Below the pieces are notes generated by a model that was not told the DNA's origin, did not search any database, and saw only the letters and a program-made list of their open reading frames with translations. The position numbers and the translations under genes are program-made. Below, piece after piece: positions 1 through 35,952 of a DNA stretch of 35,952 bases. The stretch lies in assembly GCA_012719345.1 (NCBI GenBank), contig JAAYAN010000218.1, positions 1-35,952 of the forward strand, given 5' to 3'. The DNA comes from Ignavibacteria bacterium (GTDB lineage Bacteria > Bacteroidota > Ignavibacteria > Ignavibacteriales > Melioribacteraceae). The stretch's first letter is position 1; the number at the start of each line of letters is the position of its first letter.

Positions 1-104
1 ACTTCTTTGTTAATTTGCTTTCCGGTTTGCTGGCTTATTCACTAAAAGATCGTAAACCTAAAATTGATTTGTCCGGTTATTCTAATGAACTTGTTTTTGC
101 TTGA
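1..104 (+). mobile_element. C-terminal end of a DDE transposase (partial)
   Basis: An open plus-strand frame enters from the left edge (codons from position 3) and stops with TGA at 102-104. It encodes the last 33 residues of a protein, including NLLSGLLAYSLKDRKPKIDL. The pattern 'N-L-x-G-L-x-A-Y-S...KP' is what I recognise from the C-terminus of IS982/IS4-type DDE transposases. It is the only convincing coding stretch on the plus strand and faces into the end of the polysaccharide operon, as expected for an inserted IS. The IS end may be the AT-rich segment ending in ATCGAACTCAGGTT near 125, but the other end is outside the window, so no inverted repeat can be confirmed. The family call is tentative. 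Confidence 0.5.
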
Positions 105-152
105 TTCTTATATCGAACTCAGGTTAAATTAAGTTTTAGTTGCATTTGTAGA

Positions 153-171
153 GACGATGCGGTGCGTCGTC
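153..171. repeat. short REP-like hairpin
   Basis: GACGATGC-GGT-GCGTCGTC forms an 8-bp stem with one T-G wobble and a 3-nt loop, preceded by TTGTAGA. It resembles 'GTAGAGACG...CGTC' palindromes dispersed in many bacterial genomes. It lies between the transposase end and the terminal glycosyltransferase gene. No T-tract follows on either strand, so it is not an obvious intrinsic terminator. Confidence 0.5.
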
Positions 172-212
172 TTGCTTTATTTCTAGTTTAGAGGAATTTC
201 TTCTAAATAATA

Positions 213-1211
213 TTAGTATTCTTTACTCTTTGGAGAAAATAAACCGACAAGAAATCCAGTACCCCAGGCAATGTGCATCGAAAAAATAAGTATTGGTATC
301 ATCGGGAGAAATGCAACTTTTTTTGCAGGTAATTTAATTAGAGTCAGTAATATACTTATAGCAAAATATACTAACATTAATACAGAAATTATCTTTAGAG
401 CTGTTACTGAAAAAAAACTTGCAGTAAGAAAAGTTACTAATAATAGGACAAAACCAGGAGGAATTAAATGCATTACTTTTATTGCATCAATATGCTTTTT
501 TAAGACATTTACTCTTAATATCCCGTATCGGAAAAGCTGTTTTATAAATTTTTTAATTGAATTCCTAGGATAGTAATAACTTATTATTTGGGGAGAGTAA
601 AAGATTTTATATCCGGCTTGCCTTATTCTCCAATTAAATTCTGCATCCTCACTTATTGTCATTCTCTCTTCAAAATAACCGACTTCATCAAATAACTCAC
701 GTTTATAGGCAGCATATACTACTGTATCCACATATTGTTCTTTTGTACTCCACCTGTAATTAGCGCTACCAAAAGCAAACGGTATTTCCATCACTGTACC
801 AATTAACTTTTGAACGAAAGTTTTGCCAACATTAATTTGTGTGCCGCCTGAAACCATTACATTTTTAGTGTTTAAATAATAGTTGTTATATTTGATGAAA
901 TTATTATCTAATTTAGTATGCGCTCCAAGAATAACAACTACTTCATTATGTGAATTTTTAATGCCAATATTAAGGGCTTGAGGTGTTTTCTTTTCAGGAT
1001 TATCAACCAGAATTATATTTTTATGTGTTCTTATATAATCAGCTATTATGCTGCGTGTTTTATCGGTTGAATAACCATCTGAAATAATAATTTCTATTTT
1101 TTCAGTATCGTAATCCTGCTTAAGAATTGAATTGAGACAATCAGCAATATAGTTTTCTTCATTCAAAGATGGTATGATTATTGAAAATGTATGATAATAT
1201 GTATTTTTCAT
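213..1211 (-). CDS. family 2 glycosyltransferase with C-terminal membrane segments
   Basis: 332 aa. The N-terminal GT-A fold starts with FSIIIPSLNEENYIADCL. SDG at 44-46 fits the nucleotide-binding region, the position of the usual DxD reads GAHTKLD (96-102), and SED at 187-189 fits the catalytic-base region. Two to three hydrophobic helices follow from about 250 to 325. This layout matches membrane-anchored GT2 enzymes of exopolysaccharide assembly (ExoA/SucA-like), which add a sugar to a lipid-linked repeat unit at the cytoplasmic face. It is the last gene of the polysaccharide operon in the transcribed direction, 34 bp after the deacetylase gene. Donor and acceptor cannot be read from sequence. 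Confidence 0.85.
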   Translation of the reverse strand: MKNTYYHTFSIIIPSLNEENYIADCLNSILKQDYDTEKIEIIISDGYSTDKTRSIIADYIRTHKNIILVDNPEKKTPQALNIGIKNSHNEVVVILGAHTKLDNNFIKYNNYYLNTKNVMVSGGTQINVGKTFVQKLIGTVMEIPFAFGSANYRWSTKEQYVDTVVYAAYKRELFDEVGYFEERMTISEDAEFNWRIRQAGYKIFYSPQIISYYYPRNSIKKFIKQLFRYGILRVNVLKKHIDAIKVMHLIPPGFVLLLVTFLTASFFSVTALKIISVLMLVYFAISILLTLIKLPAKKVAFLPMIPILIFSMHIAWGTGFLVGLFSPKSKEY

Positions 1212-1245
1212 TAACTTTTTATTATATAAATGAGCAAAATAATAT

Positions 1246-2304
1246 TTATTCTTTTACCAATGAGTTTAATATTCTTTTATTCTCCAATACCAAATAATAC
1301 TCGTAAGGATTCATAAATGTAACTTTATTTGCAATTAAAAAATCCAATATTTTTTCAAACTCGCTAAACTGATTTTTATCCCATGCATTTGGATGAATCT
1401 GAAGAGCCAGATATTCTGATCCAGAACTATAATTTTCTATAAATTTTTGATAGTTTGGATTGAATGTAGTAATCTCTATTTCGTTTGTACGATTTAGTAC
1501 CAACTTTGATGATCCAAGCAAACCATAATACCAGACTTTAATTTCTTCAATCTCATCAAGAGCTTTAATAGTATTATTATCAATTGCATTACCCGGAGCA
1601 CCAAATGTATGCATAGTAATTCCGAGCTTATCTTTAACATAATTCTGTGCTAATCTTAAATGTTCTAATTGCTGTTCAAATGAGCTATTTTTAAATTCAT
1701 GGACAAAAATACCATCTGAATTCACATGAGGATCAAAGTGGTCAAATCCATGGTTCCATATTTCAAATTGTCCTGTCGCATTTAAACCTTTAAGATAGCT
1801 TTCATAATAAAATCCACCCCAATCTAAAGTCTTAGCTATAATTCCTAAACTCGCTTTTGCTTTCTTTTTTATTATTAAATTTATAAACCTTTCCCATTTT
1901 TCAGAAATAGGTTTGTAATCTTCATTAATTATATCATCAGCTTTTAAAAATAATAACTGACTAAATACTACTATTTTAATAGAATCGACATAACGTGTCT
2001 TATTATTATTTTCAATTGTGTATTTAATATTCGAAATACCCGGATAGCTTGGAGACTTGAATTTAACCTTATCGGCATACACCTCAATTTCTCCATAATC
2101 AGAGGTAACATCAATTATTTTCCAACCTTCAAGACTATCAACAATTTGGGAAAAAACTAAAGTGGAATCATTAATCTTCACATAATCATAAATTTTCTCT
2201 TCGCTATGTGGAAGGGAAATATCATCTATATTATCAACAACTTTATCAGAACAAGCTGATAAAAATATCATAAATACCGAAATAAGCAAGTTTGTTTTCA
2301 TCAT
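1246..2304 (-). CDS. lipoprotein with polysaccharide-deacetylase-like domain
   Basis: 352 aa. A short signal peptide ends in the lipobox LSAC (Cys18), so the mature protein should be lipid-anchored. Residues about 35-115 look like a beta-rich Ig-like domain. From about 118 onward the protein resembles the NodB/polysaccharide-deacetylase fold: Asp pair D123-D124 (KADD), H185-x3-H189 (HGFDH) as metal ligands, a TFGAPGN segment (233-239) and a late His304 in LQIHPNAWD. That would make it a metal-dependent deacetylase or related hydrolase acting on the exported glycan, outside the cytoplasm. It sits between the acyltransferase and the last glycosyltransferase. The fold call is fairly sure, the substrate unknown. 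Confidence 0.75.
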   Translation of the reverse strand: MMKTNLLISVFMIFLSACSDKVVDNIDDISLPHSEEKIYDYVKINDSTLVFSQIVDSLEGWKIIDVTSDYGEIEVYADKVKFKSPSYPGISNIKYTIENNNKTRYVDSIKIVVFSQLLFLKADDIINEDYKPISEKWERFINLIIKKKAKASLGIIAKTLDWGGFYYESYLKGLNATGQFEIWNHGFDHFDPHVNSDGIFVHEFKNSSFEQQLEHLRLAQNYVKDKLGITMHTFGAPGNAIDNNTIKALDEIEEIKVWYYGLLGSSKLVLNRTNEIEITTFNPNYQKFIENYSSGSEYLALQIHPNAWDKNQFSEFEKILDFLIANKVTFMNPYEYYLVLENKRILNSLVKE

Positions 2305-2341
2305 ATTTTTTCACTATATAATTAAACTTTGCATAGTTTCA

Positions 2342-2812
2342 CTAAGATTTTAACATTATTTTCGCTGGATTACCAAAAACCGTAGTTCCATCCGGAACAT
2401 CTTTTGTAACAACAGATCCTGCTCCAACAATTGAATTTTCACCAATAGTAACACCACATAAAATAGTTGCTGATGAACCAATTGAAGCGCCATCTTTAAC
2501 AACTGTTTCAATACAAACCCAATCTTTTTCAGTCTGCATGCTGCCATCTTCATTTGCAGCTTTTGGATATTTATCATTAATAAAGGTTACATTATGTCCT
2601 ATAAATACTCTGTTTCCAATATGTACACCTTCACAGATAAATGAATGTGAAGATATTTTACAATCAGATCCAATGGTTGCACCTTTTTGAATTTCAACAA
2701 AGGTACCTATTTTTGAATTATCTCCAATTTTACATCCATATAGATTTACAAAATCAAATATTTTTACATTTTCACCTAAAGTAACATTATTTATATTTTT
2801 TTTTGATTCCAT
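2342..2812 (-). CDS. left-handed beta-helix sugar N-acyltransferase (WbpD/WlbB-like)
   Basis: 156 aa made almost entirely of hexapeptide repeats (for example GATIGSDCKISSHSFICEGV) that form a trimeric left-handed beta helix, ending with GAGSVVTKDVPDGTTVFGNPAKIM, the usual C-terminal cap. Family members transfer acetyl (or another acyl group) from acyl-CoA to an amino group on a nucleotide sugar. It lies 9 bp downstream of the Gfo/Idh/MocA oxidoreductase gene and close to a DegT aminotransferase, the arrangement seen in pathways for 3-acetamido or 2,3-diacetamido sugars. The stop codon is just before the deacetylase gene. Acyl donor and exact sugar are inference. Confidence 0.88.
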   Translation of the reverse strand: MESKKNINNVTLGENVKIFDFVNLYGCKIGDNSKIGTFVEIQKGATIGSDCKISSHSFICEGVHIGNRVFIGHNVTFINDKYPKAANEDGSMQTEKDWVCIETVVKDGASIGSSATILCGVTIGENSIVGAGSVVTKDVPDGTTVFGNPAKIMLKS

Positions 2813-2821
2813 TATTTCCTC

Positions 2822-3817
2822 TTATATTTCAATTAGTTTTCCATCTTGATGTATGGATTTATCTGCAGCTTCAAGTATTTTTACTACTTTAAGACCATCA
2901 TAACAATTTGTCAGCGGCTGCCTGTTTTCTCTGATTGCAGAAATAAACTCCTTCACGCCCAAAGCCAGGGCTTCAGTTTGTAAAACTTTCGGAGAATACA
3001 TATCTCCTATTCTATATTGAATTAAAGCCTGATGAATTGATTCATCATTTTTCATTTCAATACCACTGTCGTAAATCTTAATTTTTTCAAAATTTTCCAT
3101 ATCATCAAATACAACCATTTTCTTGCTTCCGCCAATCAGCATTTTTCTTATTTTTACAGGAGAAGTCCAATTAACATGGAAGTGAGCAAAACAATTATCT
3201 TTAAAATGTAACGATACATGCGCAAGGTTAGCGTGATCATAATAATTTGCAATGCCGTGAGCTGAAACTGCATTTACTTTTTTATCGAGCAAATAATGCA
3301 TAATGGAAAAATCGTGAGGAGCTAAATCCCAAATGACATTCACATCATGTTGAAACAAACCGAGATTAATCCTTACTGAGTCAAAATACAAAATATCTCC
3401 AAGTTCACCTGCATCAATAATCTCTTTTAATTTCTTAACTGCCCCAGTATATATAAATGTGTGGTCAACAAATATTTTGAGATTTCTCTCTTCAGCAATC
3501 TTAATAAGTTCTTTGGCCTCATCTGAAGTTGAAGTAAATGGTTTTTCTAACCAAACATTAATATTATTTTCAAGTGCTTTTTTAGCAATTGAGTAATGAG
3601 TTCTTACCGGAGTAGCAATAGCAACAATATTCAAGTTTAACTTAAATAATTCTTCAATACTATTGATACTTTTACACGCTGGGAATTTCTCCTTGATTAA
3701 ATTCAATCTTTCTTGACGAAGATCACATACAACTACTTCTTCAATATCTGGATTTGCAGAAAAATTTCTAACAAGATTAGGACCCCAATAACCGAGTCCA
3801 ACAATACCAACTTTCAT
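2822..3817 (-). CDS. Gfo/Idh/MocA-family NAD(P)-dependent sugar oxidoreductase
   Basis: 331 aa. N-terminal Rossmann fold with GLGYWG (7-12). EKP at 91-93 is the family motif that places the catalytic lysine. DLAPHD at 164-169 supplies the conserved His/Asp of the C-terminal domain. Length is normal. The enzyme probably oxidises a nucleotide-sugar hydroxyl (C3 in WbpB/WlbA-type pathways) to a ketone that the adjacent DegT aminotransferase converts to an amine and the downstream acyltransferase then acylates. It is separated by only 14 bp from the aminotransferase gene. The UDP-sugar 6-dehydrogenase (WbpA) expected for diacetamido-uronic acids is not in the window, so the exact product is open. 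Confidence 0.88.
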   Translation of the reverse strand: MKVGIVGLGYWGPNLVRNFSANPDIEEVVVCDLRQERLNLIKEKFPACKSINSIEELFKLNLNIVAIATPVRTHYSIAKKALENNINVWLEKPFTSTSDEAKELIKIAEERNLKIFVDHTFIYTGAVKKLKEIIDAGELGDILYFDSVRINLGLFQHDVNVIWDLAPHDFSIMHYLLDKKVNAVSAHGIANYYDHANLAHVSLHFKDNCFAHFHVNWTSPVKIRKMLIGGSKKMVVFDDMENFEKIKIYDSGIEMKNDESIHQALIQYRIGDMYSPKVLQTEALALGVKEFISAIRENRQPLTNCYDGLKVVKILEAADKSIHQDGKLIEI

Positions 3818-3831
3818 TTACTTAACCGCCT

Positions 3832-4941
3832 TTATTTAAAATATTGATGGATTATTTCAGAAACATACTGTAGTTGATTATCACTTATTTCAGGATATAT
3901 TGGTAATGATAATCCATTTTCAGATATATTTTCTGAACAAGGCATATCCCCTTTTTTATAATCTAAATGAGCAAAACATTCCTGTAAGTGTAATGGAACT
4001 GGATAATGAAGTCCAGTAGAAATTTCATTTTTATCTAAAAACCTTTGCAATTCATCTCTTTTACCAGCTTTCACATTAATGACAAAAAGATGATATACAT
4101 GCTTTGAATAATCTGCTTCAATCGGTAATTGAATACTTTTAATATCTTTTAATAGTTCAAAATATTTTTTTGCTGCATTTCTTCTTTTTTCAGTCCACTC
4201 TTGCAAATATTTTAGTTTAACTCCAAGTACTGCACCCTGTATCCCTTCCATTCTATAATTATGTCCATAGACCTTGTGATAATACTTGTCCGATGCACCA
4301 TGTTCTCTAATCATTTTAAACTTAGCAGCTAACTGTGGATCATTCGTTGCAGCTGCTCCTGCTTCTCCATATGCACCTAAATTTTTTCCCGGATAAAAAC
4401 TAAATGAGGAAGCTATCCCTATTCCTCCAATCTTTTTACCTTTATATTCTGCAAAATGAGCCTGAGCAGCGTCTTCAACTAAAAACAAATTGTGCTTGTC
4501 TGCAATTACTTTCAATGAATCAAGGTCAGCTGGTTGACCGTATAAATGGACAGCTACAATTGCTTTTGTTTTAGACGAAATAGCAGCTTCAATTTTAGAA
4601 GGATCAATATTGTAAGTATCAGGTGTGCAATCAACAAAAACCGGAGTAGCACCACATAGAGTTGCTCCCCAAGCTGTTGCTATAAAAGTATTAGCTGGTA
4701 TAATTACTTCATCACCCGGTTTTATACCTAACGCCCAAAGCACTAAATGGTTTCCGGCAGTGCCATTACTCAGACCATAACAATAATTAATATTATGTGC
4801 TGCTGCAAATTCATTTTCAAAGTTTTTAACCGAACTTCCTAAAATAAAACTTGTATTTTCAAGGATGTTTAGGACTGCAAGATTGACTTCTTCTTTTATA
4901 CTTGAATATTGTGCTTTTATATCAAGAAAAGGGACTTTCAT
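3832..4941 (-). CDS. DegT/DnrJ/EryC1/StrS-family sugar aminotransferase
   Basis: 369 aa, fold type I PLP enzyme. VPFLDIKAQY at the N-terminus is typical of the WbpE/FdtB subgroup. VEDAAQAH (155-162) includes the Asp that contacts the PLP ring nitrogen, and Lys186 in SFYPGKNLGAYGE is the Schiff-base lysine. The reaction is amination of a keto nucleotide sugar with glutamate. It is the first of the three sugar-modifying genes as transcribed. rfbB at 14 kb could in principle provide a dTDP-4-keto-6-deoxy-glucose precursor (FdtB/QdtB-type pathway), but the oxidoreductase alongside favours a WbpB/WbpE type. Family certain, substrate uncertain. Confidence 0.9.
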   Translation of the reverse strand: MKVPFLDIKAQYSSIKEEVNLAVLNILENTSFILGSSVKNFENEFAAAHNINYCYGLSNGTAGNHLVLWALGIKPGDEVIIPANTFIATAWGATLCGATPVFVDCTPDTYNIDPSKIEAAISSKTKAIVAVHLYGQPADLDSLKVIADKHNLFLVEDAAQAHFAEYKGKKIGGIGIASSFSFYPGKNLGAYGEAGAAATNDPQLAAKFKMIREHGASDKYYHKVYGHNYRMEGIQGAVLGVKLKYLQEWTEKRRNAAKKYFELLKDIKSIQLPIEADYSKHVYHLFVINVKAGKRDELQRFLDKNEISTGLHYPVPLHLQECFAHLDYKKGDMPCSENISENGLSLPIYPEISDNQLQYVSEIIHQYFK

Positions 4942-5024
4942 AATTACCTCGTTTTATCCATTCAAATATTTTTTTTGATTTAAAAGATAAGGAAAAAATG
5001 GATATATGATTGAATATATATTAA

Positions 5025-6152
5025 CTAATTAAGTAACTTTTCGTACAAATTTAGAAGTTTTTTTTCTTCAGAATTCCAATTCCATTTATTTTGTACGGAA
5101 TTTCTTCCGTTTTCAGACATAATATATAAATGATTAACATCTCTTATCATATTAATAATCATCTTTGAACTCTTTTGGCTATCAGAATAATCCACAGTAA
5201 TTCCCGTATCATTTTGAATAATATAGTTATTATATATTTCGAAATCAGAAACTATTACAGGTAATCCAAATAGCATATATTCGAAAATTTTTGTAGGTAA
5301 AGATGCTATATGATTTTTTATTGGCGCTAACAAAGAGAATCCGATATGACATTCTCTCAAAATTTCATAAATTTTTTCAAGTGGAATTCTTCCATAAATT
5401 ACAACATTTTCTTCAATATTATTTTTTTTACAAAATAAAATAATTTCACTTCTCAAACTTTCTGGATAAAAATCACCAACTAAATGTAACTTATGAGAAA
5501 TTTTTGTCTCCTTTAGAATATCTAAAAAAATATCTAATGTTTGAAAAATACCCCTTAATTCAGTAATCGAACCAGAGTAAATAAAATTTAATTCACTCTT
5601 AAAATTTTTTTCCGAAATTTTTTGTGTTGTTAGTATAGGATAGTTCAGTATTTCAATAACATTTTCACGATAAATTTCTGCATATGATTTCTCTGCAATA
5701 ATTTTTGCTTCGAAGTTCTTAATGAATAATTTTTCGATTTTTGGAAAAATAAATTTTAACATCTTTTTTGTGAAAGAATTTAGATAAGTTTTTTCATCTA
5801 TCGAACCGACGATATTTTCATGAATATCGAAAATTACTTTTGATTTAAACAGTAACTTGCATATTGAAACCATTGGTATTAATTCAGGATCATGAAAATG
5901 TATTATATCGGGCTTAATTTTAAGAATTTTCCTAAATGCATAATATTGTACTTTAGTAATTCTATCAAATTCATTCTTTGCTTTTGGAAGTGGTAATATT
6001 TTTATTTCATCAATAGAAAATTCACTTAACTCTTCATGTTGAACTGCATAATAAATTTCACAATTTAATTTTTTTAAGGATTTAGCTTCCTTGTAAAAAA
6101 TCCTTACATCATTTATTTTATGAACAGTTGAAAGTATTAGTACTTTTGTCAT
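5025..6152 (-). CDS. family 4 glycosyltransferase
   Basis: 375 aa with GT-B architecture. The N-terminal domain opens MTKVLILSTVHKINDVRIFY, with HFHDPEL at 85-91 and FDIHEN at 108-113, typical of GT4 acceptor domains. The C-terminal nucleotide-sugar-binding domain includes IYSGSITELRG (191-201) and KIFEYMLFGLPVIVSD, where Glu291 is the first Glu of the EX7E region. It is a retaining transferase acting in the cytoplasm on the lipid-linked repeat unit. The stop of the preceding GT2 gene and this start share one base (6152), so the two are translationally coupled. Base composition is clearly more AT-rich than the core genes. Linkage and sugar are unknown. Confidence 0.88.
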   Translation of the reverse strand: MTKVLILSTVHKINDVRIFYKEAKSLKKLNCEIYYAVQHEELSEFSIDEIKILPLPKAKNEFDRITKVQYYAFRKILKIKPDIIHFHDPELIPMVSICKLLFKSKVIFDIHENIVGSIDEKTYLNSFTKKMLKFIFPKIEKLFIKNFEAKIIAEKSYAEIYRENVIEILNYPILTTQKISEKNFKSELNFIYSGSITELRGIFQTLDIFLDILKETKISHKLHLVGDFYPESLRSEIILFCKKNNIEENVVIYGRIPLEKIYEILRECHIGFSLLAPIKNHIASLPTKIFEYMLFGLPVIVSDFEIYNNYIIQNDTGITVDYSDSQKSSKMIINMIRDVNHLYIMSENGRNSVQNKWNWNSEEKKLLNLYEKLLN

Positions 6153-7075
6153 TAAATATTTTTTTTATAATTAAAAATAAGCTTAAAAAAAACAATGCTC
6201 CGATTATGTAAAAGAATTTTATATTCATTGATATTAATTAAGTAGCTCAATGGTAAAAATAACAGTGCATTACTAAAATATGATAAATATAAAATCGATT
6301 TTGCAAAGGTACCAAAGTTCTTTTCAACATTTTTTATTTGACTTGAATACATCATTTGTAACTTACCCATGCTAGCTTCATTCCCAAGACTTGAATCACC
6401 AATATGGATTACAGTATCCAATGGAGAATAAAATATTTTTGTTATTTTTGAAGCTCTTAAACAAATATCTTTATCTTCACCATACATAAAAAATTTTTCG
6501 TCAAAACCTTTTAGATTTTCATAAATCTCCCTTTTGAAAAGCATAAAAGCTCCAGATATTACTACTGGATTTTGTTCTTTTTCAAAATCACTTTTTAAAT
6601 AAAAAAGATTTTTTATTAATGGTAATCTAAATAAAAAAAACAACTCCAAAATAATTATCAGAATATTATACCTTTTGTAAATATTATTTCTTTGTACTTT
6701 ATTATCCTTGGTCAATAATTTACAAATAGCAATTCCATACTGTTTATCTTGTGAGATTCTGTAAATCAAGTTATCAATTTCTAATTGTTCAAAATAAGTA
6801 TCGGGATTTAATATTAGAATATGATTCCCTTTTGAATAACCAAATCCAATATTATTAGCACTGCCAAAACCACTATTGTTTTTATTAAATATAATTCTGA
6901 TATTATTACTAATTTTTGGAATGTTATTTATATAATCTATATCTCCGCCATTCACAACAACTATAATCTCAAATTCAATGTTAGTCACTTTTTTAAGTAC
7001 GGATCTTATCGATTCTTCAATATATGGAGATGAGTAATAATACACATAAATTATTGATAATTCGATTTTTTTCAT
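6152..7075 (-). CDS. family 2 glycosyltransferase (rhamnosyltransferase-like)
   Basis: 307 aa. GT-A fold: SIIYVYYYSSPYIEESIRSV at the N-terminus, NSGFGSANNIGF (67-78), NPDT at 90-93 in place of DxD, and GED at 199-201 for the catalytic base region. This is the WbbL-like subgroup in which NPDT carries the metal-binding Asp. Hydrophobic stretches near 138-155 and at the C-terminus suggest membrane association. It directly follows the flippase gene with no gap (7075/7076) and abuts the GT4 gene. Role: addition of one sugar of the repeat unit on the cytoplasmic face. Very AT-rich codon choice. Confidence 0.86.
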   Translation of the reverse strand: MKKIELSIIYVYYYSSPYIEESIRSVLKKVTNIEFEIIVVVNGGDIDYINNIPKISNNIRIIFNKNNSGFGSANNIGFGYSKGNHILILNPDTYFEQLEIDNLIYRISQDKQYGIAICKLLTKDNKVQRNNIYKRYNILIIILELFFLFRLPLIKNLFYLKSDFEKEQNPVVISGAFMLFKREIYENLKGFDEKFFMYGEDKDICLRASKITKIFYSPLDTVIHIGDSSLGNEASMGKLQMMYSSQIKNVEKNFGTFAKSILYLSYFSNALLFLPLSYLININEYKILLHNRSIVFFKLIFNYKKNI

Positions 7076-8539
7076 CTATAATACCCAATCAATCCACTTT
7101 TCTTTATTAATAAGTTTTAACAAAATCGTCCATTCATATTTCGATAAAACTCTACATTTTACTAATAATATTAATGAAAGGATTACCATTATTAATGCAA
7201 ATAAAAGCAATGGTATTGATGAAATAATAAAAGCAAAAGAAAGCAAAAGTAAAAAGAATATTATTGTACGTATTTCAATTATTGTAAGTGAAAAAAATAA
7301 TTTCCTATATAAACTGACTAAAACAATAGTCCCAATAAAAGTTGATAAAATTAAACTTACCCCTGCACCTATATAGTTATACTGTGGAATTAAAATTAAA
7401 TTCGAAATTATTGAAACAACAAGAACAATAACTGCAATATAAAAATTATACCTTTGTTTTTCTAATGCTGTTAAAATATCTAATAGAAAATAATTTAAGT
7501 ACATAAAGACTAATGCAGCAATCAAAAGTGAAAAGGCTTTTCCGGCATTGCGAAATGCTTCACCAAACACAAAGGAACAAATTTCTTCTGCTTTAAAAAC
7601 ACTTAAAGTAAAAAATAAGCCTGCAATAAGTACTAACAACTTAATTAAAAAATTTAATTGTTTCACATCCAATTGCTTAAATTGAATTTTATTCACTATC
7701 ATAGGAAATACTGACATTACTAGCGCATTTGGTATAATCATTAAAGGTCTTGATAACCTTACGCCTGCAGAATATAAACCAACTGATTCACTGCTACTTA
7801 AATGTTGTAAAAATATTGTATCAATTTGATAAAATATTGATGAAAGAATTAAATAAACCCCAATAGGTAATGATTCTTTAACAAGCCATTTTATTTCTTC
7901 TATTTTTAATTTTGTGGGAATTTTTGCTCTAGTAATTATATTTAGAATAATAAAAAAACCAGGGATATTTGATACTGTATAAATAATGCTAAAATATAAA
8001 AGTCCTAAATCAAATAATGGTATCAAAAATACTAGAATAAGAAAAAGAATATTTTCCCCAATTACAATTATCATATATTTATGCATTTTCAGTTCAACCT
8101 TCATAGGAATAGCTAAAAGTTCTCTGAAATTTTGATATTTATTAGAAAATATGATGTTAATAAATAAAATATTAAAAATAATTATACTTTCATCTTTAAG
8201 ATTAGTATAAAAAGCATAAAAATTATACCCTATGGCAACTAAAATAAAAAGAAACATTCGAAAGTAGAGTGTTGATATGATCATTCCTGAATTTTTTGGA
8301 TTTTTAGATATTTCTCGAAAAACAATTGGATTAATACCAAAATCGAGCCCGGCTGCAATTATTGCAATAATTGCTAATAAATAGTTGAATTCTCCAAAAC
8401 CATTAACTCCAAGATATTTACCTGCTAAACCAACAGATATTAAATTGAGGAGCAAAGAAAGAAATTGACCACCGCTAACAGATAGGAAATTTCGGCCTAG
8501 TGATTTATTTACTTTTTTATCCATTTTGTTGAATATCAA
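7076..8539 (-). CDS. Wzx-like polysaccharide repeat-unit flippase
   Basis: 487 aa, almost wholly hydrophobic with about 12-14 predicted membrane helices (PST/MOP superfamily). The N-terminal block NFLSVSGGQFLSLLLNLISV and GLDFGINPIVFREISK are characteristic. It would flip the undecaprenyl-diphosphate-linked repeat unit across the inner membrane for the neighbouring Wzy polymerase. The start used (8539) overlaps the upstream Wzy-like gene by 23 bp. An internal Met at codon 6 (MDKK, about 8524) would reduce the overlap to 8 bp and is equally possible. No clear Shine-Dalgarno sequence distinguishes the two. Confidence 0.88.
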   Translation of the reverse strand: MIFNKMDKKVNKSLGRNFLSVSGGQFLSLLLNLISVGLAGKYLGVNGFGEFNYLLAIIAIIAAGLDFGINPIVFREISKNPKNSGMIISTLYFRMFLFILVAIGYNFYAFYTNLKDESIIIFNILFINIIFSNKYQNFRELLAIPMKVELKMHKYMIIVIGENILFLILVFLIPLFDLGLLYFSIIYTVSNIPGFFIILNIITRAKIPTKLKIEEIKWLVKESLPIGVYLILSSIFYQIDTIFLQHLSSSESVGLYSAGVRLSRPLMIIPNALVMSVFPMIVNKIQFKQLDVKQLNFLIKLLVLIAGLFFTLSVFKAEEICSFVFGEAFRNAGKAFSLLIAALVFMYLNYFLLDILTALEKQRYNFYIAVIVLVVSIISNLILIPQYNYIGAGVSLILSTFIGTIVLVSLYRKLFFSLTIIEIRTIIFFLLLLSFAFIISSIPLLLFALIMVILSLILLVKCRVLSKYEWTILLKLINKEKWIDWVL

Positions 8540-9845
8540 TCTTTGTGCGCATAAAAATAATTTTATTTAAGATAGGAAATAAAGCCATTATGCTTAAAAA
8601 GCTAATTATCCAAACTCCAAGCCTAGTAATTATCATTAAAAAAGAAAATACTATTATAATTGAAAAATATGTTAAGGGAACAAGATAAATTATTTTAGAT
8701 TCGTTTATAGCTTTAAACCAAGAAAAAGAAATCATAAATCCTAATAGATAAACAAAAAATAATAAACCACCTGTTCCAAAATCAGCGTGTAATTCCCTTA
8801 TATATGTTCCTGTATTCATCCATTCAGGTATATAATACCCTTTTTGGTATCCATTAGGTTTTCTAACCACATCAAATTTATTTAAAGTATTATATACAAA
8901 TAAAAATGTATTTTCACCAACACGTGTTTCTTCACCTTCGGTACTTTCCAGATATCTGGTTAATACTCCAATATGACCACTCAAATACAAATATATTGAA
9001 GGAGTAATAAACGCATTTTCTTTTAATTGAGTAATGCTTCGTGTTTGTCCAACCATTATTTCATCATTACCTCTCAATGATCTTATAATTGCAGCACTTA
9101 ATACAAAAAGCGATATTATAATTGTAAATGAAATGATAATTTTACTAAATTTTGTTTTTCGATCTTTATCAAAATTATTGAAATAATAAATAGAAAACAT
9201 AGTTACCAAGATAAACTCTACAATTCCAAATAATATACTTGCTCGTGCAACTGAAGCTATACCGCTTAAAACTGATGCAACAATTGGTATCAGCCCAATC
9301 CAACTGAATTGCCCTTTCCAACCAGTATATAAACCAGATAAGAAAATGCCAATATATGTTGTGGAAGATAGATATGGGATAACACCTGGTAATTCACCTG
9401 AAACTCGCATGTGATACACCCACCCAAGATTTAGGAGAGCTTTTGCTAAACTGCCATATAAATTAATGAGAACATACCACTGTTGAATTGCACCCAATAG
9501 TCCAAGGAAGCTAAAAAATAAAGCAAATTCCTTAATAGTTTTCCCATTATCCTTAAAAAGATTAAGACCTTCCTTATTATTTTTTTCATTTGCTTTTATT
9601 AACAATGATTTTTGGGCGATAAAAACAGTAATGCAACCTAAGAAAAATGATAAAAAAGTTGAAATTATAAGCACCCATGCTTCGATGGATAAATCAATAT
9701 AACTGATCAACTTTATGTAGTATAAATTTATTAATGTATACCAAATAATAAGGTAAATTGAAATTGGATTTATGATTTTCTTAAAATAATTATAACCTAT
9801 AAAATAAAAAGGAATTACAAAAACAGTAGAAATTAAAAAAATCAT
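8517..9845 (-). CDS. Wzy-like O-antigen/oligosaccharide polymerase
   Basis: 442 aa, integral membrane protein with roughly 10-12 hydrophobic segments and a long polar stretch from about 260 to 345 (from RSLRGNDEIMVGQ onward), matching the large periplasmic loop of oligosaccharide repeat-unit polymerases. No motif identifies such proteins strictly. The call rests on topology, the polar loop and its position between a Wzz-like and a Wzx-like gene. It would polymerise flipped repeat units at the periplasmic face. One base separates it from the Wzz-like gene. Strong AT bias, as usual for Wzy. Confidence 0.8.
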   Translation of the reverse strand: MIFLISTVFVIPFYFIGYNYFKKIINPISIYLIIWYTLINLYYIKLISYIDLSIEAWVLIISTFLSFFLGCITVFIAQKSLLIKANEKNNKEGLNLFKDNGKTIKEFALFFSFLGLLGAIQQWYVLINLYGSLAKALLNLGWVYHMRVSGELPGVIPYLSSTTYIGIFLSGLYTGWKGQFSWIGLIPIVASVLSGIASVARASILFGIVEFILVTMFSIYYFNNFDKDRKTKFSKIIISFTIIISLFVLSAAIIRSLRGNDEIMVGQTRSITQLKENAFITPSIYLYLSGHIGVLTRYLESTEGEETRVGENTFLFVYNTLNKFDVVRKPNGYQKGYYIPEWMNTGTYIRELHADFGTGGLLFFVYLLGFMISFSWFKAINESKIIYLVPLTYFSIIIVFSFLMIITRLGVWIISFLSIMALFPILNKIIFMRTKIDIQQNG

Positions 9846-9846
9846 T

Positions 9847-11043
9847 CTAATCTAATTTTATTTTATATAATTTTAAAACAGCTGAAAAGAATTTTTTCTC
9901 TTTAATTTCAATAATATTCAAACTATTGGTTGATGAAATTATTGCTTCACCTTGAAATACAATAATTATTAGAGTAAAAAGAGTAAGAGAAAATGCTGTT
10001 AAAATAATAAAAGCTTTTTTGGGGGAATCTTTAAGTTGAGGTATTATTGCTCTATCAAGCACAACTATTGTTGGAATATTTTTTTGTTCTTCCATTACAG
10101 CTTGTTCATACATAGGAAGAATAAATTCTAGCAGTTTTGATTGTACCTCAATTTGTCTATAGAGCCTTAAATATTGTTTTTGCCTTAACGGTAATTTTTC
10201 AAATGATAAATCAGTAATTGATTTATTAGCAACAGAACCATCCTTTTTCATTGATGCTAATTTTTCTTTGATTAATTCAACTTGATTTTGTGTTAAAAAA
10301 TATCTGGAGGATTGAGTTCCATCCGTTTTTGCAATATAGTCTCGCTCCATTTCCTTTAATGCAAGTTCACTTTCCATCCTAGCAATTGCTTCAAATGCTA
10401 TTTTTAATTGATCAGGGACAGAATAAATACCTGTATCTTCTTGAAATTTCTCCATATCATTTTCTGCATTAGCCAGATCATTTAAATTCTCTTCATATCG
10501 TTTTTCAATAAACTCACGATAACTTTTTGCATAAGCCAGACTAAATTCAAAATTAAGACTATCAAGAATTTCTACAAAATAATTAGCTATTTCAGCACTC
10601 ATTCTAGGATCTTTATTTATAACGCTAATATCAATAAACCCATTTTCAGTTAACTCAAAACTGATATCCTCTTTAAATCTTTTTAATGTTTTATCTCTTT
10701 TAAAATTTTTAATTTCATAATACTCAACCAAATTAAATTTTTTTATTACCTTCATTAATATTTTTCTACTATCCAAATATCCAAATATTTTGTCCATTGG
10801 TGTTCCAGTATTTCCCGATAAAGCTCCGCCAAGTATTGAACCAACATTATTAAGCATTCCGCCGAGTGCACCCATACTATTATTATTTTCTGTAACCATA
10901 ATAATAGTATTAGCTTTATATTTTTGAGGAAGAATAAAACTTATAATTGTTGCAATCACAGAGACAACAATTAAATTTATTATTATAAATTTTTTCCATT
11001 TGAATATAATACTTAAATAATCTGTAAATTTTCTTTTTCCCAT
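9847..11043 (-). CDS. Wzz-like chain-length determinant / polysaccharide co-polymerase
   Basis: 398 aa. One membrane helix at about 18-38 and another at about 342-362 bracket a large periplasmic, partly coiled-coil region (about 150-310). The segment before the second helix, IIPQLKDSPKKAF, is the proline-rich motif of Wzz proteins. A Gly/Asn/Met-rich stretch (NNSMGALGGMLNNVGSILGG) follows the first beta strand. There is no cytoplasmic BY-kinase domain, so this is a PCP-1/2-like rather than Wzc-like protein. It sets chain length together with the downstream polymerase and may contact the SLBB protein encoded just upstream. Confidence 0.87.
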   Translation of the reverse strand: MGKRKFTDYLSIIFKWKKFIIINLIVVSVIATIISFILPQKYKANTIIMVTENNNSMGALGGMLNNVGSILGGALSGNTGTPMDKIFGYLDSRKILMKVIKKFNLVEYYEIKNFKRDKTLKRFKEDISFELTENGFIDISVINKDPRMSAEIANYFVEILDSLNFEFSLAYAKSYREFIEKRYEENLNDLANAENDMEKFQEDTGIYSVPDQLKIAFEAIARMESELALKEMERDYIAKTDGTQSSRYFLTQNQVELIKEKLASMKKDGSVANKSITDLSFEKLPLRQKQYLRLYRQIEVQSKLLEFILPMYEQAVMEEQKNIPTIVVLDRAIIPQLKDSPKKAFIILTAFSLTLFTLIIIVFQGEAIISSTNSLNIIEIKEKKFFSAVLKLYKIKLD

Positions 11044-11084
11044 TTAAACTCTTCCTTGAATATTGCTTCGAAGTATAACTTCCC

Positions 11085-12491
11085 TTACTTCCCTAATTGA
11101 ATTAATAAAACAATAACAGTTGCAACGCCGCCGACAATTTGGGCTATGTTGCCGATACGGTTCAGATAAAAATCGAAATTACGAACAGGTTCTTTAGGTA
11201 TCCAGATAAAATCTCCGGGCTCTATATCAAGCTGCTTGTCTTCTTCAATCTGTATCCAGGTACGGGTTTTACCCTTAATAAGGTACATTTCTTCTTTTGC
11301 AGTTTCACCTATTCCGCCGGCTTTAGCTAAGTAATAATTATAATCGGCATTTTTAGAATATTCGACATAACCCGGCGTAACAACCTGCCCGAACACATAA
11401 ACCATATTTAACTTTTCAGGTATGTTAATATAATCGCCGTTTTTTACAATAAATTTGCTATCCTCGGAACTTTCATCAAGCACTTTTTCAAATTCAATTA
11501 TACCATTGCCGCGTGCAAACCTTAACTGGTTATCAATTTTAAAATAGGCAGAGTCCTCATCAATCAACTCAGCCATTCGTGTCATCATCAACTCTTCAAA
11601 TTCCTGACTAAAATAAAGCGAACCAAAAACATTTGTCCCGCGCACAAGTTCAGCGCGGTTCAGGTCGGCATTATCTTTAAACCCGCCGGCTTTACGGATA
11701 ACTTCAGCAATTGTCGTGTTTTCTTTGGTTATATATATTATGCCGGGACTGTTCACTTCCCCGTCAATTTGTACATAATAATTTTTCCTGTTCGATTCAT
11801 TGGCAAGAATTCTTACTCTATCGCCTCTTTTAAGAAGGAAATCATCGGCTATCTTTACAATCAGCTTTTCTTCTTTATTTCCGTCGTAGCTTAAGCGGGA
11901 AATTTCTGCTTCGGTTATATCCTCGTAAGCCTGGTTTATTCCGCCGCCAAAAAGAATTGCATCCGAAAGTTTATCGCCTTCAACAAACTGAAACTTAACA
12001 GAAGTTAATTCCACACTCTCTTTTCTTTTGCGAAAGTTTATTGCTCCGGATATTTCAATGAAATTCCTTGAATTATCCAATTGCGGGAAGATTATAACAT
12101 CATTGTTTTTTAGATAAGGGTTATTTGCAAAGTCGCCGGTAAGTCTGAATTTTGCGAGGTCAATTTTAATTTCCGTACCGTCAAATCTTCGTAAAGTTAT
12201 ATCTCTTTCAGGATAAGCCAATTCTTCCAAACCTTTCAAATCCTGAGTTGCAGTTAACTGAGCAATTTTGATTTCGTTGTACATTCTGGTAACAAGCTGG
12301 TCAACTCTTTCAGTAGCCGATGCATGGAAACTGCCTGTTACAGGGAAATTTCCGCCGACAGTAACACTGATAATATTTAATGCCATCATATCGGAAGAAG
12401 AAGAGCTGCCGGAGCGGTCGCCGAATTGGGCAAAGAGATTAAGATTAAGAATAAGATTAAGAATAAGAAAGGATAATAGTCTTTTTTTCAT
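11085..12491 (-). CDS. SLBB-domain polysaccharide export protein (outer-membrane, Wza-related)
   Basis: 468 aa. It begins with a signal peptide (cut near FAQ, residue about 22) and has no lipobox cysteine. SLBB-type modules are visible at about 43-130, about 243-300 (YVQIDGEVNSPGIIYITKEN, AGGFKDNADLNRAELVRG) and about 365-440 (VYVFGQVVTPGYVEYS, KAGGIGETA). A hydrophobic helix at about 447-466 ends the protein and could be the membrane-spanning helix. The canonical N-terminal Poly_export (PES) motif is not evident, so it is an atypical OPX protein. It is the first gene of the polysaccharide operon. Its GC-richer codons match the core genes, unlike the downstream polysaccharide genes. Confidence 0.85.
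   Translation of the reverse strand: MKKRLLSFLILNLILNLNLFAQFGDRSGSSSSSDMMALNIISVTVGGNFPVTGSFHASATERVDQLVTRMYNEIKIAQLTATQDLKGLEELAYPERDITLRRFDGTEIKIDLAKFRLTGDFANNPYLKNNDVIIFPQLDNSRNFIEISGAINFRKRKESVELTSVKFQFVEGDKLSDAILFGGGINQAYEDITEAEISRLSYDGNKEEKLIVKIADDFLLKRGDRVRILANESNRKNYYVQIDGEVNSPGIIYITKENTTIAEVIRKAGGFKDNADLNRAELVRGTNVFGSLYFSQEFEELMMTRMAELIDEDSAYFKIDNQLRFARGNGIIEFEKVLDESSEDSKFIVKNGDYINIPEKLNMVYVFGQVVTPGYVEYSKNADYNYYLAKAGGIGETAKEEMYLIKGKTRTWIQIEEDKQLDIEPGDFIWIPKEPVRNFDFYLNRIGNIAQIVGGVATVIVLLIQLGK
12435..12470 (-). repeat. hexanucleotide tandem repeat inside a signal-peptide coding region
   Basis: On the plus strand, positions 12437-12466 read GATTAA, GATTAA, GAATAA, GATTAA, GAATAA: five units of GAWTAA. 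Read as codons on the minus strand they encode the alternating Leu-Ile/Leu-Asn stretch of the SLBB protein signal peptide (LILNLILNLNL). Because the unit is 6 bp, copy-number change would add or remove dipeptides without shifting frame. Confidence 0.9.
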
Positions 12492-13091
12492 AGTTTACAA
12501 TAACTTTTTATTTTTTGTGTGTTAATTTAGTAAATTTTCTAAATCTAGTTGATCTTTTATTTTAAAGTATAACCACAAATTATCTTATCAAACCGTTGAA
12601 ACGGTTATTAATATTTAGTTTTACCACTTAACCAATGGTTTCTGACAGAGCCGGACAGGGAAACCATTGGTTACTTTGAACTTGGTTAATATTAAGCCGG
12701 AGATAAGTTGTTAAACCTCATAGTGAAAAAAAAACAATAGTTTATAAATAATTGTCCCGACTTTTAAGTCGGGTTTAAAATATATAAAATGAAAAAGCAG
12801 GGTTTTAACCCCCAAAAAAGATACCTTTGGACTAAAGTCCATGAAATAAACTGTATTATTTAACCGCGAGATAAATCTCGCGGCAATTTAGTAAAAACAT
12901 TCCTTAAGTTGACTCTTATTGTCAAAGTCGGACAAGTTAAAGGGGACTTTCTTACTGCTAATACATTACCAGATTTTAGTTTCCTCTTTCAAAAATAATC
13001 TTTTGCCGTAAAACCTTCCCAAAAATACCACTTCTGCCTAACATTACCTTCTTGCTTTAACTAAACCCTATAGATTAAAATTATATTTTAT
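12492..13091. other. 600-bp non-coding spacer between the polysaccharide operon and the HepT/MntA pair
   Basis: No credible gene is present. The first about 100 bp upstream of the SLBB gene should contain the operon promoter, but I cannot pick out a convincing -35/-10 pair. A cluster of palindromes fills 12591-12883 (described separately). The remaining about 200 bp (12890-13091) is AT-rich and shows no repeat, hairpin or ORF that I can defend. Confidence 0.7.
12591..12883. repeat. cluster of six different short palindromes
   Basis: In order: AACCGTT-GA-AACGGTT (12591-12606); a 12-bp inverted repeat AACCAATGGTTT / AAACCATTGGTT (12630-12641 and 12661-12672, 19-nt loop); CCCGACTT-TT-AAGTCGGG (12756-12773); GGGTT-TT-AACCC (12800-12811); TGGACT-AA-AGTCCA (12828-12841); CCGCGAGAT-AA-ATCTCGCGG (12864-12883). 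All stems are perfect, five have a 2-nt A/T/G spacer, and the sequences are unrelated to each other. They resemble dispersed REP-like palindromes mobilised in other genomes by REP-associated transposases. None is followed by a T-tract of terminator quality. Confidence 0.85.
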
Positions 13092-13427
13092 CTATTCTTT
13101 ATTCAAAATACTTTCTACTTGTTTTTTAAGTTCGGGTAATTTATTCACAATAACATCCCAAAGTAATTCATAGTCAACATTAAAATAATGATGAATAATC
13201 TTATCTCGCATTCCTGAAATTTTCTTCCATTCAATTTCCCGATGTGTTTTTCGGAATTCGGGAGTTAAATTTTTAACAGCTTCACCAATAATCTCCAGAC
13301 TTCGGGAGAATGCTCTTGTGTACATCTCATTTTCAATAAAAGAATTATAATCAAGTTTTTCTGAGGTCTTTGATAAAAATATTATTTCATCAAGTATATG
13401 TTTTAAATAAACCTCGTTAAGCTTCAT
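13092..13427 (-). CDS. hepT: HepT-type toxin, RNase domain (DUF86)
   Basis: 111 aa, all-alpha HEPN-type protein. It has the catalytic signature R-x4-H-x-Y at Arg74, His79 and Tyr81 (RDKIIHHY) characteristic of HepT toxins. In the studied HepT/MntA system HepT is an RNase, and the MntA partner silences it by adding AMP to the Tyr of this motif. It overlaps the 3' end of the nucleotidyltransferase gene by 11 bp, so the antitoxin is translated first and the two are coupled. Function is by family. The RNase residues look intact. Confidence 0.9.
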   Translation of the reverse strand: MKLNEVYLKHILDEIIFLSKTSEKLDYNSFIENEMYTRAFSRSLEIIGEAVKNLTPEFRKTHREIEWKKISGMRDKIIHHYFNVDYELLWDVIVNKLPELKKQVESILNKE

Positions 13428-13719
13428 ACCATCTCACTTCATTATTAATGTATGGAAGCATATAAGGGCTAATACCTTTTTCTGTTAGCAGATCAACTTT
13501 TCTATTAAATATCTTTTCTAATTCAAAAACAAGATTTATGAAGTTGTCAAATGACTTTTCCTCGAAATCTACCAGAAAATCAATATCACTTTTTTTGGTT
13601 TCTTCTTTTCTAATAAAAGAACCAAATAAGCCTATTTTCCTTACACTATATTTCTTAAGCAAATATTGGTTAGTTTGCAAAATCTCAAAAATATCATTTG
13701 ATGATAAATCTTTATTCAT
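13417..13719 (-). CDS. mntA: MntA-type minimal nucleotidyltransferase antitoxin
   Basis: 100 aa. Pol-beta nucleotidyltransferase core: GLFGSF (GSF at 33-35) followed by SDIDFLVDF with Asp45 and Asp47 as metal ligands, and Asp76 (KVDLL) as the likely third carboxylate. MntA proteins AMPylate the cognate HepT tyrosine and so act as the antitoxin. It is the first gene of the pair and has an AGG sequence about 8 nt upstream of its ATG. Not related to the neighbouring polysaccharide genes by function. The pair is a small accessory module. Confidence 0.9.
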   Translation of the reverse strand: MNKDLSSNDIFEILQTNQYLLKKYSVRKIGLFGSFIRKEETKKSDIDFLVDFEEKSFDNFINLVFELEKIFNRKVDLLTEKGISPYMLPYINNEVRWYEA

Positions 13720-13865
13720 ATAACCTGAATATAATTAGCAAAATCTTTACAAATATGATACTCAATCTTACCTGATGACCAGATTTAATTCAAGAAAACA
13801 TAATCTTTTAATATCTTAATCCAAACATATTATATTAACTTTGTTTACTGTTTTATTGCTTTTAA

Positions 13866-13896
13866 TTCTTACTCTTACTCTTTCTTCTTACTCTTG
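13866..13896. repeat. pyrimidine-rich direct repeat, 3' side of rfbB
   Basis: A run of TTCTTACTC / TCTTACTCTT units ends in CTTCTTACTCTTG (13884-13896), which recurs exactly at 15007-15019 on the other side of rfbB in the same orientation. Low-complexity composition limits its significance. Confidence 0.6.
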
Positions 13897-13897
13897 C

Positions 13898-14911
13898 TTA
13901 CCTGTTCATATAAAGATTATTATAATATTTCACATACTCGCCGGAAATTATTCTTTCCCACCAGTTACGGTTTTGTTTGTACCAATTAATCGTGTTTTCA
14001 ATCGCCTGTTCAAATTCAAACTCCGGTTTCCAGCCAAGCTCAGTCTGTATTTTAGATGAATCAATTGCATAGCGCCTGTCGTGTCCGGGTCTGTCTTTTA
14101 CGTATTCAATCAGACTTTCATCTTTCCCCACTGCCTTTAAAAGCAGTTTTACGATATCAATATTTTTCATTTCGCGGCTGGCGCCAATGTTATAAACTTC
14201 GCCGGTTCTGCCTTTTTCGAATACAAGATTTATAGCTTTGTTGTGGTCAATTACATAAATCCAGTCGCGCACGTTTAAGCCATCACCGTAAACCGGGAGT
14301 TTTTTATCGTGCATCGCGTTTATCGTCATCAGCGGAATAAGTTTTTCGGGAAACTGCAGCGGGCCGTAATTATTTGAACATCTGGTTGTAACAACAGGCA
14401 TTCCGTAAGTATGATAAAACGCGTTTACCATCATATCGGCAGCGGCTTTGCTTGATGAATAAGGGCTGTTAGGTGAAAGAGGTGTATTTTCCGTAAACAA
14501 GCCTTCCGCTCCCAGACTTCCGTAAACTTCATCAGTTGAAACCTGCAAAAACTTTTCTACATTGTATCTGCGGGCAGTTTCGAGCAGTACATTCGTTCCT
14601 ATTACGTTTGTCTGATAAAAGATTTCCGAACCGAGAATGCTTCTATCCACGTGCGATTCTGCAGCAAAGTTTATTACATACTTGATTGAATACTTCTGGA
14701 AAATATAATCAACCAGTTCACGATTGCAGATATCGCCTTTTACAAATCTGTAATTTTTATTGTTTTCAATTCCTTTCAGATTTTCAAGATTTCCGGCATA
14801 TGTCAGTTTATCGAGATTAACAATAAAATAATCATCGCGTTCATTAAGAATGTGGTTAAGGTAATTGCTTCCGATAAAGCCTGCGCCGCCTGTTAATAGA
14901 ATATGTTTCAT
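13898..14911 (-). CDS. rfbB: dTDP-glucose 4,6-dehydratase
   Basis: 337 aa, extended short-chain dehydrogenase. NAD-binding GGAGFIGSNY at 8-17. Catalytic Thr126-Asp127-Glu128 (STDEVYG) and Tyr151-x3-Lys155 (YSSSK), the residues that define RmlB/RfbB. RDWIYVIDH and RPGHDRRYAID are also family blocks. It converts dTDP-D-glucose to dTDP-4-keto-6-deoxy-D-glucose, the precursor of dTDP-rhamnose and related deoxysugars for the surface glycan. The partner genes rmlA, rmlC and rmlD are not in the window. It stands alone between the HepT/MntA pair and a membrane-protein gene, with the same 13-bp repeat on either side. Confidence 0.95.
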   Translation of the reverse strand: MKHILLTGGAGFIGSNYLNHILNERDDYFIVNLDKLTYAGNLENLKGIENNKNYRFVKGDICNRELVDYIFQKYSIKYVINFAAESHVDRSILGSEIFYQTNVIGTNVLLETARRYNVEKFLQVSTDEVYGSLGAEGLFTENTPLSPNSPYSSSKAAADMMVNAFYHTYGMPVVTTRCSNNYGPLQFPEKLIPLMTINAMHDKKLPVYGDGLNVRDWIYVIDHNKAINLVFEKGRTGEVYNIGASREMKNIDIVKLLLKAVGKDESLIEYVKDRPGHDRRYAIDSSKIQTELGWKPEFEFEQAIENTINWYKQNRNWWERIISGEYVKYYNNLYMNR

Positions 14912-14929
14912 TTATATTTTTAAGTCCTA

Positions 14930-15030
14930 AGTTTTAAGTTCTAAGTTTATAATCCTTTTACACTTTCCTGCCTGGTAATCAATTACATTGAAAACCTCAT
15001 ACAAGACTTCTTACTCTTGATTCTTACTCT
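14930..15030. repeat. short direct repeats 5' of rfbB
   Basis: Two low-complexity stretches: a tandem of AAGTCCTAAGTTTTAAGTT type at about 14930-14947, and CTTCTTACTCTTGATTCTTA type at 15007-15030. The latter contains the 13-bp copy CTTCTTACTCTTG (15007-15019) shared with 13884-13896. Confidence 0.55.
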
Positions 15031-15032
15031 TT

Positions 15033-15758
15033 TTAGTACGTTACCAGTCCAATAAATATCCCAGTCTGAACATAAAATCCGTTTCCATTCAAATCCGATG
15101 GAACGCCTGAAATGCTTAAACCGTTATCAACTTCCCAATTGTCGCCAATTGCAAACTGGTATCCTGTTCCAACTCTGAAAAACAGAAAACGATTAATTGG
15201 AATATCGACATTAAGAGTAGGAGTTAGCGTAAGAAAGCTGACTGACAATTTTTTATTTATATTATTTGTTCCGTTTTGAACATCAGTAAATAATGTGTTC
15301 CAGTCGTAATTTCCGCTGTTTCTGTAAAGATCAATTTCAATAGATCCGCCGCCTATAACGGTACCTACTGATACACCGAAACCGTCGAAATAAGGCAATG
15401 TATATTCAACTGAAAATCCAAGATTAGAAATGCTATATTGGACTTCATTGGAAATGCCGTTTATTTTATTCGATTCGCTGGTATTTCCGCCATAACCGAA
15501 TGCCCCGACACGTACATTTTTCAGAAGAAAATAGAGATAACCTGCCCCGCCGGATGTATATATCGGTTTAGCGGATATTTTAGGAAAACCGATTGACTCA
15601 AGCTTTGTGTTTAAGGGAGAATAGTTGGGAAAAATAAAAGTCGGAGTAAAACCTATTCCGCCGCCAAAACGGGCAATATGCCCGACTTCGGGAGCATCTT
15701 GCGCTTTAATTAAAACTGCAAACAAAAATAAAAAGAATACTATTGATTTAAATTTCAT
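15033..15758 (-). CDS. secreted, probable outer-membrane beta-barrel protein of unknown function
   Basis: 241 aa. Signal peptide (KSIVFFLFLFAVLIKAQ, cut after about residue 19). The mature part is rich in Gly, Tyr, Phe and alternating hydrophobic residues (GGGIGFTPTFIFPNYSP, GGAGYLYFLLKNVRVGAFGYGG) and ends in GFYVQTGIFIGLVTY. A terminal aromatic residue in an alternating pattern is typical of outer-membrane beta barrels. About 8-10 strands could be drawn, but I recognise no named family. It stands between rfbB and the four-helix-bundle gene and looks like a single-gene unit. Confidence 0.7.
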   Translation of the reverse strand: MKFKSIVFFLFLFAVLIKAQDAPEVGHIARFGGGIGFTPTFIFPNYSPLNTKLESIGFPKISAKPIYTSGGAGYLYFLLKNVRVGAFGYGGNTSESNKINGISNEVQYSISNLGFSVEYTLPYFDGFGVSVGTVIGGGSIEIDLYRNSGNYDWNTLFTDVQNGTNNINKKLSVSFLTLTPTLNVDIPINRFLFFRVGTGYQFAIGDNWEVDNGLSISGVPSDLNGNGFYVQTGIFIGLVTY

Positions 15759-15904
15759 TTGTAAGATTATAATTTCAAAGTGCTAAATCTAAATATTTTT
15801 GGAATTAAAAAAAAGCACATATCGTTTTATTTGGATTACAAGAAGGATTTGATCCTTTTTTAGTTAAACTCTTAATACAAAAATAGAAACACAGGGCAAC
15901 TGTA

Positions 15905-15917
15905 AACAATAATTATT
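15905..15917. repeat. left copy of a 13-bp direct repeat
   Basis: AACAATAATTATT occurs here and again at 16470-16482, flanking the four-helix-bundle gene and its 3' inverted repeat. AT-rich, so chance is possible. Confidence 0.45.
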
Positions 15918-15946
15918 CATTCTTACTTCTTAATTATTAATTAAAA

Positions 15947-16024
15947 AAAGGCTTTTTGGTCTCTATAAACGGTTTGCCAAGTTAACCGCTTGTCTACCAC
16001 AACAAGTAGAAACCAAAAGCCTTT
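15947..16024 (-). terminator. branched inverted repeat, possible terminator or structured RNA
   Basis: The outer arms AAAGGCTTTTTGGT (15947-15960) and ACCAAAAGCCTTT (16012-16024) pair with one bulge. Inside are CGGTT/AACCG (15970-15974 and 15984-15988) and two mutually exclusive hairpins, CTTGT/ACAAG (15989-15993 and 16002-16006) or TCTAC/GTAGA (15993-15997 and 16006-16010). On the minus strand the outer stem ends in a run of seven T, so the element could terminate the four-helix-bundle transcript. The three-way-junction layout is more elaborate than a normal intrinsic terminator. Confidence 0.6.
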
Positions 16025-16050
16025 AGTAATGAATAGTTAATAATTAAGAG

Positions 16051-16443
16051 TTAAGAATTATTTGATTTAAGTGTTTTCAGTATTGACACTAGTAGTTTCA
16101 ATAATTCTTCGCAATCATTATTTAAGCTTTCAAATTCGGCGTTTGAAATATCGCCGCTTTCTTTAAATAATTTAATCCAATATTCTGTTTCCTTTGCTTC
16201 TTTCAAAGCAATTTGTAATTTACTAATAAACTCCTTTTTCGATATTGAACATTGTGCTTCCGAAACATTTGCACCTATTGATGTTCCTGATCTTAAAAGT
16301 TGATTTATTAATGATAAAACAACATTGTTTTTCTGCGCTTGGAATTTATAAAACTTAACAATTCGAACCGAAAAACTGAAGCTCTTTTCAAGCAAAGTGT
16401 TACCATACTTTATATTTTGCTCTTTCACGAACATCATTTCCAT
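16051..16443 (-). CDS. four-helix-bundle protein (S23/intervening-sequence-protein type)
   Basis: 130 aa, all-helical. NTLLEKSFSFSVRIVKFYKF near residue 15-34, LLRSGTSIGANVSEA (about 66-80) and ETEYWIKLFKESG (about 102-114) are the hallmark blocks of the family first noted in 23S rRNA intervening sequences. Its biological role is not established. The annotated ATG (16443) follows directly after the T-tract of the likely ftsZ terminator with no room for a ribosome site. The ATG at codon 4 (MFVKEQN, 16434), preceded by GGAAATG, may be the true start. It is surrounded by repeats and looks like a small mobile or accessory insertion. Confidence 0.85.
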   Translation of the reverse strand: MEMMFVKEQNIKYGNTLLEKSFSFSVRIVKFYKFQAQKNNVVLSLINQLLRSGTSIGANVSEAQCSISKKEFISKLQIALKEAKETEYWIKLFKESGDISNAEFESLNNDCEELLKLLVSILKTLKSNNS

Positions 16444-16471
16444 AAAAAAAATCCCACAGCGGAGCTGTGAA
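16444..16471 (-). terminator. intrinsic terminator of the dcw operon
   Basis: On the minus strand CACAGC-TCC-GCTGTG (plus 16455-16469), extended by two possible U-G pairs, is followed by GGA and eight T (16444-16451). It lies about 45 bp past the ftsZ stop, the right place to end the division-gene transcript. The T-tract runs straight into the ATG of the four-helix-bundle gene. Confidence 0.75.
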
Positions 16472-16482
16472 CAATAATTATT
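16470..16482. repeat. right copy of a 13-bp direct repeat
   Basis: AACAATAATTATT, identical to 15905-15917. It is immediately next to the terminator hairpin and followed by more TTAATTATTAA-type sequence. Confidence 0.45.
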
Positions 16483-16512
16483 AATTATTAACTTTTAATT
16501 CTTCATTATCCC

Positions 16513-17787
16513 TCAGTCCATCATCATTCTTAAAAAAGAAGAGCTGTCTTCGTCCTGTTTCTCTTCATCTTCTGAAAGATCATTTTTTTGTTCGAATAAA
16601 GAGGTTTGAGTTTTATCAATTTTATAACCGCTTTGCGGAACAAAATCTTTGTTAGCAAAAGAAGAATTTGTGCTTTTCACGCGGAATATTGTTGGAATTT
16701 CCAGATTATTCATTTCTTCTTCCGATACAGTTTTGTTTGTAAGACCATACCCCGAAAAGAATGATTCCTTAGGTTTTTCTTCTTTTCTTTCGGCAAAATT
16801 CCGTAATGTGCTTGATGCCTGAGCTGTATCGAAACCAGTAGCAATAACTGTATAGGAAACGTATTCGTTCATTTCCTCTTTATTTACCCAGCCGAAAATT
16901 ACGTTTGCTTCTTCACCGGCTGCATCGTAAATAACTTTATTTCCTTCGTCAATTTCCTGCATTGTAAGGTTATTTGAACCTGTTACATTGAGGAGTATGT
17001 TTTTTGCGCCTTTTATGCTTACACCTTCGAGCAACGGAGATGAAATAGCTTTTTGAGCAGCTTCTACCGCGCGGTTTTCCCCTGAAGCAGTTCCGCATCC
17101 CATTAAGGCTTCGCCGCTTTCGTTCATAACTGAACGCACGTCTGCAAAATCGACGTTGATAATTCCGGGAATAGTAATTATATCTGCAATTCCGCGAGTT
17201 GCTTCATAAAGCACTTCATTAGGTTTATCGAAAGCTGTTGCAGCTGCAATCGATTTATCGAGAATGTTTAATAATCTTTCGTTAGGAATAATTATCAAAC
17301 TGTCAACATACTGGCGCAATTCCTGAATCCCTTTTTCGGCATTCATCATTCTCTTTTTCCCTTCCCATCGGAACGGCTTTGTTACAATACCTATTACCAA
17401 GGCACCCAGACTTTGAGCTACAGAAGCAATTAATGGAGCTGCACCTGTTCCGGTTCCGCCGCCCATTCCTGCAGTTATAAAAACCATATCACTTCCTTCA
17501 AGAATTTTTGTAAGAAGTTCTCTGTCTTCTTCAGCGGCTTTTTTGCCTACGTTGGGATCGGCTCCTGCTCCTAAACCTTTTGTTAAATTCTTTCCTATCT
17601 GAACTCTGTGCGGCGTATCCATCTTGGCAAGAACCTGAGCATCTGTGTTTACTGCAATGTAATCCACATCTGTCAGTCCTCTTTTCATCATACTTTCGAT
17701 AGCGTTGCATCCGCCGCCGCCTACACCTACTACTTTTAATACAGCAGACATTTTTTCAGTTGTTTCTAATGTTGCGAATCTTGGCAT
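16513..17787 (-). CDS. ftsZ: cell-division GTPase FtsZ
   Basis: 424 aa. The tubulin signature GGGTGTG is at 109-115, the N-terminal nucleotide loop GVGGGGCNAI at 21-30, and the catalytic T7 loop NVDFADV at 211-217 (Asp213, Asp216). FtsZ polymerises into the Z ring at mid-cell. After the globular domain (to about 325) comes a linker of about 90 residues rich in Glu/Ser/Asp, and the end SSSFLRMMMD resembles the conserved C-terminal FLR peptide that binds FtsA. A strong Shine-Dalgarno (AAGGAGGA) lies 6 nt upstream of the ATG. Last gene of the dcw cluster, 23 bp after ftsA. Confidence 0.98.
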   Translation of the reverse strand: MPRFATLETTEKMSAVLKVVGVGGGGCNAIESMMKRGLTDVDYIAVNTDAQVLAKMDTPHRVQIGKNLTKGLGAGADPNVGKKAAEEDRELLTKILEGSDMVFITAGMGGGTGTGAAPLIASVAQSLGALVIGIVTKPFRWEGKKRMMNAEKGIQELRQYVDSLIIIPNERLLNILDKSIAAATAFDKPNEVLYEATRGIADIITIPGIINVDFADVRSVMNESGEALMGCGTASGENRAVEAAQKAISSPLLEGVSIKGAKNILLNVTGSNNLTMQEIDEGNKVIYDAAGEEANVIFGWVNKEEMNEYVSYTVIATGFDTAQASSTLRNFAERKEEKPKESFFSGYGLTNKTVSEEEMNNLEIPTIFRVKSTNSSFANKDFVPQSGYKIDKTQTSLFEQKNDLSEDEEKQDEDSSSFLRMMMD

Positions 17788-17810
17788 TTTTTCCTCCTTG
17801 TTGTGGTAGT

Positions 17811-19055
17811 TTACAATTCGTCAAAAAATTCTTGTATTTTTTTGAAAAACTTATTTACGTTTAATTTCGATGTATCTTTTTTAATTCTTGCTTTTACGGT
17901 TTCGTCGCTTGTTGTTGTTCCAGGAACGCCTTTAATCAATCCAACAACTGTTGCGTATTCGGGACTGCTTAATTCATTCGACATTCCCGAGCCGACTTCC
18001 ATAGGCACACCAATCCGGGCAGGCATTCCAAATACTTCTTCTGCAAGTTCGGTGCAACCGCGTAAAAGAGAGCCGCCTCCGGTAAGCACTATTCCTGCTT
18101 TTATTTTTTGCTTAAAACCCGTATGACGCAAATCGTTATCGATAAGTGTAAACAGTTCTTTCATTCTTACATGAATGATTTGTGTTAACAGACTTATCGG
18201 TATTTTTACATTTCCGCGCGCGCCTACTCCTTTTATGTAAATATCTTCATCTTTTATTATTGATGATTCCGTTGCATATCCGTATTCTTTTTTTAATTTT
18301 TCCGCTTCGGCTGTTACTATTCCAAGAGATTCGCGGATATCATTTGTAACCTGATTTCCGGCAACGCCTATCACTTTTGTATGTTTTATGCTTTTATCGT
18401 GAAATACGGCAATATCTGTTGTGCCGCCGCCAATATCAATAAGTGCAACCCCGAGATCGGTTTCGCTTTCTTCGAGGACGGACATACTGGATGCAATCGG
18501 CTGCAGGATGTAATCTTTTACTGTAAAACCCGCACGTTCAACCGATTTTTTAATATTCTGGATTGCAGGAATTGAAGCAAGCACAACGTGATTTAAGGCT
18601 TCGAGCCTGGTTCCGCACATACCTATCGGATTTTCAATTCCTCCCTGATAATCCACAAAGTATTCTTCAGGTATAATGTGAAGAATCTGCCTGTCCGATG
18701 GGATCCTTATTGTTTTAACGTCGGCTTTCAATCTTTCAATATCTTCCTGCGCAATTTCTTTTTCGGGACTGCTTATTGTAACGTAATTCCTGTGCCGGAG
18801 ACTGGTAATATGCTCGCCTGCAACTCCAACATTTAATTCTTTTACAATTATTCCGGCGCGGTTAGAGGCTATTTCCATTGCCTGTTTAATTGCTTCCGAA
18901 GTCTTCTGAATATTTGCAACCAATCCTCTGTTCAACCCTTCGGAAGGCGCTGCGCAAAATCCCAGTATATTAATTTCATCGCCGGAAACCTCTGCTATTG
19001 CTGCTCCAACTTTAGTAGTACCAAGATCAAGTCCGGCAATTATATTTTTTTTCAT
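17811..19055 (-). CDS. ftsA: cell-division actin-like protein FtsA
   Basis: 414 aa. Actin/HSP70-fold ATPase: AGLDLGTTKVGAAI (phosphate 1, 7-20), LIDIGGGTTDIAVF (phosphate 2, 205-218), and VLTGGGSLLRG (adenosine motif, about 331). The SHS2 (1C) domain characteristic of FtsA occupies about 84-160. The C-terminal VNKFFKKIQEFFDEL is an amphipathic helix that would tether the protein, and with it FtsZ, to the inner membrane. Start overlaps the ftsQ stop by 4 bp. Confidence 0.97.
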   Translation of the reverse strand: MKKNIIAGLDLGTTKVGAAIAEVSGDEINILGFCAAPSEGLNRGLVANIQKTSEAIKQAMEIASNRAGIIVKELNVGVAGEHITSLRHRNYVTISSPEKEIAQEDIERLKADVKTIRIPSDRQILHIIPEEYFVDYQGGIENPIGMCGTRLEALNHVVLASIPAIQNIKKSVERAGFTVKDYILQPIASSMSVLEESETDLGVALIDIGGGTTDIAVFHDKSIKHTKVIGVAGNQVTNDIRESLGIVTAEAEKLKKEYGYATESSIIKDEDIYIKGVGARGNVKIPISLLTQIIHVRMKELFTLIDNDLRHTGFKQKIKAGIVLTGGGSLLRGCTELAEEVFGMPARIGVPMEVGSGMSNELSSPEYATVVGLIKGVPGTTTSDETVKARIKKDTSKLNVNKFFKKIQEFFDEL

Positions 19056-19822
19056 ATTCCGGTTTCCCCGTTTATATCATCCAAAAATCCTATATAAAGA
19101 TGTTTATCGAATCTTAGATCTATATAATCAACTGCTTTATTTAGTTCCTTTCCTTTAAGATGATTCCAGAATTTAGAGAAATAAGCCATTTTTCTGATTT
19201 CATTATTTCTGCCCAAAACTACCGGGTAATCTATTCCAACCATTCGTACAACAATATCTTTCCCTTTACGAAGATCAATTTCGGAAACGCTTTTCTGCAT
19301 TTCTTTTCCTAAAAGTTTTGTTGTTTCAATAATTTTAAAAGCTGTTTTAACATCATCATTTTTAAGCATATAACCGAAGTTTTTAATTTTTTCCTGATTT
19401 GCCGGATTGCTTATTACCGGACAATTAATTTCTTTTGATAAACTTAAAAGCGGTAAAGCTTCGTATCTGTCGGAAATTAAATATTGCTTTTCGCTGCAGT
19501 TTAAAAATGCGGTTATCTTTTTTTCGTACACATTTATTTCAGCTTTTCCGTCATTCCACAATTTTACGTTTGCTTTGCGGATGTAAGGATGTTTTTCCAG
19601 TCTGTCTTTGATTATTGCAGCATTTAAATTGCTGAAATCATTTACTGTATCGAGCCGTGCGAATGAAAGATAATCTTCATTAGATAAATATACTCCGCCC
19701 GATAAATCAATTTTATTAATTGTGATATTCTGGCGTACTTGCAGAACAATTGCAAGATACAGGACAAATGCAAGTAAAAGCAGAAAAATTATTATTCCCA
19801 AATAATCATTTGCTTTAGGCAT
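19052..19822 (-). CDS. ftsQ: cell-division protein FtsQ/DivIB
   Basis: 256 aa bitopic protein. A short cytoplasmic tail, a membrane helix at about 8-27 (LGIIIFLLLLAFVLYLAIVL), then a POTRA-like domain (about 33-102, with KHPYIRKANVKLWNDGKAEINVYEKK) and the FtsQ beta domain (about 105-235, VSEIDLRKGKDIVVRM and YIDLRFDKHLYIG). It links early and late divisome proteins in the periplasm (FtsB/FtsL partners). Sequence is divergent, as usual for FtsQ. Position between murC and ftsA confirms the call. It overlaps murC by 8 bp and ftsA by 4 bp. Confidence 0.92.
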   Translation of the reverse strand: MPKANDYLGIIIFLLLLAFVLYLAIVLQVRQNITINKIDLSGGVYLSNEDYLSFARLDTVNDFSNLNAAIIKDRLEKHPYIRKANVKLWNDGKAEINVYEKKITAFLNCSEKQYLISDRYEALPLLSLSKEINCPVISNPANQEKIKNFGYMLKNDDVKTAFKIIETTKLLGKEMQKSVSEIDLRKGKDIVVRMVGIDYPVVLGRNNEIRKMAYFSKFWNHLKGKELNKAVDYIDLRFDKHLYIGFLDDINGETGI

Positions 19823-21212
19823 TTTCCGTTCCTTTTTTTGTTTTTAAAAGTTCAATGAATTTTTCGCCGTATTTCCAAATATCTCCGGCACCCATTGTTA
19901 CAATTATATCGTCATTTTTATATAAACTCATCAACAGTTCGGGTATCTTATTTTTATCAGCTTCGTAAATAACATTTTTATGCCCGAAACTTTTTGCTGC
20001 ATTTGCAATCAATTCACCTGATACACCGTCTATCGGATTTTCGCGTGCAGGATAAACATCTGTGCAGATAAAAATATCTGTATCCAGAAACGAGCGTCCG
20101 AATTCAGCATAAAAATCTCTTGTCCGGCTGAACAAATGCGGCTGGAAAACTGCAATCAGTCTGTTTTTAAATCCATCTCTTATTGCTTTAAGCGTAGCAT
20201 TTGTTTCTGTAGGATGATGTCCGTAGTCATCCAGTACAATAATTTCGTCGTTATATTTAGTTTCGAATCTGCGGTAAACCCCGGTGAATTTTTCGAGCGC
20301 TTTTTTGATAATCTGGAAATCAACTCCAAGCTGTGCTGCAATGGTTACGGCAACAAGCGAATTTTTAACGTAATGAACACCCGGAACATTCATACGTATT
20401 CTGCCAAGTTCTTTTCCGAAATAGACAACTGTATATGTGCTGTGATATCCTTCGGTTACAATATCCACTGCTCTTACGTCTGACTGCGAAGTTGTGCCGT
20501 ATGTAATTACTTTTCTTTCAATTTCGGGCATTATATCCTGAAGAGCGGGCTCATCCAGGCAAAGCACAACAAATCCGTAAAACGGCACTTTATTTGCGAA
20601 CTGAATAAAAGCCGATTTTATATCTTCAAGGTCTTTATAAGTATCGAGATGTTCTTTTTCCAATGTTGTAAGCGCGGCAATACTCGGAGTTAATTTTAGG
20701 AAAGTTCTGTCAAACTCATCAGCTTCAACAACAATATATTCGCTGTTTCCTAAACGCGCATTAGTTCCGCCAAGTCCGCTCAGTTTGCCGCCGACAATTA
20801 TTGTAGGATCAATTCCTGCTTCCGTTAAAACCAGACCGACCATCGAAGTTGTTGTTGTTTTTCCGTGAGTTCCGGCAATACCGATTCCGTATTTTAAGCG
20901 CATACATTCGGCAAGCATTTCACTTCTTTTAATTACCGGAATTTTCTTTTCTATTGCAGCTTTAACTTCGGGATTTTCCGTATTTACAGCCGATGAATAA
21001 ACCAATACATCGGCATTTTTTACGTTTTCGGCTGTATGTCCTTTGTAAATTTCTATTCCTAAACTTTGCAGTCTTTCAGTTGTTTCGGAAAACGACATAT
21101 CGGAACCGGAAATATTAAACCCCTGATTTAACAAGATTTCAGCAATCCCGCTCATCCCTATTCCGCCTATTCCTACAAAATGTATTTTTTTTATCGTTTT
21201 ATGTATCATCAT
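19815..21212 (-). CDS. murC: UDP-N-acetylmuramate--L-alanine ligase
   Basis: 465 aa. Mur ligase: N-terminal FVGIGGIGMSGIAEILL (12-28) binds the UDP-sugar, P-loop GTHGKTT at 114-120, and DDYGHHPTE in the C-terminal third is the MurC-type block. It adds L-Ala to UDP-MurNAc with ATP in the cytoplasm. The start overlaps the murG stop by 4 bp. A second ATG is adjacent (MMIHKT). Many dcw clusters have murB and ddl after murC; here ftsQ follows directly. Confidence 0.97.
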   Translation of the reverse strand: MMIHKTIKKIHFVGIGGIGMSGIAEILLNQGFNISGSDMSFSETTERLQSLGIEIYKGHTAENVKNADVLVYSSAVNTENPEVKAAIEKKIPVIKRSEMLAECMRLKYGIGIAGTHGKTTTTSMVGLVLTEAGIDPTIIVGGKLSGLGGTNARLGNSEYIVVEADEFDRTFLKLTPSIAALTTLEKEHLDTYKDLEDIKSAFIQFANKVPFYGFVVLCLDEPALQDIMPEIERKVITYGTTSQSDVRAVDIVTEGYHSTYTVVYFGKELGRIRMNVPGVHYVKNSLVAVTIAAQLGVDFQIIKKALEKFTGVYRRFETKYNDEIIVLDDYGHHPTETNATLKAIRDGFKNRLIAVFQPHLFSRTRDFYAEFGRSFLDTDIFICTDVYPARENPIDGVSGELIANAAKSFGHKNVIYEADKNKIPELLMSLYKNDDIIVTMGAGDIWKYGEKFIELLKTKKGTENA

Positions 21213-22309
21213 TTCCTCAGATTTAACTCTGTCATTTTAATTGCTCTTTCTGCAATTTCCCGCGCTGCATCCGGTTTCGAAAACTTTTTTATATTCTCCG
21301 AAAGTTTCTGCATAACTGCTTCGTTACTCAAAAGATTTATTGCTGTACCGCTCATTTTTTTTAAAAGATCTTTATCTTCAATCAGTATTGCCGCATCTTT
21401 ATCTGTAAGCGATTTTGCGTTTTTATACTGATGATTTGCTGCAACATTTGTTGAAGGAACAAAAATTACCGGCAGACCTAAAAATGCAGTTTCAGCAATG
21501 GTTGTTGCTCCTGCACGGGCTAAAACCGCGTCTGCTGCCGAGTAAACCAATCCCATATCTTCAATAAACGATTTTATAATTATATTTTCATTCGCAAGAT
21601 TCTTGTACTTTTCGTAATAATTTTTGCCTGTCTGCCATATTATTTGAATATTATTTTCGGACAATGTTTTTAAGTTTGCTGCAACAGCCTCATTTATAGA
21701 AGCTGCTCCGAGACTTCCTCCTAATACCAGCAGAACTTTTTTATCAGGAGATAATTTTAAATTATTTTTTGCTTTGATTTTATCCGACAGTTTTATGTTT
21801 ATTCTTACCGGATTTCCAGTAAGTATTAATTTTTCTTCATTCCGAAAATATTGCTTCGAATCTTCGAAACTTATATGTATTTCATCTGCTTTCTTTTCGA
21901 GCATTCTGTTTGTTATACCAGGGTAGCTGTTTTGTTCAAGAAGAATAACCTTTGCTCCCATTACAGAAGCACCCCATATTACGGGACCCGATACATAAGC
22001 TCCAGCTCCTATAGCTACAGCCGGTTTGAATCTTATATTTATTATCAATGCCTGAACAAAACCAGTAAATAATTTTATCGGGAATAGAATATTTTTAATA
22101 TTTAATCTGCGTGAAAAACCGCTTATCCAGATTGTCTTAAATTTATAACCTGCAGCCGGAACAACTTTTGCTTCGAGCTTATCTTTTGTTCCTACAAATA
22201 ATATTTCGGCATCCGGCATTTGCATTTTGATATTTTCTGCAACTGCAATTGCAGGATATAAATGTCCGCCCGTACCGCCGGCTGCAAATATGAATTTTTT
22301 ATTATTCAT
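21209..22309 (-). CDS. murG: UDP-GlcNAc:lipid I N-acetylglucosaminyltransferase
   Basis: 366 aa, GT-B glycosyltransferase (GT28). N-terminal GGTGGHLYPAIAVAE (11-25) is the first G-loop. VLGGSLGAASINEAV (about 195) is the second, and RAGATTIAETAFLGLPVIFVP is the donor UDP-GlcNAc site. It converts lipid I to lipid II at the cytoplasmic membrane face. It overlaps ftsW by 8 bp and murC by 4 bp. Normal length. Confidence 0.97.
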   Translation of the reverse strand: MNNKKFIFAAGGTGGHLYPAIAVAENIKMQMPDAEILFVGTKDKLEAKVVPAAGYKFKTIWISGFSRRLNIKNILFPIKLFTGFVQALIINIRFKPAVAIGAGAYVSGPVIWGASVMGAKVILLEQNSYPGITNRMLEKKADEIHISFEDSKQYFRNEEKLILTGNPVRINIKLSDKIKAKNNLKLSPDKKVLLVLGGSLGAASINEAVAANLKTLSENNIQIIWQTGKNYYEKYKNLANENIIIKSFIEDMGLVYSAADAVLARAGATTIAETAFLGLPVIFVPSTNVAANHQYKNAKSLTDKDAAILIEDKDLLKKMSGTAINLLSNEAVMQKLSENIKKFSKPDAAREIAERAIKMTELNLRK

Positions 22310-23420
22310 CTATCACCACCGCAGTTTCGCTTTGCTGCACTCTCGATTGCTTTGCAATATTCAGAATAATTCCTACAGAAGCGCATAAAAATGTAATTGA
22401 TGTTCCGCCGTAACTTATAAAAGGGAGTGTTATACCGGTTGTAGGCAGCATACCTATTACAACACCGGCATTTATAAAAGCGCTGATAATAATATTAAAC
22501 GCCAAGCCGAATGCCAGTAATTGTCCATAATCGTCAACAGCTTTTTTCGCAATTACAATACCGATAAAAAATATTGTGAGATAAACTAGCAAAACCCCGA
22601 ATGCGCCTGCAAATCCTAATTCTTCACCGAGAATTGAAAAGATAAAATCGCCATAGGCTTCCGGCAGGAATAAATCCGATTGGCGGCTGTGCCCTACGCC
22701 TAATCCTGATAAACCGCCGCTTCCCAAAGCAATTTTTGCCTGAGCAACCTGAATATTTATTTCGCCTTCACCAAACAAACTGTTCAAATAAGTTAATATT
22801 CTTCCTCGTGAATGAGGAAAAATCATCATAGCCGAACCGCCGAAAAGAGCTGCCACTCCCAAAGTTCCGAAAATATGTTTTATTCTTGCACCGCTTACAA
22901 AAAGCACTGTAAATGAAGTTACAACTATAACAATGCTTGTACTTAAATTAGGCTGAACCAAAACTAACCCTGCTACCATAAAAATCCATATCACGGGATA
23001 TTTAAAACCCTGATTAAAATCTTTAATAAGTTCGCCTTTTTTTACAATTAAATTTGCCAAATGCATCATTAAAATTATTTTGGCAATTTCGGAGGGCTGT
23101 ATTGTAAAAAGATAAAGATTAATCCAGCGTCCGGCTCCTTTAACTTTTGCTGCCATCAGGAATGTAAAAAATAAAGCAACAATAATAATAATTGTTAGTT
23201 TTTTACTGTATATCTGATATTTTTGATAAGGGATTTTTGCAAAAACTATCATAGCTGCAACCGCAATAAAAACCTTTACCAAATGATTATTAAACAAACT
23301 TGCAAAGCTGTCGAATTTTAATGCGCTGTACGTACTGCTTGCACTTAATACCAGAATCAATCCCAGCGTAATAAGCGCGGCAACCAGACTAAGCAATATT
23401 TTTGATGCATTTTTAATCAT
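22302..23420 (-). CDS. ftsW: SEDS-family peptidoglycan glycosyltransferase FtsW
   Basis: 372 aa, about 10 membrane helices. SEDS motifs: GAGRWINLYLFTIQPSEIAK, GLGVGHSRQSDLFLPEAYGD with FILGEELG-like continuation, and MLPTTGITLPFISYGGTS near the end, all typical of FtsW/RodA. It polymerises glycan strands from lipid II at the septum with its partner PBP (FtsI, same cluster). The start shares a base with the end of murD (23420) and overlaps murG by 8 bp. Location inside dcw marks it FtsW rather than RodA. Confidence 0.96.
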   Translation of the reverse strand: MIKNASKILLSLVAALITLGLILVLSASSTYSALKFDSFASLFNNHLVKVFIAVAAMIVFAKIPYQKYQIYSKKLTIIIIVALFFTFLMAAKVKGAGRWINLYLFTIQPSEIAKIILMMHLANLIVKKGELIKDFNQGFKYPVIWIFMVAGLVLVQPNLSTSIVIVVTSFTVLFVSGARIKHIFGTLGVAALFGGSAMMIFPHSRGRILTYLNSLFGEGEINIQVAQAKIALGSGGLSGLGVGHSRQSDLFLPEAYGDFIFSILGEELGFAGAFGVLLVYLTIFFIGIVIAKKAVDDYGQLLAFGLAFNIIISAFINAGVVIGMLPTTGITLPFISYGGTSITFLCASVGIILNIAKQSRVQQSETAVVIDE

Positions 23421-24763
23421 TAAATATTCTTCACATAATCTTTAAATTGTTTACCGCGGTCTTCGTAACTTTTAAACATATCGAAACTTGCGCACGCAGG
23501 CGACAAAAGCAGCACTTCCTCTTTTTGAGCTTCGGCAAGCGAACTGTCCACGCACTCGCCCAGAGAATTTTTAATCTCTACCGGCACAATGTTTTCAAAG
23601 TAATTTTTTACTTTTTCGGCCGAAGAACCTATTGCATATATTTTTTTTACTCTTTGTTTTACTTCTTCCTCAATTTGCTTATAATCGTTTCCTTTATCCT
23701 TTCCTCCGAGAATAAGAAATAAAGGTTCGTTAAAACTGCGTAAAGCATACCAAACAGAATCTACGTTAGTAGCTTTTGAATCGTTTATGAACTTAATCCC
23801 GTTAATTTCACGTACAAATTCAAGTCTGTGTTCAACTCCCGGAAAACTCTTAAAGGATGCAATAATTCCGTCATTTTTGCATCCGGCAATTTTTGCAATG
23901 GCAAGAACTGCCAGTGCATTTGCAAGATTGTGTTCTCCTTTAATGCTCAAATCGCCGCAATTCATAATTTCTTCGGCTTTACCGTTTTCAGAAAAAAAGA
24001 TTTTAGAATTTTCTGTAAAAGCACCGTTAAAAACTTTATTTTTAATTGAAAATGAATATCTCTTAACTGAATTATTATTTAATTCTAGTGTTCCTTTATC
24101 GTCTGCATTAAAAATATAATAATCAGTATTATTCTGATTTTCCCCGATTTTCATTTTTGATGCAGCATACTTTTTAACATCGTGTTCATATCGATCAAGA
24201 TGATCGGGAGTGATGTTAAGAATAACCGAAACAAAAGGTCTGAAATCTTTAATAAAATCAAGTTGGAAACTAGATATTTCAACAACAGCAAAATCATTTT
24301 CACCGAATGAATCGGCAACTTCCGAAAAAGCTAATCCGATATTTCCTGCAGCGATTGTGTTTTTGCCACATTTGTTAAATGTATATTCGCAAAGACTTGT
24401 TGTTGTTGTTTTTCCGTTTGTACCAGTAATTCCTATTATTTTTCCTTTGCAGAACCAGGAAGCAAACTCAAGTTCAGAGATAATTTCAATATTTAGCGAA
24501 ACAGCTTCCTGCAAAACTTCCGAATCTGTTGGAACACCCGGGCTGGTTACAATTAAATCGCAATCAAAAACCCGCTTGCTGTGCCCGCCGCATTCAAATT
24601 CAATTAAATTATCCCTTAGGACTTTTACGTTTTCCTGTATTTTTTCTTCAGGCGAAAGATCGCTTACAAACGGAAATGCACCGAATTTTTTTGCAAGTTT
24701 TGCTGCTCCTATTCCGCTTCTTACAGCGCCAAGAATTGTTATTTTTTTACCTTTAATATTCAA
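23420..24763 (-). CDS. murD: UDP-N-acetylmuramoyl-L-alanine--D-glutamate ligase
   Basis: 447 aa Mur ligase. The N-terminal Rossmann-like domain begins KKITILGAVRSGIGAAKLAK. P-loop GTNGKTT at 114-120; NITPDHLDRY and FINDSKATNVDS are MurD family blocks. It adds D-Glu to UDP-MurNAc-L-Ala. Immediately follows mraY (stop and start adjacent, 24763/24764). Length is normal for the family. Confidence 0.97.
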   Translation of the reverse strand: MNIKGKKITILGAVRSGIGAAKLAKKFGAFPFVSDLSPEEKIQENVKVLRDNLIEFECGGHSKRVFDCDLIVTSPGVPTDSEVLQEAVSLNIEIISELEFASWFCKGKIIGITGTNGKTTTTSLCEYTFNKCGKNTIAAGNIGLAFSEVADSFGENDFAVVEISSFQLDFIKDFRPFVSVILNITPDHLDRYEHDVKKYAASKMKIGENQNNTDYYIFNADDKGTLELNNNSVKRYSFSIKNKVFNGAFTENSKIFFSENGKAEEIMNCGDLSIKGEHNLANALAVLAIAKIAGCKNDGIIASFKSFPGVEHRLEFVREINGIKFINDSKATNVDSVWYALRSFNEPLFLILGGKDKGNDYKQIEEEVKQRVKKIYAIGSSAEKVKNYFENIVPVEIKNSLGECVDSSLAEAQKEEVLLLSPACASFDMFKSYEDRGKQFKDYVKNI

Positions 24764-25873
24764 TTATCTCACCTTAAACGAAGCCAGACTTAAAATTGCC
24801 AGAATAAAAGTTATTATATAAAATCTTACTACTATCTTTGGTTCTGCCCATCCTAATAATTCAAAATGATGATGAATAGGAGCCATTTTAAAAACTCTTT
24901 TTCCTTCGCCGTATTTTTTCTTTGTGTATTTAAAGTAAAGTCTTTGAATAATTACTGATACTGTTTCCAAGAAAAAGATTCCGCCAAGTATTGGGATGAG
25001 GAGTTCTTTTTTAATTAAAATTGCAATTATTCCGAAAGCTCCGCCTAAAGCTAACGAGCCGGTATCACCCATAAAAACCTGGGCTGGATAAAAATTAAAC
25101 CACATAAATCCGAGACTTGCACCTATTAAAGCAGCAATAAAAACTGTAAGTTCGCCCGAGCCTGGAAGATATATTATATTAAGATAATCGGAATAAATTG
25201 CATGACCGGTAACATAACTCATAACTCCCAGTGCAGCCATTACAATTACAATTGTACCGATTGCCAAACCATCTAATCCATCAGTTAAATTTACAGCATT
25301 CGATGTTGCAGTAATTATAAACACTACAGCAGGAATGTATAAATATGAGAAATCGAAGTTCATATTTTTGAAAAAAGGCAAAGTGGTTTCTGTAGCATAA
25401 TTAGAAAATTCCGGCATAAAGTAAACAGCAGCACCAACTATCAAACCCACAAATATTTGCCCCATAAGTTTGTAACGCGCAATTAATCCTTTAGGCATTT
25501 TTGTAACTACTTTAAGATAATCATCTAAAAATCCCACACAGCCTAAAAATAATGTGCCGCCAAGAACAAGCTGAATATATGTGCTTCTTATATCTCCCCA
25601 TAAAAGGACAGGAATAGTAACACATAATATTATAATTATTCCACCCATTGTGGGAGTTCCGGATTTTTTAAGATGACTCTGAGGACCATCCTCACGGACA
25701 GTCTGCCCAATCTGCTTTTTGCGTAAATAATCTATAATTTTATCACCGAGATAAAATGCAAGAACGAGGGCTGTAATTGCTGCCAATGCCGAGCGGAAAG
25801 TAATATATTTAAAGAGATTAAATCCCGGAGGTGCAAAACTCGAATTAATAAATTCTAAGAAATAATAAATCAT
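24764..25873 (-). CDS. mraY: phospho-N-acetylmuramoyl-pentapeptide-transferase MraY
   Basis: 369 aa, about 10 membrane helices. Catalytic/metal residues: Asp117-Asp118 in FLDDYLKVV, NLTDGLDG (195-202), FMGDTGSLALG, and MAPIHHHFE near the C-terminus. It transfers phospho-MurNAc-pentapeptide from UDP to undecaprenyl phosphate, making lipid I. The start overlaps the last base of murF. Order murE-murF-mraY-murD is the ancestral dcw order. Confidence 0.98.
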   Translation of the reverse strand: MIYYFLEFINSSFAPPGFNLFKYITFRSALAAITALVLAFYLGDKIIDYLRKKQIGQTVREDGPQSHLKKSGTPTMGGIIIILCVTIPVLLWGDIRSTYIQLVLGGTLFLGCVGFLDDYLKVVTKMPKGLIARYKLMGQIFVGLIVGAAVYFMPEFSNYATETTLPFFKNMNFDFSYLYIPAVVFIITATSNAVNLTDGLDGLAIGTIVIVMAALGVMSYVTGHAIYSDYLNIIYLPGSGELTVFIAALIGASLGFMWFNFYPAQVFMGDTGSLALGGAFGIIAILIKKELLIPILGGIFFLETVSVIIQRLYFKYTKKKYGEGKRVFKMAPIHHHFELLGWAEPKIVVRFYIITFILAILSLASFKVR

Positions 25874-27261
25874 CAGATATATCTCTCCTTTAATAAATCG
25901 GCAAATTCCTCCATTTTCATTCCGCGCGAGCCTTTAAACAACACTGCAGAATTTTTGAAATCGTAATTTCTTAAATATTTTAACAGCGAATCTCTGTCGG
26001 CAAAATGCTGTTTTTCTAATTGTGCTGATTTTAATTTTTCCGATAAGAATTTCATATTTTCACCAATTGATAAAAATATATTTATCCTGGATTTAACTAT
26101 ATTTTCTGCAAGTCCGATATGAAGATTCTTTGCATCTTTACCCAACTCAAACATATCGCCGGCAACAAATATTTTTTTAGGGTATTTTGTTATTTTTTTC
26201 ATCAATTCCAAAGCTGAACGCATTGAATCGGGATTTGAATTATATGTATCATCAATAATCATCAAATCCCGTTTTTTTGTAACATTTAATCTCTTATATA
26301 CAGCTTTAAGTTTTTTCGTACCGGATAATATTTCTTCTTTCGATAATCCCATTTTCAAAGCTACAGTGACTGCAGCAAGATAATTTTTAGCATTCGACTC
26401 ACCGTAAAGAGGAAGTACGGTCTCTATTCTGATTTTACCTTTCAAAATTTCTATCTTTGTTTTCCCGTCATCTGTAAATCCGGTAATTTTCCCTTTTATT
26501 TCCGAATCATTTCCGAATGAATAAGTTGTACGGTTTTTATAATCGGTATTATAGTTTATCAGAAACGGATCATCGTTGTTAATTAATATTTTGCCTTTAT
26601 TTTTAACAGTTTCATCAAGCAAAGCAGATTTTTCTTCAAAAACGCCTTTTCTGTTTTGTAAAAATTCAAGATGCGAATCCCCGATATTTGTTACAAGAGC
26701 TACATCCGGAAGTGCAATTTCGGCGGTATATTTTGTTTCACCGAAATGATTGGTTCCATGCTCCAGAACAATAATTTCGTGTTTCTTTTCGGCGCTTAAA
26801 ATTGTTAGCGGTACCCCTAAATGATTATTATTGTTGGCCTCGGTTTTAAGTACTTTATATTTTTCTGAAAGCAGTGTAGCAATCATTTCTTTGGTTGTAG
26901 TTTTTCCGTTGCTTCCGGTAAGCGAAATTATTTTTACATTAAGTTTTTTGCGCCAAGCATTTGCTAAATATCCGTAAGCCTTAACCGTATCGGGAACGGT
27001 TATAACAGTAACATCTGTATCGCCGCATTTATCAAGTTTGTTTTCATTTATTAAAATTGCCGATGCACCGTTTTCTATAGCAGAAGTAATAAATTCGTGT
27101 CCGTCAAATTTTTCGCCTTCAATCGCTACAAACATCGAGCCTTTTTCTACAATCCGCGAGTCTGTAATAATTTCCTTCACAGGCTTATAGCCGTCCGGAT
27201 TGTATATTACCGATTCCGGCAAATCAAATAAATCCTGAATATTTATTGCTGGTTTAGCCAT
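25873..27261 (-). CDS. murF: UDP-MurNAc-tripeptide--D-alanyl-D-alanine ligase
   Basis: 462 aa Mur ligase. P-loop GSNGKTT at 116-122, ANNNNHLGVPLTIL and DDTYNSNPDSMRSAL are the MurF-specific blocks. It adds D-Ala-D-Ala to the UDP-MurNAc-tripeptide. The gene start lies 19 bp inside the end of murE, so the two are probably translationally coupled. The D-Ala-D-Ala supplier ddl is not in the cluster. Confidence 0.97.
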   Translation of the reverse strand: MAKPAINIQDLFDLPESVIYNPDGYKPVKEIITDSRIVEKGSMFVAIEGEKFDGHEFITSAIENGASAILINENKLDKCGDTDVTVITVPDTVKAYGYLANAWRKKLNVKIISLTGSNGKTTTKEMIATLLSEKYKVLKTEANNNNHLGVPLTILSAEKKHEIIVLEHGTNHFGETKYTAEIALPDVALVTNIGDSHLEFLQNRKGVFEEKSALLDETVKNKGKILINNDDPFLINYNTDYKNRTTYSFGNDSEIKGKITGFTDDGKTKIEILKGKIRIETVLPLYGESNAKNYLAAVTVALKMGLSKEEILSGTKKLKAVYKRLNVTKKRDLMIIDDTYNSNPDSMRSALELMKKITKYPKKIFVAGDMFELGKDAKNLHIGLAENIVKSRINIFLSIGENMKFLSEKLKSAQLEKQHFADRDSLLKYLRNYDFKNSAVLFKGSRGMKMEEFADLLKERYI

Positions 27262-28730
27262 TCTTTAAGATATTTCCCTGCTGTTTCTTTGTCCGAAAAA
27301 AAACTTCTTATTCCATTTATTTCCTGATAATTTTCGTGACCTTTCCCGGCAATTAAAATTACTGCCTCGCTTTTTGAATTGAAGATTGCCGTTTTAATTG
27401 CAATTTCCCTGTTTACAATCACTTCGTAATTATCAGTTTTAATACCTGCTTTAATTTCGTCTATTATTGAATATGGTTCCTCTGTGCGCGGGTTATCGCT
27501 GGTAACAATTGCATAATCGCTCAATCTTGTTGCAATTTCACCCATAACCGGTCTTTTTGTTCTGTCCCTGTCGCCGCCGCAGCCGAATACTGTAACAATC
27601 TGTCTGCTATCTTTATTAATAATGCGTATTGAATTTAGAACTTGCTCCAGACTGTCAGCTGTATGCGAATAATCGACAATTGCAGTTTTACTTCCTGAAT
27701 TTATAACTTCAAAACGTCCGGGAACAGATTCCAAAGCAGCTATCCCTTCAATTATTAGTTTTTCCGTTAGCCCTTCTTGAAAGCCGATTGCAGCAGAAAC
27801 CGAACTGTTATAAGCGTTAAACATTCCTGCGAGATTTGTTCTTATACAAAATTCTTTTGAATTATCAGTTTTAAGTATATACTCTGTACCCGAAAAATCA
27901 ATTTCTATATTTTCAATTTTATAATCTGATTTTTCATTTTTTCCGTAAGAAACAATTTTTGCTTTCGAATCTTTTAATATTTCCACCCAGTGAGTATCAT
28001 CGCAATTAGCAATAATTTTTGCCTCCGGCTTCAAACAATCAAAAAATCTCTTTTTTGCGATGAAATAATTCTTAAAAGTTTTATGGTAATCCATATGATC
28101 GGAAGTAATGTTTGTAAAAACCCCATAATCGAAATCCAATTCATCTGTCCGGAATAAATCAATAGCCACCGAAGATACTTCCATAACACAATATTTGCAG
28201 CCTTCGTCAAGCATCATTTTCATAAGCTGATTTATTTCGTTTGACTGCGGAGTTGTAAGCATTGTTTTAATTTTTCTATCGCCTACGATATTTTCTATTG
28301 TTCCTATAAGTCCGCATTTAAATCCTGCTGTTTCAAACATTTTTTTTAGAAAAAACGTGGTGCTTGTTTTCCCTTTTGTTCCGGTAACTCCTATTAATTT
28401 CAGTTTTTTTGAAGGATGTCCATAAAAGAAATCGGAAATAATCGCCATAGACTTCCGGCTGTTTTCAACTTTTATTTTGAAAATATTATTTTTCCTTAAG
28501 TACTCATCGATATCGTTTTCTGTTTCTTCAACTATAACAGCAGATGCGCCGTTATTTACCGCAGCCTCAATAAAATGATGACCATCAATTTTAAAACCTT
28601 TAATCGCAACAAAAAGAGAATTTTTTGTAACTTTTCTTGAATCGTATTCAATAGAATCTACAAAAATCCCTTCAGGGTTTCCTTCAAAATCATTAAAATT
28701 GCAATATTTTATAATTTCGCTAAGTTTCAT
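27243..28730 (-). CDS. murE: UDP-MurNAc-L-alanyl-D-glutamate--2,6-diaminopimelate ligase
   Basis: 495 aa Mur ligase. P-loop GTKGKT at 117-122, the AK block with the lysine that is carbamylated in the family (Lys226 in YFIAKKRFF), and DNPR at 412-415. DNPR is the signature of enzymes that add meso-diaminopimelate rather than lysine, so the stem peptide is probably mDAP type. Start abuts the ftsI stop (28730/28731). Confidence 0.97.
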   Translation of the reverse strand: MKLSEIIKYCNFNDFEGNPEGIFVDSIEYDSRKVTKNSLFVAIKGFKIDGHHFIEAAVNNGASAVIVEETENDIDEYLRKNNIFKIKVENSRKSMAIISDFFYGHPSKKLKLIGVTGTKGKTSTTFFLKKMFETAGFKCGLIGTIENIVGDRKIKTMLTTPQSNEINQLMKMMLDEGCKYCVMEVSSVAIDLFRTDELDFDYGVFTNITSDHMDYHKTFKNYFIAKKRFFDCLKPEAKIIANCDDTHWVEILKDSKAKIVSYGKNEKSDYKIENIEIDFSGTEYILKTDNSKEFCIRTNLAGMFNAYNSSVSAAIGFQEGLTEKLIIEGIAALESVPGRFEVINSGSKTAIVDYSHTADSLEQVLNSIRIINKDSRQIVTVFGCGGDRDRTKRPVMGEIATRLSDYAIVTSDNPRTEEPYSIIDEIKAGIKTDNYEVIVNREIAIKTAIFNSKSEAVILIAGKGHENYQEINGIRSFFSDKETAGKYLKEWLNQQ

Positions 28731-30749
28731 TCAATTCAGCTTAATTGTGCTTGTTTTTTTATTTGATGAACATTCAAGCAGACAGACTTGCCCGGCATTT
28801 ATTTTTTTACCCGGCTTGATGCTTTGCGCTGATATGTTTCCGCTGCCGGTTATTTTATATTTAATTCCAAGTCTGGTAAGCATTGATATTGCTTCGCGGA
28901 CAGATTTGTTTTGCAAATCGGGCATATAACCCATCGATTTTAGATTATTATCCGTGTTTTCACTTTCATCGCTTTCTTCGGAATAATTGCTTGTTAACAG
29001 CATCGGAACTTCATTTTCTTCTTTTATATCAGCCATAAATTTGTCAAACATATCATTCCTCTTAATTTCTTTTGTGTTTTGAGGAACAAGGCTTTCATCT
29101 GCTTCAAGAATCCGCTGTGCCGTCATTTTAAATATCGGCGCTGCAACAGTGCCTCCGTATTTTCCATTCTGAGGTGAATTAACAAGGATGAAACACACAA
29201 CCTTAGGATTTTCTGCCGGAAAAAATCCAATAAAAGAAGAGTTATAATGGCTTTTTGAGTATTTGTTATCAACCAGTTTCTGCGAAGTACCTGTTTTACC
29301 GCCAACAAGCACATTTTCCAGCCGAGCCATTTTTGCTGTACCTTTTTCAACAACATCTATCATAAAATCTTTAATAAGAGCCGAAGTCTCTTTTGAAATA
29401 ACATTTCGTATCTTGAGCGGCGAATTTTCTTCGGAAATATTCCCGTAACTATTGCGTATTTCCTTTACCGCGTAAGGCTTATAAAGAGTTCCGCCGTTTA
29501 CAAGAGCTGAAAAAGCTGCACACATTTGGATAGGCGTAACAGACACTTCATATCCGAAAGAGAGAAAATACTTTGAAATTTTTGAATAATTTGACGGCTT
29601 TTTCAAAAACCCGTCAGTTTCTCCTGGAAGATCTATATTAGTTGAATTACCGAATCCGAAATCACGAACATATTTATAAAGCGTATTGTCATCTATGCGG
29701 TCAACAAGTTTAACCATTCCTATATTGCTCGATTGCTCCATCACTTCACGAACGCTAAGCATACTGTGTTCGTGCGTATCTTTAATTTTCGCACCTTTTA
29801 CTTTATATATACCGTTTTCGGTATTTATCATTTCTTTTTCTTTTGCCAGACCCTCATTTAAAATAGCCGACATTATAATTGCTTTAAAAGTTGATCCGGG
29901 CTCGTATGTATCGGTCAAAGCAATGTTCCGTCGTATTTCGTTGTTCACAGCATTGTAATTTGCCGGATTATAAAAAGGTGCAGAAGCTAAAGCCAATATC
30001 TCACCGCTGTTTGGATCCATTAAGATACCGATTGCAGATTTTCCGCCAAACTGTTCAAGTCCTTTTACCAGCGACTCCTCAAGAGCACTTTGATAAGTCC
30101 TGTTTATGGTTAAGACAAGAGTTGATCCGTTTTTTGCCGGCTGGGTTAAATTGTCCATTACTGAAACTGTTCTTCCGAGAACATCTCTTTCAAGAAGTCT
30201 TTTCCCTTCTTCTCCTTTAAGATAGGGTTCGTATCTGTTTTCTATTCCGTCTTTGCCTTTCCCTTCTGTATCCACATAGCCTAAAAGATGCGAAGCAAAT
30301 TCCCCGTAAGGATAAAATCTTTTGGATTCTTCTTCCGAAAAAAGTCCTTCCGCAACAAATGATTTAAGTAAAGCTATATTTTCATCACTTACATTGCCTT
30401 CTATTTTTACATTCTTTTTACTTCGTTTTATAAGACTTTTATAATAGCTTTCCCTTTTCTTAAACACTTCCGCAAACTTTTTTACAATCCTGTCAATTCT
30501 GTCTTCATTCATCATTCGTACATCAACAAAATACGAAACACTTTTTTTTGAATAAGCAAGAATATCCCCGTTTCTGTCCATAACAGTTCCACGTACCGGA
30601 ATTATGGTTTCAGTTTTATATTGCTGCCTTTCGGCAAGATACTTATACTTTTCGTGATCTTTTACCTGAATACGGAATAATCCTATTAATATCATCGCTA
30701 AAAAGATACACATCGAAAAGAAAACTAATATTGCTCGGGATTTATTCAT
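28731..30749 (-). CDS. ftsI: septal class B penicillin-binding protein FtsI with C-terminal PASTA domain
   Basis: 672 aa. N-terminal membrane helix (8-28), PBP dimerisation domain (about 50-200, with VRGTVMDRNGDILAYS), and transpeptidase domain: SxxK at Ser286-Lys289 (YEPGSTFKA), SxN at Ser340-Asn342 (SSN), KTG at 485-487 (GGKTGTSQ). It cross-links septal peptidoglycan in the periplasm, partnered with FtsW. Residues about 613-668 form one PASTA module (MPDLQNKSVREAISMLTRLG), which proteobacterial FtsI lacks but many other phyla have. It overlaps ftsL by 8 bp. Confidence 0.97.
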   Translation of the reverse strand: MNKSRAILVFFSMCIFLAMILIGLFRIQVKDHEKYKYLAERQQYKTETIIPVRGTVMDRNGDILAYSKKSVSYFVDVRMMNEDRIDRIVKKFAEVFKKRESYYKSLIKRSKKNVKIEGNVSDENIALLKSFVAEGLFSEEESKRFYPYGEFASHLLGYVDTEGKGKDGIENRYEPYLKGEEGKRLLERDVLGRTVSVMDNLTQPAKNGSTLVLTINRTYQSALEESLVKGLEQFGGKSAIGILMDPNSGEILALASAPFYNPANYNAVNNEIRRNIALTDTYEPGSTFKAIIMSAILNEGLAKEKEMINTENGIYKVKGAKIKDTHEHSMLSVREVMEQSSNIGMVKLVDRIDDNTLYKYVRDFGFGNSTNIDLPGETDGFLKKPSNYSKISKYFLSFGYEVSVTPIQMCAAFSALVNGGTLYKPYAVKEIRNSYGNISEENSPLKIRNVISKETSALIKDFMIDVVEKGTAKMARLENVLVGGKTGTSQKLVDNKYSKSHYNSSFIGFFPAENPKVVCFILVNSPQNGKYGGTVAAPIFKMTAQRILEADESLVPQNTKEIKRNDMFDKFMADIKEENEVPMLLTSNYSEESDESENTDNNLKSMGYMPDLQNKSVREAISMLTRLGIKYKITGSGNISAQSIKPGKKINAGQVCLLECSSNKKTSTIKLN

Positions 30750-31062
30750 ATTTGTTATTTATTACTTCGGATATTTGATCAAGTTGTAATTTATCTATTT
30801 TAATTGTTTCAAATTTTTCAATGCTGCGCACCAATCCCAAATTGTTTTTTGCATACTCTGTAATTCTTTCCTCTGCTGTTAAAAGCTGTATCTGTACTTC
30901 TTTTTCGGAAAGAACGCTTTTTTTTGCCTGCAGCAATTCTTCTTTTTGAACTTTTTCTTTAACCAAAAGTTTAAGCTCGGCAACTAAATAAACATATATT
31001 ATTGCAGCAACTGAAACAATCAATGCCAAAAAGAAACCTATTTTTGCCGGAGTATAATTCAT
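30742..31062 (-). CDS. ftsL: cell-division protein FtsL-like
   Basis: 106 aa bitopic protein: membrane helix at about 8-27 (IGFFLALIVSVAAIIYVYLV) followed by a Lys/Glu/Gln-rich coiled coil (about 30-72) with heptad spacing, then ITEYAKNNLGLVRSIEKFE, the motif of FtsL/DivIC-like proteins. It would join FtsQ and a FtsB partner as a divisome trimer. Sequence identity in this family is low, so the call rests on size, topology and its position between rsmH and ftsI. Confidence 0.85.
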   Translation of the reverse strand: MNYTPAKIGFFLALIVSVAAIIYVYLVAELKLLVKEKVQKEELLQAKKSVLSEKEVQIQLLTAEERITEYAKNNLGLVRSIEKFETIKIDKLQLDQISEVINNKYE

Positions 31063-31065
31063 ATC

Positions 31066-31986
31066 TTAAATTCTCTCTGCGGCGCGTAATTTTGCACTTC
31101 GCGCTCTTTTATTCAGCTTTATTTCTTCTTCAGAAGGGATAACCGGCTTTTTTGTAAGAATTTTAAGCGAAGCTGTTTTACTGCACTGGCAAATAGGAAA
31201 CGATGGCGGACAAATGCAAGTTAAAGCTTCGTTCTTAAAAAATTCTTTAACTTTCCTATCTTCTAAAGAATGATATGTGAGAATAACAAGTCTGCCTCCA
31301 TTATTAAGCAAATCTGTCGCTTTTCCAAGAAACTCTTCCAATTCATCAAGTTCGTTATTAACATATATCCTTAAAGCCTGAAAAACTCGTGAAAGCGATT
31401 TTGCAACAATGTGTGCCGGAATCACTTTTTCTACAATTTCTTTTAGCTGACCGGTTGTTTTAATTGCTGCGTTTTTTCTGTAATCAACAATTTTTTCAGC
31501 AATCTGTCTCGATTTTTTTTCTTCGCCGAACTGATAAATAATATCGGCAATTTCTTCCTTACTGAAAGTATTTATAACTTCATCGGCAGAAATTCCGCTT
31601 GCTTTGTTCATACGCAAATCGAGTTTTGCATCTTCTCTGTAAGTAAACCCCGATTCTTTGTTATCGAGCTGAAAGGAAGAAACTCCGAGATCCGCAAAAA
31701 TTCCGTCAAATCCTTCAATGAACTCTATTTTCGAAATTTTATCAATATCAGTGAACTTTGTATGATATAATTTCATTCTGTTATCAGCATCAAATTTAGC
31801 TTTGCAAAAATTAAAAGCATCGCTGTCTTTATCTGTTCCTACAAGAATCGCTTTTTTACTGAGTTTTGATAATATTTGAGAAGAATGACCACCGAAACCG
31901 ATAGTTCCGTCGAAATAGACGCCAGATTTATTTGTAATCAGATACTCGAGACTCTCATTTAATAAAACCGGTATATGATGCTCCAT
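31066..31986 (-). CDS. rsmH: 16S rRNA (cytosine(1402)-N(4))-methyltransferase
   Basis: 306 aa. HIPVLLNESLEYL at the start, GTIGFGGHSSQIL (SAM-binding motif I, about 27-39), IFADLGVSSFQLDN, and VKSLSRVFQALRIYVNNELDELEEFL-type blocks are diagnostic of RsmH/MraW. It methylates N4 of C1402 in 16S rRNA, using SAM. Ordered directly after mraZ as in most bacteria (1-bp gap), and 3 bp from ftsL. Confidence 0.97.
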   Translation of the reverse strand: MEHHIPVLLNESLEYLITNKSGVYFDGTIGFGGHSSQILSKLSKKAILVGTDKDSDAFNFCKAKFDADNRMKLYHTKFTDIDKISKIEFIEGFDGIFADLGVSSFQLDNKESGFTYREDAKLDLRMNKASGISADEVINTFSKEEIADIIYQFGEEKKSRQIAEKIVDYRKNAAIKTTGQLKEIVEKVIPAHIVAKSLSRVFQALRIYVNNELDELEEFLGKATDLLNNGGRLVILTYHSLEDRKVKEFFKNEALTCICPPSFPICQCSKTASLKILTKKPVIPSEEEIKLNKRARSAKLRAAERI

Positions 31987-31987
31987 T

Positions 31988-32431
31988 TCACTCCAATTTC
32001 ATAACTTTTTGGGCAATATCGCCAAACGATTCCTGCTGCTCATCCAAGTATTTCTGATATATTTCTGGGTTCCAGAGCTCTATTCTGTTCATAGCGCCAA
32101 GTACAAAAACATCTTTTTTTATTCCTGCAAATTCAATAAGATTTTGAGGTACCAACAACCTCGCTTGAGCATCAAGCTGATCTTCCGATGCAAGCTGCAA
32201 AAACATTCTTAAAAACTTGGCGTTTTCCGGATCGAATGTGTTTAATTTCGCAAGTTTTCCTTCAACTAATTCTTTCCACTTATCCATGGGATAAATTTCA
32301 ATGCATTGGCTTGCTCCTCTTGTCATAACAAAAGTATCATTTGCTTCGGGCTTTACGTATTTACGCAATTTAGCCGGAATGCTTATTCTGCCTTTTGAAT
32401 CGATTGAATATGTAAAACTTCCTAAAAACAT
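31988..32431 (-). CDS. mraZ: transcriptional regulator MraZ
   Basis: 147 aa from the ATG at 32431 (MFLGSFTYSIDSKGRISIPA). Two AbrB-like double-psi halves, each with an SxxKGR/DAQARL-type motif (SIDSKGRISIPAK and DAQARLLVPQ), make the family certain. MraZ forms a ring and binds the operator upstream of its own gene to control the dcw operon. A longer frame could start at a TTG at 32482, but that codon lies inside the proposed -10 element and precedes the conserved N-terminus, so I place the start at 32431. GGGGA sits just upstream. Confidence 0.95.
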   Translation of the reverse strand: MFLGSFTYSIDSKGRISIPAKLRKYVKPEANDTFVMTRGASQCIEIYPMDKWKELVEGKLAKLNTFDPENAKFLRMFLQLASEDQLDAQARLLVPQNLIEFAGIKKDVFVLGAMNRIELWNPEIYQKYLDEQQESFGDIAQKVMKLE

Positions 32432-32485
32432 ACATTCCCCACTTTTTGGGAAAATTAAACACTTTTTCCCACTTGCCACCAAAAT
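32432..32485 (-). promoter_or_regulatory. candidate MraZ operator
   Basis: On the minus strand the leader of mraZ reads TGGTGGCAAG, TGGGAAAAAG, TGTTTAATTT, TCCCAAAAAG, TGGGGAATGT, a 10-bp-phased series in which three units begin TGG(G). MraZ operators in other bacteria are TGGGN boxes spaced by 5 nt and a 10-bp period. The similarity is in motif and phasing only. Confidence 0.6.
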
Positions 32486-32510
32486 AACTGTTTTTTTTGG
32501 GCAAAGTCAA
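32480..32510 (-). promoter_or_regulatory. candidate promoter of the dcw operon
   Basis: Minus-strand TTGACT (32505-32510), a 17-nt spacer, and TTATTT (32482-32487) form a -35/-10 pair close to the primary-sigma consensus. The longer TTATTTTG (32480-32487) also resembles the TAnnTTTG -7 element of Bacteroidetes. Transcription would start near 32475, about 45 bp before the mraZ ATG and just upstream of or inside the MraZ operator. Confidence 0.55.
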
Positions 32511-32629
32511 GTATTTTCTGCAAATAAATTGTAATTTTCTGCAAGCATTCTTACGAATTTTTTTTAGGAATTGATTTTAAATGGATTTTTAAATTTAAGC
32601 GGGAATTTTTTGTGAGATTTTAAAATATT

Positions 32630-32705
32630 TGGAGCCATCTATCGGACTTGAACCGATGACCTGCTCATTACGAATGAGCTGCTCTACCAGCTGAGCTAAG
32701 ATGGC
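32630..32705 (-). tRNA. tRNA-Thr (anticodon CGU)
   Basis: A standard 76-nt cloverleaf including an encoded CCA end. Acceptor GCCATCT pairs with AGATGGC. D stem GCTC/GAGC. Anticodon stem GCTCA/TGAGC with loop TTCGTAA gives anticodon CGT (CGU), reading ACG, so tRNA-Thr. T arm ATCGG-TTCAAGT-CCGAT, discriminator T, CCA at 32630-32632. It lies between mraZ and the COX24-like gene on the same strand. Confidence 0.95.
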
Positions 32706-32716
32706 TTCTAAAAGAA

Positions 32717-32812
32717 CTATTTCAATTTCTTTTTATGTCTGTTCTTTCTCAGTCTTTTTTTACGTTTGTGCGTAGCCATTTTATGACGTTTTCTTTTTCT
32801 ACCGCAAGGCAT
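32717..32812 (-). CDS. 31-aa AURKAIP1/COX24-domain basic protein
   Basis: 31 aa, starting MPCGRKRKRHKMATHKRK and continuing as further Lys/Arg/His residues to a final LK. The motif 'MP.G.KRKRHKM.THKRKKRLRKNRHKKK' is the signature I know for the AURKAIP1/COX24 family, related to the mitochondrial small-subunit protein mS38 and to bS22 of actinobacteria. It is therefore likely a ribosome-bound peptide. GGGAGGA lies 8 nt upstream of the ATG. It follows HU by 50 bp and ends 11 bp before tRNA-Thr. Too short for many gene finders. Confidence 0.9.
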   Translation of the reverse strand: MPCGRKRKRHKMATHKRKKRLRKNRHKKKLK

Positions 32813-32862
32813 GCTGAAGTCCTCCCTACTTAATTATTTTATCTATTATCATATCTGTGAAT

Positions 32863-33159
32863 TTATTTCTTTTTATCTTTCATTCCTTTATCAACTGCCA
32901 ATTTGAAATCTTTCGAAAATTTGAATACAGGGACAAAATGTTCAGTTACATAAACTTTTTCGCCTGAACGGGGATTTCGTGCATAACGGGCGCTTTTCTT
33001 TTTAACTTTATAACTTCCAAAGCCTCTTATTTCAATGCCGTTACCTTCGCGTAAAGATTGGATTACAGTATTCAGAAAACCTTCAATAATTGCTTCTGTT
33101 TCAAGCTTTGTAAGTCCTGTTCCCGAGGCAACCTTCTCAACTATATCGGCTTTGGTCAT
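32863..33159 (-). CDS. HU/IHF-family DNA-binding protein
   Basis: 98 aa. The family signature GFGSYKVKKKSARYARNP (about 46-63) includes the N-P pair of the beta-arm tip that intercalates DNA. The N-terminal KADIVEKVASGTGLTKLETEAII is the dimerising helical part. It is expected to bend and compact DNA. HU and IHF cannot be told apart here. An AGGGTG sequence lies 7 nt upstream of the ATG. C-terminal Lys-rich tail DKKK. Confidence 0.95.
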   Translation of the reverse strand: MTKADIVEKVASGTGLTKLETEAIIEGFLNTVIQSLREGNGIEIRGFGSYKVKKKSARYARNPRSGEKVYVTEHFVPVFKFSKDFKLAVDKGMKDKKK

Positions 33160-33204
33160 TTCAGCACCCTGAATTGATTATAAATATTTTTTTCAAATAG
33201 CTTG

Positions 33205-33228
33205 TTAAGATATAAAAAATAATCTTAA
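33205..33228. repeat. 7-bp inverted repeat upstream of the HU-family gene
   Basis: TTAAGAT (33205-33211) and ATCTTAA (33222-33228) with a 10-nt AT spacer, 46 bp upstream of the HU-family ATG. Could be an operator or chance in AT-rich DNA. No T-tract of terminator type. Confidence 0.3.
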
Positions 33229-33316
33229 TTTCAAATTAAATGTTAACTCGCGGTTAAATAAAACATTGTTTTAATTGAAGTTACAGCAGTTTAACGCAAT
33301 TTCTATCTTGAATTTT

Positions 33317-34942
33317 TCAAATATGATTTTTTAATTTTTCGAAATATACGTTCGCATTCGGCTGAAGTTTGCTGCTAAGTGTTACAGCTTTCTTAAGATC
33401 GGTATCTGCTTCAAGATATTTTCTTAAATAAAAATTAGAAATTCCACGAATGAGAAAAGCTTCGGCATAGTCCGGTTTTAATTGTATTACTTTGTTGGAA
33501 TCCTCAACTGCCTCAGTATATTTTTCTAAATTTTTATAAGCATTAGCCCTTAAATACAAAGGTTTTATTTTTGTTGGTTTTAATGCGATGGCTTTCGTTA
33601 AATCGATACTTGCACTGTTAAAATCGGATTGTTTCATTTTTAGTAATGCCCGTTCAATATATGCATCATAATAATTCAAGTCAGTAAGTGCCCGGGTATA
33701 ATCAACAAGCGCACCCTGATTATCGGCAAGTTTCTGTTTCGACCTTGCCCGATGGAAATATGCCTGATAACATTCGGGATTTTTAGCAATAATTGAGGAA
33801 AAATCTTCTAATGAACCGTGAATATCCTGTCCTTCGAATTTATAAATTCCCCTTTGAAGCAAAGCTTTTTCATAATCGGGTTTTATTTCAACAGCTTTAT
33901 CCAGATATGAAAATGCTTTTGCATAATCTTTTAAAAGACCGTAAATATCACCTAATTCAAAAAAATATTCAGCATTATCTTTTTTCAGTTCTAATGCTTT
34001 CAAATAGTCCTTTTCTGCTCCTTCGTAATCAAACAGGTTTTTTCTCATTTTTCCGCTTAAAAAATAAAATTCGGAATTATCCGGTACCAAAGAGGTAAGT
34101 CTGCTGTAATCTTTTAGAGCTCCGTCAGGATCGTCATTCTCTTCTTTAATTTTTGCCCTCAGCAGCAACGCATCAATGTACGAAGGATCATTCTTAAGCG
34201 CATTGTTTAAAAATAATATTGCTTCACTGTAATTTTTATCGGCATATAAAATATCGGCTAAGTGATAAAAAGCTAATGAGAAACCTGGAAAAAGTTCAAC
34301 AGCCTTTTGAAGATCTTCAATAGCCTTTTTTTTATCGCCGTTTATTTTACGTGCAATTCCTCTGAAACAAAAACCTCTTGAATTTGCCGGATCATTTTCA
34401 ATTGCTTTATTAAATTCCAAAACAGCTTTTTTGTTTTCATTCTGTGCAAGATAGGTATTTCCGCATAAAATGTAAGCTTCTGTTTTATCAGGTTTTTGCT
34501 CCACGGATTTTGCGCAATTTTCAATAACCAAGTCGGGTTTTCGCATTTTTTCGTATGCAAGCGCCTTAAGAAAATACCCTTCAGCCAAGCAGTTGGCGTT
34601 ACCGGAATTCAATTCCATAAATTCGCCTGTAAAATCGATTGCCTTCTGAAAACTGCCTTTTTCAAGATTGATTTGAGCAATAAAATATTTAGTGTTAGGG
34701 AAAGATTTTTCATCAAGTTCTGCTGCGGTTTTAAAATCTGGCAGAGCTTCATCATATTTTCCTGAATAAAAATAGGCAAGCGCTCGTCCGTAAAAAGACA
34801 CAGAGTTTTTACCATCTGTTTCAATTACGCTGCTATAATCTGCTATTGCTCCTTCATAATCATGATTCTGGTATTTTTCGCGCGCCGAATCAATTATTGA
34901 TTCTACGCCTTTGCCGGCAAACATTTTTGTAATAAAGTTCAT
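33317..34942 (-). CDS. tetratricopeptide-repeat protein
   Basis: 541 aa almost wholly made of TPR units (about 14), each with the W/Y-x-G-A-Y-A-P-type spacing, such as YEGAIADYSSVIETDGKNSV and YTEAVEDSNKVIQLKPDYAE. The N-terminus MNFITKMFAGKGVESIIDSA is not a clear signal peptide, so a cytoplasmic location is likely. TPR superhelices bind partner peptides; no specific partner is visible. A good Shine-Dalgarno (AAGGTGG) lies 7 nt before the ATG, and the gene follows the S9 peptidase by 21 bp, so they probably share a transcript. Function not known. Confidence 0.9.
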   Translation of the reverse strand: MNFITKMFAGKGVESIIDSAREKYQNHDYEGAIADYSSVIETDGKNSVSFYGRALAYFYSGKYDEALPDFKTAAELDEKSFPNTKYFIAQINLEKGSFQKAIDFTGEFMELNSGNANCLAEGYFLKALAYEKMRKPDLVIENCAKSVEQKPDKTEAYILCGNTYLAQNENKKAVLEFNKAIENDPANSRGFCFRGIARKINGDKKKAIEDLQKAVELFPGFSLAFYHLADILYADKNYSEAILFLNNALKNDPSYIDALLLRAKIKEENDDPDGALKDYSRLTSLVPDNSEFYFLSGKMRKNLFDYEGAEKDYLKALELKKDNAEYFFELGDIYGLLKDYAKAFSYLDKAVEIKPDYEKALLQRGIYKFEGQDIHGSLEDFSSIIAKNPECYQAYFHRARSKQKLADNQGALVDYTRALTDLNYYDAYIERALLKMKQSDFNSASIDLTKAIALKPTKIKPLYLRANAYKNLEKYTEAVEDSNKVIQLKPDYAEAFLIRGISNFYLRKYLEADTDLKKAVTLSSKLQPNANVYFEKLKNHI

Positions 34943-34963
34943 AAAGCCACCTTTTACTAATGA

Positions 34964-35952
34964 CTAATTATTAAACTGAATGTTTTTAATTAATTTTTTA
35001 GAACAATAAGGAGCTTTCCCCCCTCCAAGATATTTATGAAACCATTCGAGGTGTGCATTATAATATAACGGCATAGACTTTATATGACTTGGCCAGTGAC
35101 CATCATTTTTAAATATGATAATCCGCGAATCAATTCCTAATTTCTGCAGCACCGTAAAATAGTTGATACTTTGAGTATATGGAACCCTGTAATCCTTTTC
35201 GCCTGTAATAATAAGGGTAGGCGTTTTGAAGTTTTCCGAAAATTCTGATGGTGAATACTGATTATAATTTTTAGAATTGTAAGGATTGCCTTTTAAGTCC
35301 CACTCCGGAAACCAAAGTTCTTCGGTTACTCCCCAAAAAGTTTCGAGATTAAATATTCCCATCATTGAAGCAAAGCACTTAAATCTGCCGGTTTTGCCTT
35401 GTAACCAGTTCACCATATAACCTCCGTAAGACCAGCCCATTGCTCCCATTCTGTCTTTATCTATAAACGGAAGATTTTCGAGAGAATCTGTAACTAACAT
35501 AATATCATCGTAAACTTTTCCGCCCCAGTCTCCCGAAATAGCAGATGTATAATCCTGTCCGTAACCTGTTGAACCATGAGGATTTGGAAATGCTAAAATA
35601 TAGCCTGCTCCAGGATAAACCTGCCAGTCTCCCCTGAACGAATTCATCCATTGATACTGAGGTCCGCCATGAATATTAAGTATTAAAGGATACTTTTTTT
35701 GAGAATTAAAATCGTGAGGTTTGATTAAAAACACGTGTACTGGTTTTCCTTCAGCACCTTTTATCCACATTTCTTCGGCAGGGCGGAAATCTGTTTTTTC
35801 GAGCAGATTTTTATTTATAAATGTCATCTGTTTAATTTCTTTACTCCGGAAATGCAGAGTATGAATTTCGTAAGGTTTATTAACTTTACTTGAAAGGAAG
35901 AATAAATTATCCTTCGAATCAGCAACAATTCCTGTGCAGACATTTTTTTCTG
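34964..35952 (-). CDS. S9 prolyl-oligopeptidase-family peptidase, C-terminal part
   Basis: At least 329 codons. The first internal Met is at 35827, but the frame stays open upstream to the window edge with sequence (EIHTLHFRSKEIKQMTFIN) that reads as the end of a beta-propeller domain, so the gene continues outside. The alpha/beta-hydrolase domain carries GWSYGGYM (nucleophile Ser in GxSxGG), GEKDYRVPY (Asp) and NDGHWPS (His). Such enzymes cleave short peptides after proline or act as dipeptidyl peptidases. The end of the propeller (QMTFINKNLLEK) is typical. Location, export and specificity cannot be read because the N-terminus is missing. Confidence 0.92.
   Translation of the reverse strand, partial: EKNVCTGIVADSKDNLFFLSSKVNKPYEIHTLHFRSKEIKQMTFINKNLLEKTDFRPAEEMWIKGAEGKPVHVFLIKPHDFNSQKKYPLILNIHGGPQYQWMNSFRGDWQVYPGAGYILAFPNPHGSTGYGQDYTSAISGDWGGKVYDDIMLVTDSLENLPFIDKDRMGAMGWSYGGYMVNWLQGKTGRFKCFASMMGIFNLETFWGVTEELWFPEWDLKGNPYNSKNYNQYSPSEFSENFKTPTLIITGEKDYRVPYTQSINYFTVLQKLGIDSRIIIFKNDGHWPSHIKSMPLYYNAHLEWFHKYLGGGKAPYCSKKLIKNIQFNN

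Follow-up and report, generated by a model that had tools for sequence, protein, structure and literature searches.

A four-hairpin, REPIN-like element, probably moved in trans by a TnpA_Y1 transposase, in an Ignavibacteria genome

Insertion sequences of the IS200/IS605 family, such as IS608, bear the hairpins of both ends on the same strand. The IS608 and REP enzymes are described, in the sections cited here, as binding a folded single-stranded hairpin and cutting where a foot or guide sequence sets the site (PMC8266576, PMC6006769). The latter source, in its relevant sections, defines REP sequences by a GT[AG]G foot and a class 2 transposase with the motif Y---NP; its Table 1 enters TnpA_Y1 subclass 1.2 as 'REP: no', and the subclass is said to have generally no terminal structures of the IS200 type (Quentin et al. 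2018, PMC6006769). In the TIRtrons (TIRYT), genes of the PF01797 type lie between inverted repeats that are in part self-complementary and in some cases belong to repeated families, according to the portion of Di Nocera et al. (2013, PMC3733652) drawn on here. A literature search that ran largely outside the subscription journals returned nothing linking subclass 1.2 to palindromes.

The locus described here lies in a window of 35,952 nucleotides, the whole stretch of DNA that was analysed, from an Ignavibacteria genome of 4.02 Mb in 323 contigs (G000). Six inverted repeats are all present between positions 12591 and 12883, within 293 bp. The cluster is bordered on one side by a Wzz-type gene and a minus-strand gene with SLBB domains (11085-12491), and on the other by a HepT-like gene and a nucleotidyltransferase gene in tandem (13092-13719); domain matches identify the latter two, which we take to be a probable HepT/MntA toxin-antitoxin pair. 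Palindromes were counted if they had a 2-nt loop, a stem of at least 5 bp and three or more G/C per arm. By this definition, five of the seven in the whole window fell in the cluster, while 690 of 702 other 293-bp intervals (step 50) held none and 12 held one. Dinucleotide shuffles of 12591-12883 gave a mean of 0.045 such palindromes, and 0 of 5000 reached five. The palindromes noted in a sequence-only reading of this DNA are thus real and clustered, although the largest stem is 14 bp, with a 17-nt loop, and not 12 bp as it gave. A sub-threshold Rfam match to MicC on the minus strand of 12500-13100 (E 0.28) was taken as chance.

Hairpins 3 to 6 are one four-hairpin element of about 140 nt, here called module B, which extends over 12750-12888 with the bounds AATTG...CAATT and the order long-short-short-long (L-S-S-L). 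The left long hairpin (hairpin 3, 12756-12773, plus strand) has 8 bp and a 2-nt TT loop, its ATTG foot at 12751-12754 being followed by a basal T.T mismatch at 12755/12774, and the left short hairpin (hairpin 4, 12800-12811, plus strand; GGGTT-TT-AACCC) has 5 bp and a 2-nt loop. The right short hairpin (hairpin 5, 12828-12841, minus strand; TGGACT-AA-AGTCCA) has 6 bp and a 2-nt loop that reads TT on the minus strand. The right long hairpin (hairpin 6, 12864-12883, minus strand; CCGCGAGAT-AA-ATCTCGCGG) has 9 bp and a 2-nt loop and is followed by CAAT, which places an ATTG foot on the minus strand. With loops TT, TT, AA and AA, module B is almost symmetric, and many of its copies therefore match on both strands. 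The description of all six palindromes as sequence-unrelated holds for their stems but misleads, because four of them are fixed parts of one repeated element.

A sequence search of the source genome with the cluster matched 12747-12905 to contig C32 (78%) and part of it to C1:12259 (67%). The genome contains eight full copies of module B (the window, C32, three on C1, C14, C139 and C164), with partial copies on C1 and C14. Copies frequently adjoin each other within a few hundred bases, as on C1 (L015) and C14 and in two related genomes, G034 (L185) and G029 (L188); such neighbours could reflect tandem growth or preferred insertion beside existing copies.

The hairpin stems of module B vary from copy to copy by compensatory changes. 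In the eight own-genome copies, which were collected with blastn and aligned with MAFFT without structure, 91.6% of cells were paired and both-side changes occurred in 9 of 30 pairs; neither value was matched in 500 shuffles, and pairing fell to 45.8% or less when the partners were slid by 1-3 columns. A second set of 16 gene-less copies, from three other genomes (G029, G034 and G036) and retrieved with a model from the own-genome copies that already had the structure built in, gave 95.4% paired cells and both-side changes in 16 of 28 pairs (0 of 500 shuffles matching; at most 43.8% with slid partners), the sequences in both sets, as in our other comparisons, not being independent by descent. 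The sequence-only reading had taken uniqueness of each palindrome in the genome as evidence against a REP-like origin. The stem of hairpin 6 is indeed without a second copy in the source genome even at 2 mismatches, so that a structure-aware search was needed, but as a refutation this uniqueness misleads because the stems change by compensatory substitution.

On contig C1, a gene for a 141-residue PF01797 protein (tnpA, C1:20987-21409) has a full L-S-S-L copy on each side; it sits between two complete copies and not within one. The closest named relatives of its product come from Ignavibacteriaceae MAGs, and the closest solved relative by sequence is 2a6m (E 1.7e-10).

Hairpins 1 and 2 are part of a second family, module A, which lies about 80 nt from module B in the window. 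Hairpin 1 (12591-12606; AACCGTT-GA-AACGGTT) is the short hairpin of this family, with 7 bp and a 2-nt loop, and hairpin 2 (12629-12673) is of the long type, with the perfect 14-bp stem and 17-nt loop mentioned above. Module A-type hairpins flank a tnpA on contig C123 (147 aa, PF01797), long and short on the left and short and long on the right (L-S-tnpA-S-L). Read as its reverse complement, hairpin 1 is identical to the left short hairpin next to this gene, and 12630-12673 shows 86% identity to a stretch upstream of it; the C123 copy of the long-loop hairpin ends 142 bases ahead of the PF01797 match. A long-type hairpin with GCCGGACAGG in its loop is seen both at 12629-12673 of the window and at L014 4566-4609, and is perhaps a fused or deleted hairpin pair.

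The C1 and C123 proteins both carry Y---Q--HH (YINNQEEHH and YISNQEEHH, respectively). The C1 protein has DHIH and WQ; the C123 protein has DHVH, and WA where WQ is expected. We examined all of the best 80 of 348 loci encoding relatives of the C1 protein (54-70% identity). Y---Q--HH was found in 75 of these relatives, the other five being two truncated translations and three variants in the last residues; WQ was found in 78 and DH[IV]H in 18, and DHCH was commonest (46). By the Y motif alone, with the other subclass motifs found in part, the linked transposases would be members of TnpA_Y1 subclass 1.2, of which the source genome then contains two proteins. They resemble this subclass, as the cited sections of its description present it, in being short PF01797 proteins (141 and 147 aa here) with Y---Q--HH. 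They depart from that account in three ways: the 80 relatives have DHCH more often than DH[IV]H, WQ is absent from the C123 protein, and hairpin arrays flank a branch of Y---Q--HH genes here.

Palindromes with a 2-nt loop and a stem of at least 6 bp are concentrated beside these 80 genes. At 50-100 nt from the gene their density is 7.75 per kb on the 5' side and 12.1 per kb on the 3' side, about 100 times that at 1-2 kb, where it is at shuffle level (0.07 and 0.06 per kb, respectively). The loops at 50-100 nt are mostly TT/TC on the 5' side (27, against 4 AA) and mostly AA/GA on the 3' side (42, against 6 TT/TC), which gives the order L-S-tnpA-S-L. A long-type hairpin with at most one mismatch lies within about 160-170 nt in 79 of the 80 loci. 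On the right, the nearest long hairpin shows an AA/GA loop in 64 loci and the opposite orientation (TT/TC) in 8. On the left, the loop of the nearest one is TT/TC in 31 loci and AA/GA, again the opposite orientation, in 9; no left long hairpin was found in 40. Both expected long hairpins occur in 23 of the 80 loci, and in 21 of these 23 the left and right stems differ.

Not every relative of the transposase has such arrays. Among 30 TnpA loci, our own two included, an 8-bp hairpin lies within 250 nt in 21; eight of the nine without one have at most 41% identity to the query and the ninth has 53%. TnpA relatives in a plasmid collection (165 records, all below 60% identity) provided controls, for which 8 of 40 listed loci were read. 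No hairpin arrays were present at these eight loci with more distant Y1 transposases; two of them have a single isolated 6-bp palindrome, 84 and 367 nt past the gene, and another has a palindrome within the gene. The Y motif was recovered by pattern in only four of the eight; the two with Y---Q--HH, from Bernardetia and Persicobacter and likewise more distant, had no such arrays.

The long hairpin of each end has about 9 bp, a closing T-A pair, a TT or TC loop and a 5'-AT[T/A]G foot, with a shorter inner hairpin beside it, and its loop and foot show that the two ends face opposite ways, as in a REPIN. Pooling 290 perfect long hairpins of 8-11 bp, chosen for a TT or TC loop, gives the profile T-n-A-A-T-[T/A]-G, followed by CC, by a pair that varies but is mostly C, by four more variable pairs and by the closing T-A (0.99); conservation stops 7-8 nt outside the stem. 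At the 80 loci, 24 of 31 long hairpins on the left and 49 of 64 on the right have ATTG or ATAG as their foot, and GTAG appears once among the left feet listed.

Mismatches in the long hairpins are strand-polar. Of the 294 long hairpins bearing the AT[T/A]G foot, 177 pair perfectly. The other 117 each have a single mismatch, which is T.T in 47, G.T in 29, A.C in 19, G.G and C.T in 8 each, A.G in 5, C.C in 1 and A.A in none. Foot-bearing T.T mismatches come from 21 of 80 named loci, but 40 of 45 cases belong to four recurrent hairpin types and are therefore not independent events; when the foot is not required, the contrast at the 80 loci is weaker (50 T.T against 5 A.A). The short hairpins of these loci showed no clear mismatch polarity. 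The polarity suggests that constraint on the long hairpin acts on the strand with the foot, which at one end is opposite to that at the other, unlike in IS608. A report on CG-rich 18-mers with T-T mismatches (PMC7709200, in the part cited here) may bear on the T.T preference.

Classical REP or REPIN sequences moved by a class 2 RAYT (TnpA_REP) would share with our element the foot-tetranucleotide hairpins, their inverted pairing, a flanking small HUH-Tyr transposase of PF01797 type and dispersed copies without a gene, and five further PF01797 matches in the source genome, several with palindromes nearby, speak for the same explanation. We nevertheless consider it improbable: both linked proteins and 75 of 80 relatives have the class 1 motif Y---Q--HH and not Y---NP, the foot is mostly AT[T/A]G and not GT[A/G]G, and each end has two hairpins whose stems change while staying paired. 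The sequence-only reading had proposed REP-like palindromes moved by RAYTs; the first half stands, since the copies are REP-like, dispersed and tied to small HUH transposases, and the second does not, as these lack the Y---NP of classical RAYTs. The published definition of a REP thus does not cover the element, but by analogy it appears REP-like in its working.

Other described systems match in part. IS200/IS605 elements (IS608, ISDra2) also have hairpin ends and include the closest solved relatives of the C1 TnpA, whereas here the long end hairpins are inverted and each end has two hairpins. TIRtrons have their own shared motif, GGGGWSAS, and the cited portion of their description gives no four-hairpin covarying element (PMC3733652). 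The closest likeness in architecture is to a MITE-like derivative, that is, the ends of a gene-bearing element without the gene: one related genome (G036) holds both an L-S-tnpA-S-L form (L181) and L-S-S-L copies, with differing stems, and C123 carries L-S-tnpA-S-L in the source genome.

We consider it very unlikely that the site is a recombination or insertion hot spot that gathered unrelated palindromes. The closeness of the two families in the window and the frequent adjoining of copies (C1, C14, G034) would fit, but a single element accounts for four of the six palindromes, and tandem duplication could also give side-by-side copies. The related proposal of a landing zone for several families is not supported, hairpins 3-6 being one element and hairpins 1-2 belonging to a second family.

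The element is also found outside the source genome. The model detects it in 21 of 38 relatives at E<=0.001, and TnpA at E<=1e-8 occurs in 17 of these 21 compared with 9 of the 17 other genomes, a partial overlap (own genome included in both counts). In a class-wide sample, 20 of 100 genomes have the element at E<=1e-5, again with our own included. The association is clearer in this sample: with the own genome left out, TnpA at E<=1e-30 is present in 12 of 19 element-bearing and 8 of 80 other genomes (p=3.6e-6, ignoring descent, at a cut picked after the table had been seen), and at E<=1e-20 in 15 of 19 and 33 of 80 (p=0.003, likewise ignoring descent); 7 and 4 of the 19 element-bearing genomes, respectively, are without TnpA at these cuts.

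Presence and absence could be compared between two genomes of the same genus, G024 and G026, at five G024 array sites. Three of the five are empty in G026, where the spacer between matching flanks measures 32, 33 and 60 nt instead of 181, 193 and 273 nt; these spacers have diverged, so that the element ends are approximate, and a global alignment of filled and empty site was poor in the spacer and was read by eye. The 181-nt site is a plain L-S-S-L copy, and the 193- and 273-nt sites are compound arrays (short-long ... long-short plus further hairpins). At the remaining two sites, G026 shows no clear empty site but longer unmatched spacers of 551 and 901 nt. A further 18 places in G024 match one plain L-S-S-L copy, mostly in part.

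Structured RNAs retained for a role in gene regulation, be they attenuators, terminators or processing sites, would also be expected to show strong compensatory change, but we regard this reading, together with the attenuator-like hairpins suggested earlier, as the least probable explanation and hardly credible, because each end points by its long-hairpin loops, feet and mismatches to one strand and the two ends to opposite strands, while no Rfam family scored above cut-off in 12500-13100, transposase genes have arrays on their flanks, and three arrays of G024 are absent at the matching spacers of a genome from the same genus (G026).

Considering the copies, their architecture, the compensatory stem changes, the transposase linkage, the mismatch polarity of the long hairpins and the three presence/absence sites, all observed directly, we conclude that the cluster is probably a full copy of a non-autonomous, REPIN-like element (module B), moved in trans by TnpA, beside part of a second family. 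The evidence is good for the element itself and for its link to the transposase. Gene-bearing forms carry a small HUH transposase between the two ends (L-S-tnpA-S-L). Module B and other forms without the gene resemble derivatives that arose by internal deletion and would be moved in trans. In the mechanism that we envisage by analogy with IS608 and the REP enzymes, each end would be bound by TnpA at its long hairpin, as single strand and on the foot strand, the inner short hairpin may offer a second contact, and the enzyme would then cut and join the ends with the foot as a guide for cleavage, as in IS608. The enzyme would recognise chiefly the shape and the foot, and not the sequence of the stem.

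More tentatively, and with rather less than even confidence, we propose that these repeats represent a class of mobile elements with shape-recognised ends, in which four hairpins keep a set length, loop and foot while their stems drift by compensation, and which may supply TnpA_Y1 subclass 1.2 with the substrate that it was missing, spread without a gene through many genomes of Ignavibacteria, Bacteroidetes and their kin. If the ends are read by shape, compensatory drift of the stems would make copies look unrelated in sequence, and two different hairpins per end together with differing end stems would keep each hairpin folding on itself and not pairing across the element. The element is a likely substrate for a transposase subclass that was described without one. 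We suggest that the repeats were missed since structure is kept more than sequence and the GTAG foot sought in REP searches is lacking. Recognition of hairpins by shape and foot alone thereby becomes testable for a HUH transposase, and covariance models offer a route to other hidden palindromic elements.

At three G024 sites (L224:13376, L225:10072 and L202:9945), an extra 8-bp hairpin of the type AGCCCTCC lies about 30-40 nt outside a long hairpin, and in this genome it is at times found between two head-to-head long hairpins. This hairpin may represent an additional subsite or else a repeat of its own. The five further PF01797 matches in the source genome are at C78:25046, C66:13989, C267:3289, C304:10884 and C56:133, one of them below cut-off. 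Several have their own distinct palindromes nearby, for example those near C78 and C304, and the source genome therefore seems to hold several transposase-repeat pairs.
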